Of a DNA stretch of 58,387 bases, positions 1 to 58,387 are shown one piece after another (position 1 is the first letter of the stretch; each line of letters starts with the position of its first letter). Below the pieces are notes generated by a model that saw only the letters and a list, made by a program, of their open reading frames with translations, had not been told where the DNA came from and ran no database searches. Location of the stretch: contig JACRGX010000024.1 in assembly GCA_016212185.1 (NCBI GenBank), positions 1 to 58,387 of the forward strand, given 5' to 3'. The position numbers and the translations under genes are program-made. The DNA is from Nitrospirota bacterium (GTDB lineage: Bacteria > Nitrospirota > Thermodesulfovibrionia > UBA6902 > DSMQ01).

Positions 1-321
1 GGGCTTTTCGGCAACATGACAGTTGAAAAAATATTATTTTTCCTTAATGTCTACGGGGAAGGGTATCCGCTTGGCATGGCAAAGGTTTTTGAAGTGCCTG
101 TCAACAGGATTCAGCAGCAGCTTAAAAGGCTTGAAAACAGCGGAATTGTAGTAAGTCGTCTTATGGGCAAAGTAAGGCTCTACACTTTCAATCCTCAGTA
201 TCCGTTTCTAAAGGAGTTGAAACCGTTTTTATCAAAGGCATACGAGTTTCTTCCCGATAAAGAAAAAGATAAGTATTACAAGCTGCGCACAAGGCCGAGA
301 AAAGCAGACAAACCGCTGTGA
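1..321 (+). CDS. Winged-helix HTH regulator, 5' end outside window
   Basis: Small ArsR-like winged-helix DNA-binding protein. The frame stays open to base 1 and reads GLFGN just before the ATG at 16, which resembles the start of HTH partners of MNT-type nucleotidyltransferases, so the true start probably lies upstream of the window. The helix-turn-helix region is around residues 15-50 counted from the ATG at 16, followed by a basic C-terminal tail. The stop overlaps the GTG of the next gene by four bases (GTGA), so the two are translationally coupled. Likely role (inference): DNA-binding partner or autoregulator of the adjacent nucleotidyltransferase. Confidence 0.7.
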   Translation, partial: GLFGNMTVEKILFFLNVYGEGYPLGMAKVFEVPVNRIQQQLKRLENSGIVVSRLMGKVRLYTFNPQYPFLKELKPFLSKAYEFLPDKEKDKYYKLRTRPRKADKPL

Positions 322-851
322 AAATCGACTGGAAACACATTAAAATAAAAGAATTAGCTGCCATAGTATCAGAAAAGCTAAGAGAAAAAGATATAGATGC
401 CATTCTGGTTGGCGGTGCATGTGTTTCTATCTACACAACGAATAAATATATATCATTTGACCTGGATTTTGTATCGCATACACTGTTGAAAAATATAACG
501 CAGGCGCTGTCGGAGTTAGGTTTTAAGAGAGAAAGTTCCCGCTACTTTATCCGTGCGGACTGCCCTTTTTTTATTGAATTTGTTTCCCCGCCTGCGGCAA
601 TAGGGAATAAGCCGGTAAAGATAATTAAAAAAATGAAAACGAGGCTTGGCACTATTATCTTGCTTTCTCCAACAGATTGCGTCAAAGACAGGCTGGCGGC
701 TTTTTATCACTGGAATGACCCTCAGGCAATAGAACAGGCTGTAATGGTTGCAAAAGCGCAGAAAATAAATTTGAAAGAAATAAAGTCATGGTCAGAACAG
801 GAAGGGCATAAAGAAAAATATGCTGTTTTCCTGAAAAGGATTAAAGGCTGA
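318..851 (+). CDS. MNT/AbiEii-like nucleotidyltransferase
   Basis: Predicted nucleotidyltransferase of 177 residues. The diagnostic pattern is GG near residues 32-33, then SFDLD near 46-50, matching the GG-x(12)-SxDxD signature of the polymerase-beta-like fold in toxin-type minimal nucleotidyltransferases. It starts at GTG, overlapping the upstream HTH gene by four bases, an arrangement typical of HTH-NTase toxin-antitoxin-like pairs. In known family members the toxin adds nucleotides to tRNA or to a partner protein; the target here is unknown. It could also be a non-toxic housekeeping NTase of the DUF6036 type. Confidence 0.65.
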   Translation: MKIDWKHIKIKELAAIVSEKLREKDIDAILVGGACVSIYTTNKYISFDLDFVSHTLLKNITQALSELGFKRESSRYFIRADCPFFIEFVSPPAAIGNKPVKIIKKMKTRLGTIILLSPTDCVKDRLAAFYHWNDPQAIEQAVMVAKAQKINLKEIKSWSEQEGHKEKYAVFLKRIKG

Positions 852-878
852 CAAGGAGTAAATGGTATAATTTTCAAG

Positions 879-2162
879 ATGTATTCACTGTTCCGTCATA
901 TAGGCTCTGTATTTTGCAAGCGCAATCCGATTCATCTCACTGTTTTTCTGACCAGAAGGTGCAATCAGAGATGCCCGTTCTGCTTTTATCTTAAAGATGC
1001 GGAGAATCTAAAAATCCCCCCTTACCCCCCTTTGCCAAAGGGGGGAAGGGGGGATTTGGAAAGTGGTTCTGCTCAGGAAGTGGAACTATCTCTTGAAGAA
1101 CTCCAAAAAATTTCTTCATCCATCGGCAATCTGCTCTGGCTGGCGTTCTCAGGTGGTGAGATATTTTTAAGGAGCGACCTTGTTGAAATAAGCAAGGTTT
1201 TTTATGAAAACAACAAGCCTGCAATAATGCTGTATCCCACTAACGGGATGCTTCCTGAGGTAATTAAGGACAAGACAGAGCAGATTTTAAAGCACTGTGA
1301 AAATTCTGTGATAGCAGTAAAGCTTTCTGTTGACGGGCTTCAGGCAAGGCATGATGAAATCAGAAACACACGCGGCAGTTTTGATAAAACCATGCAGACG
1401 TATCAAATGCTCGCCGGACTCCTTGAGAAATACCCGAATTTTGAGCTTGGCATAAACACTGTGTTCTGTTCTTTAAATCAGGACGAGATGAACGGAATAA
1501 TTGATTTTGTCAGCGGGCTTAAAGATATAAAGACGCATACAATTTCCCTGATACGCGGTAATCTTAAGGATGAAGATTATAAAAAAACGGATTATGAAAA
1601 ATATCATCACGCCATAGAAAGACTTGAAAAAAATTTAAAGAATAAGACCTCGTCTATTTACCGCTTCAGAGGCGCGCGCATTAAGGCAGCGCAGGATATT
1701 ATTCAGCGCAGGCTCATTCATGAAACAATGATTCAGAAAAGGCAGTTAATCCCCTGCTATGCAGGCAGATTAAACCTTGTTCTGACAGAGACAGGGGATG
1801 TCTATCCCTGCGAATTTTTCAGCGACCGCATGAAATTTGGAAATGTAAAGGATGCGGATTATAATCTGAGGCAGGTCTTAGAAACTGAGAGGGTGCAGGG
1901 AATTATAAGATTGATTCAAAACAACGGCTGTTACTGCACGCATGAGTGTTATTTTATGACGAATATACTTTTTAATCCCCGCATGTATCCGGCACTGCTT
2001 AAGGAGTATTTAAGCATGCACTCCTTACATTTTAGTTTCTCTCCTGAAAACACCTTCTTTTACCCACAGCCAAAACAGGCTTTTAACTCCATTCAGTCCG
2101 GCCCTGAGGTCGCTGAGGCTTCTGATTCCGGCGAGTCTTTTCAATATAAACCCGGGCCTTGA
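879..2162 (+). CDS. Radical SAM/SPASM protein with in-frame palindrome insert
   Basis: Radical SAM enzyme of 427 residues. The 4Fe-4S motif CNQRCPFC has C28, C32 and C35, and SGGE follows at 91-94. Near the C-terminus a Cys-rich stretch (CYAG, YPCEF, CYCTHEC) looks like a SPASM auxiliary-cluster domain, so it probably modifies a peptide or acts in cofactor or lipid chemistry; the substrate is unknown. Residues about 45-60, just after the cluster motif, are encoded by a GC-rich palindrome (1012-1057) that looks inserted in frame. The last 45 or so codons run antiparallel through the 3' end of the convergent B12 radical SAM gene, so the original stop may have been lost. An AAGGAG lies 22 bases before the chosen ATG, further than normal, so the start is less certain. 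Confidence 0.75.
   Translation: MYSLFRHIGSVFCKRNPIHLTVFLTRRCNQRCPFCFYLKDAENLKIPPYPPLPKGGRGDLESGSAQEVELSLEELQKISSSIGNLLWLAFSGGEIFLRSDLVEISKVFYENNKPAIMLYPTNGMLPEVIKDKTEQILKHCENSVIAVKLSVDGLQARHDEIRNTRGSFDKTMQTYQMLAGLLEKYPNFELGINTVFCSLNQDEMNGIIDFVSGLKDIKTHTISLIRGNLKDEDYKKTDYEKYHHAIERLEKNLKNKTSSIYRFRGARIKAAQDIIQRRLIHETMIQKRQLIPCYAGRLNLVLTETGDVYPCEFFSDRMKFGNVKDADYNLRQVLETERVQGIIRLIQNNGCYCTHECYFMTNILFNPRMYPALLKEYLSMHSLHFSFSPENTFFYPQPKQAFNSIQSGPEVAEASDSGESFQYKPGP
1012..1057. repeat. GC-rich palindrome inside a coding region
   Basis: A 46-bp near-perfect palindrome. The arms run from AAATCCCCCCTT to AAGGGGGGATTT with an inner CCCCCCTTT/AAAGGGGGG pair, a 3-base loop and a single unpaired base. It is read through in frame and adds a PPYPPLPKGG-like segment to the radical SAM protein. 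The same G/C-run type of palindrome occurs between genes at 12082-12178, so this is probably one copy of a dispersed family. Confidence 0.75.
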
Positions 2163-3524
2163 GTAAAATTTCTTAAATGCCAGTTGTCTTAATTCCGCAA
2201 TCTCCTGCCTTGTCATTGAATAAGGGATAAATGCCGCGCCCTGATATGTGAAATCCGCAAGATCGCCGGACATGGCGCCGTATTTTTCTATGTTATCGTA
2301 AATCTCTGTGCCCGGGAATGGCGTGAGCGCGTGAAAATTGGCAATGTCTGGATTAAGTTCACATGCAAATTCTATGGTCTTTAAACCGTCTTCAAATGTC
2401 TGCCCCGGAATGCCAAAAAGAAAGGGCGTATAAACTGTCAGTCCGGCTTTCTTTGCCGCCTTTACTGCCTTGCATGTCTGCTCAAGGGTTATGCCTTTTC
2501 TAATGGTGGTTAAATCTTTTTGCACGCCGCTTTCTGCGCCAAAGAGGATGGCCCAGCACCCTGCATCTTTAAATGCCTTAAGCAGGGGCAGGTCCACCTG
2601 ATTGACGCATGCAGAGGCAAACCATGTGAAATCAAGCCTGCGTTTTTTAATCTCTTGAGTTAATTTCATTGCCCTGTCGTAATCAGCGGTAAGTGTATCG
2701 TCAATGAATTTTATCTCCCTGTAACCCTGTCTAAGGCAAAGCTCTATCTCCTGCATGACATTTTCTATACTGCGGAAGCGTATGCCGTGTTTTCTCTCTT
2801 TATCAATCTGAAAACAGTAAATGCACCTTCTGTTACAGCCCCTTGAGGTGATGATGACAGCCACGGGACGCCTCTTGTATGTAGCAGGCGGCGGGATGTA
2901 GCTGTCTGCATCTTTTAGAAGCTCGCGCGCAGGAAAGGGCAGGGCGTCAACATCTGTAATGAGGGGATGCGGTGGATTTTTTATGATTTTATTGCCGTCT
3001 CTGAATACAACGCCTTCAACCCCTTCAAGGCTTTTGCCTTGAGATAATTTCTCCAGCATTTCAACTACGGTAATCTCGCCTTCGCCGGTGACCACTGCGT
3101 CAATATCTGTTGAATCCTCAAGGCACTTTTCCTGCATTGCGATAGGGTAGGGCCCGCCGACGGCGATGAAAGGGCGGTTTGCTAACCCCTCCTTATTCAC
3201 CCCCTTATTTAAGGGGATGATTGGCGGGGTTAGCTGCTTCAATATTTGTCTGACCTCTGACGCCGTGAAAACCGCCTTTTTCCATCCGAAGGCAGTGGAG
3301 TAAATGCCTATGAAGTCAGGCCTGTAATCTGATACATGCCGCAGGATTTCTTTGCGGCTCATAAAGCCGCCGTTTAAGAACTTTACGTCATGACCTGCTT
3401 TTAACATGGAGGCGGCAACGTAGAGCGTTCCCAGCGGCTGCCAGTAGTTTATCTGCGAGCCTGCCGTCTTTGAGGAGAAGATATCTTCAGGCGACCAGGC
3501 GGGGATGATAAGGGCGCATTTCAT
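2025..3524 (-). CDS. B12-binding domain radical SAM protein
   Basis: Cobalamin-binding radical SAM protein of 499 residues. The N-terminal part (about 1-165) is a B12-binding-like Rossmann fold with the VTGEGE motif; the radical SAM core carries CNRRCIYC at C230, C234 and C237. Family members do methylations, ring contractions or lipid modifications; the exact reaction cannot be told. Start chosen at the ATG 3524, behind GAGAGGGA, rather than a TTG six bases upstream. Residues about 98-115 come from a 54-bp palindromic insert (3181-3234). The C-terminal tail (FYSRPGFILKRLAGI) looks conserved for the family, so this gene's 3' end is real and the opposite gene is the one that overruns. It lies 150 bp downstream of the FAD protein gene on the same strand. 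Confidence 0.85.
   Translation of the reverse strand: MKCALIIPAWSPEDIFSSKTAGSQINYWQPLGTLYVAASMLKAGHDVKFLNGGFMSRKEILRHVSDYRPDFIGIYSTAFGWKKAVFTASEVRQILKQLTPPIIPLNKGVNKEGLANRPFIAVGGPYPIAMQEKCLEDSTDIDAVVTGEGEITVVEMLEKLSQGKSLEGVEGVVFRDGNKIIKNPPHPLITDVDALPFPARELLKDADSYIPPPATYKRRPVAVIITSRGCNRRCIYCFQIDKERKHGIRFRSIENVMQEIELCLRQGYREIKFIDDTLTADYDRAMKLTQEIKKRRLDFTWFASACVNQVDLPLLKAFKDAGCWAILFGAESGVQKDLTTIRKGITLEQTCKAVKAAKKAGLTVYTPFLFGIPGQTFEDGLKTIEFACELNPDIANFHALTPFPGTEIYDNIEKYGAMSGDLADFTYQGAAFIPYSMTRQEIAELRQLAFKKFYSRPGFILKRLAGIRSLSDLRAGLNGVKSLFWLWVKEGVFRRETKM
3181..3234. repeat. 54-bp palindromic element inserted in frame in a CDS
   Basis: The ends are perfect 9-bp inverted repeats, GCTAACCCC and GGGGTTAGC, with an inner CCCCTTA/AAGGGG hairpin. 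The length is exactly 54 bp, 18 codons, so it adds the segment LTPPIIPLNKG and following residues without breaking the frame of the B12 radical SAM gene. It interrupts the B12-binding domain between its helix (RQILK) and the strand FIAVGGP. Confidence 0.75.
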
Positions 3525-3543
3525 TTTCAATTCCCTCTCTCGC

Positions 3544-3636
3544 TGTCATGCCCCGATTTGTCGGGGCATCCTTCTTTCATCTCCCTCTGTCTCGCAGAAA
3601 CACGAAAAAAAAGATTCCCGACAAGCGGGAATGACA
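3544..3636. repeat. Intergenic GTCAT...ATGAC palindromic element
   Basis: The spacer between the FAD protein gene and the B12 radical SAM gene holds an element that starts TGTCATGCCCC and ends GCGGGAATGACA. Internally it has GCCCCGATTTGTCGGGGC and a CCCGACAAGCGGG stem. Its outer ends are inverted and match those of elements at 5169-5251 and 19767-19890, so it belongs to a dispersed repeat family. Confidence 0.65.
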
Positions 3637-3676
3637 TGCTCACTCCCTCTTTTGCCGATTTGCAGATATGAATTTT

Positions 3677-5047
3677 TCATTTTGAATTTTTAATTATCTT
3701 CTCCGCAGTCTTAATGCCTGCCTCTATGACATGGTCCATGTTGTAATACTTGAACATCCCGCTCCTGCCTGCGATATGCAGGTTTTGAAATCTGCCGAGG
3801 TAGCTGCATATCGTGTCATAATGCCTCTCATAGCCGACTTCAAACAATGGATATGCCTTAGGTATCCTTAAGACCGTACTATCAACGGCCTCATTTATTT
3901 TGATAAATCCCAGCGCATGCAGATTTTTAATGGTCCGGTTTGTCAGCCCTGCATCATTTGTATTCCATACTTCATCGCCTTCGGCACAGAAGTATTCTGC
4001 AACAATATGCGTCTTCCCCTCCGGCGCCATTGCCGTGCTCCAGTTTTTTGGCTCATGAATCCTGCTGAAGGATATTTTCTGCTCGGGCAGGTATATCCAT
4101 GTCTGGTCTGTAACGCGTTCGCGGTTTATCATGACAGTTACAATGACGAGGTCTCTGTATTTCAGCTTGGATGCCGCTGAAATTACATTATCCGGTGGCG
4201 CAGGATGAAGCATCTGAACCATGGCGGTCAGAGGTATGCTTGATATGAATTCACCGCCCTCAATATCATATGTCTGCCTGCAATTGCTGACAACGGCGCT
4301 TTTTATGTTCATACCGTCGTGGCTCAGCCTTCTGACCGAGCTGTTTACTGCAACATGATTATTGTTTTTGTCTATGGTCTCCCTGAGCTTCTCGGCAATT
4401 CTCCCTATGCCTAATGACGGATAGATGAAGCTGTCGGCAAGGGTGGGTATTTCTCTCCCGCTGAATTTAAAGAAAGCATTTTTAATTGCCACGCCGAGTG
4501 AAAGCCCCTTGATGCGCTGTGCCACCCATTCCGCGCTAATCCTGCTGCAGTCAAGGCCCCAGACCTTTTCGCTGTATTCTTTAAAGTAGATGTCAAACAT
4601 CTTGCGCCCGAATTTTCCTACTACCCAGTCTTCCAAAGAAACGGCGTCAGAATTTTTTTTAAGACGCTTTATCCGCTCGGCCCCGTAGTCTGAGATTATT
4701 TTTAATGTCGCAGGTATGCCAAGTCCGAACATGGCATTCAAGGGTTTAAGGGGATAATCAAAGTACCTGTCGTGCATGAAAATCTTGCTTTTGCGCTGTA
4801 CGGAAATTAACTCTCTGCCTAACAACTCCCTCACAAAATTCTCAGTTTTTTTGTTTTTCGTGTAAAACCTGTGACCGCCAAGGTCAAAACGGAATGCTCC
4901 GTGTGTGATGGTCCTTGAGAGACCTCCGACCGCAGGGCCGCTTTCAAACACTTTAACAGGCAGTCCGGCTTTAGTTAAGACAGACCCTGCGGACAGCCCT
5001 GTAAGTCCCCCGCCCAATATGATTATTTCATTTTTACGGTGAGTCAA
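3677..5047 (-). CDS. FAD-dependent amine oxidase-like/UDP-galactopyranose-mutase-like protein
   Basis: Flavoprotein of 456 residues. The N-terminal dinucleotide-binding motif GGGLTGLSAG (about 13-22) is followed by ESGPAVGGLSRT and FDLGGHRF, typical of the protoporphyrinogen oxidase/amine oxidase/UDP-galactopyranose mutase group. The C-terminal FAD motif is near IAGRSGMFKYYNMDH, which resembles proteins annotated as protoporphyrinogen-oxidase-like in polysaccharide and lipid loci. Starts at TTG behind a good AAAGGAG. Substrate unknown; its partner may be the B12 radical SAM gene just downstream. Confidence 0.8.
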   Translation of the reverse strand: MTHRKNEIIILGGGLTGLSAGSVLTKAGLPVKVFESGPAVGGLSRTITHGAFRFDLGGHRFYTKNKKTENFVRELLGRELISVQRKSKIFMHDRYFDYPLKPLNAMFGLGIPATLKIISDYGAERIKRLKKNSDAVSLEDWVVGKFGRKMFDIYFKEYSEKVWGLDCSRISAEWVAQRIKGLSLGVAIKNAFFKFSGREIPTLADSFIYPSLGIGRIAEKLRETIDKNNNHVAVNSSVRRLSHDGMNIKSAVVSNCRQTYDIEGGEFISSIPLTAMVQMLHPAPPDNVISAASKLKYRDLVIVTVMINRERVTDQTWIYLPEQKISFSRIHEPKNWSTAMAPEGKTHIVAEYFCAEGDEVWNTNDAGLTNRTIKNLHALGFIKINEAVDSTVLRIPKAYPLFEVGYERHYDTICSYLGRFQNLHIAGRSGMFKYYNMDHVIEAGIKTAEKIIKNSK

Positions 5048-5066
5048 AGCCGCTCCTTTGAAAAAT

Positions 5067-5101
5067 AAAAATACCCTGCAATCTAATCACAGGGTATTTT
5101 T
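5067..5101 (-). terminator. Rho-independent terminator-like hairpin
   Basis: A perfect 12-bp stem (AAAAATACCCTG against CAGGGTATTTTT) with an 11-base loop. On the minus strand it is followed by further T-runs. It sits between the end of the stress-protein gene and the start of the FAD gene, so it would stop transcripts of the sulfur/stress operon before the FAD gene. Confidence 0.7.
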
Positions 5102-5168
5102 GTTGGACTATAACCATACAGAATCTTTACTAATGAAATCGTAAGTAAAGCGACATTTCCGGCTATTC

Positions 5169-5251
5169 TGTCATTCCGGCTTGTCCGTCCCGATGCATCG
5201 GGATTTGTTTTCAGAAGGATTCCCGATCCCGAAATTTCGGGAGGAATGACA
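5169..5251. repeat. Intergenic GTCATTCC...GGAATGAC palindromic element
   Basis: An element with inverted ends TGTCATTCC and GGAATGACA, containing CCCGATGCATCGGG and CCCGAAATTTCGGG palindromes. Same family as 3544-3636 and the core of 19727-19927. The rest of the 268-bp spacer 5048-5315 holds only the terminator and AT-rich sequence. Confidence 0.65.
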
Positions 5252-5315
5252 AATTATGAGGCTTTACTTAGGACCCCCTTAGTAATACTGAAAACGCCTG
5301 ATAAAAATTATGCGC

Positions 5316-5777
5316 TTACCTGACAATAAGCACAGGAACAGTAGCGCTGTTGGCAACTTCCCTGCTGACGCTTCCCATAAAAAGATGGGAGGCCCTTTTA
5401 CCCCTTGACCCGATAATTATCATATCTGCGCCTTCTTCTTTGGCTGACTTAAGAATTTCATCCACAGGGTGGCCTTTTTTAACTACAGTCTTTATTTTGC
5501 CGATGCCCTTGTCTTCCATTGCTTTTTTATAATAATTAATAATTGTCTGCGCCTTTTTATCCAGCGCCTCCTGATATTCGGTACCGTGTAATACATCCCT
5601 TAGGGTTGCAATTTCCGAGTCGCCGAGCATTTCAGTAATTAGAGACCTGCCCTCAAACTTTTCAACATAAAGCAGTATGGTAGTTTCCGGGCGTATGGAA
5701 GCGCACAGTTTACTGGCTACTTCAAATGCAGTTTTACTGCCTTTGGTATCATCTACCGCAATTAATATTTTTTTCAT
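5316..5777 (-). CDS. Universal stress protein, UspA family
   Basis: Single-domain UspA-fold protein of 153 residues, cytosolic. The N-terminal strand MKKILIAVDDTKGS and the C-terminal ATP-binding pattern G-2x-G-9x-G-S (GSRGKRASHLFMGSVS) are intact, so it probably binds ATP. Start chosen at the ATG 5777, nine bases after GGGAG; a TTG 15 bases upstream lacks a better site. It is the last gene of the minus-strand run thiosulfate transporter, tusA, GYG protein, usp, 39 bp after the GYG gene, which suggests co-expression under the same conditions. Confidence 0.9.
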   Translation of the reverse strand: MKKILIAVDDTKGSKTAFEVASKLCASIRPETTILLYVEKFEGRSLITEMLGDSEIATLRDVLHGTEYQEALDKKAQTIINYYKKAMEDKGIGKIKTVVKKGHPVDEILKSAKEEGADMIIIGSRGKRASHLFMGSVSREVANSATVPVLIVR

Positions 5778-5816
5778 TTTCTCAACTCCCAAGGTTAGTT
5801 AGGTTGTAAAAGTTTC

Positions 5817-6125
5817 TTATTTTCCGTATCCGCCGCTCGGCGCTCCATAGCCTGCTGCGGGCGCATGACCGTAGCCTCCTGCCGCCGGCGCTGCTCCATA
5901 ACCCCCTGCAGGTGCATGACCATAGCCGCCTGCTGCGGGAGTTGCCCCGTAACCTCCTGCTGCGGGAGCGTGACCATAACCTCCTGCAGCCGATGCAGAA
6001 CCGTAGCCTGCTGCGCCATGCTCCCCGGGTGTTTGAGCAGACATATCGTGCTGCTGGCTGTAGATTACCAGAAAACCGAGCATTATCACTACAATTATAA
6101 TCATAATCGCCAGAGGCGTTTTCAT
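5817..6125 (-). CDS. Membrane-anchored Gly-Tyr-Gly repeat protein
   Basis: Low-complexity protein of 102 residues. Residues about 4-23 form one hydrophobic segment (signal anchor or uncleaved signal), followed by QQHDMSAQTPGEHG. From residue 40 it consists of GYG-containing units of 8-9 residues such as GYGHAPAAG and GYGATPAAG. The residue after GYG alternates His and Ala through the central units (H, A, H, A, H, A), giving a higher-order period of about 17-18 residues. No known domain recognised. Good ribosome site (GGGGGA) before the ATG; 22 bp downstream of tusA and 39 bp upstream of usp. Possible roles (inference): periplasmic scaffold, metal-binding or adhesive tail. Confidence 0.7.
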   Translation of the reverse strand: MKTPLAIMIIIVVIMLGFLVIYSQQHDMSAQTPGEHGAAGYGSASAAGGYGHAPAAGGYGATPAAGGYGHAPAGGYGAAPAAGGYGHAPAAGYGAPSGGYGK

Positions 6126-6147
6126 AATTCCCCCTTTTGGATGTTCA

Positions 6148-6399
6148 TTAAGCTTTTTTGATCTTTAAATAGATCTTGCCGCCTTCTGTTTTTCTCTCTA
6201 ACAGCTCATGCCCGACCTGATCGCACATCTGAGCTATTGTTTCAACGGATGAAGGATTGTCAAGAACCATCTCAACGACATCACCTTCATTCATTTTTTC
6301 AAGGGACTTTTTACAGTATATCTGGGGATGCGGGCATACATAGCCGCATACATCCAGCAGATACGTTCCTTCTCCTGTTTTCTCAAACTTCATAGCCAT
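6148..6399 (-). CDS. TusA-family sulfur carrier protein
   Basis: Sulfur carrier of 83 residues in the TusA/SirA family. The family motif CPxP is present as CPHP at residues 22-25, with Cys22 the expected persulfide carrier; Cys18 and Cys29 are nearby extras. The N-terminal DVCGYVCPHP and C-terminal HELLERKTEGGKIYLKIKK fit the two-layer fold. It lies 44 bp downstream of the thiosulfate transporter gene, a classic pairing in which the carrier accepts sulfur from imported thiosulfate or moves it within the cell. Strong GGAGGAAG ribosome site. Confidence 0.9.
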   Translation of the reverse strand: MAMKFEKTGEGTYLLDVCGYVCPHPQIYCKKSLEKMNEGDVVEMVLDNPSSVETIAQMCDQVGHELLERKTEGGKIYLKIKKA

Positions 6400-6443
6400 G
6401 ACTTACTTCCTCCTTTTTTATTTAGTGTTAAAGCTTTGACACT

Positions 6444-7865
6444 CTAAAACGACTCCATCTCTTTTGCCATTTTTCTTTCAGACCACCAGTTGAAGAATTT
6501 AACGCCGATAAAAGCCCCGCCGACCATGCCTGTGCCATACAGCCAGCCGCTCGGGTCGCCTCCTGCCACCCTGATAAAGAATGCGCCTATATTACAGCCG
6601 AGCGCCGGTCTTGAACCCCAGCCCATCAGCAGTCCGCCAAGCAGACCCCATACAATAAGCTCGCCTTTTGGCAGTTTAAACTTATATTCATTGTTCAGTC
6701 TTGCCATCACCATTGCGCCGAAGATAATGCCGAATGACATCCATAGAGCCGGATTGCGCCATGGCTCGGGAAGACCGTTATTAACTCCGAAGAATATATT
6801 GTCGTGCATATTCCATCCGAATTTCTCCAGAATCCATGCGCCAAACTGCCCTTCCTGGCTTGTGATATACCAGTATCCGGGGTCAAAAACCTTTCCGCTT
6901 ATTGAAACATCAGCCGTATGCCCCATTTTTGTCAGAAGCCGTCCAAAATTATCAACTGCAAATCTGTTCTGCATCCCTTTCATGACAAATATATGGAGTC
7001 CTGCCACGATGCCGATTAAAACACCCATCAGGGTTGTTCTCTTGGAAGCGGTTATCATATTCCAGAGGCCTGCAATATCATCACCGAAGCCGGTGGCTGC
7101 GCCGCTTTTTTGTTTCGCGCGTTTTTTAAGAAAACCCTTTCTTATGTAAAAGGCATAGATAACAATAAGAAGGATTACCGCAGGAATAAGGGCTGTAAGA
7201 AGCGCATCGCCGATGAAATATTTAGATGCTCCGGGCAGAGCCTCTTTTATTGCCGGGATGTCCGACATCCGGACCGTCGGCTGGTCCCAGACATAGCCTG
7301 CAAGATATTTATCAAAAGATGACGTCATTTTATCTGCGGGAATTCCTTTTGCGGCGGCGGCAGTCACCCACTTCTGCGGAATCATGAAATCAAACCATTT
7401 TACATCCACAAAAACAGCCTGACCGATGCAGAGCCCGAAGAACGCCGCTAAAAATGATGTCATATTCCCTTCGCCGATCTTATAAAGAGAGCCTGATGCA
7501 CAGCCTCCTGCGAGCACCATGCCCACGCCAAAAATCAATCCTGCTACTAATGTATGTATCCCGAAAGGAGCGGGATGGAAAGTGCTCATGTTGGTTGAGG
7601 CAAGGGTTGCCTGAATAAGGCTGAAGAACATAAGCGCTACGAGGATGCCCACCGCCATTCTCGGAACGCCTGCGGCAAAAAGGTCCCTTGATGCAGAGGC
7701 AAAACAGAATCTCCCGTACTGAAGCATCATCCCGTAGGCAAACCCGAACCAGATGTACGCCACAAGGTACATATAGAATACATTTGTTTGGTAATATAAT
7801 GCGCTGATAAGGATCAAAACGCCCGTGATTATAAAAGCCCAGATGCGATTTCTTTTTTCTTCCAT
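6444..7865 (-). CDS. YeeE/YedE (TsuA-type) thiosulfate/sulfur transporter
   Basis: Inner-membrane protein of 473 residues with about ten or more hydrophobic segments. The three conserved cysteine sites of the TsuA/YeeE family are visible: GRFCFASASRD (Cys54), GGCASGS (Cys122) and ALGCNIGAFF (Cys424), which in studied members line the thiosulfate path. A soluble loop with basic residues (about 240-265) lies in the middle. It is longer than the roughly 350-residue TsuA, matching the longer YeeE/YedE proteins with an extra middle segment. First gene of a run with tusA, the GYG protein and usp; good GAAGGAG site before the ATG. Confidence 0.88.
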   Translation of the reverse strand: MEEKRNRIWAFIITGVLILISALYYQTNVFYMYLVAYIWFGFAYGMMLQYGRFCFASASRDLFAAGVPRMAVGILVALMFFSLIQATLASTNMSTFHPAPFGIHTLVAGLIFGVGMVLAGGCASGSLYKIGEGNMTSFLAAFFGLCIGQAVFVDVKWFDFMIPQKWVTAAAAKGIPADKMTSSFDKYLAGYVWDQPTVRMSDIPAIKEALPGASKYFIGDALLTALIPAVILLIVIYAFYIRKGFLKKRAKQKSGAATGFGDDIAGLWNMITASKRTTLMGVLIGIVAGLHIFVMKGMQNRFAVDNFGRLLTKMGHTADVSISGKVFDPGYWYITSQEGQFGAWILEKFGWNMHDNIFFGVNNGLPEPWRNPALWMSFGIIFGAMVMARLNNEYKFKLPKGELIVWGLLGGLLMGWGSRPALGCNIGAFFIRVAGGDPSGWLYGTGMVGGAFIGVKFFNWWSERKMAKEMESF

Positions 7866-7994
7866 AATCTTTTCTCCTTCTTATTAAATTTTCTATATTT
7901 GAATAAGGAAATGCTTGCCTTCTTCAAATTTATTAATACCCGGCATTTTAAGATGAAGCGTATTCAGCTAAATCTATAGTTCGGGGCAGGATAT

Positions 7995-8024
7995 TTATAG
8001 CAGAAAATACAACTAAAAATCAAG
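7995..8024 (-). promoter_or_regulatory. Candidate sigma-70 promoter for the transporter operon
   Basis: On the minus strand TTGATT (8019-8024) and TATAAA (7995-8000) are separated by 18 bp, about 130 bp upstream of the transporter start. Matches are good but the region is AT-rich, so chance is possible. Confidence 0.4.
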
Positions 8025-8056
8025 ATTAATAAGGGTATAAGAATAAAAAATAATAT

Positions 8057-9742
8057 CTAATCATAGTAAACCGTTACAAATGTTTTATGCTGGAAAACGC
8101 CCTCTGAATGCTTGAACACCATATAATTGCGGTATTTTCCGGCGCATTCCGGCTGATATCCGGCATCCTCTGATATTACAACCGTCGCTGTTTTTCCGTC
8201 TGAGGCATTATCTGTATAATACGCAGGATTTTTATATTCCCATGTGAATCTGAAAGGTGATTTTGAGATTGCGTCTTTTGGCGGTGTGACGCCGGGCGCA
8301 TAATGATAGCTGACTTTTTTTGCGGTAAACAAATCAAGGACAGGGACGGATACTGCCTGATTTACAGACGACACTGCATCAGTCTTTAGAAAGACCTCAA
8401 CCTTATTTATGTCAAGTGAGTTTATAAATTCACCGGCATTTTTAAGGTTTACTGCGCTTGTGTTTTGCAAAAACGGAAGATAAGCAAATGCCGAAACAGT
8501 AATGGAGGAGACTATGATGCACAAAACTATAAATTTTCTGAGCCGTTCATCCCGGACCTGCTGCAGTCCGTATGAAGCCGTTAGTGCAAGCATCGGAAAT
8601 ACAATCATTGCATAGCGGATTCTTCTTATCTGGAACAGGACCACAAGCGCCGGCAGGAAGATTGCGATTAGATATCTCAGATCCCTTTTTTTGAAGGCAA
8701 TATAAGCTGAATATAAAGCCGCGGCAGTGATAAACGGGTGAATCTGGAAAAAGAATGTTGATATAAAACTCTCTCCCCATCGTTTCAGTCCGGGCTGCTG
8801 ATAGCCGGCAAGGAGGCTTATCTGTCCTAAAAACACATCGGATTTATACAGCAAAAAAGTTCCTGTCAGCGAAGCGGAGATTAAAAAAATTATTAAACCC
8901 CTGTAGAGATAGTCAGGAGTATGAGGTTTGGAGTCAGGAGTATTCCGCTGAACGGCTGATGTAATCAAATAAACCAGAAATATCACAATCAGTACAGTGA
9001 GCATCAGCCATACGGAATACTTGGTAAGTAAAGAGGCGGCAATTGCAAGCGATGAAAATATTATCCGCCTTGCGCCGCCTTTGTCCAATGCGCTTACAAA
9101 AGTAAAGATTGACAGTGTGAAAAAAAACATTACGGGAATGTCAACAAGCATAAGCGGTATCTGGGGAAAAAGGTAGGGGATTCCGAGGATGAGAGCGCCT
9201 CCGTAAAAGCCGGTGCTTTTGTCCCAAAGAAGTTTTCCCGTTAGATAGGTAAACACTGCGGTAAGCGAGAAAAGGGCGGTTGTGAATATCTGTATAAAAA
9301 TTCTTGATTCTCCGAAAACATTAAAAATCAGACCGTAAAGAAAAGGTATGAGCGGCAAATCAGTCCACGCAGAAATACTTTTGCCCCATTCTCTTAAAAA
9401 ATATCCGATGCCGTAAATCTCAAGGTGTTTTGCCTGAGTGAAGTATCTGGAGGAATCAACAATAACCTCAGGCGCGCCCCAGAAGGGCACGGCAAGGATA
9501 AAAGAGAGTATGAAAAGACATAAGGCGGGATAGCGTTCGGGGAAAGGGATTTTTGAGAGAAGATATGAAATAAAAATACCTGCCATCAGTATCAGATAAA
9601 TCCTTGATGCGTTGACGCCTTCAAACACCCACTGCCAGCTTGTCAGCCTGTTGTCATCTGCGGAGCGGAAGATGAAGAGGGCGGCAAACGTGAGGAGCGT
9701 CAGAGAGGAAATTAAAAGCGCATAATCAGATTTTTTGGGCAC
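8057..9742 (-). CDS. GT39/ArnT-like membrane glycosyltransferase
   Basis: Polytopic membrane protein of 561 residues with about 11 hydrophobic segments and a soluble C-terminal domain of about 150 residues. It resembles the dolichyl-phosphate-mannose/ArnT-like glycosyltransferase 39 group: an acidic DSSRYF segment after the second or third helix in the first periplasmic loop and the later RRIRYAMIVFPML motif. Such enzymes move a sugar from a polyprenyl-phosphate carrier to lipid or protein at the outer face of the membrane. GTG start behind AGGTGG. Its neighbours are sulfur genes, with a terminator between it and the upstream group, so it is probably its own unit. Confidence 0.75.
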   Translation of the reverse strand: MPKKSDYALLISSLTLLTFAALFIFRSADDNRLTSWQWVFEGVNASRIYLILMAGIFISYLLSKIPFPERYPALCLFILSFILAVPFWGAPEVIVDSSRYFTQAKHLEIYGIGYFLREWGKSISAWTDLPLIPFLYGLIFNVFGESRIFIQIFTTALFSLTAVFTYLTGKLLWDKSTGFYGGALILGIPYLFPQIPLMLVDIPVMFFFTLSIFTFVSALDKGGARRIIFSSLAIAASLLTKYSVWLMLTVLIVIFLVYLITSAVQRNTPDSKPHTPDYLYRGLIIFLISASLTGTFLLYKSDVFLGQISLLAGYQQPGLKRWGESFISTFFFQIHPFITAAALYSAYIAFKKRDLRYLIAIFLPALVVLFQIRRIRYAMIVFPMLALTASYGLQQVRDERLRKFIVLCIIVSSITVSAFAYLPFLQNTSAVNLKNAGEFINSLDINKVEVFLKTDAVSSVNQAVSVPVLDLFTAKKVSYHYAPGVTPPKDAISKSPFRFTWEYKNPAYYTDNASDGKTATVVISEDAGYQPECAGKYRNYMVFKHSEGVFQHKTFVTVYYD

Positions 9743-9781
9743 GCGAAATCCACCTGTCTCTGCGTTAAACTCTATTCAAAG

Positions 9782-9826
9782 AAAAAGGAGGCGTCATCTC
9801 TACGAGCCGTAGGCTGATGCCTCCTT
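9782..9826 (-). terminator. Rho-independent terminator ending the sulfur-relay genes
   Basis: On the minus strand an 8-bp GC-rich stem AAGGAGGC/GCCTCCTT, extended inward by a TCA/TGA pair, is followed by TTTTTC. It lies just after the small protein gene and before the GT39 gene. Confidence 0.7.
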
Positions 9827-9863
9827 AAACCTGTCAGGTTTTTTTAATACCGTCAATCCCCTG

Positions 9864-10034
9864 TTACCAGGACATTACTTTGTCATATGAGAATATGTCA
9901 TCTACGAGGCCTTCATACGACAGCTCTTTTTTTGAGAGGTCAATTATCTTTATCGTATTGCCTTTTGACTGAGTCTCAATTATCTGTCCGGATAATTTTG
10001 CAGGTCCGTCATTCAATATATGGAGAATCTTCAT
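9864..10034 (-). CDS. Small sulfur-relay-associated protein, DsrH/TusB-like
   Basis: Protein of 56 residues starting MKILHILNDGPAKLSGQ and ending DIFSYDKVMSW. The opening MKxLHI and the terminal Trp recall DsrH/TusB proteins, but it is too short for certainty and has no cysteine, so the match is tentative. Start chosen at the ATG 10034 behind GGGGGACA; an ATG 33 bases upstream is less well placed. It lies 93 bp after the DsrE-like gene and is followed by a terminator. Confidence 0.55.
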   Translation of the reverse strand: MKILHILNDGPAKLSGQIIETQSKGNTIKIIDLSKKELSYEGLVDDIFSYDKVMSW

Positions 10035-10127
10035 GTCAACTGTCCCCCTTTGTAAGTTTTTATGCATGGCATGGTTATGTCAGTATCTGCTTGCAGAAAA
10101 CTTAACCAGTGCCTTGACTGTTTGAAA

Positions 10128-10430
10128 TTACAGGACTATCAGCCTGTCAACTTCGTGCGCCATAACTGCATTGTTATACTGGCTTCCGCAGACTACTTCT
10201 TCAGGGAGGCCTGTCTTTTTGATATTTTTTTCTACGGCTGTATGGTCGCAATAACTCATCTTTACGCCCGGGGTTTTGCATAACGCCGTAAAAGAAGGAT
10301 TCTCCAGAAGCTTTGCCCCGTCGTCCATTGTAAATATATGCACCTCGTGTCCTTTTGAAACGGCTGCCTTTGTCAGCCCTGTGATGTGTCCCAAATGCTT
10401 GTCCGTATTAACAAAGATGCCCAGCTTCAT
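10128..10430 (-). CDS. DsrE-like sulfur relay protein
   Basis: Cytosolic protein of 100 residues with a DsrE/DsrF-like fold: MKLGIFVNTDKHLGHITGL at the start, a KGHEVHIFTMDDG strand-helix, and a C-terminal VCGSQYNNAV segment. Three cysteines (51, 61, 81) are candidates; Cys81 in the last third matches the position of the sulfur-binding cysteine of the family. AAGGAG precedes the ATG. It is 18 bp after the rhodanese gene, so a persulfide could pass from the rhodanese family to DsrE or TusA; the rhodanese itself appears to be exported, so direct contact is not assured. Confidence 0.75.
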   Translation of the reverse strand: MKLGIFVNTDKHLGHITGLTKAAVSKGHEVHIFTMDDGAKLLENPSFTALCKTPGVKMSYCDHTAVEKNIKKTGLPEEVVCGSQYNNAVMAHEVDRLIVL

Positions 10431-10448
10431 ATTGTTTTCTCCTTATTT

Positions 10449-11390
10449 TTATTTCTCTGCGGGATGTTTTGCCGGGTCTAATTTTGACCATTCACCCCAT
10501 GAGCCTACATAATTTTTGACCTTCGGATAACCCAAAATATACTTAAGCGTGAAATATGTATGCGCTGCGCGCACGCCGCCCTGGCAGTAAACTATAACTT
10601 CCTTATCCTTTGTAATCCCCTTTGCCTCGTATGCGGCTTTTAATACGTCAGCAGACTTAAAAGTCCCGTCATTGTTAAGATTCGTTGTGTTAAAGGGAAG
10701 ATTGACGACTCCCGGCATATGACCTGTTCTTTTATTGCCCATTGCGTTTGTTCCGGCATATTCGTCAACAGCGCGGACGTCCACTATGGCAACCTTGGGA
10801 TTCTTGAGATTCTGGGCTACATAGCCTTCTTCTGCCCTTATTGACTCATCCGGAGCCGCCTTGTATTTTGCAGGAGCGACCTTTGCAGCATCTCCTGTAA
10901 CCGGGCGTTTTTCACCTGTCCATTTTGCAAGTCCGCCGTTTAAGTAACTGACGTTTTTATGACCATTGTATTTCATAAGCCAGAAGGCAGCAGTAATGAA
11001 TGGATTTGCACCGCCTGAACCGTACACTACTACCTGGCTGTCATTGCTGATGCCCATACTGCCCATGAGGGTTTCAAATTTTGCCTTATCAGGCGCAGCG
11101 CTGCCGTCTCCCATAATGCCCATTAAAGTGTTTATATCCAGATAAACTGAGCCGGCAATATGCCCTTTGTCATAACCTGCCTTGTCGGTAGGCGCAGGAC
11201 TTGCTACATATATCAGGCTGATTGCGGGCTGTTTTAGGCTGTCCGCAAGCCCCTGAGTTTCTACAAGCGCAGAGGCGCCGAAGGCATTTTGATACGCCGG
11301 CAGCAAACACAGCAGGAAAAGCAGTGAGAAAAAGCCTGCTGCAATTTTATTGCGAAGCAGTGATTCCCTTTTCGTATTAAGTATGAACAT
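10449..11390 (-). CDS. Exported two-domain rhodanese (thiosulfate sulfurtransferase)
   Basis: Protein of 313 residues. A basic start and hydrophobic stretch (about 17-37) ending AFGA form a Sec signal peptide, so it acts outside the cytoplasm. Two rhodanese domains follow. In the C-terminal one the active-site loop CQGGVRA is intact with Cys269; in the N-terminal one the corresponding loop reads VYGSGGANP and lacks cysteine, the usual inactive first domain. It probably transfers sulfur from thiosulfate or another donor to an acceptor. Strong AAGGAGG before the ATG; first of three close genes with dsrE and the small protein. Confidence 0.9.
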   Translation of the reverse strand: MFILNTKRESLLRNKIAAGFFSLLFLLCLLPAYQNAFGASALVETQGLADSLKQPAISLIYVASPAPTDKAGYDKGHIAGSVYLDINTLMGIMGDGSAAPDKAKFETLMGSMGISNDSQVVVYGSGGANPFITAAFWLMKYNGHKNVSYLNGGLAKWTGEKRPVTGDAAKVAPAKYKAAPDESIRAEEGYVAQNLKNPKVAIVDVRAVDEYAGTNAMGNKRTGHMPGVVNLPFNTTNLNNDGTFKSADVLKAAYEAKGITKDKEVIVYCQGGVRAAHTYFTLKYILGYPKVKNYVGSWGEWSKLDPAKHPAEK

Positions 11391-11535
11391 TAGTACCTCC
11401 TTGAAGTTAAATTTCTCGACCGCTGTCGAAGTTTATTGTTTATAATATAACGCTAAATGTTTAACGAGTGATTTTTAAGGCTCAATTATTACATAAACAA
11501 TTGCCGCATGTCAATGCCGGAACCAGCCAAGTAAA

Positions 11536-11653
11536 AACTGAGAAATGAGAACTAAGAACAGAGAAAAAAATGGGGAATAATATTTGAAATGGGAACTGAG
11601 AAATGAGAACTAAGACTTCTTACTTCTGATTTCTCAGGTATAAGTTCTTAGTT
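11536..11653. repeat. Direct and inverted repeats in the tusA-rhodanese spacer
   Basis: A 22-bp word starting AACTGAGAAATGAGAACT occurs twice in direct orientation (11536-11557 and 11594-11615). The inverse complement of its last part (AGTTCTTAGTT, with TTTCTCAG nearby) follows at about 11630-11653, touching the tusA stop codon, so a hairpin can form. A related CTAAGAACTAAGAAATAGAAA run lies in the dnaJ leader (12267-12287). The rest of the 11391-11651 spacer is AT-rich leader sequence of the rhodanese gene. Confidence 0.55.
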
Positions 11654-11885
11654 ACTTCTGGATAAAGAAGTTCAGCACCCCGTTGCCCTCTGTCAGGTCC
11701 AAGAGTTTAAAACTTCCTCTCTCGCAAAGCATCGGGATGCTCAGCTTTGCAGTGTTGTCGCTGCATACGACCTGAAGAATCTGTCCCTTGTCCATTGATT
11801 TCAGCGTGCCTGCGGTCATGACAATAGGCTGTGGACAAAAGAGACCCTGCACATCAAGAAACTTATCTATCTTGGCATAGCCCAT
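11652..11885 (-). CDS. TusA-family sulfur carrier protein
   Basis: Second TusA-like carrier in the window, 77 residues. The CPxP motif is CPQP at residues 17-20 with Cys17 as the sulfur carrier; a second conserved-looking cysteine (VVCSDN) lies near residue 40. It is closer to the canonical TusA pattern (LDVQGLFCPQP) than the copy at 6148. AAGGAGGAG precedes the ATG. It is transcribed from its own promoter and operator (11951-11980), and the rhodanese-dsrE genes follow 261 bp downstream. Confidence 0.9.
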   Translation of the reverse strand: MGYAKIDKFLDVQGLFCPQPIVMTAGTLKSMDKGQILQVVCSDNTAKLSIPMLCERGSFKLLDLTEGNGVLNFFIQK

Positions 11886-11950
11886 TAGGATGCTCCTCCT
11901 TATTTATTCATTTAGATAATGAGGTACAGCATCAGCAACAAGTCAATAAA

Positions 11951-11980
11951 ATTATCACATGTATATCTAATACATGTCAA
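11951..11980 (-). promoter_or_regulatory. Promoter with palindromic operator for tusA
   Basis: On the minus strand a perfect -35 TTGACA (11975-11980), an 18-bp spacer, and an extended -10 TGTGATAAT (GATAAT at 11951-11956). The spacer is occupied by a perfect palindrome ACATGTAT-N5-ATACATGT (11957-11977) that overlaps the -35 by three bases. Such placement suggests repression by a dimeric regulator. The leader to the tusA ATG would be about 60 bases. The binding protein is not identified. Confidence 0.65.
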
Positions 11981-12081
11981 ATAAAATATGATAATAACAA
12001 TATATGAAACAAAACAATACAATTTTATTCAAGGGATATTGAGCTTGTAATTCTCTGTGGTCTTGCCACAGGGTCTCCACT

Positions 12082-12178
12082 AATCCCTCCCCCTTGATGG
12101 GGGAGGGCGAGGGTGGGGGTGTTTTCAGTTTTTTTCACCCTCCCCTTCATCCCCCTCCCGTCAAGGGAGGGGAGATTT
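12082..12178. repeat. GC-rich double-hairpin repeat element
   Basis: Two perfect hairpins, CCCTCCCCC-ttgat-GGGGGAGGG (12085-12107) and CCCCTCCC-gtcaa-GGGAGGGG (12152-12172), are separated by a T-rich middle and flanked by short CCCTGxGG/CCACAGGG-like inverted words. Together with the promoters at each end this accounts for most of the 410-bp gap 11886-12295. Open frames through it are byproducts of the repeat. Confidence 0.65.
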
Positions 12179-12224
12179 AAATACCCTGCGGTCTCTGCCG
12201 TAGGGTTGTTCATTTTAGTATAAA

Positions 12225-12258
12225 ACCACTTGACATGAACCGTATCAAGTGGTATGAT
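12225..12258 (+). promoter_or_regulatory. Sigma-70 promoter overlapped by HAIR-like HspR operator
   Basis: TTGACA (12230-12235), a 17-bp spacer and TATGAT (12253-12258) form a near-consensus promoter. A perfect 9-bp inverted repeat ACCACTTGA / TCAAGTGGT (12225-12233 and 12245-12253) overlaps it. The core CTTGA-N11-TCAAG (12229-12249) has the exact 21-bp geometry of the HspR operator HAIR (CTTGAGT-N7-ACTCAAG), with two changed bases in each half. The promoter drives dnaJ-hspR-clpB, so autorepression by HspR is expected. Confidence 0.8.
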
Positions 12259-12295
12259 AAAAATAACTAAGAACTAAGAAATAGAAAGTGAGATA

Positions 12296-13342
12296 ATGAA
12301 GGATTATTACGACAGGCTTGGCGTTAAGAAAGATGCCTCACAGGGTGACATAAAAAAGGCATTCAGGAGGCTTGCGCGCAAATACCATCCTGATTTAAAT
12401 CCCGGAGACAAAGCGTCGGAGCAGAAGTTCAAGGAGATAAATGAGGCTTATGAGGTGCTTGGCGACGCAAAGAAAAGGGCGGATTACGACAAATTTGGAA
12501 AGAGTCCGTTTGAAGCGGGACAGGGTCAGGGATTTGAAGGGTTCAGATCTCATGATTTTGGTTTTGATTTCGGCGGGGCCGGCACAGATATATTTTCTGA
12601 TTTATTCGGCATGCGCGGGGAAAAGGAAAGGCCCCTTCGCGGTGATGACCTTGCCGCATCGCTTGAGATATCTCTTGAAGAGGCGTATAAAGGCGTTACA
12701 AAACCGATTACACTGACCAGGGAAATTCCCTGCAGTATCTGCAGCGGCACCGGCGCAGAGGATTCAAGGACATGCCCTGATTGCAAAGGCGCCGGGACAT
12801 CTCAGCAGGGCAGGGGGTTTTTCAGATTGAGCCAGACCTGTCCCTCGTGCAGGGGCAGCGGGAGGATTGTGACAAAGGCGTGCAAGCCGTGCAGGGGCAG
12901 CGGTAATTCCGTAATTACTGAGACCGTAAAAGTGAAAATTCCGGCAGGCGCACACACAGGAAGCAGGCTGAAACTTCAGGGCCTGGGCGGCGCCGGCGTG
13001 AAAGGCGGGCCTGCGGGTAATTTGTACATTGAGATTACTGTCAGACAGCATCCTGTATTTAAATGCGACGGGGATAACATCTATGTTGATGCGCCTGTTA
13101 CTTTCAGCGAGGCGGCGCTTGGAGGAAAGATTAATGTGCCGACGCTTGACGGAACTGCCGCCATGACCCTGCCTCCGGGCACGGACAGCGGGAAAAAATT
13201 TAAGCTCAGGGGCAAGGGTCTTCCTGATACGAAGACAGGAATTAAGGGCGATGAGTATGTGGTTATTAAAATAGTTGCGCCGAAGAAGGTCACGGCTAAG
13301 ACTAAAGAGGCGCTTCAGGAGATAGAAAAGGCGTATCATTAA
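12296..13342 (+). CDS. dnaJ: Chaperone DnaJ (Hsp40)
   Basis: Co-chaperone of 348 residues that stimulates DnaK ATPase and presents unfolded proteins. The J domain (1-65) has HPD at 31-33; a Gly/Phe-rich linker (about 70-115) follows; four zinc-binding CxxCxGxG repeats are all intact ([32 protein letters not shown]); the C-terminal substrate-binding domains complete the protein. No dnaK or grpE is next to it; instead hspR and clpB follow, the arrangement of HspR-type heat-shock operons. The ribosome site (GTGAG) is weak. Confidence 0.93.
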
Positions 13343-13361
13343 ATCTTGTTCAATGCTAACA

Positions 13362-13446
13362 TCTGGTTTAATATTGTTCAACATTGTTCAAGGTTGTTTA
13401 ATGTTGTTCAAGATTGAACGGTTTAAACAGGTTGAACCATTTGAAC
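13362..13446. repeat. Phased GTTYAA array A, left arm around hspR
   Basis: Five copies of GTTYAA start at 13366, 13376, 13386, 13396 and 13406, exactly 10 bp apart. They are followed by four copies of TTRAAC at 13414, 13423, 13432 and 13441, exactly 9 bp apart. Bases 13394-13446 are the inverted complement of 13817-13869 with one mismatch in 53. A further GTTCAA lies at 13348. The array fills the spacer between dnaJ and hspR. Regular one-turn spacing suggests cooperative protein binding on one DNA face; the words resemble half of the HAIR operator (TTCAAG). Confidence 0.85.
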
Positions 13447-13463
13447 TTTTTTGTGGGATGAAC

Positions 13464-13805
13464 ATGGAAGATAAAAAGCGCCCGTTATTCATGATAAGTG
13501 TTGTGTCTGAGATGTTTCAGATACATCCGCAGACGCTTAGGCTTTACGAAAGAGAGGGCTTGATACGTCCCGAAAGGGTCGGGCGGGCCAGGCTTTATTC
13601 TCAGGAGAATCTGGAGCGCATCGGAATGATACTGAGGCTTACAAAGGAGCTCGGCGTCAACCGGGCCGGGGTTGATATAATTATAAGGATGAGGCGCAGG
13701 CTTGACGTCCTTCACCGCGAAATGGAGGATATGATGACGCACCTTGAAAGGGATTTAAGGAAAGAATTTGAAGAACGGATAAGGAGATTTTTTGAAGAGG
13801 AATAG
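13464..13805 (+). CDS. hspR: HspR, MerR-type heat-shock repressor
   Basis: MerR-family regulator of 113 residues. The winged-helix part (about 10-80) contains PLFMISVVSEMFQIHPQTLR and LYEREGLI(R)P, the pattern of HspR repressors; the C-terminal part is a charged coiled coil (about 70-113) ending in FEEE. Start chosen at the ATG 13464 behind GGGATG; a frame open to 13353 runs through repeat sequence and is unlikely to be coding. It lies between dnaJ and clpB, and both flanks are mirrored arrays, so the gene sits inside a 530-bp inverted-repeat-bounded block. It is expected to bind HAIR sites with DnaK as co-repressor and to release on heat shock. Confidence 0.88.
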   Translation: MEDKKRPLFMISVVSEMFQIHPQTLRLYEREGLIRPERVGRARLYSQENLERIGMILRLTKELGVNRAGVDIIIRMRRRLDVLHREMEDMMTHLERDLRKEFEERIRRFFEEE

Positions 13806-13816
13806 GTACAAATATA

Positions 13817-13891
13817 GTTCAAATAGTTCAACCTGTTTAAACCGTTCAATCTTGAACAACATTAAACAATCTTAAACAACGTTGAACCAGA
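13817..13891. repeat. Phased TTRAAC array B, right arm around hspR
   Basis: Mirror image of array A. Four GTTYAA copies start at 13817, 13826, 13835 and 13844 (9 bp apart), then four TTRAAC copies at 13852, 13862, 13872 and 13882 (10 bp apart). The end TTGAACCAGA matches the inverted TCTGGTTTAA that opens array A. It has one 10-bp unit fewer than A, as expected if units are gained or lost by slippage. It occupies the hspR-clpB spacer and ends 24 bp before the clpB start. Confidence 0.85.
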
Positions 13892-13914
13892 TTTTAATTT
13901 GGAGGAATTAGTGA

Positions 13915-16572
13915 ATGAGACCGGATAAATTTACCATAAAAAGTCAGGAGGCAGTTGAAAAGGCGCAGCAGCTTGCGCAGAAAAAAGGCAACCAGCAGGT
14001 TGATGCAGAGCATCTTTTGCAGGTCCTGCTTGTCGGAGACTCTACTCTTCGAGATGAGGGCGTTGCGCTTGAGATTATCAAAAAACTCGGAGCAGATATA
14101 AAGGCGCTTCGGAGCGCTGTTGATGCGGAGATTGAAAAACAGCCAAAAGTGCTTGGCCCGACCCCGATGGGGCAGATTTATATTACGCAGACGCTTAAGG
14201 ATGTCTTTGAAAAGGCATTTTCACATGCAGGACATCTCCGGGATGAATTTGTAAGTGTTGAGCATCTGCTTCTCGGGCTTATCGGGGTGGAAAGCAAGGC
14301 GGCAAAGGTCCTTAAAAAATCCGGCATTACAGAAGACAAGGCGCTTTCTGCAATGCGTGAGATAAGGGGGACGCAGCGCGTTACAGACCAGAATCCTGAG
14401 GAAAAATATCAGGCTCTGAAGCGTTATGCGCGGGACCTGACAGAGCTTGCTAAAAGGGGCAGACTGGACCCTGTCATAGGAAGGGATGAAGAGATCAGAA
14501 GGGTAATACAGGTGCTTTCACGGAGGACAAAAAACAACCCCGTTGTAATCGGCGAGCCCGGCGTTGGAAAGACCGCCATTGCCGAAGGGCTTGCGCAGAG
14601 GATAATGTCAGGAGATGTGCCTCAGAGCCTTAAGGACAAAAAGGTTGTGGCCCTTGATATGGGCGCGCTTGTCGCAGGGGCAAAGTTCAGGGGGGAATTT
14701 GAAGAAAGGCTTAAGGCCGTGCTTAAGGAAATAGAAGAGGCTGAGGGTAAAGTCATATTATTCATTGACGAACTTCATACTGTTGTCGGCGCCGGCGCCG
14801 CAGAAGGCGCAATAGATGCATCCAATATGCTCAAACCCGCGCTTGCGAGGGGCGAGCTCAGGTGCGTCGGCGCAACTACCCTTTCTGAGTATAGGAAATA
14901 CATTGAAAAAGACCCTGCGCTTGAAAGAAGGTTTCAGCCGATTTTTATAAAAGAGCCTAATGTTGAAGACACAATTTCCATTCTGAGGGGGCTTAAGGAA
15001 CGGTACGAGGTCCATCACGGCGTGAGGATAAAGGATTCGGCGCTGGTTGCGTCGGCGGTTTTAAGCAGCAGGTACATATCTGACAGGTTTCTGCCTGACA
15101 AGGCAATTGACCTTATTGATGAGTCTGCCTCGCGGCTTAAGATGGAGATAGACAGCATGCCGTCCGAGCTGGATGAGATTGAACGGAAACTAAGGCAGTA
15201 TGAAATAGAAAAGCAGGCGGTGATAAAGGAGAAAGACGAAGCGTCAAAGGAGAGGCTGGAACAGATTAAAAAAGAAATCGCAGGGCTTACTGGAAAAAGA
15301 GATGTCTTAAAAGCCCAATGGCTCAATGAGAAAGGGGCGATAGGCAAAATAAGTTCAATTAAGGAGGATATTGAGCGCACAAAGATTGAGGCTGAGAAGG
15401 CTGAGAGGGAGGGCGACCTCAACAAAGCCGCGGAATTAAAATACGGCAGGCTCCTTATGCTTCAAAAAAACCTTGAGGAAGAAAACAAAAGACTTGCGGC
15501 AGAGCAGGGCAAAGGGAAACTGCTTAAGGAGGAAGTTGACGAAGAGGATGTCGCGGAGATTGTCTCAAAATGGACCGGCATACCCGTGAGCAGAATGCTT
15601 GAGGGAGAGGTTCAGAAACTGCTCAGCATGGAGGACAGGCTGAAATTACGCGTCGTGGGGCAGGATGAGGCAATCAGCGCCGTTTCAAGCGCGGTAAGAA
15701 GGGCCAGGGCAGGCATACAGGACCCGAACCATCCCATCGGCTCCTTTATCTTTTTGGGACCGACAGGCGTAGGAAAGACAGAGCTTGCGAGGGCGCTTGC
15801 GGAATTTCTCTTTGACGATGAAGCGGCAATGGTGAGGATTGACATGTCTGAATATCAGGAACGGCACACAGTGTCGCGGCTGATAGGCGCGCCTCCGGGT
15901 TATGTCGGTTATGAAGAAGGCGGACAGCTCACAGAGGCGGTCAGAAGAAGGCCTTATGCCGTAATCCTTTTTGATGAGGTTGAAAAGGCCCATCAGGAGG
16001 TTTTTAATGTACTGCTTCAGCTTCTTGACGACGGAAGGCTTACGGACGGGCACGGAAGGACGGTTGATTTCAGGAATACGGTTGTAATTATGACTTCAAA
16101 CATCGGAAGCCAGCGCATTCAGGAGATGCTTACCGAGTGGAGCAATGAGGAACAGATACGCAAGGGCGTGATGGAGGACCTGAAGACATTTTTCAGGCCT
16201 GAATTTCTGAACAGGGTGGATGAGATAATAATATTCCATGCGCTTAACAGGGAACTGCTTCTTAAAATTGTTGACATCCAGCTGGACCGCATGAAGCATT
16301 ACTTAAAAGACCGGCATATAGATATTGTGCTTACAGAGCCGGCAAAGGGATATCTTGCAGAGACGGGCTATGACCCGCTTTACGGCGCAAGACCGCTTAA
16401 GAGGGTAATCCAGAAAGAAATCTTAAACCCGCTTGCCACAAAAATCCTTGATGGTACATTTAAAGACGGCGATACGGTAGAGGCTGATATGGAAGACGGC
16501 AGAATGATGTTTAAAAAACCGGAGACAAAACTCAAAAAGCAGCCGGGGGCTAAGAATACTGCAAAGAAGTAA
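13915..16572 (+). CDS. clpB: ATP-dependent disaggregase ClpB
   Basis: Hsp100 disaggregase of 885 residues; it threads aggregated proteins through a hexameric ring together with DnaK/DnaJ. Double Clp N-domain (1-150); first AAA+ module with Walker A GEPGVGKT at 213-220; the long middle coiled coil (about 400-530) that marks ClpB rather than ClpA or ClpC; second AAA+ module with GPTGVGKT at 615-622 and a YVGYEEGG pore loop; then a C-terminal domain with a lysine-rich extra tail. GGAGGAATTAGTGA precedes the ATG. Third gene of the dnaJ-hspR-clpB unit. Confidence 0.96.
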
Positions 16573-16602
16573 GATGACTTATTGATTTAGGAACATCTCA
16601 GA

Positions 16603-18012
16603 TTACTTTCCCACCCTGTGCAGTTTCATGATATTTGTCTTTGCGCCCTGAGTAAAGGGAGATGTGGCTATTATTGCAATCGCATCCCCTTTTTTCACAA
16701 GGCCTTTCTGAATGAGGGCTTTTTCCGATTCAGAGATCATTTCATCTGTATTGTCAGGGAATTTCATGATATGAGGCGTAATCCCCCAGTACAGATTCAT
16801 TCTCCTTCGGACTTCATCCCTGACGGTAAAACCTATAATCGGCACCCGCGGCCTGAACTTTGATGCGATAAGCGCTGTAAACCCTGTCCGGCTGAAGGCC
16901 ACTATTGCCTTTGCCTTTATATCCATTGCTGATGCGCATGCTGCCTCGGCAATGGCATGGGCCAAGGTTTTTCCGCCGATGGGATTATGAAGGGGGGCCT
17001 TGTGTGTATGTGTTTCCGTGAAACTTATAATCTTGTCCATCATTTTTATAACTTCAACAGGGTAGCTGCCGATTGCTGTTTCTGCTGAAAGCATTAATGC
17101 GTCTGCCCCGTCCAGCACGCCGTTTGCGACATCCGTTGCCTCGGCCCTTGTGGGCTGAAGGTGTTCTGTCATGGATTCGAGCATCTGTGTGGCAATAATT
17201 ACAGGTTTCAGTGCGGAATTGCACAGCTCTATCAGACGCTTTTGAATTAACGGCACTTCTTCAGCCGGGACTTCCACCCCGAGGTCTCCCCTTGCAATCA
17301 TAAGTCCGTCTGAGACATCTATAATCTCCGCAATATTTTCAAGAGCCTGCCTTGTTTCAATCTTTGCAATTACAGGGATGTCTGATTTATGTTTTTTTAG
17401 ATAGTTTTTGGCTTTCAGGACATCATTTCTTGAACACACAAAAGAAAGCGCTGCATAATCAACACCAAGTTTTATCCCAAAGGCAAGGTCCTCCATGTCT
17501 TTTTTTGTGAATGAAGATGCAGAGATCCTGATATCGGGGAGATTGACGCCCTTTTTCTCTTTTAATACCCCCCCCTCAATAATCTCTGTCGTCAACCGGT
17601 CTTTATTTTTCCCGGTAACTTTTAACTGAATCAGCCCGTCATCTATTAAAATTTTACTGCCGATATTTAAGTCCTGGATAAGATGGGGATACTGTATCTG
17701 GATAAGTCTGTCATCACCGGGTATGTTTTTTGATGTGAGGGATAAGGCTGAACCCTTTTCAATCCTGACATAGCCGTTCTTAATAAGGCCTACTCTTATT
17801 TTCAGTCCTTTCAAGTCTTGGAGTATGGCAATAGGCTTTTCATAATTATGGGCGCCGGACCTTATCAGGGCCGCGGCTTTTTTATGCGTTTCATAAGTCC
17901 CGTGCGAAAAATTAAGCCTTGCAACATCCATCCCGGCGTTTATCATCTGATAAATAACTTTTTCCTGACCGCAGGCCGGCCCTATTGTGCAGACTATCTT
18001 TGCTTTCCGCAT
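16603..18012 (-). CDS. pyk: Pyruvate kinase
   Basis: Glycolytic enzyme of 469 residues converting phosphoenolpyruvate and ADP to pyruvate and ATP. Motifs: KIVCTIGPA at the start, ARLNFSHG for substrate binding, the family signature around VIAKIETRQAL and MIARGDLGVEVP, QMLESM, TRAEATDVANGVLDG, and a complete C-terminal allosteric-type domain. Start chosen at the ATG 18012 behind AAAGGAA; a TTG 33 bases upstream is open but unlikely. It is convergent with clpB (30 bp apart) and divergent from the phosphate-transport pair. Confidence 0.95.
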   Translation of the reverse strand: MRKAKIVCTIGPACGQEKVIYQMINAGMDVARLNFSHGTYETHKKAAALIRSGAHNYEKPIAILQDLKGLKIRVGLIKNGYVRIEKGSALSLTSKNIPGDDRLIQIQYPHLIQDLNIGSKILIDDGLIQLKVTGKNKDRLTTEIIEGGVLKEKKGVNLPDIRISASSFTKKDMEDLAFGIKLGVDYAALSFVCSRNDVLKAKNYLKKHKSDIPVIAKIETRQALENIAEIIDVSDGLMIARGDLGVEVPAEEVPLIQKRLIELCNSALKPVIIATQMLESMTEHLQPTRAEATDVANGVLDGADALMLSAETAIGSYPVEVIKMMDKIISFTETHTHKAPLHNPIGGKTLAHAIAEAACASAMDIKAKAIVAFSRTGFTALIASKFRPRVPIIGFTVRDEVRRRMNLYWGITPHIMKFPDNTDEMISESEKALIQKGLVKKGDAIAIIATSPFTQGAKTNIMKLHRVGK

Positions 18013-18076
18013 GGTGTTTTTTCCTTTATTAGGTGTCAATGTCACATCTTATCACAAACTGCAAAGAAATTTTTGT

Positions 18077-18105
18077 TTGACATCAAACCCCTGTTACTGT
18101 ACTAT
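18077..18105 (+). promoter_or_regulatory. Candidate sigma-70 promoter for the DUF47-pit pair
   Basis: A perfect TTGACA (18077-18082), a 17-bp spacer and TACTAT (18100-18105) lie in the short divergent region between pyk and the DUF47 gene. The predicted transcript start is only about 11 bases before the ATG at 18123. Confidence 0.5.
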
Positions 18106-18122
18106 ACCAGTTGGTAAAAATC

Positions 18123-18740
18123 ATGAAACTTTTTCCGAAAGAAATAGACTTTTTTGAGATATTTGACCGGGCGTCCTTAAACCTCACAAAGGCGGCAAAC
18201 CTTCTTGTCGCCCTTATGGAGAAGTTTGACAATATTGATGTGCGGGTCAAGGAAATATATGAAACTGAGCAGGAAGGCGACATACTGACACATGATATAA
18301 TGAAAAAACTTAACAAAACCTTCCTCACCCCGATAGACAGGGAAGACCTGTATGCCCTTGCGTCAAGGCTTGATGATGTCCTGGATTTAATCTGGGGCGC
18401 TGCCGACAGGCTTTCGGTGTTTAAACTGAAGGAGTCAACGAAAGAAGCTATTTCAATGTCAAAAGACCTCCTGACGACTGTGGAGGTTATGCATAAGGCA
18501 ATGAAAATGCTCAAGGAAAAAAATTACTCCCATGTGCAGGAATACTGCATTGAGATAAACAGGCTGGAAAACAGGGTAGACCGGGATTTCAGGGATGCGC
18601 TCGGAAAGCTGTTTGATGAGATTAAAGACCCCATCCTTATCATTAAATGGAAAGAGATATATGAGCACCTTGAAAACGCCTCGGACAAATGCGAGGATGT
18701 TGCCAATGTTATGGAAGCCATAGTCCTTAAATATGCATGA
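18123..18740 (+). CDS. DUF47/PhoU-like phosphate transport accessory protein
   Basis: Cytosolic all-helical protein of 205 residues in the DUF47 (PF01865) group, distant PhoU relatives that regulate Pit-type phosphate transporters. Recognisable segments: FFEIFDRASLNLTKAANLL, EQEGDILTHDIMKKLNKTFLTPIDREDLYAL, and a C-terminal ENASDKCEDVANVMEAIVLKYA with acidic metal-binding residues. Start at the ATG 18123 rather than the TTG at 18111. It overlaps pit by eight bases, so the two are co-translated. Confidence 0.9.
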   Translation: MKLFPKEIDFFEIFDRASLNLTKAANLLVALMEKFDNIDVRVKEIYETEQEGDILTHDIMKKLNKTFLTPIDREDLYALASRLDDVLDLIWGAADRLSVFKLKESTKEAISMSKDLLTTVEVMHKAMKMLKEKNYSHVQEYCIEINRLENRVDRDFRDALGKLFDEIKDPILIIKWKEIYEHLENASDKCEDVANVMEAIVLKYA

Positions 18741-19725
18741 TACTTTTTTTCTCCTCATCTGCGTAATAGTTCTTGCCACAATTTTTGATTTCATAAACGG
18801 TTTTCACGATACAGCAAATGCAATAGCCACGTCTGTGTCAACAAGGGTTTTGTCGCCAAAGACTGCGGTGACAATGGCGGCGGTCTTAAATATGGTTGGC
18901 GCTTTATCAGGAACTGCGGTGGCTAAGACAGTGGGCGCCGGTATTGTTGATGCTGCATTCGTTACCCAGATAACCGTTATTTCAGCGCTTTTGTCTGCCA
19001 TAATTTGGGATTTGATTACATGGTATTTCGGCCTTCCCACGTCCTCAAGTCACGCAGTAATTTCAAGCATAGTCGGCGCTGCGGTTGCAACAAGCGGGAC
19101 ACAGGTTATTATCCATAAAGGAGTTAACAAGGTACTGCTGGGATTGATGCTTTCTCCGCTGGTTGGATTAATGCTCGGCTTTCTGCTTATGTTGCTGCTG
19201 ATGTGGGTGTTCGGCAGGTTTCCGGTTATGCGTGTGAATAAGCTTTTTAACAAGCTTCAGATAGGGTCTGCAGCTTTCATGGCTTTCAGCCATGGCAATA
19301 ATGACGCCCAAAAGACGATGGGTATTATAACAATGGCGCTGGTAAGCTATTATAATCTTCCAGATTTCCATGTCCCTCAATGGGTAATTGTCCTGTGCGC
19401 ATCTGCTATGGCTCTCGGCACGGCTCTTGGGGGTTGGAGGATTATCAAGACGCTTGGCGTACGCCTGGTCCACCTCAGGCCGATTCACGGATTTGCCGCA
19501 GAGGCATCTGCTGCGACTGTTATTGAAATTGCATCAAAAATAGGGCTCCCGCTTTCAACTACCCACGTTATTTCATCAACCATCATGGGCGTCGGCGCAT
19601 CAAAGAGATTATCGGCAGTAAGATGGGGAATTGGCGGCAATATAATAATTGCCTGGATACTGACGATTCCGGCATGTGCCGTGCTTGCATGGGTAATCTG
19701 CAAGTTAATAACACTGCTGGTATAA
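18733..19725 (+). CDS. pit: Low-affinity inorganic phosphate transporter, PiT family
   Basis: Inner-membrane transporter of 330 residues with about ten helices, taking up metal-phosphate with protons or sodium. The two inverted family signatures are visible: GFHDTANAIATSVSTRVLSP near the N-terminus and FSHGNNDAQKTMGIITMAL in the middle; TSSSHAVISS and STTHVISSTIMGVG follow each half. The length fits short bacterial PiT proteins. It starts inside the end of the DUF47 gene (8-bp overlap). A MITE-like element begins two bases after its stop. Confidence 0.93.
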   Translation: MHDTFFLLICVIVLATIFDFINGFHDTANAIATSVSTRVLSPKTAVTMAAVLNMVGALSGTAVAKTVGAGIVDAAFVTQITVISALLSAIIWDLITWYFGLPTSSSHAVISSIVGAAVATSGTQVIIHKGVNKVLLGLMLSPLVGLMLGFLLMLLLMWVFGRFPVMRVNKLFNKLQIGSAAFMAFSHGNNDAQKTMGIITMALVSYYNLPDFHVPQWVIVLCASAMALGTALGGWRIIKTLGVRLVHLRPIHGFAAEASAATVIEIASKIGLPLSTTHVISSTIMGVGASKRLSAVRWGIGGNIIIAWILTIPACAVLAWVICKLITLLV

Positions 19726-19726
19726 A

Positions 19727-19927
19727 TTAACAGGCTGTTGAAGAAGTCTATTTCAACGTAGAAGTTTGTCATACCCGCTTTCGCGGGTATCCAGACGCCG
19801 TCCCCGCGATTTAATCGGGGGAACTATATAAAGGAATTAGGCTCCTATTTTCATGGGAAACCCTGGATTCCCGTTTTCACGGGAATGACAGGAAAGGGCA
19901 CAAAAAAATTTTTCAACAGGCTGTTAA
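19727..19927. mobile_element. MITE-like element, 201 bp
   Basis: The terminal inverted repeats are TTAACAGGCTGTTGAA (19727-19742) and TTCAACAGGCTGTTAA (19912-19927), 15 of 16 matching. Inside is a second inverted pair, TGTCATACCCGC and GGGAATGACA, with CCCGCTTTCGCGGG and CCCGTTTTCACGGG hairpins. It has no coding capacity, consistent with a non-autonomous transposon or REP-like element. It starts two bases after the pit stop and may also serve as its terminator. Confidence 0.65.
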
Positions 19928-19931
19928 CATC

Positions 19932-19988
19932 TGACACTTTGATACCCTGACACTATTACACCGTGACACTTTGATACTCTGATACTAT
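19932..19988. repeat. Two-copy tandem repeat, 32-bp period
   Basis: A 25-bp word opening TGACACTTTGATAC occurs at 19932-19956 and 19964-19988 with two differences, separated by TACACCG. Shorter TGACACT/TGATACT words inside each copy suggest older duplication. The remaining gap up to 20099 is AT-rich with a TATAAT at about 20048, a possible -10 of the kinase gene, but I found no good -35. Confidence 0.6.
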
Positions 19989-20099
19989 AAGCAGATTTTA
20001 TGCATGCATAAAAAACTATTGTATAAATAAATGTCTTCAGGTAAAATATAATGTAAAACAAGGCAACATGTAACACAATAGAAATTTCAGGATTATCTA

Positions 20100-21920
20100 A
20101 TGGATTACAATCAGAAAAAAGAAGACATGTTACACAATGCTTGTGAACAAAATTGTGATATTGAGGAACGCAGTGTCGTAGAGCAGGAACTGCGCCAGCA
20201 TTATGAACTCCAGGCAGCCCTTAATAAAATTCTCAATATCTCCCTGGAAGACATCTCGCTTAAAGACACGCTTGAACGCGTTATTGAGCAGGTGGTTTCC
20301 ATTCCATGGCTATCCCTTGAATCAAGAGGGGCGATTCTTCTTGTTGAAGACGACCCGGAAGTGCTGGCGCTGAAGGCCCAGCGGGGACTGCCGGCTGCAT
20401 TGCAGGTTAAGTGCGCCAAGGTCCCCTTTGGCGTATGCATGTGCGGTCGTGCGGCGCAGTCAGGCAGGATAGAATTTGCAAGCTGTGTTGATAACCGTCA
20501 TGACCACAAATATAACGGCATAATACCGCATGGACACTACTGCGCCCCGATTATTTCCTCAGGCAAGGTAATCGGGGTAGTCAATACATATATAAAAGAG
20601 GGGCATAAACGCAGCCCGAGAGAGGAGGAGTTTCTCACTGCGGTTGCGAATGTGCTTGTCGGGATTATTCATCTCAAGCGTGCAGAAGAGGGGCTTCAGA
20701 GGGCCAAGGATGAACTTGAGGTCAGGGTAGAGGAGCGCACCAAAGAATTAAGACAAAGTAATGAGCAGCTTCTGGATGAAATCAGCGAACGGAAGCGCGC
20801 TGAGAAAGCGCTCAGAAACAGCGAAGGCGAATACCGGAGGCTTTCACAGGAATTTCATATTCTTCTGGACGCCATTACGGATAACATTATCCAGCTGTCC
20901 CCTGATATGAAAATAATGTGGGCCAATAAGGCTACCGCATCTGTTTTTAACATGGATGCGTCAAAATTACCCGGACAGAATTGCCATAAAATGTGCTGCA
21001 ATATTTTTGTCCCCTGTGAAAACTGCCCGACGGCAAGGAGTTTTTTATCAGGGAATGAAGAATCAGCCCAGGTGCTCACGCCTGCCGGAAGATTGTATGA
21101 CATAAGGGCTTTTCCCGTTGAAGATGAGTTCGGAAAGGTGAAAAATGTCATTGAGGTGGCGGCTGACATTACTGAAAAGGTTAATCTGCAGAATGAAGCA
21201 ACGCGCGCCCGGCACCTCGCATCTCTCGGGGAGCTGGCGGCAGGCGTGGCCCATGAAATCAACAACCCGGTAAACAGTATTATCAATTATGCACAGATAA
21301 TGGTTGATGAGCAAAGCAAGGAAGGCCGGGATAATGATATTGCCGGCAGGATACTTAAGGAAGGCGACCGCATTGCCGGCATAGTGAGAAGCCTGCTTTC
21401 ATTTGCGCGGGCTAAGAAAGAGGAGAAGATACTCGTTAACTTCTATGAGATAATGTCCGATTTACTGTCCCTCACGGAAATGCAGATGAAGAAAGACGGC
21501 ATTAGTCTGAAGTTGAATATACCACAGGGCTTACCGAAAATAATTGCAAACCCACAGCAAATACTGCAGGTTTTTTTAAATATTATAAGCAATTCGCGCT
21601 ATGCCCTTAACCTTAAATACAAAGGGACACACGAAAATAAAATACTTCAAATAAACTGTGAACAGATTACAAATAATAAACAGCAGTACATAAGGGTTGT
21701 CATATATGATTACGGCACAGGGATTCCCCGTGCGATATACGACAAGGTAATGGACCCGTTTTTCTCCACCAAGTCTCAGGGTTTCGGGACAGGACTGGGC
21801 CTGAGCATAAGCCACGGCATTATCAGCGACCATCACGGAAAATTTTCAATAGAGAGCAAAGAGGGTGAATTTACAAAAGTAATAATTGACCTGCCCGGGG
21901 AAAAAGAAGGTGAGGAATGA
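20100..21920 (+). CDS. Cytosolic GAF/PAS sensor histidine kinase
   Basis: Sensor kinase of 606 residues without membrane segments. GAF domain about 35-200 (HYCAPIISSGKVIGVVNTY), coiled-coil linker about 200-250, PAS domain about 255-365, then HisKA with the phospho-acceptor His385 in AAGVAHEINNPVNS, and a HATPase with N-box (NIISNSRYAL), DYGTGIP and GFGTGLGLS. The PAS domain is Cys-rich (NCHKMCCN, PCENCP), hinting at a metal- or redox-linked signal. It overlaps the response regulator by four bases (ATGA), so the two are a cognate pair. Confidence 0.9.
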   Translation: MDYNQKKEDMLHNACEQNCDIEERSVVEQELRQHYELQAALNKILNISLEDISLKDTLERVIEQVVSIPWLSLESRGAILLVEDDPEVLALKAQRGLPAALQVKCAKVPFGVCMCGRAAQSGRIEFASCVDNRHDHKYNGIIPHGHYCAPIISSGKVIGVVNTYIKEGHKRSPREEEFLTAVANVLVGIIHLKRAEEGLQRAKDELEVRVEERTKELRQSNEQLLDEISERKRAEKALRNSEGEYRRLSQEFHILLDAITDNIIQLSPDMKIMWANKATASVFNMDASKLPGQNCHKMCCNIFVPCENCPTARSFLSGNEESAQVLTPAGRLYDIRAFPVEDEFGKVKNVIEVAADITEKVNLQNEATRARHLASLGELAAGVAHEINNPVNSIINYAQIMVDEQSKEGRDNDIAGRILKEGDRIAGIVRSLLSFARAKKEEKILVNFYEIMSDLLSLTEMQMKKDGISLKLNIPQGLPKIIANPQQILQVFLNIISNSRYALNLKYKGTHENKILQINCEQITNNKQQYIRVVIYDYGTGIPRAIYDKVMDPFFSTKSQGFGTGLGLSISHGIISDHHGKFSIESKEGEFTKVIIDLPGEKEGEE

Positions 21921-23614
21921 AAACAAAAATTCTGGTCATTGACGATGAAGAAGGCATAAGGTTTACTTTCATGAGGTTCCTTGTTGACGAAGGTTATGAA
22001 GTTGCCACTGCCATTAACTTTGACGAGGCCTTAGCAAAAATCTTGGAAACGGATTTTGACGTGATATTTGCCGATATAATTCTTGAGGGCAAGACCGGCA
22101 TTGATCTGCTGAGGGATATAAGAAGCAGGAACCTGAGCTGTCCGGTAGTCATGATTACCGGTTATCCCAATGTTGAGAGCGCATCGGATGCCATGCGCTT
22201 AGGCGCCTTTGACTATATTACCAAGCCGGTCCAAAAAGAAGCACTCCTGCATGTTGCCGGTATGGCGCTTCAGCACAAGACGGTGACTGATGAAAAAGAG
22301 AAATACCGGTCCAACCTTGAGGCTATCTTCAGGAGCGTCCATGACGCCATTATTACGGTAGATAAGGAACTGATAGTGCTTGAAATAAATGAGATGACAA
22401 AAAAGATCTGCAAGCTGTCCCGCAGCGATATAGGGAAGGCCTTCAGCGTTATTTCAAAGGAATGCACCGGAAGGTGCCATGAGATCCTTGTGGATGCAAT
22501 CAGGAAAAAGCAGCAGGTTGAAGAAAGGCGCCTTGAATGTCAGTGCCCTAATTGTCCGAAGCAGGTTGTGGCCATAACCGTATCACCCCTTATTGATAAC
22601 AAGGGCGTATTTTCAGGCGCTGTTATGGTAGTGAGGGATGAAACACGCCTGGCTCATTTAGAGGAGAATCTGAGGGAGCGCGGGCAGTTCCATAATATTA
22701 TCGGTAAGAGCGAGCAGATACAGAACGTGTTTACGCTTATAGAGAATCTTGCTGATGTGCAGACGACTATCTTGATTACAGGGGAAAGCGGAACGGGCAA
22801 GGAGCTTGTGGCCGAGGCGCTTCATTACAATGGAGTACGCAGCGATAAACCACTTGTAAAGGTTAATTGTTCTGCATTGTCAGAAGGTCTTCTTGAAAGT
22901 GAGCTTTTCGGGCATGTTAAAGGCGCATTTACCGGCGCGGTAAAGGACAAGGTCGGCAGGTTTCAGCGGGCTGACGGAGGGACTATTTTTTTAGATGAAA
23001 TAAGCGATATATCTCAGGGGGTGCAGTTAAGACTGCTCAGGGTGCTTCAGGAAATGGAATTTGAAGCGGTGGGCGACTCAACCCCGATTAATGTTGATGT
23101 GCGCGTTGTAGCTGCAACTAATCAGGACCTCAGGGAAAAGGTCCGGCTCGGCAAGTTCAGGGAAGACCTTTATTACCGGCTTAAGGTGGTGGAACTTGCA
23201 CTTCCGTCTCTCAGAGAACGGCTTGAAGATATACCGCTTCTTGTTGATTATTTCCTTAAAAAATTCAATATTAAGCTTAAAAAGAATATAGAGGGTATTT
23301 CGGCAGACGTCCAGAGGATATTTATGGACTATCCATGGCCCGGCAATGTGCGGGAGCTGGAGCATGCGCTGGAACACGCCTGTATCATATGTCATCAGGG
23401 CACAATTACGGTTGACGACCTTCCGCCTGAGTTGAAGAATGTTAAAGAAGCCAAGGGACTCCTCAGGGATAAAGAAGGCACGGAGCTGCAGGCAATTCTT
23501 CAGGCTCTGGAAAAGACAGCCGGCAATAAAGCCATGGCGGCACGCCTTATGGGAATAAGCAGGCAGACTATTTACCGTAAGATTAAAGAATATAAAATTG
23601 ACGAAGGCACTTAA
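21917..23614 (+). CDS. Sigma-54-dependent response regulator with PAS domain
   Basis: NtrC-type activator of 565 residues. Receiver domain 1-120 with phospho-acceptor Asp53; a PAS domain about 130-250 that is Cys-rich (CTGRCHE, CQCPNCP); sigma-54 AAA+ domain with Walker A GESGTGKE at 289-296, the GAFTGA loop that contacts sigma-54, and the DEISD Walker B; then a Fis-type HTH (AARLMGISRQTIYRKIKEY). Cognate to the kinase that overlaps it. A -24/-12 promoter 270 bp downstream, in front of PEP-CTERM genes, is a likely target. Confidence 0.92.
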   Translation: MKTKILVIDDEEGIRFTFMRFLVDEGYEVATAINFDEALAKILETDFDVIFADIILEGKTGIDLLRDIRSRNLSCPVVMITGYPNVESASDAMRLGAFDYITKPVQKEALLHVAGMALQHKTVTDEKEKYRSNLEAIFRSVHDAIITVDKELIVLEINEMTKKICKLSRSDIGKAFSVISKECTGRCHEILVDAIRKKQQVEERRLECQCPNCPKQVVAITVSPLIDNKGVFSGAVMVVRDETRLAHLEENLRERGQFHNIIGKSEQIQNVFTLIENLADVQTTILITGESGTGKELVAEALHYNGVRSDKPLVKVNCSALSEGLLESELFGHVKGAFTGAVKDKVGRFQRADGGTIFLDEISDISQGVQLRLLRVLQEMEFEAVGDSTPINVDVRVVAATNQDLREKVRLGKFREDLYYRLKVVELALPSLRERLEDIPLLVDYFLKKFNIKLKKNIEGISADVQRIFMDYPWPGNVRELEHALEHACIICHQGTITVDDLPPELKNVKEAKGLLRDKEGTELQAILQALEKTAGNKAMAARLMGISRQTIYRKIKEYKIDEGT

Positions 23615-23882
23615 CGTAACATATTACACTCATGTAACATGACACACCCGTAATATTTTACACTTTTAGACTTTTTGCTCACAAAATCCCCTCTGTTACC
23701 CTGCCTAAAACTTATTTTTTAAACATAAAATACCTATTGCTGAAACCAGTAATAAAACAAGATTTAAGCCAATCTTTATTTTATTTTTCAAGCAGTTAGC
23801 TTTAATTATATCTTTAGTTTATAGCCCCTAATATTTAAAGTTCTGCATATTGTCAACAGTAAAAAAATAAAATTTGACCTTC
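23615..23882. other. AT-rich spacer with TGTAACAT-type words
   Basis: No gene seen. ATGTAACA-like words occur just after the regulator (GTAACATATTACAC, CATGTAACATG) and also around the kinase start (ACATGTAACACAAT at about 20069 and ACATGTTACACAAT at about 20126). They could be enhancer-type binding sites for the regulator, but this rests only on recurrence. Confidence 0.35.
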
Positions 23883-23899
23883 TGGTATAAGTTTTGCTA
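23883..23899 (+). promoter_or_regulatory. Candidate sigma-54 (-24/-12) promoter
   Basis: TGGTAT-N5-TTGCTA (23883-23899) keeps the invariant GG and GC at the exact spacing of the consensus TGGCAC-N5-TTGCA/T. It lies directly downstream of a sigma-54 activator gene and upstream of PEP-CTERM protein genes. The predicted transcript start, about 23909, coincides with the first ATG of the next reading frame. Confidence 0.65.
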
Positions 23900-23909
23900 T
23901 TTCATTAGC

Positions 23910-24971
23910 ATGATGATGGAAAAAGAACATTTAAAACAGACTTATGGCAACGGAAGGTTATGCCCTTTAGTAGAAAAGCCTTATGATGAATGTTATTTCG
24001 TCAAAATGAAAAGTCAGGATATAGCCATGGCAATGTTTTATTGTTATGAGAACTTTGAAATATGCGGTATTTACAGAAGCGGCGAGTACTGCGCACATGC
24101 CCCGGCTATGGCAATAAAGCTAAAACAAATCAGCAAAAAAATGATAGTGGGGTTAATTGCGTTGATATTTTTTGCAGCATTAATGACGGGAAATGCCTTT
24201 GCAAGCCTATATGGACAGAGCGTTGACTTCCAGGACCTCGTGGACCAGCGCACCTTTTCCGCAGAAAATTATAACCCCGGCAGTTCAACCGGCGGACTGA
24301 CCGGACTTTGGCCCGGGTTCAGCATTTCATGGGATATTTCCTATGATACAACCGTTTCATTATGGAATTATGAATATACGCTTCAGGGGAGCAAGGATAT
24401 ATCGCATTTCATATTAGAGGTTTCTAATCCGTCTTTAGCAACTGACATATTAAATGCCCGTTATAAAATAGGTGTGGAAGATTCAGATGATTCTGAACAT
24501 TCAAGGTCGTTTGGTTTTTTAAAATCTTCAGACCATTCAGGCGATTCTGATGATGAGGATAATGACTCTGACTCATCAGGCTGGACGCCTGCCGCTATTG
24601 AAGGCCCGCAGGTGTGGTGGAATCAGGGCAACAGCGAACCAGGGCTTCCCACTCCTTTGTATGGGATCAAATTTGATGTTGGGGGAGAGTATATATCGTA
24701 TTCTTTTCAGACAACTAAGGACCCGGTCTGGGGGAATTTTTATGCAAAAGACGGCAGGACAAAAGTGGGCAGGACGCAGATGGATGTCTATGCCTATAAC
24801 GATGCGTTAGGGATTTCAGGGTTTAACAGCGACAATAAACTTGATTTTATACCAAGGCCTGACGGCGGGAGTAATCTCCCGACGGCTCCGGAGCCGGTCA
24901 GCACAATACTTTTTTTTTCAGGCGGGGCAGTGCTGACAGTTAGAAATTACTTTAAAAAAAGAAAGATATAA
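23910..24971 (+). CDS. PEP-CTERM exported protein with Cys-rich N-terminal extension
   Basis: Exported surface protein. The C-terminus has the PEP-CTERM sorting tag: PEP, a hydrophobic helix (ILFFSGGAVLTV) and a basic end (KKRK), recognised by an exosortase. A signal peptide (ISKKMIVGLIALIFFAALM to NAFA) begins near 24108, but the frame is open to 23910 and that first part encodes about 60 residues with regularly placed cysteines (CPLVEKPYDEC, FYCYENFEIC). This looks like a separate small Cys-rich module fused in frame or translated as a leader. Starting at 23910 would make the mRNA almost leaderless relative to the sigma-54 promoter; starting at 24108 gives a normal precursor but no clear ribosome site. 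A Ser/Asp-rich acidic linker lies in the middle. Function of the mature domain unknown. Confidence 0.7.
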   Translation: MMMEKEHLKQTYGNGRLCPLVEKPYDECYFVKMKSQDIAMAMFYCYENFEICGIYRSGEYCAHAPAMAIKLKQISKKMIVGLIALIFFAALMTGNAFASLYGQSVDFQDLVDQRTFSAENYNPGSSTGGLTGLWPGFSISWDISYDTTVSLWNYEYTLQGSKDISHFILEVSNPSLATDILNARYKIGVEDSDDSEHSRSFGFLKSSDHSGDSDDEDNDSDSSGWTPAAIEGPQVWWNQGNSEPGLPTPLYGIKFDVGGEYISYSFQTTKDPVWGNFYAKDGRTKVGRTQMDVYAYNDALGISGFNSDNKLDFIPRPDGGSNLPTAPEPVSTILFFSGGAVLTVRNYFKKRKI

Positions 24972-25040
24972 GAATGGTGAGAATTTAGAAGAATTCTCAA
25001 AAATTAAAAACATTAAATTATAGAAGGAGGTTTAAAAGCG

Positions 25041-25571
25041 ATGAAAAGGAAAGTGTTGTTAACGGCGGTTTTTGCAGTAAGCATGTTTTTATTCTCATCA
25101 GTAGGGGCGTTTGCAGTTTCAAGTGCGGATATCCTTTATCTGGAAACAAACTTAGGGAACGGGTTGTGGCAGTATAATTATACCTTCTACAATACCTCAA
25201 CAGCCGGAGAATACCTTTATAGCGTGTTCCTTGATTTTGATCACACGGCAGGCGTTATAGGTTCACCGCTTCCGACTGACTGGGCAGGCATTATATGGGA
25301 AGGGACAAATACAACGCCAACCCTTGATACGTTTTCACTGAGTAATGCCTCTGATATAGCGGCCAGCAGTAGTCTTGGGGGATTTAGTTTTACTGTTGAT
25401 TATCCGGCAGGTGATATCCCGTACACTGCATATTTTAGCGACCATCGGAGGAGCTTTGATACGACAACCGGTATGACTGCAGTAGCGCCTGAGCCGATAA
25501 GCTCTATCCTCTTTTTATCCGGAGGCGCAGTGCTGGCAGTTAGAAGACGCTTAATGAAGAAAACAAAGTAA
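25041..25571 (+). CDS. PEP-CTERM exported protein
   Basis: Exported protein of 176 residues. Signal peptide 1-25 (MKRKVLLTAVFAVSMFLFSS, then GAFA), a beta-rich mature part of about 120 residues rich in Thr, Ser and aromatic residues, and a PEP-CTERM tail (APEPISSILFLSGGAVLAV then RRR). The tail is nearly the same as that of the gene before, so both should be handled by the same exosortase, which is not in this window. An AGGAGG precedes the ATG. Likely co-transcribed with 23910-24971 and stopped by the terminator at 25601. Confidence 0.85.
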   Translation: MKRKVLLTAVFAVSMFLFSSVGAFAVSSADILYLETNLGNGLWQYNYTFYNTSTAGEYLYSVFLDFDHTAGVIGSPLPTDWAGIIWEGTNTTPTLDTFSLSNASDIAASSSLGGFSFTVDYPAGDIPYTAYFSDHRRSFDTTTGMTAVAPEPISSILFLSGGAVLAVRRRLMKKTK

Positions 25572-25600
25572 GCCAAAAGACATAAGATTATAAAAAATAT

Positions 25601-25639
25601 AAAGGGATGTCCCATTTTCCATGGGACATCCCTTTTTTT
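25601..25639 (+). terminator. Strong rho-independent terminator
   Basis: A long perfect stem, AAAGGGATGTCCCAT against ATGGGACATCCCTTT, with a five-base loop and a T-run after it. It ends the PEP-CTERM transcription unit. Confidence 0.9.
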
Positions 25640-25728
25640 ATTCCTCGCCGTTGTCAATTTATTTAACACCGTATAAGTTTTTTTAAATGGATTTTTTTAA
25701 GAAAAAGTTTTAATATTCTAAGGCTTAT

Positions 25729-26139
25729 TTGGCTTATTTAAAGAATTATTTTTGGAGGAAGGTGAAAAAGCTGAGGGCTGTTGTCTACTGGATTTTTACA
25801 ATATCCTATATGACGGCAATTTTTTACATTTCTTCGCAAAAATCCGCAGAACTGCCCCCTCTTCCATGGGGAGCTGACAAGGTGTTGCATGCGGCGGCAT
25901 ATGCTGTTCTTGGAGTTTTAAGTTACTTATCATTTAAGAAAAGCGGGCTCAACAGACGGGTTATCGCCCTGTCGTTCCTTTTGGCGGCTATCTACGGTAT
26001 TACCGATGAATTTCACCAGTCATTTGTTCCCGGCAGAAATGCTGCTGTTGGCGATGTTATTGCAGACGCTTTGGGGGCTTTTTTAGGTAGTTACACAGCA
26101 AATGCAATAAGCATCAGAAAATTGCAGAATTCTGTTTAG
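25729..26139 (+). CDS. VanZ-like membrane protein
   Basis: Small membrane protein of up to 136 residues with about four hydrophobic segments. It carries the VanZ-like pattern: a FYISSQKS loop, DKVLHAAAYAVLG in the second helix, and DEFHQSFVPGRNAAVGDVIADALGA with conserved acidic and His residues. VanZ-like proteins are common near polysaccharide loci; function poorly known. The start is uncertain: TTG 25729, or GTG 25762 just after GGAGG with tight spacing. Confidence 0.75.
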   Translation: MAYLKNYFWRKVKKLRAVVYWIFTISYMTAIFYISSQKSAELPPLPWGADKVLHAAAYAVLGVLSYLSFKKSGLNRRVIALSFLLAAIYGITDEFHQSFVPGRNAAVGDVIADALGAFLGSYTANAISIRKLQNSV

Positions 26140-26205
26140 ACCATAGTAAAAATTCAGTTCTCAGAAATTGACGGCTGCAATTTTTGTAACCGAGAAAGCG
26201 GAGCA

Positions 26206-27321
26206 TTGGAAAAAACAGATATAACTATTATTGGCGCCGGCGTTGTCGGCTTGGCAATAGCGGCTGAATTATCCCAAAAATTTGAAAACATTACAATACT
26301 TGAGAAGCATAAGACTTTTGGGCAGGAGACAAGCAGCCGCAACAGCGAGGTAATACACTCCGGAATTTATTATCCGGAAGGGTCGCTAAAAGCTGCATTA
26401 TGCGTTGAGGGCGCTGAATATTTGTATAAAATCTGCGGGCAGTTTTCCATTCCCCATAAAAAAACAGGCAAGCTGATTGTTGCATCTGAGCAGTCAGAGA
26501 TTAAAGCCCTTGAAGCTCTGTTGGAAAAGGGTCAAAAAAACGGCGTAAAGGATCTGATGATTTTGCAAAAAAACGACGTTAGCAAGATTGAACCTCACAC
26601 CCTGTCAGCTGCCGCCCTTTATTCTCCGAATACGGGAATTATTGACTCGCATTCGCTCATGAAATTTTTTTCTGATTCGGCTTCAGATAACGGGGTCTTG
26701 TTTGCTTTTAACAGCGAGGTCCACAGGATAGATAAAAAAAAGAATGGTTTTGTTGTCGGGATAAAGCAGGAGGACTATTACTTTGAGTCAAAAGTTGTGA
26801 TTAACTGCGCAGGTCTTTATTCTGATTACATCGCAGGGCTTTCAGGGATAGACATCGGGAAAAATGATTATAGGCTTAAATTTTGCAAAGGTTCATATTT
26901 TTCATACTCAAAACCCTCTCCTGTCAGGATGCTTATCTATCCTGTGCCGCATGAAGAACTTGTAGGACTTGGCGTTCATGCGACTCTGGATCTGGCAAAC
27001 CGCCTGCGCTTTGGCCCTGACGCAGAATATGTTGAAGCAATTGATTATAAGGTTGAGTCCGGCAAAAAGGAGAGTTTTTATAAAGGCGCCTCAAAAATCA
27101 TATCAGGACTTGATATAGATTCATTCCTGCCGGACATGGCAGGCGTCCGTCCCAAACTGCAGGGACCCGGAGAAAAGACAAGGGATTTTGTAATCAGGGA
27201 AGAAAGCGGCAACGGCTTGCCCGGACTTATCAATTTAATCGGCATAGAATCGCCCGGACTTACCGCCTCTCCTGCCATAGCAAAGATGGTCAGCGGCATG
27301 ATATCGGCATTGATGAATTAA
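26206..27321 (+). CDS. LhgO-like FAD-dependent oxidase
   Basis: Flavoprotein of 371 residues in the DAO family, closest in pattern to L-2-hydroxyglutarate oxidase: IIGAGVVGLAIAAEL for FAD, then SSRNSEVIHSGIYY, GLGVHATLD, and a C-terminal PDMAGVRPKLQGPGE and IGIESPGLTASPAIA. It would oxidise an alpha-hydroxy acid. Starts at TTG behind CGGAG. It ends two bases before the heptose nucleotidyltransferase gene, so it may be transcribed into the polysaccharide locus. Confidence 0.82.
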   Translation: MEKTDITIIGAGVVGLAIAAELSQKFENITILEKHKTFGQETSSRNSEVIHSGIYYPEGSLKAALCVEGAEYLYKICGQFSIPHKKTGKLIVASEQSEIKALEALLEKGQKNGVKDLMILQKNDVSKIEPHTLSAAALYSPNTGIIDSHSLMKFFSDSASDNGVLFAFNSEVHRIDKKKNGFVVGIKQEDYYFESKVVINCAGLYSDYIAGLSGIDIGKNDYRLKFCKGSYFSYSKPSPVRMLIYPVPHEELVGLGVHATLDLANRLRFGPDAEYVEAIDYKVESGKKESFYKGASKIISGLDIDSFLPDMAGVRPKLQGPGEKTRDFVIREESGNGLPGLINLIGIESPGLTASPAIAKMVSGMISALMN

Positions 27322-27323
27322 AG

Positions 27324-28028
27324 ATGGAAGCCATAATTTTAGCAGGCGGTCTCGGCACAAGGCTTCAATCTGTTGTTAAAGATGTCCCTAAGCCGATGGC
27401 GGACATAAACGGCAGGCCGTTTATGTCTTTCTTAATGGATTATTTATCAAGATATGGTGTGAAAAAGGTCGTGCTTTCAGTGGGCTATAAGCATGAGACG
27501 ATAAAAAATTATTTCGGCTCAGGATACAAAGAGATGGATGTTGAATATGTCACAGAGGACCAGCCGCTCGGCACAGGCGGCGCCTTAAGGGAGACGCTGA
27601 GGCGCGTGCAGGGCAGTGAAGCAATAGTTTTAAACGGAGATAGTTTTTTTAATGTTAATCTCAATAACCTAATTGATTTTCACCATTCACAAGACTCCAT
27701 GCTGACCCTTGCCGTAAAACCAATGAATAACATTGACAGGTATGGGACCATTATCCTCCAGAATGAGAGAGTAACCGGTTTTAGTGAAAAGTCCTCCGGA
27801 AATTCCGGCTATATAAACGGCGGTGTTTACGTGATGAAAAAAGAGAGCATGAATCATTATGCAGGGGAAGGCGCATTTTCCTTTGAAACTGATTTTTTGC
27901 AGAGGAATATAAACAGCCTTGCCGTTTCCGCCTTTATCAGCGACGGCTATTTCATTGATATCGGCGTCCCTGAGGATTATAAAAGGGCGCAGAAGGAACT
28001 GCAACAGGTCTTAAAGGAGGTGGTGTAA
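27324..28028 (+). CDS. HddC-like sugar-1-phosphate guanylyltransferase
   Basis: Nucleotidyltransferase of 234 residues. The N-terminal LAGGLGTRLQSVVKDVPKPM is the sugar-nucleotide pyrophosphorylase signature, and the protein follows the D-glycero-alpha-D-manno-heptose-1-phosphate guanylyltransferase pattern (LGTGGALRE, VLNGDSFFNV). It would make GDP-heptose from the 1-phosphate. It abuts the HddA-like kinase gene with no gap, and a GmhA-like isomerase follows, giving most of the GDP-D-glycero-D-manno-heptose pathway. Confidence 0.85.
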   Translation: MEAIILAGGLGTRLQSVVKDVPKPMADINGRPFMSFLMDYLSRYGVKKVVLSVGYKHETIKNYFGSGYKEMDVEYVTEDQPLGTGGALRETLRRVQGSEAIVLNGDSFFNVNLNNLIDFHHSQDSMLTLAVKPMNNIDRYGTIILQNERVTGFSEKSSGNSGYINGGVYVMKKESMNHYAGEGAFSFETDFLQRNINSLAVSAFISDGYFIDIGVPEDYKRAQKELQQVLKEVV

Positions 28029-29024
28029 ATGATTATCTCAAGGACGCCTGTAAGGATAAGTTTTTTTGGTGGGGGAACGGATTACAGGGAATATTTTGAA
28101 AGAAAGGGTGGCGCTGTTCTTGGAGTCACAATTGATAAATATACTTATGTGAGTGTAAACAGATTAAGTGATTTTTTTGATTACAAGATAAGAGTTGGCT
28201 ATTCAAAATCTGAGCTTGTAAATAATGTGGAAAATATTGTACATCCAAGTGTTAGAGAGACTCTGAAGTTTAAGAATGTTAATGGTAATTTGGATATTCA
28301 TATATTTGCTGACCTCCCGGCACGTACAGGTCTTGGTTCATCATCTTCGTTTACTGTAGGATTTTTAAATGCACTATATGCATTAGAAGGTAGAATTGTT
28401 TCTAAGCAACAGCTTGTTGAAGAGGCTATTTATATAGAGCAACAACTTATTAAAGAGAATGTTGGATGTCAGGATCAGGTTCATGCGGCTTATGGAGGAC
28501 TGAATACAATCGAATTTAGTAAACAAGGATTATCAGTAAGACCTGTTATTATTTCAAAAGAAAAGCTTGATTATTTAAATGATTCATTGATGGTTTTTTA
28601 TACCGGCTTATCTCGTTATGCAAGTGAAATAGTACAAGAACAAATAGAAAATACTAAGGATGGCAGAAAAGACGATTATCTTAAAAAGATGCATGAAGCG
28701 GTTTTTGAAGCTGAAAAGATAATTTCTGATGAAGAACCTGAGGATATGGCAAAACATCTGGGTGAACTCCTTCATGAATGTTGGAATCTTAAGAAAAATC
28801 TTTCAAGCCAAATATCAAATCAATTTATTGATGAAATATATAAAAAGACAATACAAACAGGCGCTTATGGTGGTAAATTAGCAGGAGCAGGAGGGGGTGG
28901 TTTCTTATTTGTATTGGCGCCTAAAGAAAAACAGCAAAACATCAGAAATGCACTAAGTGATTTATTAGAAGTGAATTTTAGATTTGAAAATGAAGGGTCA
29001 AAAATAATCTATCTAACACAGTGA
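28029..29024 (+). CDS. HddA-like heptose-7-phosphate kinase (GHMP family)
   Basis: GHMP-family sugar kinase of 331 residues. Motifs: RISFFGGGTDY at the N-terminus, LPARTGLGSSSSF (ATP loop, about 98-110) and KLAGAGGGGFLF near the end. The pattern matches D-glycero-alpha-D-manno-heptose-7-phosphate kinase, giving the 1,7-bisphosphate. No separate GmhB phosphatase is visible in the window; it may be elsewhere. Base composition turns clearly more AT-rich from this gene on, compared with the HddC-like gene just before. Confidence 0.85.
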   Translation: MIISRTPVRISFFGGGTDYREYFERKGGAVLGVTIDKYTYVSVNRLSDFFDYKIRVGYSKSELVNNVENIVHPSVRETLKFKNVNGNLDIHIFADLPARTGLGSSSSFTVGFLNALYALEGRIVSKQQLVEEAIYIEQQLIKENVGCQDQVHAAYGGLNTIEFSKQGLSVRPVIISKEKLDYLNDSLMVFYTGLSRYASEIVQEQIENTKDGRKDDYLKKMHEAVFEAEKIISDEEPEDMAKHLGELLHECWNLKKNLSSQISNQFIDEIYKKTIQTGAYGGKLAGAGGGGFLFVLAPKEKQQNIRNALSDLLEVNFRFENEGSKIIYLTQ

Positions 29025-29094
29025 TTAGGGAAACAGGGTGCTTTGATGCCCACAGTGATATGAAATATAAAAATTATCCGGCGTGAATATCTAA

Positions 29095-30048
<954 letters not shown>

Positions 30049-30159
30049 GCGTATAATTTAAGAAAAATATTTTGGGAGAATATCCAAATAATTAGCTTAG
30101 TATTTTAAAATAATGCTTGTTTGCATAATAATAATACTTTGTTGGATAAATAATGGGTT

Positions 30160-30729
30160 ATGGAAGTTTTATTAAATAAATATAGGTCTAATCTTATTGA
30201 GGTATTTCAAAAAGCGGATATTCAAAGAATGAATATTCTTGCAGAATCACTTTTAGAAGTATGGCAAAATAAAAAACAGGTTTTTTTGTGTGGTAATGGA
30301 GGAAGCGCTGCAAATGCCATGCATATTGCAAATGATTTTTTCTATGGGACAGCGAAAGATTTTGGCAATGGTATTCGAGTCAATGCATTATCTTCTAATC
30401 AATCTGTGCTAACATGTCTTGCAAATGATGTTTCCTACGATGACATTTTTTCACGACAGTTACGAGTGCTTGGACAGGCAGGAGATATGTTGATTGCACT
30501 TTCAGGGAGTGGGAATTCTGCAAACATCATCAAAGCTATTGAGACCGCAAAAGAACTAGATATTAAGACGTTTGCAATCCTGGGATATTCAGGTGGAAAA
30601 TGTCTTAATCTTGCCGATGTTCCAATCCATTTTCCTATAGATGATATGCAAATTGCTGAAGATATGCAATTAATAGTTGGTCATATGATAATGCAATGGC
30701 TGAGGGGAAAAATGTTCTTTAGCACATAG
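30160..30729 (+). CDS. GmhA-like phosphoheptose isomerase
   Basis: SIS-domain protein of 189 residues. The phosphosugar-binding pattern CGNGGSAANAMHIANDF (about 46-62) and LIALSGSGNSANI are those of sedoheptulose-7-phosphate isomerase, which makes D-glycero-D-manno-heptose 7-phosphate. With the HddA- and HddC-like genes it supplies a GDP-heptose. The spacer 30049-30159 before it is AT-rich and may hold a promoter, but I could not pick a convincing one. Confidence 0.87.
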   Translation: MEVLLNKYRSNLIEVFQKADIQRMNILAESLLEVWQNKKQVFLCGNGGSAANAMHIANDFFYGTAKDFGNGIRVNALSSNQSVLTCLANDVSYDDIFSRQLRVLGQAGDMLIALSGSGNSANIIKAIETAKELDIKTFAILGYSGGKCLNLADVPIHFPIDDMQIAEDMQLIVGHMIMQWLRGKMFFST

Positions 30730-30744
30730 TGCAAAGGAGAGCCG

Positions 30745-31743
30745 ATGTCAGAGAAAATAGTTGTTATAGGAAGTAATTCTTTTTCCGGCACAAGCTTTGT
30801 TGATTATGCTCTTAACAATGGCTCTGAGGTAATCGGGGTTAGCCGCTCCCCTGAACCTGATAGTGTTTTCCTTCCTTATAAGTGGAATAAACCAGATAAA
30901 TTAAGCAATTTCAAATTTTATCAAATGGATATAAACAATCATCTTGAGGCAATTATAGAATTAATCAAAACAGTCAAGCCTGGCTATGTTGTTAACTTTG
31001 CCTCTCAAAGCATGGTGGCTGAAAGTTGGGCGCATCCTGAACACTGGATGATGACTAATGTAGTCTCAACGATAAAGTTTCATGACGCACTGCGTAAATG
31101 TGATTTTCTAAAAAAATATGTTCATATTTCAACGCCGGAAGTATATGGCACTTGCCAGGGGATAATACCTGAAAGCACAAATTATAATCCAAGTACTCCC
31201 TATGCCGTCTCTCGCGCCGCAGCTGACATGAGTCTTATGGCATTTTACAAAAATTACAAGTTTCCGGTTGTTTTTACAAGGGCGGCAAATGTTTTTGGGC
31301 CTGGTCAACAGCTTTATCGGATTATTCCCAGAGCAATTTTCTTTTTCTTGACCGGAAGAAAATTGCAATTACATGGAGGGGGGCATTCTGTTCGTTCTTT
31401 TATTCATATCAGGGATGTCGCAGACGGTACATTGCGGGTTATGAGACATGCACAGCACGGCGAAATCTTTCATTTTTCAACTTTGCGTAATATATCAATA
31501 CGGTCGGTTGTGGAATTAATAGCTGAATATCTGAACATAGACTTTAATGAATCAGTGGAAATTGTAGATGAACGTCCCGGGAAAGATACTGCGTACTTGC
31601 TTGACAGCACAAAAGCAAAAAATAAGCTTGGCTGGAGCGATAAGATAACGCTTGAAGACGGCATCAAGGAAACAATTGCATGGGTAAAAAATAATCTTGA
31701 GGCTCTGATGTCGCAGACGCCGGATTATGTTCATAAACCATAG
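30745..31743 (+). CDS. Nucleotide-sugar 4,6-dehydratase-like SDR
   Basis: Extended SDR of 332 residues resembling GDP-mannose/dTDP-glucose 4,6-dehydratases (STPEVYG, TRAANVFGPGQQLYRIIPR, SFIHIRDVADG). The cofactor loop is unusual (GSNSFSG instead of GxxGxxG), and the catalytic Lys of YxxxK is replaced: the sequence reads YAVSR. A subfamily of dehydratase-like proteins carries this change, so it may be active, but the chemistry needs care. In context it could act on GDP-heptose to give a 4-keto-6-deoxy-heptose. Confidence 0.78.
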   Translation: MSEKIVVIGSNSFSGTSFVDYALNNGSEVIGVSRSPEPDSVFLPYKWNKPDKLSNFKFYQMDINNHLEAIIELIKTVKPGYVVNFASQSMVAESWAHPEHWMMTNVVSTIKFHDALRKCDFLKKYVHISTPEVYGTCQGIIPESTNYNPSTPYAVSRAAADMSLMAFYKNYKFPVVFTRAANVFGPGQQLYRIIPRAIFFFLTGRKLQLHGGGHSVRSFIHIRDVADGTLRVMRHAQHGEIFHFSTLRNISIRSVVELIAEYLNIDFNESVEIVDERPGKDTAYLLDSTKAKNKLGWSDKITLEDGIKETIAWVKNNLEALMSQTPDYVHKP

Positions 31744-31763
31744 AAAAGAATGAGGGAGAGGAC

Positions 31764-32702
31764 ATGAATATTTTAGTTACAGGCGGTTGCGGATATATCG
31801 GGACAATTCTTGTGCCGCGCCTTCTGGATTTAGGCCATGATGTGACAGTTGTGGATATTATGTGGTTTGGCAATTATCTGGCGGCTCATAAAGATCTGAA
31901 AGTTGTCAATGAAGACACAAGAAATATTGATAACGTTCATCTGGATGGAGTAGATGCGGTTATTCATCTTGCGAATGTGGCAAATGACCCGTGCGGTGAA
32001 TTAAATGCTAAATTATCATGGGAAGTGAATGCGCTTGCAACTATGCGCCTTATTGACAAGGCAGTACATTCAAAGGTAAAGCAGTTCCTTTTCGCATGTT
32101 CAGGCAGTGTTTATGGAATAAAGGAAGAACCGCAGGTGACCGAAGAACTGACACTTGTTCCTGTTTCTGACTACAATAAGACGAAAATGGTAGCAGAACG
32201 GGTACTGTTAAGTTATAAAGATGACATGATTGTTCAATCTATCAGGCCTGCCACGGTCTGCGGCTATTCACCGAGGATGCGTCTTGATGTATCTGTAAAT
32301 ATGCTGACCATGCAGGCCCTGGCAAAAGGTAAGATTACTGTTTTTGGCGGCACACAGGTCCGTCCGAATATTAATATAAAAGACATTGTTAATATCTTTA
32401 TTTTTTTTCTTGAGAACGGTGATAAATATACAGGTATTTACAATGCGGGCTTTGAGAATATTTCCATACTGGACATAGCAAAGAAAGTTACTGCATTTGT
32501 TCCTGCGAAAATAATTGTTAGTGAGTCAAATGACCCGCGTTCTTATCGTCTAAATTCTGATAAATTGCTTTCTACCGGATTTAAACCTCAGTATGGTGTT
32601 GTGAACGCGATTGAGGAGATAATCAAGGTTTTTCGGGAGGGGAAATTACAGGATGAAGAAAAGTATTACAATTTAAAAACAATGAAAAGACTGGCAATTT
32701 AA
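31764..32702 (+). CDS. NAD-dependent epimerase/dehydratase (extended SDR)
   Basis: Extended SDR of 312 residues. Cofactor loop GGCGYIGT; catalytic DYNKTK (YxxxK) after ACSGSVYG. It shares general layout with the SDR at 29107 (both have the [26 protein letters not shown] type segment), so the two are paralogues that may act in sequence on the same sugar. It lies 20 bp after the dehydratase gene and nine bases before the E1-alpha gene. Confidence 0.82.
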   Translation: MNILVTGGCGYIGTILVPRLLDLGHDVTVVDIMWFGNYLAAHKDLKVVNEDTRNIDNVHLDGVDAVIHLANVANDPCGELNAKLSWEVNALATMRLIDKAVHSKVKQFLFACSGSVYGIKEEPQVTEELTLVPVSDYNKTKMVAERVLLSYKDDMIVQSIRPATVCGYSPRMRLDVSVNMLTMQALAKGKITVFGGTQVRPNINIKDIVNIFIFFLENGDKYTGIYNAGFENISILDIAKKVTAFVPAKIIVSESNDPRSYRLNSDKLLSTGFKPQYGVVNAIEEIIKVFREGKLQDEEKYYNLKTMKRLAI

Positions 32703-32711
32703 ATATAAAGT

Positions 32712-33698
32712 ATGGTATTGCGTACTAATATTGATGCGAAGATCTTAATACAGCTACTTTATCAAATGAAGAGAATACGCGCTGTTGAAGAGACTATTGC
32801 AGAACGTTACAATGAGTGGAAAATGCGTTGTCCGACGCATCTATGCACCGGGCAGGAGGCTGTTTCCGCGGGTGTTTGCGCTGTATTAAGAAAAGACGAC
32901 TTTGTAGTGAGCACTCACAGGGCGCATGGCCACTATCTTGCGAAAGGCGGCGATCTGAAACGAATGATAGCCGAAATATACGGCAAAGCAGCCGGCTGCT
33001 CCTCAGGCAAAGGCGGATCCATGCATTTAATTGATAAATCCGTTGGTTTTATGGGAAGCACCTCAATTGTCGGAGGTACGATTCCCGTAGGGACAGGGTT
33101 AGGCTTTTCTATACTTCTTAACGGCACAGACCAGATATCCTGTGTTTTTTTTGGCGATGGAGCAACAGAAGAAGGGGTATTTTATGAATCTATCAATTTT
33201 GCTATTTTAAAAAAGCTCCCGGTTTTGTATATATGTGAAAATAATCTTTATTCAGTGTATTCCCCTCTCTGTGTGAGGCAGCCGGCAGAGCGGTCCATAA
33301 GTAAAATGGTAAGCAGTTTGGGAATCGCAAGTGATTCGGGCGATGGAAATGACGCTACTGAGGTATACACTAAAGTGATAAATGCAGTTGAACATATCAG
33401 GCAAGGAAAGGGTCCTTTCCTCCTTGAATTTGCAACTTATAGATGGAGGGAACATTGCGGTCCTAATTTTGATAACGATATAGGGTACCGGACAGAAGAA
33501 GAATATTTATGCTGGAAGAAAAAAGATCCGATTATGCTGCTTGAGAATGAGATGAAAAACAGGGATGTTTTTAATCCCGGAGAAGTTCAAAGGGTGGATT
33601 CTTTAATAGAGTCTGAGGTCCATGAAGCATTCAGTTTTGCGGAAAGCTCACCATTTCCTTCTCAAGATGAGGCATTTATTCAGTTATTCAAAGAATAA
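32712..33698 (+). CDS. TPP-dependent E1 component alpha-like subunit
   Basis: Thiamine-diphosphate enzyme subunit of 328 residues, like pyruvate/acetoin dehydrogenase E1-alpha. The TPP motif GDG (148-150) to NN (177-178) is intact, with EE three residues on, and the STHRAHGHYLAKG and GKGGSMH segments are as in E1 proteins. No E2 or E3 gene is present in the locus, so oxidative decarboxylation with lipoamide is unlikely. The precedent of the avilamycin sugar genes aviB1/aviB2 suggests attaching a two-carbon unit from pyruvate to a keto-sugar (inference). Confidence 0.85.
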   Translation: MVLRTNIDAKILIQLLYQMKRIRAVEETIAERYNEWKMRCPTHLCTGQEAVSAGVCAVLRKDDFVVSTHRAHGHYLAKGGDLKRMIAEIYGKAAGCSSGKGGSMHLIDKSVGFMGSTSIVGGTIPVGTGLGFSILLNGTDQISCVFFGDGATEEGVFYESINFAILKKLPVLYICENNLYSVYSPLCVRQPAERSISKMVSSLGIASDSGDGNDATEVYTKVINAVEHIRQGKGPFLLEFATYRWREHCGPNFDNDIGYRTEEEYLCWKKKDPIMLLENEMKNRDVFNPGEVQRVDSLIESEVHEAFSFAESSPFPSQDEAFIQLFKE

Positions 33699-33717
33699 TA
33701 TTGCATGAGGTTTTGAA

Positions 33718-34776
33718 TTGGCAAGGAACTTACAGTTTGGGAAGGCTATTAATGAAGCTCTTTTTATAGCGATGGAGAAAGAGCATAAGATTATCACTTT
33801 CGGGCTTGGAGTGGATGATCCTAAGCGAATTTTTGGGACCACTGCAGGCTTGAAGGAGAAGTTTGGTTCTTACAGGGTATTTGACATGCCTGTATCAGAA
33901 AATGCAATGACCGGTATCGCTATTGGCGCCTCATTAAATGGAATTCGTCCTGTTATGACACATCAAAGGCTTGACTTTTTTCTTCTCACAATGGATCAGC
34001 TTGTTAATAATGCCGCAAAGTGGCATTACATGTTTGGCGGAAAGAGTTCAGTACCTATTACAATCCGCCTTATACTCGGAAGGGGATGGGGGCAGGGACC
34101 TCAGCATTCTCAGAGTCTCCAGTCATGGTTCGCGCACATACCGGGATTGAAAGTTGTTATGCCGGCAACGGCATATGATGCAAAAGGGCTTTTACTATCC
34201 GCAATATTTGATGACAATCCGGTAATTTATCTTGAACACAGATGGCTGCATAACCTTGAAGGAGAAGTTCCAGAGGGTGATTATAGGGTCCCAATTGGAA
34301 AGGCTAATGTGTTAAAAACAGGAAATGATTTGACCATTGTTTCGCTTTCTTATATGACAATTGAGGCTCTTCATGCAATTGAAATTCTTGAAAAACAAGG
34401 CGTGCATTGTGAACTGATTGACTTAAGAACGGTAAATCCTATTGACTGGGAGACAATATTTAAGTCTGTAGGGAAGACCGGCAGACTTATAGCGTTGGAT
34501 ACTGCAACTGAAACTCTTTCTATTGCAGGAGAAATTGTGGCAAAAGTTTCAATGGAAATGTTTGGTAAATTGAAAGGCGCTCCGACAAGGATAGCCTTGC
34601 CGGATTTTCCTACACCTACATCCCCTTCTTTAACTGATAAATACTATAAAAGAGCGGAGGATATAGTCCATACTGCGGGAAAAATGTTAGGCAGAAAATT
34701 GGATGTTCAGGAAATACTGGATAGCAGAAAATCACCCCATGATGTGCCGGGGGATTGGTTTAAGGGACCGTTTTAG
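33718..34776 (+). CDS. TPP-dependent E1 component beta-like subunit
   Basis: Partner of the preceding subunit, 352 residues. The pyrimidine-binding domain (about 1-180) has the segment FDMPVSENAMTGIAIGA, with the Glu that activates TPP in SEN, and IRLILGRGWGQGPQHSQSLQ; the transketolase C-terminal domain follows (VSLSYMTIEALHAIEIL). TTG start at 33718 behind GAGG. The gap to E1-alpha is 19 bp, so the two form one enzyme. The C-methyltransferase gene follows after three bases. Confidence 0.87.
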   Translation: MARNLQFGKAINEALFIAMEKEHKIITFGLGVDDPKRIFGTTAGLKEKFGSYRVFDMPVSENAMTGIAIGASLNGIRPVMTHQRLDFFLLTMDQLVNNAAKWHYMFGGKSSVPITIRLILGRGWGQGPQHSQSLQSWFAHIPGLKVVMPATAYDAKGLLLSAIFDDNPVIYLEHRWLHNLEGEVPEGDYRVPIGKANVLKTGNDLTIVSLSYMTIEALHAIEILEKQGVHCELIDLRTVNPIDWETIFKSVGKTGRLIALDTATETLSIAGEIVAKVSMEMFGKLKGAPTRIALPDFPTPTSPSLTDKYYKRAEDIVHTAGKMLGRKLDVQEILDSRKSPHDVPGDWFKGPF

Positions 34777-34779
34777 AAA

Positions 34780-35997
34780 ATGATGCATAAGGACATGTGC
34801 ATACAATATAAAGATGCAGTTATTAATAAAAGAACACAATGTTCCGTATGTGATAACAGGGAACTAATTGAAATTATGAATATGCCGGAATTGCCGATTA
34901 CCGGGTTGTTTTCCAAAGAAAAACAAAAGGATTCTTTTTCAGGCATAGATCAAAGTTTATTATGGTGTTCGAAATGCGGGCAGGGTCAACTGTTGAATCA
35001 GGTTAACCCTGAAATACTATATGATTCTCAAAAATATACCTTCAGAACGTCTTTGAGTTCAACTGCTCAACAGGGAACAAAAGTATTTATTGACTATCTT
35101 CGGGAGTTTGTACCGGACGAAAAATTTAATTGCATTATTGATGTAGGATGCAATGATTTATATTTACTTCATGAGATAAAGTCTTTTGGTAAGGTTAGAA
35201 TAGGACTTGATCCTATATGGACATCGCAGGAAAATAATATTAAAGATTCGGACTTACATGTAATAGGAGGCACTGTTGAGGAAACTGATTTAGATAAAGT
35301 TCTTCCCTGTAAGCCTGACTGTATTTTATCAAGACACACGCTTGAACATATATTTGACCCTCAACTTGTCTTGGAAAAATTGATTGATTGCGCAACAGAT
35401 GATGCATTGTTTCTTTTTGAAATACCCGGGTTTGATTCATTAATAACAAGAGGACGCTTTGATCAGGTTTTTCATGAGCATCTGCAGTATTTCAGCTTAA
35501 GTTCGTTTGAAGCTCTCTTAAATAAACTTGGAGCTAAGCTAATAGGCTATCATGAAAACTATCATAATTGGGGGGCTTTAATGATAGCCTTCAGAAAGAA
35601 AGGTGCAGCGCATAGGAATTTTAATGTTGCATTTACAAGAGAAGATATAGAGTGGAGGAGAGACCTTTTTTTTTGTCAGATGGATAATGCCCGAAAGACA
35701 TTATATGAGTTCAAAAATACAAACATATATGGATATGGCGCCGCATTAATGCTGCCGGTATTAGCTTATCACCTGAAAAGCGATCTGTCTTTTATAAAAG
35801 CTGTAATTGATGATGATAAGGATAAAGAAGGTTTTTTCTATACTAATCTTCCGCTTCAAGTGAAACATTCCGGCAGTATTGAAGATTTTTATAGTTCAAC
35901 AGTTTTTGTTACCGCAATAGACAATGTTAAACCTATCATGCTAAAGCTGCTGCAGAATAGGCCGAAACACATAATTTATCCGTTGCACATAATTTAA
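34780..35997 (+). CDS. Zinc-domain C-methyltransferase, sugar-modifying type
   Basis: Protein of 405 residues with the three-part layout of deoxysugar C-methyltransferases (TylC3/NovU-like): an N-terminal zinc site (CSVCDN at about 22-27 and CSKCGQG about 65-71), a SAM-binding domain (IIDVGCND, SRHTLEHI, FHEHLQYFS), and a C-terminal nucleotide-binding-like domain (YGYGAALMLPVLAYHL). Such enzymes methylate C3 of a 3-/4-keto sugar on a nucleotide carrier. Placed right after the E1 pair, it may act on the same keto-sugar or provide a tethering domain. Confidence 0.83.
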   Translation: MMHKDMCIQYKDAVINKRTQCSVCDNRELIEIMNMPELPITGLFSKEKQKDSFSGIDQSLLWCSKCGQGQLLNQVNPEILYDSQKYTFRTSLSSTAQQGTKVFIDYLREFVPDEKFNCIIDVGCNDLYLLHEIKSFGKVRIGLDPIWTSQENNIKDSDLHVIGGTVEETDLDKVLPCKPDCILSRHTLEHIFDPQLVLEKLIDCATDDALFLFEIPGFDSLITRGRFDQVFHEHLQYFSLSSFEALLNKLGAKLIGYHENYHNWGALMIAFRKKGAAHRNFNVAFTREDIEWRRDLFFCQMDNARKTLYEFKNTNIYGYGAALMLPVLAYHLKSDLSFIKAVIDDDKDKEGFFYTNLPLQVKHSGSIEDFYSSTVFVTAIDNVKPIMLKLLQNRPKHIIYPLHII

Positions 35998-36010
35998 AGG
36001 AGGCGGTATT

Positions 36011-36787
36011 TTGGATTTAGGCATCAATGGACGTTTAGCTTTGGTTACGGGCGCCGGGCGTGGTATTGGGCGTGCCATTGCGTTTTGTCTTGCAAGAGAG
36101 GGCGCTCGCGTTGCTGTTGTCGCAAGGAATTCTGCCGATATAGAAGAGGTGGTTAAAGAAATGGGGGGCGAGAGTACTGGACACCTCGGCATTGCTCTTG
36201 ATTTGGTCAAAGAGAGCGGGCCCGCGGAGCTTGCTGATATTCTAAAAAAAGACTTTGGTGAAATTTCAATTCTGGTGCATAATGTCGGAGGCACTCTCAA
36301 CATTAAAGACCCATTTTGTTCTGTTCAGGATTGGAGGCGTGTTTATCGTTTTAATTTTGAGATTGCAGTTGAACTAAACTCTATCCTGGTGCCTAAAATG
36401 CAATCAAGAAAATGGGGGCGTGTTGTCCATAATTCCTCAATTTCCGCAATGGAAAACCATGGTCCTGTAACATACTGCGCAATGAAAGCTGCTTTGACAG
36501 CATATACAAGAAGTTTTGGCGGCGTAGTCGCTCCTGATGGAGTAGTTGTCTCTGCTATACTGCCTGGCGCTATTTTTACTGAAAAGGGTTACTGGGATAT
36601 AACATCAAAAGAGAATCCGGAGCATGTTAAAAAATATTTAACTGAAAGACAACGTATCGGACGTTTTGGAAGACCTGAAGAAATAGGGAATTATGTTGCA
36701 TTCCTTTGCTCGGACCTGGCATCCTTTAACACCGGAAGCATAGTGCCTGTTGACGGGGGACAAGGCCGGGGATATTTTGGTCAGTAG
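36011..36787 (+). CDS. Short-chain dehydrogenase/reductase
   Basis: Classical SDR of 258 residues. NAD(P) motif TGAGRGIG; VHNVGG in the NNAG position; active-site Ser in NSSISAM and YCAMK for Tyr and Lys; C-terminal SDLASFNTGSIVPVDGGQG. It probably reduces a keto group created by the TPP enzymes or the dehydratases; substrate not known. TTG start at 36011 behind AAAGGAGG. It stands between the E1 block and the transketolase pair. Confidence 0.85.
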   Translation: MDLGINGRLALVTGAGRGIGRAIAFCLAREGARVAVVARNSADIEEVVKEMGGESTGHLGIALDLVKESGPAELADILKKDFGEISILVHNVGGTLNIKDPFCSVQDWRRVYRFNFEIAVELNSILVPKMQSRKWGRVVHNSSISAMENHGPVTYCAMKAALTAYTRSFGGVVAPDGVVVSAILPGAIFTEKGYWDITSKENPEHVKKYLTERQRIGRFGRPEEIGNYVAFLCSDLASFNTGSIVPVDGGQGRGYFGQ

Positions 36788-36807
36788 AATAAAAGGAAGG
36801 AAAGCTT

Positions 36808-37581
36808 ATGAATAAAGAACATCGCAGGAAAATAGTTGACATGGTTATTAGCGGGAAAGACGGGCACATCCCTAGTGCGTTCTCTATTATTGATATTATA
36901 TCGGTGCTATATAAAAACTTTCTCAAATTCAATGCTAAGAATCATATGTGGGAGGATCGCGATTATTTCATATTGAGCAAGGGACATGGCTGCTTGGCTC
37001 TCTATGTTATTCTTAAAGAACATGGTTTTTTAACTGAACATGATCTAAGCATGTTTTGCAAGCCCGGCGGTATATTGGGTGAGCACCCTGATTGTACTAA
37101 GGTGCCGGGCGCTGAAGCGTCTACAGGCTCTCTCGGGCATGGCATGCCCTTTGCCGTTGGTATTGCTTTGGGCCTTAAAATTCGCAATAAATCCAATCGC
37201 ATATGTGTTCTCGTAGGTGATGGTGAATGTCATGAAGGTACTATATGGGAATCTGCTAATGTTGCGAACAATTTAAGACTTGGAAATCTGTGTGTTATTG
37301 TGGATTGGAATGGCTCCGCGGCACAACTTATGCCATTTGATGATTTGCCTGCTAAATGGCGCGCTTTTGGCTGGCAAACAACAGTAGTTGACGGACATTC
37401 AGAGGAGGATCTCAAAGTTGCCTTTTCAAAAGTACAATTCAATTCTCATGGGGCTCCCACAGCTATAATTGCACGAACAATTAAAGGGAAAGGGGTGCCG
37501 ATGCTTGAAGGTCATGGAATATGGCACCACAAGATACCCAACGAACAGGAATACAAAATAATCATGGAGGCATTATCTTGA
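36808..37581 (+). CDS. Split transketolase, N-terminal (TPP-binding) subunit
   Basis: Protein of 257 residues corresponding to the first third of transketolase. ILSKGHGCLALY, GEHPDC, EASTGSLGHGMPFAVGIALG and the TPP motif starting at GDG (137-139) and ending in VDWN are all present, so it should bind TPP. The second half of the enzyme is encoded by the next gene. Split transketolases in polysaccharide loci are not the housekeeping enzyme; they are thought to move a two-carbon ketol unit onto or off an unusual sugar (inference). Confidence 0.87.
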   Translation: MNKEHRRKIVDMVISGKDGHIPSAFSIIDIISVLYKNFLKFNAKNHMWEDRDYFILSKGHGCLALYVILKEHGFLTEHDLSMFCKPGGILGEHPDCTKVPGAEASTGSLGHGMPFAVGIALGLKIRNKSNRICVLVGDGECHEGTIWESANVANNLRLGNLCVIVDWNGSAAQLMPFDDLPAKWRAFGWQTTVVDGHSEEDLKVAFSKVQFNSHGAPTAIIARTIKGKGVPMLEGHGIWHHKIPNEQEYKIIMEALS

Positions 37582-38525
37582 AGTTAAAAAAGATAAGACA
37601 ACAATTCGCGGATACCATGCTGGAGGTAGGGCAAAAAGATCCCAATTTGGTCGTTTTGATAGGTGATATAAGCCATTTTGTATTGCAGCCATTTGCTAAA
37701 GCTTGTCCGGGAAGGTTTTATAATATAGGTATATGTGAACCGACTATTGTGAGCATGGCAGCAGGATTAGCAAAGACAGGATTTTGCCCTGTTGTTCATA
37801 CTATTGCGCCTTTTATTCTGGAAAGGTCTTTTGAACAAATCAAATTAGACTTTTGTTATCAAAAACTTCAGGGCAACCTTATAACAGTTGGAAGCGCGTT
37901 TGATTATTCAAACCTTGGATGCACTCATCATTGTTACAGTGATTTTGCTTTAATGAAATTACTTCCCAATACGCAAGTTGTTTATCCGGCGTCATGTCAG
38001 GAGTTTAATATGCTTTTTAAACAAACGTACAACAATACTTATCTGACATTATTCAGAGTTCCTGAACAGCAGCATGAGCAAAAGATTGATCCTTCTTTGA
38101 TCCAGTTTGGTAAGGCTGTTAAATTATCGGAAGGTAATAACCTTACTATAGTGGTAACAGGGCCCCAGCTAAAAAATGTAATGGAGGCAAAGAACATACT
38201 CTCAGAAACTGGCTGGGACATTGAAGTTATTTATGTGCATACTTTATTGCCTCTGGATTTGACGTTAATACGTGAAAGCGTTAAAAAGACAAAGAAAGTG
38301 CTTGTTGTGGAAGAACATAATAGGTTTGGCGGTCTGGGAGATGATATTTTGCACGGTATATATGATATTGGAGAAATTCAGTTCCAATCTATTGCTATTG
38401 ACACCTTTGTACATGATTATGGTACATATGAGCATCTTTGCTCAAGCATAGGGCTTTCGACTGAGGGAATAGTAAAATCAGTGCAAAATAACTTTAAAAA
38501 CTCAAACAAGGGAGCGTATGTCTAA
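37578..38525 (+). CDS. Split transketolase, C-terminal subunit
   Basis: Protein of 315 residues with the pyrimidine-binding and C-terminal domains of transketolase: FYNIGICEPTIVSMAAGLAK (catalytic Glu), FDYSNLGCTHHCYSDFALMK, then LSEGNNLTIVVTGPQL. Start at the TTG 37578, which overlaps the stop of the preceding gene by four bases and follows GGAGG by seven; an ATG-like frame upstream overlaps coding sequence and is rejected. With 36808-37581 it makes a two-subunit enzyme. Confidence 0.87.
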   Translation: MKLKKIRQQFADTMLEVGQKDPNLVVLIGDISHFVLQPFAKACPGRFYNIGICEPTIVSMAAGLAKTGFCPVVHTIAPFILERSFEQIKLDFCYQKLQGNLITVGSAFDYSNLGCTHHCYSDFALMKLLPNTQVVYPASCQEFNMLFKQTYNNTYLTLFRVPEQQHEQKIDPSLIQFGKAVKLSEGNNLTIVVTGPQLKNVMEAKNILSETGWDIEVIYVHTLLPLDLTLIRESVKKTKKVLVVEEHNRFGGLGDDILHGIYDIGEIQFQSIAIDTFVHDYGTYEHLCSSIGLSTEGIVKSVQNNFKNSNKGAYV

Positions 38526-39195
38526 AAGAATAGCAAATGAGCCTCAAAATCAGATTCAGTTTGATAATTATAATGATAAAGGCGGAATAGTATTAGGACC
38601 ATATACGAGTCACATCTGGAGGAATGATCCGCGGCATCTATGTTTTTTGCTGGCGAGATATAAATTTTGTGCAAAAATATTGGAGGGTAAGAAAGAAGTT
38701 TTAGAAGTGGGCTGCGGTGATTCTTTTGGAACGGCTATCGTTCTTCAGACGGTTGAAAAGATACATGCAATTGATATAGAACCTCTTGTAATTGAGGATA
38801 ATATAAAAAGAGTTGGATACGGCAGTAAGTGCAGTTATGAGGTTTTGGATATTACAACGAGGCATTTAAACAAAGAGTTTGCTGGAGCCTTCGCCTTGGA
38901 TGTAATTGAGCATATTCCGGCTGAACTTGAGACTAAGTTTATGACTAACATCTCAAGGTCTCTAAAACCAGATGGAATATGTATTATAGGCACTCCCAAT
39001 ATCAACGCTCAACAATACGCCTCGCCTGAGAGTGCAGAAGGACATATAAATTTGAAAGGCGCTCAAAGCTTAAAGGATTTACTGCTCCGGCACTTCAGCA
39101 ATGTTTTTATATTTTCCATGAATGACGAAATTGTCCATACGGGTTTTTATTCCATGGCGCATTATTTATTTGCCGTTGGCATACAGAAAAAATAA
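38518..39195 (+). CDS. SAM-dependent methyltransferase, class I
   Basis: Methyltransferase of 225 residues. SAM-binding loop EVGCGDSFG (about 63-71), then IHAIDIEPL and the ALDVIEHIP post-motif typical of UbiE/MT11-type enzymes. Overlaps the transketolase gene by eight bases. Probably O- or N-methylates a sugar of the polysaccharide. No more specific assignment possible. Confidence 0.8.
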   Translation: MSKRIANEPQNQIQFDNYNDKGGIVLGPYTSHIWRNDPRHLCFLLARYKFCAKILEGKKEVLEVGCGDSFGTAIVLQTVEKIHAIDIEPLVIEDNIKRVGYGSKCSYEVLDITTRHLNKEFAGAFALDVIEHIPAELETKFMTNISRSLKPDGICIIGTPNINAQQYASPESAEGHINLKGAQSLKDLLLRHFSNVFIFSMNDEIVHTGFYSMAHYLFAVGIQKK

Positions 39196-40197
39196 ATGAA
39201 GCAACTTGTTAAGAAAAGAATTATGGGATTATGGCATCAAGATAGTAAAGGAGTATCGTTAGGCGGTCTTATATTGTTAAATGTAATGCTGAAGGCAAAA
39301 GCTTTAATGCAGGATGGTATTGTCGGGGGAATATGTTTTATTTGTAATGATTTTGAAGAGGCCGGTGATTATATTGCTGAAATGCCGAAAAAGGACTGTG
39401 AACAATCTAATATTCTGTCAACCCTGTTAAGTTTTAATGAAATAAACACGTGCTATAAAGTTCAATCAATCAATGTAATTGAGAAAATTATGCAGGATGA
39501 CACTGAATTGGAGTTTTTCCCCCCGCTATATTTAATTAAGCCTGAAACAAGCTCTCAAAATATATATGAATCTACTATGTTTTTACAGCAATTCTTCATG
39601 GAACATCAATATATACCTTATTTCAAGATGAAGCCTGAGGCCGTTAGAGGAGCAATTGAGATTTTTGATAAATACGTAGCGCCTTCTCTTCCCGTAGTAG
39701 TCCATCTAAAAAATAATCCCTCTCAAGCTAACTGCAGTAATGCGAGATTTAAAGAATGGGAGAAGTTTATTAGGATGCGCATTGATACTGATGATATTAA
39801 ATTTATATTAATCGGTAACGAAGAAGTAGATAAACGCATTGCGGAGTTGCCTAATGTTATTGTTACAAAATATCTGGGGACAACACTTGCTCAAGAGTTG
39901 GCTTTAGTTGAAACTGCGTATGCATTTATGGGGATGTCAAGTGGACCGTGCAATGCAGCTATCTGTAGTAATATTCCTTATGTAATATACAAAAATCCGG
40001 GGCACCATACTGAAGCTATGGACTTGGAGCTGGGGGATAAGGAATGTTTTAATTTTGCCTCTCCACACCAGAAGTTATTGAGAATTTTTGAGACAAGTGA
40101 TAACCTCTCCGCAAATTTTAATAACATTTTGTCTAATTGCAGCCGGGAGGCGTGGAACTCTCGTGTATCTTTTGCTTTTCAGGGATTTAGGTGTTGA
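39196..40197 (+). CDS. Putative glycosyltransferase, GT9-like fold (uncertain)
   Basis: Protein of 333 residues that I do not recognise securely. The second half has PVVVHLKNNPSQAN, KFILIGNEEVDKRIAELPNV and a donor-site-like AFMGMSSGPCNAAICSNIPYVIYKN, as in GT-B glycosyltransferases of the heptosyltransferase (GT9) type. The N-terminal half is unlike GT9 and less clear. It starts immediately after the methyltransferase stop, so the two are co-transcribed. It could transfer the heptose or the modified sugar. Confidence 0.5.
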   Translation: MKQLVKKRIMGLWHQDSKGVSLGGLILLNVMLKAKALMQDGIVGGICFICNDFEEAGDYIAEMPKKDCEQSNILSTLLSFNEINTCYKVQSINVIEKIMQDDTELEFFPPLYLIKPETSSQNIYESTMFLQQFFMEHQYIPYFKMKPEAVRGAIEIFDKYVAPSLPVVVHLKNNPSQANCSNARFKEWEKFIRMRIDTDDIKFILIGNEEVDKRIAELPNVIVTKYLGTTLAQELALVETAYAFMGMSSGPCNAAICSNIPYVIYKNPGHHTEAMDLELGDKECFNFASPHQKLLRIFETSDNLSANFNNILSNCSREAWNSRVSFAFQGFRC

Positions 40198-40199
40198 AA

Positions 40200-41006
40200 A
40201 TGAGCGGTAAATTTAATAATAAGGTCATATTAATTACGGGCGGAGCTCGAGGCATAGGAAAGAAAATTGCTAAAAAGTTTACTGAAGAAGGATCAAATGT
40301 AATCATATGCGATATTGATAAAGATCAAAGCGAGAAAACAAAACTTGAATTTGATAAAGAGGGACTGAGGGTTAATTTTATATGTATGGATTTAAGCAAT
40401 AAAGGCGCACCCCAAGGAATGATTAGACAGATAATAAAGGATTTTGGGAAATTAGATGTGCTTGTTAACAATGCCCGTTCCGGAGAGAGAGTGGGCTTCT
40501 GGGAGGAAACTGATGATACATGGGACAAAGGTATTGCAGTGACACTAAAAGCTGCATTTTTTGCTTCTCAAGAAGCAATCAGAGCGATGTCACAGAATAG
40601 AGAAGGAAGTATCGTCAATATTGGCTCTATAGCAAGCAGTTTAGTGTGTCATGAATCTCCTGTTTATCATGCCGCAAAAGCCGGGTTAATGCATCTTACA
40701 AGATATCTTGCAGTTCACGGGGGGACTTATGGAGTTCGTGTAAACGCTGTATTGCCGGGTTTTATAGTCCAGGACGAGCATGTTGAAAGGTATGAAAGAG
40801 CTGATAATGAAGAATACAGAAAAACTGCTGAATTTTGTCATCCTATTAGAAAGGTAGGTTGTTCTGATGATATTGCAGAAGCAGTGTTGTTTCTATGTTC
40901 AACAGCGGCCTCTTTTATAACCGGACAGTGTATTATTGTAGATGGGGGATTAACAATCCAAGATCCCAGCAGTCTTCTGTCCAGTTTTGATAAGAAAATG
41001 TGTTGA
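40200..41006 (+). CDS. Short-chain dehydrogenase/reductase
   Basis: Classical SDR of 268 residues. TGGARGIG loop, NNAR, NIGSIASS and YHAAK active site, and TAASFITGQCIIVDGG at the end. Start at the ATG 40200, next to the stop of the preceding gene. One of three classical SDRs in the locus (with 36011 and 41030), suggesting several stereospecific keto reductions of the same or related sugar. Confidence 0.85.
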   Translation: MSGKFNNKVILITGGARGIGKKIAKKFTEEGSNVIICDIDKDQSEKTKLEFDKEGLRVNFICMDLSNKGAPQGMIRQIIKDFGKLDVLVNNARSGERVGFWEETDDTWDKGIAVTLKAAFFASQEAIRAMSQNREGSIVNIGSIASSLVCHESPVYHAAKAGLMHLTRYLAVHGGTYGVRVNAVLPGFIVQDEHVERYERADNEEYRKTAEFCHPIRKVGCSDDIAEAVLFLCSTAASFITGQCIIVDGGLTIQDPSSLLSSFDKKMC

Positions 41007-41029
41007 CTACCTAAAAGAATTACATTCCT

Positions 41030-41833
41030 ATGGAACTGAATCTTAAAGAAAAAGTTGCAATAGTTACCGGCGGCAGTAAAGGGATAGGGAAATCAATTGC
41101 AAAGTCACTTGCTATAGAGGGCGCAAATGTTATAATCTGCGCCCGGGGAAAAGAGTCATTATGTGCAGCAGAAAAAGAAATCGCTGATGCCGGCGGTCAT
41201 GTATTTGCGATTTCGGTAGACGCTGCAAATCCTGAATCTGTACAGAATGTAATTGATAAAACGATAGACAGGTACGGGAAATTAGACGTTCTTATTAACA
41301 ATATAGGGGGGGTAAACAAGTTTGGCGGCTTTTTTGAGTTGAAGCCTGAGGACTGGAAACTTGCTTTTGATTTAAATGTCATGACGATGGTTTATTTTGT
41401 TGAGCGTGCTTATCCATGGCTCTGCCGGTCTGTTGCGCCACGCATTATTAATATCTCCTCAATTTCAGGATTGCAGCCTGGCTCTTATAACCCGCATTAT
41501 ACTATAACTAAAGCGGCAGTGATTAACTTAAGCAAGTGTTTATCTAATTTGTTTATGAAGGATAAAATCCTGGTAAATGTGGTTTGTCCGGGACCGGTTC
41601 ATAGTGATTCTTGGGATAAAAATGTTCAGCACATAGCTAAACTTAAAGACATTTCATTGGAAGCGGCTAAGATTAGTATTGATATTGAAGAGTCTGCAAA
41701 AATTCCTATTGGGCGGATTGGAGAAGGAGATGACATTGCGGGCTTGGTTGCTTTTCTGGTATCTGATAAAGCATCATGGATAACTGGCTCGTGTTTTCAT
41801 ATTAATGGCGGTAAACTACATACAATTTCATAG
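41030..41833 (+). CDS. Short-chain dehydrogenase/reductase
   Basis: Classical SDR of 267 residues. TGGSKGIGK loop, NNIGG, NISSISG and YTITK active site, and ASWITGSCFHINGG. Similar in pattern to the FabG-like SDR2 group, distinct enough from the one before not to be a recent duplicate. Substrate unknown. Confidence 0.85.
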   Translation: MELNLKEKVAIVTGGSKGIGKSIAKSLAIEGANVIICARGKESLCAAEKEIADAGGHVFAISVDAANPESVQNVIDKTIDRYGKLDVLINNIGGVNKFGGFFELKPEDWKLAFDLNVMTMVYFVERAYPWLCRSVAPRIINISSISGLQPGSYNPHYTITKAAVINLSKCLSNLFMKDKILVNVVCPGPVHSDSWDKNVQHIAKLKDISLEAAKISIDIEESAKIPIGRIGEGDDIAGLVAFLVSDKASWITGSCFHINGGKLHTIS

Positions 41834-41845
41834 AGAGGAATAAAA

Positions 41846-42502
41846 ATGACTGAAATCAATTTACTTACTACACACCCTAAAACAGCGCGTGATTATGATA
41901 AGCGTGCGCTTGAGAAGACTCCGGAAATAATTGCTATTGCAAAGAGATTTGATAAGGATTTTTTTGACGGCGACAGGAAATGCGGATATGGCGGCTACAA
42001 GTACGATGGACGGTGGAAAACTGTCGTGAAGCGTATGAAGGAGTATTACAATTTATCAGACAATGCCGCAATTTTAGATATCGGTTGTGCAAAAGGGTTT
42101 ATGCTGAATGACTTTAAAGAACTTATGCCTAATTGCACAGCAGCCGGCATAGATGTTAGTTCCTATGCAATTGAGAACGCTATGCTTTCTGTTAAGCCTT
42201 TCCTTAAAATAGCCAGCGCTGAAAAACTGCCTTATCCTGATAAGAGCTTTGATTTGGTTATTTCCATTAACTCAATTCATAATTTGCCTCTTGAACGTCT
42301 AAAGCAATCGCTTCGCGAAATAGAGCGTGTTTGCAGAGGGCACAGCTATATTACTATTGATGCCTGGCGCAATGAAGAGGAGCGCAGGAATCTTTATAAA
42401 TGGGTGCTTACTGCTGAAACAATGATGCATGTTGATGACTGGGGAAAGCTTTTTAATGAGGTTGGCTACACAGGTGACTTCTGGTGGTTCATTGCGGATT
42501 GA
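41846..42502 (+). CDS. SAM-dependent methyltransferase, class I
   Basis: Methyltransferase of 218 residues. SAM loop LDIGCAKGFML (about 71-81), then GIDVSSYAIENA and SINSIHNLP in the acidic and post motifs. An unusual N-terminal region (CGYGGYKYDGRWK) may bind the substrate. The next gene starts inside its last codons. It probably modifies a sugar or its carrier. Confidence 0.8.
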   Translation: MTEINLLTTHPKTARDYDKRALEKTPEIIAIAKRFDKDFFDGDRKCGYGGYKYDGRWKTVVKRMKEYYNLSDNAAILDIGCAKGFMLNDFKELMPNCTAAGIDVSSYAIENAMLSVKPFLKIASAEKLPYPDKSFDLVISINSIHNLPLERLKQSLREIERVCRGHSYITIDAWRNEEERRNLYKWVLTAETMMHVDDWGKLFNEVGYTGDFWWFIAD

Positions 42503-42926
42503 GAAAGAAGTTGCACTTGCTATAATCTACGAAAACCGAGAAAAAATACTATTACAATTAAGGGATTTCAAGGAATGTATAAGCCATCCTGGAGAATGGG
42601 CGCTTTTTGGCGGAAGCGTAAAAAGTAAAGAATTGCCTGAATCAGCTTTAGCTCGTGAATTGAAAGAGGAATTAGATTTTACTGTAAAACAGTTATTACA
42701 TTTCAGAAATTACGATTATAAAGTGGAATCTGCGCGTATATACGTATATGCTTGCCGTTCTACATTAGTTTTGGAAAGATTGAATCTCAAAGAGGGTCAG
42801 GATTTTGGAATATTTGGCATTAAAGAAATATTTAAGGGCAGGCTCTGTTCAAAAAAGCTGCAAGCCGAATATCCGGTTGCTGATTTAGCCTTAACTATTA
42901 TTTCAGATTTCTTTTCTTGCCAATAA
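42492..42926 (+). CDS. NUDIX hydrolase
   Basis: Nudix-fold protein of about 144 residues. The Nudix box is present as G-x5-E-x7-RELKEEL (GGSVKSKELPESALARELKEEL), with D where many members have G after EEL. It would hydrolyse a nucleotide diphosphate linked to another group, possibly a nucleotide sugar as quality control. The frame overlaps the upstream gene; TTG 42492 is my choice, with an earlier start possible. Confidence 0.7.
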   Translation: MRIEKEVALAIIYENREKILLQLRDFKECISHPGEWALFGGSVKSKELPESALARELKEELDFTVKQLLHFRNYDYKVESARIYVYACRSTLVLERLNLKEGQDFGIFGIKEIFKGRLCSKKLQAEYPVADLALTIISDFFSCQ

Positions 42927-42949
42927 TCTCACAATTTGATGTTGCATCT

Positions 42950-43987
42950 ATGAAGGCTGCTGTCTTATATAAAACAGGGCATCCCCTAATTATTGAGGAC
43001 AATGTAGAAATTCCAAAGTTGCAGCAAGGGCAGATTCTGGTAAGGATTGCGTTTAGCGGAGTTTGCCATAGCCAACTGATGGAGGTTCAGGGGAAGCGGG
43101 GAGAAGATAAATATCTTCCCCATATGCTTGGTCATGAAGGTTCAGGAAAGGTGATAGAAGTCGGCGATGCAGTAACGAAAGTTAAACCTGGCGATAATGT
43201 AATCTTAGGGTGGATTAAGGGTGAAGGCATAGACGCGCCCGGTCCCAGATACAAGAAAGGCAATATTACTTTTAATGCGGGCGCTATAACGACATTCAGC
43301 AACTATAGTATTATTTCAGAGAATCGTTGCGTCAAACTTCCGGAAGGGATTCCATTGGATGTTGCAGTGCTTTTTGGTTGTGCCATTCCAACTGGCGCAG
43401 GCATTGTGATGAACCATATAAGACCTGTAAAGGAATCAACGATCTCAATATTCGGTATGGGTGGAATTGGATTAAGCGCCCTTATGGCTGTGGGCTTATT
43501 TGAATGTAATAAAATTATTGTAATAGATATAGAAGAAGCAAAACTTGAACTTGCCAAGGAATTTGGCGCTACGCATACAATTAATGCTGCCCATAAAGAC
43601 CCTGTATCTGAGATTTATAAAATTACTGATAATAAAGGCGTGGATTACAGTGTTGAAGCATCTGGCAATGCTAAAACAATTGAAATAGCCTTTCAATCAG
43701 TAAAAAAGTTTGGAGGTCTCTGTGTATTTGCCTCACATCCTGCCTATGGAAGTAAAATTGAACTGGACCCTTTTGATTTGATTTGTGGAAAGCGAATAGA
43801 AGGAAGCTGGGGCGGCGCGTCTAAGCCAGACCGGGATATATCCCTGCTTGCCGACTCATATAGAAGAGGCAAAATGCCCCTTGAAAAGTTGTTGAGCAAA
43901 AGGTATCTGCTGGAAGGTATAAATGAGGCGCTTGACGACATGGAAAACAGAAAAATCACCCGAGCCTTAATTGAAATGGAGGGATAA
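42950..43987 (+). CDS. Zinc-dependent alcohol dehydrogenase (MDR family)
   Basis: Medium-chain dehydrogenase of 345 residues. Catalytic zinc ligand Cys39 (SGVCHSQ) and GHEGSGKV with His62 and Glu63, then the cofactor fold with IFGMGGIGLSAL and VIDIEEAKLELAKEFGA. The four-cysteine structural-zinc lobe of classical ADHs is missing: that region (GWIKGEGIDAPGPRYK) has none. It probably oxidises or reduces an activated sugar or polyol. Start at the ATG 42950; a TTG 33 bases upstream is possible. Four codons of spacer before the next gene are absent (2 bp gap). Confidence 0.8.
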   Translation: MKAAVLYKTGHPLIIEDNVEIPKLQQGQILVRIAFSGVCHSQLMEVQGKRGEDKYLPHMLGHEGSGKVIEVGDAVTKVKPGDNVILGWIKGEGIDAPGPRYKKGNITFNAGAITTFSNYSIISENRCVKLPEGIPLDVAVLFGCAIPTGAGIVMNHIRPVKESTISIFGMGGIGLSALMAVGLFECNKIIVIDIEEAKLELAKEFGATHTINAAHKDPVSEIYKITDNKGVDYSVEASGNAKTIEIAFQSVKKFGGLCVFASHPAYGSKIELDPFDLICGKRIEGSWGGASKPDRDISLLADSYRRGKMPLEKLLSKRYLLEGINEALDDMENRKITRALIEMEG

Positions 43988-43989
43988 TA

Positions 43990-45474
43990 ATGCCGCTTCA
44001 TCCGGAATCTATTGCTGCATTGCAAAATATTAAAGAAAAAACTAAGAACAAGCGCATTGTTTTTGTATCCGGCAATTTTAATATCATACACCCGGGACAC
44101 CTCCGCCTTCTGCGCTTTGCAAAGGAATGCGGCGACTATCTTGTTGTTGGAGTGCTTGATTCTCAATCTAACGGTTCTATGATTGCAGAAGACCTGCGCC
44201 TTGAAGGCATACAGTCCATAAGCTGGGTTGATTATGGCTTTATCCTCCGTGATTTCCCCTCTTTGCTTATTGAAAAATTGAAACCTGCATTTGTTGTAAA
44301 AGGCAAGGAACATGAAGACGGCTATAATCCGGAAGAAGAAGTTATTGCCAAGGCAGGAGGAAAGCTTCTTTTCTGCTCCGGAGATATAAGTTTTTCCTCC
44401 ATAGACTTGATGAGGCAGGAGTGGAAAGAACTGAATATCTCAACTATTAAAAAACCGCTTGATTTTCCTGAACGGCATAAATTTGATGTTAAACAGCTAT
44501 GTAATATTCTCCCGGAAATGAAAAAACTTAACATTTGCGTTATAGGGGATATCATTGTTGATGAATATATCACGTGCGATGCATTAGGCATGTCACAGGA
44601 GGACCCTACTATCGTAGTAACCCCTGTACTGCAGGAAAAATATACCGGAGGCGCAGGGATAGTTGCGGCGCATGCTTGCGGGCTGGGAGGAGCAGTGCAT
44701 TTTTTCTCTACTGTCGGTCAGGATGAAACCGCTTTATTTGCCGGAGAAAATCTCAAGAAAAATAAAGTGGAAGTACATTTTTATGAAGACGAAAGCAGAC
44801 CTACTACTTTGAAGTGTAGATATAGAGCCGGACAAAAGACCCTTCTGAGAGTTAGTCATTTAAAGCAGCATGCGGTTAACAAGGAAATTCGGGAGCGGAT
44901 GTTTCAGGATATTTGCGATATTATTAATCAGGTTGATTTGCTGATATTTGCAGATTTCAATTACGGGTGTCTGCCGCAGCCGTTGGTAGATAAAATAATT
45001 GATAGATGCTCAGAACTGGGTATTATGATGGTTGCCGACAGCCAATCGTCATCACAGGTCGGAGATATATCCAGGTTTAGAAATATGGCTCTGGTAACCC
45101 CTACAGAAAGGGAGGCGCGGTTTGCTGTCCATGATTTTGAATCAGGTCTTGTTGTGCTTGCCGAAAAGCTCAGACAGAAAGCACAGACAAGGAATATAGT
45201 GATAACACTGGGGGAAGAAGGGGTTCTTATTCATGCTGAAACAAACAAAAAAAACAAGTGGCTTACCGACCGCCTTTCCGCATTTAATACTGCTCCCAGG
45301 GACGTATCAGGAGCTGGCGACTCATTTCTGACATGCGCCTCAATGGCTATGGCTGCCGGAGCTGATATTTGGCAAAGTTCATATCTGGGGTCTCTCGCCG
45401 CTGCATGCCAGGTAGGCCGGCTTGGTAATATCCCTCTTGCTCCGGAAGAACTAAAAATGGAGCTTGGCGGTTGA
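43990..45474 (+). CDS. Reversed HldE-like nucleotidyltransferase/PfkB-kinase fusion
   Basis: Bifunctional protein of 494 residues. The N-terminal domain (about 20-150) is a cytidylyltransferase-fold nucleotidyltransferase with the HxGH motif HPGH (34-37) in SGNFNIIHPGH. The C-terminal domain (about 180-490) is a PfkB-type kinase with a GGAGIVA loop and DVSGAGDSF at 438-446, Asp444 catalytic. HldE of Escherichia coli has the same two activities with the opposite order (kinase first). It may phosphorylate and then activate a heptose or related sugar, an activation route besides the GDP-heptose genes. Confidence 0.85.
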   Translation: MPLHPESIAALQNIKEKTKNKRIVFVSGNFNIIHPGHLRLLRFAKECGDYLVVGVLDSQSNGSMIAEDLRLEGIQSISWVDYGFILRDFPSLLIEKLKPAFVVKGKEHEDGYNPEEEVIAKAGGKLLFCSGDISFSSIDLMRQEWKELNISTIKKPLDFPERHKFDVKQLCNILPEMKKLNICVIGDIIVDEYITCDALGMSQEDPTIVVTPVLQEKYTGGAGIVAAHACGLGGAVHFFSTVGQDETALFAGENLKKNKVEVHFYEDESRPTTLKCRYRAGQKTLLRVSHLKQHAVNKEIRERMFQDICDIINQVDLLIFADFNYGCLPQPLVDKIIDRCSELGIMMVADSQSSSQVGDISRFRNMALVTPTEREARFAVHDFESGLVVLAEKLRQKAQTRNIVITLGEEGVLIHAETNKKNKWLTDRLSAFNTAPRDVSGAGDSFLTCASMAMAAGADIWQSSYLGSLAAACQVGRLGNIPLAPEELKMELGG

Positions 45475-46166
45475 GGGCTTTACTGCTTGCTGCGGGTTTA
45501 GGAACAAGACTTCGCCCTCTTACAGATACAATACCCAAATGCCTCGTACCAATCAATGGTAAGCCGCTTCTTTATTATTGGCTTGCAATACTCAATGATG
45601 CTAAGGTTAAGCCGATACTTGTCAACCTCCACTATTTTGCTGATAAAGTTGCTGATTATATAAAGGCGAGTGAGTTTAATAGCATAGTTCAAGCAGTTTA
45701 TGAAGAGGAATTGCTCGGTACTGCCGGGACTCTTCTTAAAAATAAAGATTTTTTTGAAGAAGAAACACTGATGCTTGTTCATGCTGACAATATTTCCAAA
45801 TTTAATGTGAGCGATTTCATAGAGCATCACAAAAATCGTCCTGCTGATTGTGAGATAACTATGATGACTTTTTCTGCTTCAACTCCTGAAACTTGCGGGA
45901 TTGTTGAATTAGACGAACAGGGAGTAGTAAAGGCTTTCTATGAAAAAGCATTAAATCCCCCGGGTAACTTGGCTAATGGTGCGGTTTACATTCTTGAACC
46001 GTCAATTTTTAGATTTCTTGAGGGTTTGGGAAAAGAAATAATTGATTTTAGTACAGAAGTATTGCCTCATTTTATCGGTAGAATATATACATTTCATAAT
46101 GATTTATATCACAGAGATATTGGGACCATAGAGAGTTATGAACAGGCGTTAAAGGATTTAAAGTGA
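45471..46166 (+). CDS. Sugar-phosphate nucleotidyltransferase
   Basis: Nucleotidyltransferase of 231 residues. LLAAGLGTRLRPLTDTIPKC at the N-terminus is the pyrophosphorylase signature, with EELLGTAGTLL and VHADNISKF following. It activates a sugar 1-phosphate with a nucleotide; which nucleotide is unclear. Starts at a TTG overlapping the stop of the fusion gene by four bases, and its own stop overlaps the flippase start by four bases, so all three are coupled. Confidence 0.82.
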   Translation: MRALLLAAGLGTRLRPLTDTIPKCLVPINGKPLLYYWLAILNDAKVKPILVNLHYFADKVADYIKASEFNSIVQAVYEEELLGTAGTLLKNKDFFEEETLMLVHADNISKFNVSDFIEHHKNRPADCEITMMTFSASTPETCGIVELDEQGVVKAFYEKALNPPGNLANGAVYILEPSIFRFLEGLGKEIIDFSTEVLPHFIGRIYTFHNDLYHRDIGTIESYEQALKDLK

Positions 46167-47554
46167 GCGAATATTTATTATCATCCAATAAGCATCTGAC
46201 AGAAGTTTTTTTATATTTTAAGAAATATTTAAGTAAAGCCGGCGTGGACCGCGCTGTTTTTTACGGAATTTTGGCAAGGGGGTGGGGCATTTGCGCAGGG
46301 CCCATAACGGCGCTTTTAATTGCGACCAAATTTACTCCTAATGTGCAGGGCTATTATTACACCTTTGCAAATTTACTTGCATTACAGGTTTTTGTTGAAT
46401 TAGGGTTGGGAACTGTAATTGTACAGTTTGCAAGTCATGAGTGGTCCAAATTGAGCCTTGATAAAAACGGTTTAATTACGGGGGACGATAAGGCCCTTTC
46501 AAAATTGATTAGTTTGGCAAGGGTTTCAATAAGATGGTATTTTGCGGGAGGTATAGTATTAATATTAGGGTTAGGTATTGGAGGAACCATTTTCTTTTCC
46601 GGTTCTAATGTGAATGCTTTAAATATTAACTGGTTATTCCCATGGTTAATGTTATGTTTACTGACAGGCTTGATACTGTTGTTAGTGCCAATATGGTCCT
46701 TACTTGAAGGGTGCAATCAGGTTAATAATTTATATGCATTCAGATTATGGCAGGGGTTATGTACATCTCTATCGCTTTGGGCGGCAATGTTAGCAGGCGC
46801 GGAATTATGGACCGTAGCTGTTTCAAGCATTACGACCATTATTTGCGCCTTAATATTTCTAAAGAAAAGATATTGGAAATTTTTAAAGACATTACTGTTT
46901 TCAATACCGCAAAGAGACCATATTTCGTGGTATGAAAATATATTACCGATGCAGTGGAGAATAGCTGTTTCATGGATTAGCGGGTATTTTGTATTTTCTT
47001 TTTTTACGCCTGTTCTTTTTAAGTACCATGGACCTGTTGCGGCAGGTCAATTTGGAATGACTTGGAGTGTAATCGGAGTTATTGGAGCGTTGTCAAACTC
47101 ATGGCTTGCGCCGAGAGTGCCGCAATTCGGAATTTTAATATCTCAAAGAAAATATAAGGAGCTTAATTATCTTTTCTGGAAGATAACCAAAGTTGTAACT
47201 ATTGTAGGTATATGCGCAGGCATTGCAATCTGGCTTGTTATATACGCATTAAACCGGTTAAATCACCCATTGTCTTTGAGATTGGCAGCTCCTTTGCCGG
47301 CAGGACTGCTTATTTTAGCTCAACTGATAGTCACATTTTCGCTTCCTTTTGCAGCCTATATGCGTGCCCACAAAGAGGAACCATTGATGGGATTGTCTGT
47401 TATATCAGGAAGTTTAATCGGTCTGTCAACATTTATTTTGGGCAAATATTATGGCATTAAAGGAATGGCAATAGGATATTTAACGGTCAATGCGATTATT
47501 ATCCCCTTGGTTATAGTGACATGGTATCGCTGCAGAAAGGAATGGCATATATAA
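46163..47554 (+). CDS. Wzx-like polysaccharide flippase
   Basis: Polytopic membrane protein of 463 residues with about 12-14 hydrophobic segments, of the MATE/MVF-like polysaccharide export group. It flips undecaprenyl-linked repeat units across the inner membrane. GTG start with a four-base overlap on the upstream gene. Together with the Wzy-like polymerase at 52284 it makes the locus Wzx/Wzy-dependent. Confidence 0.8.
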   Translation: MSEYLLSSNKHLTEVFLYFKKYLSKAGVDRAVFYGILARGWGICAGPITALLIATKFTPNVQGYYYTFANLLALQVFVELGLGTVIVQFASHEWSKLSLDKNGLITGDDKALSKLISLARVSIRWYFAGGIVLILGLGIGGTIFFSGSNVNALNINWLFPWLMLCLLTGLILLLVPIWSLLEGCNQVNNLYAFRLWQGLCTSLSLWAAMLAGAELWTVAVSSITTIICALIFLKKRYWKFLKTLLFSIPQRDHISWYENILPMQWRIAVSWISGYFVFSFFTPVLFKYHGPVAAGQFGMTWSVIGVIGALSNSWLAPRVPQFGILISQRKYKELNYLFWKITKVVTIVGICAGIAIWLVIYALNRLNHPLSLRLAAPLPAGLLILAQLIVTFSLPFAAYMRAHKEEPLMGLSVISGSLIGLSTFILGKYYGIKGMAIGYLTVNAIIIPLVIVTWYRCRKEWHI

Positions 47555-47624
47555 TTTGTGATAATAAACAGTAGTGGTGAGTATTTAAATGGATAAGTGA
47601 TAGCTTGTCAAGGAAATTAAGAAA

Positions 47625-48638
47625 ATGAAATCGCCAAAACTTACAATCAGCCTGCCTAATTATAATCATGCCTGTTTTCTAAGTGAAGCTATTGAATCAA
47701 TACTGACCCAACCGTATAAAGAATTTGAATTAATTATAGTTGATGATGGCTCAACAGACAATAGTGTTGAAATAATAGAGCAGTTTGCAAGAGGAGATTC
47801 CAGAATAATCTTCTTAAAGAATAAAAAAAATATGGGAGTTGAATTTTCCTTGAAACGCATCTTACAGCACACTACAGGTGAATATATTCATTTTTTTTCA
47901 GCGGATGATAGGATATTCCCTATGTTCTATGAAAATACGATGAATTTGCTGGCGCGGTATCCAGATGCAGGGCTTTGCTGCTCAGATTTTGCAACTTTAG
48001 ATGGGATTACAGGAACCATATCTGAGAAATGTTTTAATATAGTTGATGCTCCATGCTGCTTTTCGCCGAGTGAAATTATTTGTTTATTAAAAAAAACACA
48101 TTTTTGGATATCAGGTTTCCATTCAATCGTAAAACGGACTGCTTTAACTGAAGCTGGCGGCTTTAAGCCGGGATTGAAGTGGCACTGTGATTGGTTTTCT
48201 CTGCATGTTATTGCATTCAGACATGGCATTTGTTATATCCCGGAAGCAATGGCTGCTTTAAGAGTGTTGCCAAACTCATATTCATCAGCAGGCACAAAAA
48301 GATTCTCAGAACAGCGTGAGGTTTTAAGGAATATGCTTGATTATCTGAAGTCACTGGAGTATAAAGATGTTCTGCTAATGTTTCAGAAAAGCAATATTTT
48401 ATCTATTTTTGGTAAAAATATGCTTCGCTTAATGCTGGCTAATCCAAAATATGTGGATTTTTTATCACCCCGCCTTATATGGAGTATTTTTGCACTTGAA
48501 TGCCGCAAGATAGTATCTCCCTATGCACCGGAAGGATTGAAAGTTGTTTATAGAGATATTCATAAAATGATAGCGAAAAAATATTTTATTAGAAAGTATG
48601 GTTCAACAAAGTTAACTAAACAAGGTAAATTTATTTGA
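47625..48638 (+). CDS. Family 2 glycosyltransferase
   Basis: GT-A glycosyltransferase of 337 residues. SLPNYNHACFLSEAIESIL, IIVDDGSTDNSVEIIEQFA and HFFSADDR provide the nucleotide- and metal-binding acidic residues. It adds one sugar to a carrier-linked unit at the cytoplasmic face. A 70-bp spacer precedes it. Its stop overlaps the next gene by four bases. Confidence 0.87.
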   Translation: MKSPKLTISLPNYNHACFLSEAIESILTQPYKEFELIIVDDGSTDNSVEIIEQFARGDSRIIFLKNKKNMGVEFSLKRILQHTTGEYIHFFSADDRIFPMFYENTMNLLARYPDAGLCCSDFATLDGITGTISEKCFNIVDAPCCFSPSEIICLLKKTHFWISGFHSIVKRTALTEAGGFKPGLKWHCDWFSLHVIAFRHGICYIPEAMAALRVLPNSYSSAGTKRFSEQREVLRNMLDYLKSLEYKDVLLMFQKSNILSIFGKNMLRLMLANPKYVDFLSPRLIWSIFALECRKIVSPYAPEGLKVVYRDIHKMIAKKYFIRKYGSTKLTKQGKFI

Positions 48639-49864
48639 ATATAAATGATGTTACTTCAACTATGCACTGCCGTGTTTGTGATTTAATAAACTTAGAGCTT
48701 GCCGTAGACCTTGGTATCCAGCCCTGGGCAAATCACTTTCTAAAAAAAGAAGAAGTTGGAAAGGAGCCGTTCTATCCGCTTCGGGTCCTCTATTGCCATG
48801 ACTGCTTAACGGCACAGCTTGACTACACAGTAAAAAAAGAGGTTATGTTTGGAAACCATACATATCTTTCCGGTATTACCAAGTCGTTGAGCGAACACTT
48901 TAAAAATGTGGCTGAGGATGTGGATTCAAGGTTCTTTAAAAATACAAATAATAAATCAGTTCTTGATATTGGCTCAAATGACGGGACGCAATTAAAGCAT
49001 TTTAAAGCTTTAGGATATAATGTTTTGGGAGTTGAATCTTCTAAAACTACTGCAAAGATTGCTAATGAAGCAGGAGTTGAAACATTGAATGAGTTTTTTA
49101 ATCTTGATACGGCAAGAAAAATAAACCGCAAATTTCATTTAATAAACGCGGCTGGTGTTTTTTTTCATCTTGAAGAACTTCATTCTGTCGCTGAAGGCAT
49201 TAGAGAGGCATTGAGAGATGATGGAGTTTTTGTTGTGCAGTTTCTCTACATGAAGCGGATTATAGAAAATCTGGCATTTGACCAGATTTATCATGAGCAT
49301 CTGCTTTATTATAACTTACAGACAATAGAGGTCTTGTTAAATCGTCATGGGCTTTCTATGTTTGATGCCTATCTGTCACCGATACATGGAGGTTCAATTA
49401 TTGGTTTTGTTAGGCATAAAGGTAAAAATCCGCCTTCTGAACGATTGCAACAAATGCGGCAGGCAGAGGTGGCTGCCGGCAGTAACAAGTTTTCTGCTTA
49501 TTTAGAGTTTGCTGAAAATATAAAAAGAATGAGAGAAGAAAATATTACTTATCTTGACAGGGTTAAGAAAGAAAATAAAAAAATATTTGGAATGGGGGCG
49601 CCGGTCAAAGGGAATACACTATTGAATTATTTCGGCGTAGGGACTACATATATTGACTATCTTGTAGAAAAAAATGAGTTGCGGCGCGGACTTTATTCAC
49701 CCGGCATGCACATCCCCATAGTAATAGAAAAAGAATTAGCTGAACATCCGGATATCTATTATGTACTTGCCTGGAACTTTAAAAAAGAAATTTTAGCGAA
49801 TAATAAACATTTAATTGATAAAGGTGTGGAATTTTATTTTCCTGTTAATCCAAAGGAGATTTAA
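48635..49864 (+). CDS. Zinc-domain C-methyltransferase, sugar-modifying type
   Basis: Protein of 409 residues and the second of this kind in the locus (compare 34780-35997). N-terminal zinc cysteines in CRVCDL and YCHDC, SAM domain (LDIGSNDGTQL; QIYHEHLLYYNL), and C-terminal domain with FGMGAPVKGNTLLNYFG. The same C-methyltransferase layout, but the two are clearly diverged, so probably two different keto-sugars are methylated or one protein has another role. TTG start overlapping the GT2 stop. Confidence 0.83.
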   Translation: MNINDVTSTMHCRVCDLINLELAVDLGIQPWANHFLKKEEVGKEPFYPLRVLYCHDCLTAQLDYTVKKEVMFGNHTYLSGITKSLSEHFKNVAEDVDSRFFKNTNNKSVLDIGSNDGTQLKHFKALGYNVLGVESSKTTAKIANEAGVETLNEFFNLDTARKINRKFHLINAAGVFFHLEELHSVAEGIREALRDDGVFVVQFLYMKRIIENLAFDQIYHEHLLYYNLQTIEVLLNRHGLSMFDAYLSPIHGGSIIGFVRHKGKNPPSERLQQMRQAEVAAGSNKFSAYLEFAENIKRMREENITYLDRVKKENKKIFGMGAPVKGNTLLNYFGVGTTYIDYLVEKNELRRGLYSPGMHIPIVIEKELAEHPDIYYVLAWNFKKEILANNKHLIDKGVEFYFPVNPKEI

Positions 49865-49963
49865 GCCGCGGATTTACACGGATAAACACGGATGAGCACC
49901 TATGATAATGAAAGAAAAAACATCAGCGGTAATCGGTGTAAATCTGTGGCTGAACAGTTATAG
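49864..49963. repeat. GxxExxY cassette remnant: head repeat plus gene tail
   Basis: A head word AGCCGCGGATTTACACGGAT (49864 on), then at 49901-49963 a 63-bp copy of the last 21 codons of the GxxExxY gene, 56 of 63 bases identical and ending in the same TAG. It would read YDNERKNISGNRCK, so it is a leftover of a further copy of that gene. Confidence 0.75.
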
Positions 49964-49989
49964 CCGCGGATTCGCACGGATGTGTACAA

Positions 49990-50421
49990 ATGAATGCAAG
50001 GTCACTAAAACATAAAGAATTGACAGATAAGATTATTAAAGGTTTTTATGAAGTATATAATGAGCTTGGATATGGATTTCTGGAATCTGTTTATGAGCGT
50101 GCTTTAAATATTGTTTTTGAGAGTTATGGATTACAGGTAGAAAGGCAGAAAGATATAGCTGTTCATTTTAGAACTATGGTTATTGGTGAATATAGGGCAG
50201 ATCTGGTTGTAGAAGACACAGTGATAGTAGAAATAAAGGCGGGACGTGCTTTAGCGCCTGAGCATGAGGCACAGGTAATGAACTATTTGAGAGCAACAAA
50301 CATAGAAATTGGGTTCCTTGTTAATTTTGGACAGAAGCCAGAATTTAAGAGATTTGTCTATGATAATGAAAGAAAAAGTATCAGCGGTAATCTGTGCAAA
50401 TCAGTGGCTGAAAAGTTGTAG
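49990..50421 (+). CDS. GxxExxY protein (PDDEXK-like)
   Basis: Protein of 143 residues. The naming motif is GFLESVY (about 29-35) in NELGYGFLESVYERAL; the following RADLVVEDTVIVEIKAG (about 75-90) looks like a PDDEXK nuclease core. Real function unproven. Both sides carry the repeat CCGCGGATTCGCACGGAT (49963 and 50421) and the last 21 codons recur at 49901 and, more diverged, at 50487. Inverted ends and repeated tails suggest a mobile cassette that was dropped between two polysaccharide genes without harming the operon. Confidence 0.8.
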   Translation: MNARSLKHKELTDKIIKGFYEVYNELGYGFLESVYERALNIVFESYGLQVERQKDIAVHFRTMVIGEYRADLVVEDTVIVEIKAGRALAPEHEAQVMNYLRATNIEIGFLVNFGQKPEFKRFVYDNERKSISGNLCKSVAEKL

Positions 50422-50544
50422 CCGCGGATTCGCACGGATGAACACGGATAGATTCAAATTCAAGAGATTATAGTTGTTATTCTTGAGATAATAAAAGAAA
50501 AAACATCAGTGATAATCTGTGAATATCCGTGGCTAAAAGACTAA
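50420..50544. repeat. GxxExxY cassette right flank: head repeat plus degenerate tail
   Basis: Directly after the stop: AGCCGCGGATTCGCACGGAT (50420 on), then at 50487-50544 a degenerate copy of the gene tail (GATAAT, AAAGAAAAAACATCAG, GATAATCTGTGAATAT, GTGGCTAAAAG). The tail's inverse complement resembles the head word, so each unit has roughly inverted ends. Confidence 0.65.
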
Positions 50545-50545
50545 T

Positions 50546-51463
50546 ATGAAAATACTCATTACCGGTGCGACGGGATTTCTTGGAACCGCTTTATGCAAGC
50601 AGCTTGAGACGGAAGGGCATGAATTAATCCGTTTAAACTCTAAAAATTGTGATTTAACCAGGCAAGACTCATTACTAAACTTCAATAACAATCAATATGA
50701 CCAAATCTATCACTTAGCGGCGTGGACTCAAGCCGGAGATTTCTGCCTGTATCATTCAGGAGAGCAGTGGATAATTAATCAACAGATTAATACCAATGTC
50801 CTATCATGGTGGAAAGAATATCAGCCGCAGGCAAAATTAATCTGTATGGGAACAAGCTGCGCGTATGATCCTGATTTAGAACTGATTGAAGAGAATTATT
50901 TAACTGGGAAGCCGATAGATAGCCTCTTCACATATGCTATGACCAAACGAATGCTTTACTCTGGCTTGCTTGCATTGAATAAACAATATGGTTTGAAATA
51001 TCTTTGTTTTGTCCCTTCCACCCTTTATGGTCCCGGTTATCATACAGATGGAAGACAGATGCATTTTATCTTTGATATTATAAGAAAGATTATAAGGGGA
51101 AAAGAATATGGAGAACCAGTTGTTCTATGGGGCGATGGTTATCAGAAAAGAGAATTAGTTTTTATAGATGATTTTGTTGGGATTATGCTGGGAATTACAG
51201 ATAAATGTGAAAACGATCTTATAAATATAGGGTCAGGTCGCGAATATACAATTCGGGAATTCGCATCTCACATATGCGAAATTGTCGGATATAATTTTGA
51301 ATGGATTCAGTTTGATACAACGAAATATGTGGGCGCAAAAAATAAATGCCTTGTAACAAGCAAACTGAACAAATTAAATGCTGATCAACAGATGACTACC
51401 CTGCAAAGAGGATTACGAAAAACTATCGATTGGTTTGTTGTGAATAAGGAAATACTATTATGA
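50546..51463 (+). CDS. NAD-dependent epimerase/dehydratase (extended SDR)
   Basis: Extended SDR of 305 residues. Cofactor loop TGATGFLGT; active site TSCAYD and YAMTKR (YxxxK); substrate loop VPSTLYGPGYH. It most resembles the GDP-L-fucose synthase/epimerase group by layout. Overlaps the next GT2 gene by four bases (ATGA). Confidence 0.8.
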   Translation: MKILITGATGFLGTALCKQLETEGHELIRLNSKNCDLTRQDSLLNFNNNQYDQIYHLAAWTQAGDFCLYHSGEQWIINQQINTNVLSWWKEYQPQAKLICMGTSCAYDPDLELIEENYLTGKPIDSLFTYAMTKRMLYSGLLALNKQYGLKYLCFVPSTLYGPGYHTDGRQMHFIFDIIRKIIRGKEYGEPVVLWGDGYQKRELVFIDDFVGIMLGITDKCENDLINIGSGREYTIREFASHICEIVGYNFEWIQFDTTKYVGAKNKCLVTSKLNKLNADQQMTTLQRGLRKTIDWFVVNKEILL

Positions 51464-52296
51464 CTACTGCCAACCAACCATTAGTTACGATTATAATGCC
51501 TACCTATAATCGTGTGGCTTTTCTAGAAAAAAGTATTTTAAATGTTCTTAACCAAACATATCAAAATATAGAGTTAATTGTTATGGATAATGCCTCTACA
51601 GACGGCTCGGTAGAAATACTAAATCAGGTTTCTAAGTGTGATAAAAGAATGATGTATGTTTCTGAAAAAGACAGCGGTGAGGTTGACGCAACTAATAAGG
51701 GCATTACGCTTGCTAGCGGAGATATAATTGGTTTTAAGGCAAGTGATGATTTTTATGTATTGGATGCTATTGAGCAAGCGGTCAACTTTCTTGAGAATAA
51801 TTCCGAATATTGTGCGGTTAGCGGTGATGCCTTATTCATTGACAAAAATGGGAATTTCTTGAATCGGGGTATGATTACATACAGAGGAGTAATGGACAAG
51901 GCACATATTAAACATGTTCTTATGTTCAGACAGGGTGGGTTTACATGCCATAGTTGTTTTTTTGTCCAGCGTAATGCAATTGCAGCGACAGGATATTTTG
52001 ACCCGCTATTTTCGCTGACACCAGACTTTGAATTTTGCATGAGACTATTAAGTAATGGATATAAAATCGGATGTATTAGAAAAATACTAGTTCACTATAC
52101 AATCCATGAGGACGCTGGTGCTATTAAGTATCGCAAGGGAGCAATAAAACAAAATCGTTTGATTCGTAATAAATACAACTGGTCATTGTTTAATGAAACT
52201 ATAAGGATATCAATTGGCAGGTTTATCAGTTATTGCTCAAACCGATACAGAACCCCTATAGTTAAAAGATTATTACATACTGTATGGAATGGTTAA
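51460..52296 (+). CDS. Family 2 glycosyltransferase
   Basis: GT-A glycosyltransferase of 278 residues. MPTYNRVAFLEKSI, MDNASTDGSVEIL and KASDD are the substrate- and metal-binding segments; the end is basic, as in membrane-associated enzymes. It overlaps the epimerase start by four bases and its own end overlaps the polymerase gene by 13. Confidence 0.87.
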   Translation: MTTANQPLVTIIMPTYNRVAFLEKSILNVLNQTYQNIELIVMDNASTDGSVEILNQVSKCDKRMMYVSEKDSGEVDATNKGITLASGDIIGFKASDDFYVLDAIEQAVNFLENNSEYCAVSGDALFIDKNGNFLNRGMITYRGVMDKAHIKHVLMFRQGGFTCHSCFFVQRNAIAATGYFDPLFSLTPDFEFCMRLLSNGYKIGCIRKILVHYTIHEDAGAIKYRKGAIKQNRLIRNKYNWSLFNETIRISIGRFISYCSNRYRTPIVKRLLHTVWNG

Positions 52297-53573
52297 ATTA
52301 TGAAATAGTTGCTCTCTGTGCAGTTTTAATTACACCATTAATTTTCACGCCAAAGCGACTTGCGAATCCATATTTTTTGCTTGCAGGCAACGTTGTTTTA
52401 TTTTTTGTCCTTAAATATGTTTTTAATACTATATTTAATATTGACTTTTTGCTTGATGTTGAAAAGACGGATATAGATATTGAGCTGTGGTACTTTATTG
52501 CATATATTACAACAGCATACTTAACGTCAATGCTATTTATATACATGAACAATATAAAACATATTAATTTTAGTTATACATACTTAGTCAATAACAAAGC
52601 CTACTTTACTTCAATATTGTTACCTATCGCACTTGTTTTAATTGTAATATTTGCAATGGATATAAATCCATTAATACAATCAATACTAGTAAGAAGGTTT
52701 ACACAAGCAAAAGGGATGTTTTACATCTTAGCTGTTATACTTTTCTTAATCAACTTAATGGTTGTAGATTTATTACAATGTATTTTTTTAGCTAAAAAAA
52801 GACCGCCCTCTAAATTAATATTTGCTACGATAATATGCTTTGGATATGCAGTTATTAGTGGTTATGCTTCAACAATAGTTAGCGGTTTTATATGTTTTGT
52901 TATATTTATGTCTGCTTATAAGAAACTAAAAGTTGAGTTATATGTGGTTCTTATAATGCCATTAATAATGCTCTATGCCGTGATTCATAACCAGTTCAGG
53001 TTGTTAAATCTTAACGACAAAATATCTTTTATTGAAATAATAGGTAAAATAAATATTAACGCTGAATTACTTGTAAACATATTTAATAGATTCGATTATC
53101 TTGAAATGTATGTAAAAGGGCATCAGCTTGTAAAAACAATGGAACCTGATATGGGCTTGTCAATGCTTACGGCGATAATTCAGTTTATTCCAAGAGCATT
53201 TTGGCCCGATAAACCACTGAATACATCTTCTTTTTTTTCGAATCAAATAATACCAAATGTAATGGAAGAAGCTGGATCTACCGCTAATTTCAATTCCTTG
53301 AATGAATTTAGCAGGTCATTAGGACCAATTTCTGGGGTGCTTGTTGGAGGTGTTCTATTTGGCTTGCTTCTTGGTTGGGCCTATTTAGAATATCGTAAGT
53401 CGCTAAATGATCAATATTGTTCATTATATTATTCTTTAATTGTTTGTCAGTTTATCACGTTAGGTTTTAGCGCAGGATTTATTAATGATGTAGCTATTCA
53501 GGTATTTATCATAAATTTGTTGCTTTTCAAAATATTCATATCGAGACAAAATGTCAATCCCCTTAGTCAATAA
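52284..53573 (+). CDS. Wzy-like O-antigen polymerase
   Basis: Very hydrophobic protein of 429 residues with about ten or more membrane segments and a large periplasmic loop before the last helices containing FIPRAFWPDKP, in the place and style of Wzy polymerases/oligosaccharide-repeat-unit polymerases. It joins repeat units in the periplasm. Strongly AT-rich, as usual for wzy. Assignment by topology and context. Confidence 0.75.
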   Translation: MEWLNYEIVALCAVLITPLIFTPKRLANPYFLLAGNVVLFFVLKYVFNTIFNIDFLLDVEKTDIDIELWYFIAYITTAYLTSMLFIYMNNIKHINFSYTYLVNNKAYFTSILLPIALVLIVIFAMDINPLIQSILVRRFTQAKGMFYILAVILFLINLMVVDLLQCIFLAKKRPPSKLIFATIICFGYAVISGYASTIVSGFICFVIFMSAYKKLKVELYVVLIMPLIMLYAVIHNQFRLLNLNDKISFIEIIGKININAELLVNIFNRFDYLEMYVKGHQLVKTMEPDMGLSMLTAIIQFIPRAFWPDKPLNTSSFFSNQIIPNVMEEAGSTANFNSLNEFSRSLGPISGVLVGGVLFGLLLGWAYLEYRKSLNDQYCSLYYSLIVCQFITLGFSAGFINDVAIQVFIINLLLFKIFISRQNVNPLSQ

Positions 53574-54693
53574 AAAAATTTTTTTTGTGGCACAAGGTCT
53601 TAATGGTGGCATTGCGTCAGCAACTTCGCAGCTTGCAATTAATTTAAATAAAGATGGGTGGACCCCTTTCGTGGTTTTTGTCGGTAGACCGGCTAAAAAT
53701 AATAACAAAGTATTATTGCTTTCGAATGGGGTTCAATGTTTGGAGATTGTTACCAGCCATAGAAGATCTACTGGTGAAGTTATTAATATATTACGATCGA
53801 TAAGAACCATATCTAAACAAGCTACTTCATTTGAACCCGATGTAATAGTGCTTTCTGGAATTATCCCCGCGATATTTTATGCCCCTATCCTGAAATTGCG
53901 GATGTCCAAGCCAATAGTGATATGGGAACATGGGCCACAATTATCATATAGTAGTATAAAAAAGTATTTATTTTATTTTTCTAATTTTTTTATTGATAGT
54001 CATATTAGTGTTTCAAAATCAAGTAATGTATTTTATACGAGTTTATTTAGTTATGTGGATGTTAATAAGTCAACCATAATTGAAAATGCAGTGGACTTTA
54101 GTACATATGATAGACAAGATTTATCCAAAGATGATGCCTTTGCTTTTTTAAATATTATTGTAATTGCTCGATTAGACTTATTTCAAAAAGATCACAGAAC
54201 TATCATAAAAGCAGCTAGTTTATTGAAAGCCAATAACATACCTTTTCATATCGATTTCGCAGGTGATGGACCAGACAAATCGTTGCTGTCTAATTTTATC
54301 GTCAAAATGGGATTATCTGGTCAGATTACAATATTAGGACAAGTCGAATATATCCCACAACTATTGAGCAAGTACAATATATGTTGTTTATCGACAAAAT
54401 ATGAAGGTGGACCGTCTTTAGCAATTATAGAAGGCTTTGCTTCTGGTTTATTATGTATTGCGTCGGATGTTATAGGAGTGAGCGATGCAATTACCAACGG
54501 GCATAACGGTATATTGTTCGAATATAATAATCATGAACAACTATCATCTAAGCTGATTTGGATAATAAATAATCCTTTGCAATCTTCTCAAATTGCCAAC
54601 ACTGGCTACCAAGAGGGTTTAGTGAGGTTTGACTCTAAATGCCAAACAAGTAAGTTCGGTTCTCATTTATCGAAAATGTTAGCATTGAAATGA
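53551..54693 (+). CDS. Family 4 glycosyltransferase
   Basis: GT-B glycosyltransferase of 380 residues. The donor-binding half shows VIARLDLFQKDHRTIIKAASLL, HIDFAGDGPDKSLL, and the EGGPSLAIIEGFASGL segment with the conserved E-x7-E pattern. It overlaps the polymerase gene by 23 bases and the next gene by four. AT-rich like its neighbours. Confidence 0.87.
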   Translation: MSIPLVNKKIFFVAQGLNGGIASATSQLAINLNKDGWTPFVVFVGRPAKNNNKVLLLSNGVQCLEIVTSHRRSTGEVINILRSIRTISKQATSFEPDVIVLSGIIPAIFYAPILKLRMSKPIVIWEHGPQLSYSSIKKYLFYFSNFFIDSHISVSKSSNVFYTSLFSYVDVNKSTIIENAVDFSTYDRQDLSKDDAFAFLNIIVIARLDLFQKDHRTIIKAASLLKANNIPFHIDFAGDGPDKSLLSNFIVKMGLSGQITILGQVEYIPQLLSKYNICCLSTKYEGGPSLAIIEGFASGLLCIASDVIGVSDAITNGHNGILFEYNNHEQLSSKLIWIINNPLQSSQIANTGYQEGLVRFDSKCQTSKFGSHLSKMLALK

Positions 54694-55811
54694 AAATATT
54701 ATTAGTTATTGAATCAAGCGGTGGTGGGTCTAGTAAATGTGTTATTGACTTGGCAAAATTCTTATTGGATAGCGGGCATGAAGTACATTTGATATATTCA
54801 CCACTGAGGATGGATTATAAATTTGAAAAAAGTATCAATGAATTAATATCTGCTGGTCTGTTCTTATATTCTATTCCAATGAAGACAAAACCGTCTTTTT
54901 CTGATTTCTGGTGTATCCTACTAATAAGACGATATATTGTATCGCATGGCCCTTTCAATATAATTCACGGTCATAGTTCTAAAGGTGGAGCCTTATCTAG
55001 ATTATCTGCGGTATTTACAGCTTCTAAAAAGGTATTTACGCCCCATACTTTAATAACGATGGATCCTCAAATAAGTTTAATAAAAAAACAAGTTTACAAA
55101 TTTATTGAACATTTATTGTTCTTTATAACAGACGCTGTAATAACTGTTTCGGAGCAAGAGTATGACCACTGCGTAGATATGGGATTTGCTAAAGATAAAT
55201 TGTATTTAATACCAATTGGGATCGATATATATATGCATCAATCAAAACAGTATAGTCGTGAAAATTTTAATATTCCGAATGATCATGTTTGTGTTGGATT
55301 TGTTGGGCATAATTTGCCAGCTAAATCAGTACATACTCTCATAGGTGCATTCAAAAAACTAATATTAAACAACAACAGATGCTCCTTGATATTGGTAGGT
55401 AATGGGTTTAGTCCTATACACAGTTTAATATCAGATTTACAACTAGACGACCATGTCTTTATTTTGGGTGAATTAGACGGCTATGCTTCAATGTTTCTTT
55501 TTGATATATTCGCTTTAAGCAGTAGATATGAAACAGGGCCTTATGTAGTTTTAGAAGCCATGCAAGCTGGGTTACCCATAGTAACTACTGAAGTAGGAAG
55601 ATGTGGGCTTTATGTTGTTCATAAGGGTAATGGTTTCATAGTTCCAGTCAATGATGAAGATTCACTGCTTAGAGCATTAGTTTTATTGACTGAAGACAAG
55701 GAGTTGCGACGTAGTATGGGCAAAAAATCATTGGTTTTAGTCAAACAATTTAATGTTCAGCGTATGAACAGCGATATTTTGAAACTATACAATGCACTTT
55801 CCCAGGGTTAG
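54690..55811 (+). CDS. Family 4 glycosyltransferase
   Basis: GT-B glycosyltransferase of 373 residues. The N-terminal GGGSSKCVIDLAKFLL and HGHSSKGGALSRL, and the C-terminal ETGPYVVLEAMQAGLPIV (E-x7-E) match the GT4 family; the WcaA/WsaF-like pattern is otherwise unspecific. It ends right at the left 52-bp direct repeat, so the stop codon TAG is next to the repeat. Confidence 0.87.
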   Translation: MKILLVIESSGGGSSKCVIDLAKFLLDSGHEVHLIYSPLRMDYKFEKSINELISAGLFLYSIPMKTKPSFSDFWCILLIRRYIVSHGPFNIIHGHSSKGGALSRLSAVFTASKKVFTPHTLITMDPQISLIKKQVYKFIEHLLFFITDAVITVSEQEYDHCVDMGFAKDKLYLIPIGIDIYMHQSKQYSRENFNIPNDHVCVGFVGHNLPAKSVHTLIGAFKKLILNNNRCSLILVGNGFSPIHSLISDLQLDDHVFILGELDGYASMFLFDIFALSSRYETGPYVVLEAMQAGLPIVTTEVGRCGLYVVHKGNGFIVPVNDEDSLLRALVLLTEDKELRRSMGKKSLVLVKQFNVQRMNSDILKLYNALSQG

Positions 55812-55862
55812 CGTACACACCGAAAGAGGTGCTTACACAAAATTATTTACATCAGACCTCAC
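55811..55862. repeat. Left 52-bp direct repeat flanking a radical SAM gene
   Basis: GCGTACACACCGAAAGAGGT opens a 52-bp word that recurs at 57376-57427 with 49 of 52 bases identical, 1.57 kb apart and in the same orientation. It contains TTACACAAAATTATT, similar to ends of IS256-type elements. It is followed by three tandem AGACCTCACAA copies up to about 55890. Confidence 0.8.
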
Positions 55863-55936
55863 AAGACCTCACAAAGACCTCACAAATAGTTGACTTATTT
55901 AAAAAGATGAAATAAAATTATGGGTAGAATTATTAT

Positions 55937-57298
55937 ATGGCAAGATTCAGCTTAATAAACCCAAATGATGCGGCTTGTTATACTTTCAGCCGTGCCCGTA
56001 CAAGAAGAATTCCACTGGGCCAAGCTTACATAGCGGCCGCACTTAAACGAGCCGGCCATTCTGTGTGGGTATTAGACGCAAGTGCTGATGATTTGTCCCA
56101 AGATGAGATTGTAAAAAAAATTGCCGATAGTCAGCCTGAGTTTGTCGGCATTAGCGGCACGACACCTTTGTATAGTCAAATCACTTCACTTTCTAAAAAG
56201 ATTAAAGACGCTATTCCTAATGTCACGGTTATTTTAGGTGGTCCTCATGTAAGTGCGCTTCCAATTCCAAGCCTTAATACAAGTGCGGCAGATTTTATTT
56301 GTATTGGTGAGGGAGAAGAATCGGTTGTTTCTATTGTTGACACGGTTATTAATAGAACGGATCCGTCTAAAATACCAGGTATTGCTTATAAATCAAATGG
56401 CGATGGAGTAGTTACCCAAAAGCATCGTTTGCGATTGAATCAACCTATTCAAACAACCATTCGTGCTGTTGATTTGAATGTTTGCCCGATTCCTGCCCGT
56501 GACATCTATGACCACAGTAAATATGTTGATTACGCTCGAGGAATAGTATCATCACAAACGGGTGCCATGTTCTCCCGTGGTTGTCCAGGCAAATGTGCGT
56601 TTTGTGGCGCAGCAAACACATTGGTTAGATGGAGAAATCTTGATAATGTTATTGCAGAGTTAAAACAGATTCAAGACATGGGTATTTCCAATCTATTCGT
56701 GATGGATGATACATACACCAATCAAAAAAAGCGTGTTCTTGATTTAAGTAAAAGAATCGTGGAAAGCGGAATCAAATTGAATATCAGTGTCCAACTTCGT
56801 CTTGACCAAATTGACAAAGAAGTTTGTGATGCGATGTATGCCAGTGGAGTAAAATATGTGGGGCCAGGCATTGAATCGGGTAGCGAAAAGATTATGAAAG
56901 CCATTGGCAAGGGGCCAAGAGAATCAAAAGAACACATGAGAGAGAAAATCAGACTTCTTAAGGAATATGATTGGATTATTCGTTGTTCGTATGTTTTTGG
57001 TATGGTTGGAGAAACGGAAAAAGATATCATGGAAACGATTGAGTTCGCAAAAGAACTTGATGCCAACGAAAGTGCATTTTCTATTTTAACTCCTTACCCC
57101 GACTCGCCACTGTGGAATTTAGCTTTGAAAATGGGTAAAGTAGATGAATACATGGATTTCAACCGGTTCTTATATTATCATACGGTTGGCTGTAATCTTT
57201 CAGAAGTTCCAACAGACCGTTTGCTCGAATTACATGAATTGGCTTACAATACAGTTAAGAGCACAGCTTACACTTTACACACTCTGAGGCCGAACTAA
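55937..57298 (+). CDS. B12-binding domain radical SAM protein
   Basis: Cobalamin-binding radical SAM protein of 453 residues. N-terminal B12-like domain with GISGTTPLYSQ, ILGGPHVSALP and CIGEGEESVV; radical SAM core with SRGCPGKCAFC (CxxxCxxC) and IKYVGPGIESG-like segments (VKYVGPGIESGS). Second such protein in the window but not near-identical to 2025-3524. In sugar loci such enzymes can do C-methylation or deoxygenation. It is less AT-rich than the genes on both sides and sits between 52-bp direct repeats, pointing to a separate acquisition. Confidence 0.88.
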   Translation: MARFSLINPNDAACYTFSRARTRRIPLGQAYIAAALKRAGHSVWVLDASADDLSQDEIVKKIADSQPEFVGISGTTPLYSQITSLSKKIKDAIPNVTVILGGPHVSALPIPSLNTSAADFICIGEGEESVVSIVDTVINRTDPSKIPGIAYKSNGDGVVTQKHRLRLNQPIQTTIRAVDLNVCPIPARDIYDHSKYVDYARGIVSSQTGAMFSRGCPGKCAFCGAANTLVRWRNLDNVIAELKQIQDMGISNLFVMDDTYTNQKKRVLDLSKRIVESGIKLNISVQLRLDQIDKEVCDAMYASGVKYVGPGIESGSEKIMKAIGKGPRESKEHMREKIRLLKEYDWIIRCSYVFGMVGETEKDIMETIEFAKELDANESAFSILTPYPDSPLWNLALKMGKVDEYMDFNRFLYYHTVGCNLSEVPTDRLLELHELAYNTVKSTAYTLHTLRPN

Positions 57299-57485
57299 AA
57301 TTACTTTCTGAGATCTTATGTCAATAGTTGACGCTAATGGCTCATGCGTGCTTTGGACGCACTTCCCCCGAAATAGCGGACACACCGAAAGAGGCGCTTA
57401 CACAAAATTATTGACATCAGACCTCACTATATCAAATTTACACAAAATAGTTGATAGTATCAACAAACGAACCATGAGGTAGGTT
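57299..57485. repeat. Spacer with right 52-bp direct repeat and IS-like words
   Basis: Contains the right copy of the 52-bp direct repeat (57376-57427) and then TTTACACAAAATAGTTGATA, a second version of the TTACACAAAAT-TTGA word inside the repeat. No gene seen. It looks like a scar of insertion-sequence activity. Confidence 0.65.
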
Positions 57486-58310
57486 ATGTTTGGGAATAGA
57501 GGAATAAAGGAGATACTGAGGGCAATAATTGGGAAACAACACTATATTGCCATAATAAATATGGCAAGGAATTATCCAGACTTCTTAGAAAATACATCTC
57601 GGTACCTAACAGGAATTGGCAGTTATCCTTATGATATAAAGATAAAGACTCCTATTGGAATCATAGAACCAAAACTATATAGCCATCATGATATGCTGAC
57701 AGTAAACGAAATTTTTTGCCGTTCAGATTACCCTGCTGATGAAAGCGTAAGTACCGTTGTGGACATAGGGTCAAATATTGGTATAAGCGCCTTGTATTTT
57801 CTTTCGAGGAATAATGAATCAAAATGCTATCTATATGAACCTGACAAGAGGAACATTGAAAAACTCAAAAAGAATCTCTCAGGTTTTTTAAAAAGGTACA
57901 GCTTGCATGAAAATGCCGTTTCATATGAAAGTGGTCAACTAGAATTTGGGATTGAGGCTACAGGACGATATGGCGGCATCGGAATAAAATCAAAAGAAAT
58001 GATTATAGTTAATTGTTTAGAAATCAATGATGTAATTAAGAATGTTCTCTCCAATGAAGGATATATTGACATTCTTAAAATTGATACTGAAGGGGTAGAA
58101 ATAAAAACAGTAGAGAATATAGAAGTTGATTTGTTAAGACGAATAAAGATAATCTATTTGGAAGCTAAACCCAAACACCAACTGCATTCAAGTATATTTA
58201 AGCAAAAGCAATACGGTAGTGTATGTCAACTAGTGAACAAAGAACACATAACACTTATAAGGCTTCCGCTTGTCAAGGGCAAAAAATCACCCTTAGCGGA
58301 TTTTGAATAA
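57486..58310 (+). CDS. FkbM-family methyltransferase
   Basis: SAM-dependent methyltransferase of 274 residues. Motif I is VVDIGSNIGISALYF (about 91-105), then YLYEPDKRNIEKLKKNL and LKIDTEGVEIKTVENI, the FkbM signature. These enzymes O-methylate sugars in polysaccharides and glycolipids. A GAGGTAGGTT site precedes the ATG. The long N-terminal part before the SAM fold is normal for the family. Confidence 0.88.
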   Translation: MFGNRGIKEILRAIIGKQHYIAIINMARNYPDFLENTSRYLTGIGSYPYDIKIKTPIGIIEPKLYSHHDMLTVNEIFCRSDYPADESVSTVVDIGSNIGISALYFLSRNNESKCYLYEPDKRNIEKLKKNLSGFLKRYSLHENAVSYESGQLEFGIEATGRYGGIGIKSKEMIIVNCLEINDVIKNVLSNEGYIDILKIDTEGVEIKTVENIEVDLLRRIKIIYLEAKPKHQLHSSIFKQKQYGSVCQLVNKEHITLIRLPLVKGKKSPLADFE

Positions 58311-58323
58311 ATAATCTTCCGCT

Positions 58324-58386
58324 TTAATCTAAAGCGATACGCACATCAAAAACACACTCTGACTTAGTTTCACAATCACCGGCTGA
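58324..58386 (-). CDS. Possible 3' end of a minus-strand gene, cut by window edge
   Basis: On the minus strand one frame is open from the window edge to a TAA at 58324-58326, reading AGDCETKSECVFDVRIALD before the stop. It is convergent with the FkbM gene with a 13-bp gap. Only about 20 codons are visible and the open frame may be chance. Confidence 0.3.
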   Translation of the reverse strand, partial: SAGDCETKSECVFDVRIALD

Positions 58387-58387
58387 C

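Follow-up and report, generated by a model that had tools for sequence, protein, structure and literature searches.

An in-frame palindromic repeat in a B12-binding radical SAM gene of a groundwater Nitrospirota genome, and the reuse of gene loops by unrelated repeat families

The palindrome within a B12-binding radical SAM gene of the window (the whole 58,387-nt stretch of DNA that was analyzed) is very probably an in-frame copy of a 50-bp repeat, P50, in a loop of the B12-binding domain, belonging to one of several families that disperse by a putative mobilizer, with frame-keeping copies surviving and the same loops being reused. Presence or absence of the insert relative to orthologues, conservation of the reading frame, the existence of multi-copy families and loop hotspots in three genes are direct observations, and the evidence throughout is MAG sequence. 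The source is a groundwater MAG of an uncultured member of the Nitrospirota (Thermodesulfovibrionia) with a genome of 2.33 Mb, and its congener is the groundwater MAG JACQZD01 (92% protein identity).

The palindrome is real. Its two ends carry GCTAACCCC/GGGGTTAGC arms (12-nt arms, 92% complementarity), and it folds at -14.8 kcal/mol as DNA (z -4.79) and at -34.3 as coding-strand RNA (z -6.31), values equaled by 0 of 200 dinucleotide shuffles in both cases. Pfam assigns residues 29 to 157 of the host-gene product to B12-binding and residues 226 to 389 to Radical_SAM, and the palindrome falls within the former match; the protein is matched in 72 of the 101 genomes searched. On the coding strand the segment is translated as ..KQLTPPIIPLNKGVNKEGLANRP.., and the predicted peptide encoded across it spans QLTPPIIPLNKGVNKEGLANRPF. 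The arms, the fold z-scores, the open frame of 501 aa and the Pfam match bear out the preliminary description of an in-frame palindromic insert that splits the B12-binding domain, and a different in-frame palindrome in the neighboring gene, also described there, is likewise present. The two genes converge with an overlap of 138 bp (window positions 2025 to 2162), and the product of the neighboring gene runs about 43 residues past the end of its match to the congener orthologue. Palindromic repeats of other types lie near gene ends at window positions 3545 to 3570, 5160 to 5250 and 12081 to 12178 (e.g., GCCCCGATTTGTCGGGGC).

Table 1. Palindromes and host genes in the window
Feature	Position	Strand	Remarks
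Palindrome	3181..3234	.	9-bp perfect outer arms and inner CCCCTTATTTAAGGGG hairpin
P50 unit, TAACCCC...GGGGTTA, 50 bp	3183..3232	-	Coding strand reads LTPPIIPLNKGVNKEGL; copies in relatives
Host gene, B12-binding and radical SAM protein, 501 aa	2025..3530	-	Pfam
Neighboring gene, radical SAM/SPASM protein	879..2162	+	Pfam; orthologue loops empty or otherwise filled
Type A palindrome in neighboring convergent gene	1012..1057	+	Read as NLKIPPYPPLPKGGRGDL

The preliminary description took the element to be 54 bp, or 18 codons, and proposed a genome-wide search for further copies with the same ends. An exact search with GCTAACCCC..GGGGTTAGC ends recovered only the window copy from the genome, and the repeat was therefore redefined: aligned copies give a 50-bp unit, TAACCCCTCCTTACTCCTCCCCTTATCTAAGGGGAGGATGGGTGGGGTTA, with small variations, so that the flanking GC/GC counts as a 2-bp extension in the window copy. 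BLAST within the same genome found, in frame in an O-methyltransferase gene, a 50-nt copy with 77% identity, together with two partial or short matches to the segment; the window copy is nearly the last of its family there. The pattern TAACCCC-N30-44-GGGGTTA was matched in 32 of 101 genomes (the source genome and relatives), a minority of the listed matches not being palindromes of the P50 family, while a backwards control was near zero; the strict P50 core CCTCCCCTTANNTAAGGGGAGG was found in 25 of the 396 genomes from the phylum and its control in none. Among the copies fetched from relatives, 17 of 23 lie inside open frames of ≥190 aa, and the intragenic copies mostly read TPPILPLDKGRSKEGL or NPSLLLPLDKGRMGGV. 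Pfam identifies the host genes as CobB (three genera), UvrD, HemN, a nitrogenase-like protein and an RNA methyltransferase. Two of the repeat copies outside frames (L154 and L116) are each flanked by two different identified genes and are therefore intergenic rather than situated in broken genes; this check settled some, not all, of the copies outside frames. The P50 core was also present in 16 stretches of IMG/VR viral contigs, and only one of the viral copies checked was inside an open frame of >200 aa. One such contig (L207) has P50-like cores between phage structural genes, and two others (L206 and L210) also carry such cores. Rfam gave no family match at five loci with copies, and a literature search on the encoded peptides found no paper in the collection covered.

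Several observations bear on the fate of the insert in the protein. An AlphaFold model based on a 30-sequence alignment (mean pLDDT, 71.5) has pLDDT values of <50 at residues 102 to 117, between a helix (residues 83 to 100) and a strand (residues 121 to 125) of the B12-binding domain. Low confidence and position together suggest that these residues, where the insert peptide falls, form a flexible surface loop. The insert would be translated as a linker peptide and may be neutral. Copies of other inserts differ between congeners in ways that keep the frame: the shared MoeA copies of the two congeners are set apart by deletions of 12 nt within the palindrome and 21 nt beside it, and the shared TruB copies by a compensating -1/+1 pair. 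Selection for frame on translated segments would produce such indels, whereas splicing or bypass would give no reason to expect them. Short, GC-rich intragenic hairpins of this sort recall the byp elements of yeast mitochondria, by analogy with which the inserts might be cut from the mRNA or skipped by ribosomes. We give this reading very little credence, however, as the net lengths are multiples of three, the inserts are free of stops and later indels keep the frame, none of which bypassed DNA would need.

Comparison of the same loop across orthologues places the window copy in a longer history. The loop interval of 73 distinct orthologues is 54 to 60 nt in most, i.e., empty. It is 117 nt in the window gene and 57 nt in the congener, a difference of 60 bp; 102 nt in three relatives with P50 and 87 nt in one with a shortened P50; 63 nt in fifteen orthologues, of which about 10 carry or retain a GTAGGGGCGGG..CCCGCCCCTAC palindrome; 84 nt in four with an AGTCAGA tandem; and 105 to 147 nt in three with type A or B repeats. 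The net length of the loop insert is a multiple of three in every case. The preliminary description held that a homologue gap other than 54 bp would speak against insertion, and the gap relative to the congener is indeed 60 bp; the insertion nevertheless stands, since several inserts have occupied the site over time and the repeat unit measures 50 bp. A difference of 54 bp does separate the window gene from the 63-nt form, but in several species that form is a GTAG palindrome in its own right. GTAG palindromes are dispersed, with up to 70 per genome. Within a single genus, P50, type A, GTAG and tandem alleles are all found in the B12 gene loop, and a gene tree built without the loop requires at least 18 changes of insert type.

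These comparisons also bear on whether the segment could instead be a native loop dating from early in the protein family, its palindrome having arisen by chance or been kept by selection for an mRNA hairpin. The hairpin in the coding RNA is stable, and three relatives (L042, L050 and L078) have the same type of loop in common. However, the insert is absent from the congener and from most orthologues, unrelated repeats fill the loop in other species, and the P50 sequence, when looked for outside the gene family, recurs in unrelated genes and genomes; a native loop is accordingly extremely unlikely. The preferred reading, insertion of a dispersed repeat, is matched by what is seen in other genes, as the loops of three genes (the B12 gene, the neighboring gene and HemN) are insertion hotspots. 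In HemN at least four repeat families are spread over two such sites, the second of which offers a clean case of a 42-nt difference, to the nucleotide, within one genus. As in the B12 gene, net insert lengths in the neighboring gene and in HemN are multiples of three. The HemN loop, in the congener (L242) and in the source genome (L272), is occupied by unrelated repeat families in many genera, including those of the SRVGGNP...RRNDGK and PNPLPSRE...SPRGRG kinds, and could serve as a marker of repeat turnover.

The insert in the neighboring gene belongs to a family different from P50, type A, with the pattern AAATCCCCCC..CCCTTTGNCAAAGGG..GGGGGGATTT and the ends AAATCC/GGATTT. The loop of this gene is empty in most relatives and holds type A in the window species and in the congener, whose gene has the same type A insert with a second repeat nested inside. 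In two genera (L186 and L184) the loop contains an in-frame repeat, PVRKETSQVGxDKKNTEFSNGVN (CCCGTTAGAAA..TTTCTAACGGGG). The preliminary description attached meaning to the adjacency of two inserts, which we do not retain: the families differ, as do their ages, since the neighbor's insert is common to the congener and that at 3181 to 3234 is not. With about 35 to 40 intragenic type A copies among roughly 2,300 genes (estimated), chance alone would place such a gene beside a few per cent of all genes, and two inserted genes side by side are a mild coincidence.

In the source genome, CCCCTTN1-6AAGGGG palindromes other than type B, i.e., type A, are intragenic in 32 of 34 cases, compared with 5 of 12 for the similar type B (Fisher p = 4e-4). 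All 20 type A copies taken from the congener (13) and the next genus (7) are in coding frames, that of one copy (L231) being only 131 aa long. Pfam identifies the hosts of type A as MetG, PriA, MoeA, a class III aminotransferase, a HAD hydrolase, UDG, TldD, PurL, GlnE and TruB; most host frames scanned are conserved genes, and a few are without a Pfam match. A pyruvate/ferredoxin oxidoreductase (POR) gene has two type A inserts, and linkers of the NPPSPPFDKGGMGGF type are predicted in TruB, MetG and PurL. Type B repeats (AATTCCCCCTTANNAAGGGGG..AGGGGGTTGTT; L144, L150 and L165) are mostly intergenic and at times paired, which makes them a natural contrast to type A. Paralogous TPR-containing proteins of the same genome (L155, L170 to L173 and L175) each have at least one palindrome, as well as other repeats (LPTGQAGP).

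The intragenic bias could reflect targeting rather than survival, with repeats actively preferring coding DNA, e.g., through a mobilizer whose targets are transcribed or single-stranded hairpins. An insertion into a gene should usually do harm or shift the frame, and yet type A is almost wholly intragenic, in two further species as well as in the source genome, where type B is mostly intergenic. However, the type A fraction is no higher than the 92% coding share of the window and thus gives no sign of landing in genes beyond chance, intergenic copies may be lost sooner through decay or deletion, and no mobilizer or target motif was found. We therefore regard active targeting as unlikely. The suggestion in the preliminary description that coding targets are tolerated or even selected is a reasonable one: tolerance with filtering by selection is well supported (type A, 32 of 34; P50, 17 of 23), and active targeting would be a step beyond these data.

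How the repeats move and how this copy arrived are separate questions. No excess of direct repeats, as expected of target-site duplication, was found around 22 type A copies; the flanks of P50 were inspected for it by eye only. The genome has six Y1_Tnp genes, and a Y1_Tnp/RAYT mobilizer was considered and rejected, as none of the six is flanked by P50 or type A palindromes. The type A extended core was in no contig of the IMG/VR viral set. Among relatives, the L089 gene is ∼95% identical to that of L095 except for a tract of ∼45 nt with a GTAG palindrome, and L050 compared with L096 behaves alike; in both pairs the palindrome stands in place of native loop codons rather than being added to them. 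L089, compared with L095 and L091, looks as if short-tract gene conversion had swapped the loop alone. The window allele, palindrome included, might similarly have been gained by short-tract homologous recombination from another lineage and not by insertion, a route compatible with the preferred explanation in that it concerns only the arrival of this copy. In its favor, identity between the window gene and the congener dips to 69 to 77% around the loop, compared with 80 to 97% elsewhere; however, relaxed constraint near the loop would also lower identity, and no candidate donor carrying a matching tract turned up for the window allele. We consider this route possible, though somewhat doubtful. 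Insertion and local recombination probably both act, and mobilization may be transposase-like.

We propose the following. Unrelated palindromic families (P50, type A, GTAG-tagged and others) would have spread through Thermodesulfovibrionia genomes via a putative mobilizer, and the survivors would be those copies with a net length that is a multiple of three and no in-frame stop, in loops that tolerate changes in length. A loop tolerant of one insert would be used repeatedly, and its alleles may also pass between lineages by short-tract recombination. The P50 copy of the window would lie in a loop of this kind, on the surface of the B12-binding domain, and be translated as a flexible linker. 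It is improbable, in our judgment, that Nitrospirota have a repeat system specialized for intragenic life, in which proline/glycine-rich linker palindromes and their mobilizer fill the same tolerant loops as shared landing pads, with turnover within a genus. In a free-living phylum, one repeat family is found almost only in conserved enzymes and several unrelated families reuse loops, which offers a natural experiment on the lengthening of proteins by mobile DNA, on the sites that tolerate insertion and on repeat movement without a known transposase.

Among known systems, the inserts appear to work like Rickettsia palindromic elements (RPE), in a version of their own in Nitrospirota. It was in Rickettsia that palindromes of the protein-coding kind were first reported, and the title of a 2002 paper calls them unique there; intragenic REPs of other genomes were listed in 2013 (PMC3733652). 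RPE (Ogata et al. 2000, 2002, as described in PMC10969869 and PMC3733652) are ∼150 bp long, and nearly half of the first-reported R. conorii elements are in ORFs (PMC10969869). As with RPE, the palindromes are dispersed and multi-copy, with several families per genome, and form in-frame inserts in unrelated, often housekeeping genes that remain intact, without evident impairment; PMC3733652 lists the tRNA pseudouridine synthase B gene among the targets known from Rickettsia and from other bacteria, and TruB has an insert here too. Compared by published description, they differ from RPE in unit size (42 to 50 bp), in their host (free-living Nitrospirota of groundwater, where RPE belong to obligate intracellular bacteria) and in the almost wholly intragenic location of type A.

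GTAG/CGTC-tagged REPs are 20 to 40 bp long and mainly intergenic, with some intragenic in frame (Di Nocera et al. 2013; PMC3733652). They too are small palindromes found in part in frame inside genes, and the GTAGGGGC...GCCCCTAC palindromes in the B12 gene loop of several relatives look REP-like. In contrast, P50 (TAACCCC/GGGGTTA) and type A lack a GTAG or CGTC foot, are longer, are mainly intragenic and show no RAYT association, given the absence of these palindromes beside the Y1_Tnp genes. MITEs, too, are short, have inverted ends and lack a transposase gene, but the repeats described here are almost fully palindromic rather than consisting of two terminal repeats around a spacer, have no target-site duplication around the type A copies and have no parent transposon among the Y1_Tnp genes, the only kind looked for. 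What sets the present families apart from these known kinds is the size, the tags, the lifestyle of the host, the degree of intragenic location and the presence of unrelated families in shared loops.
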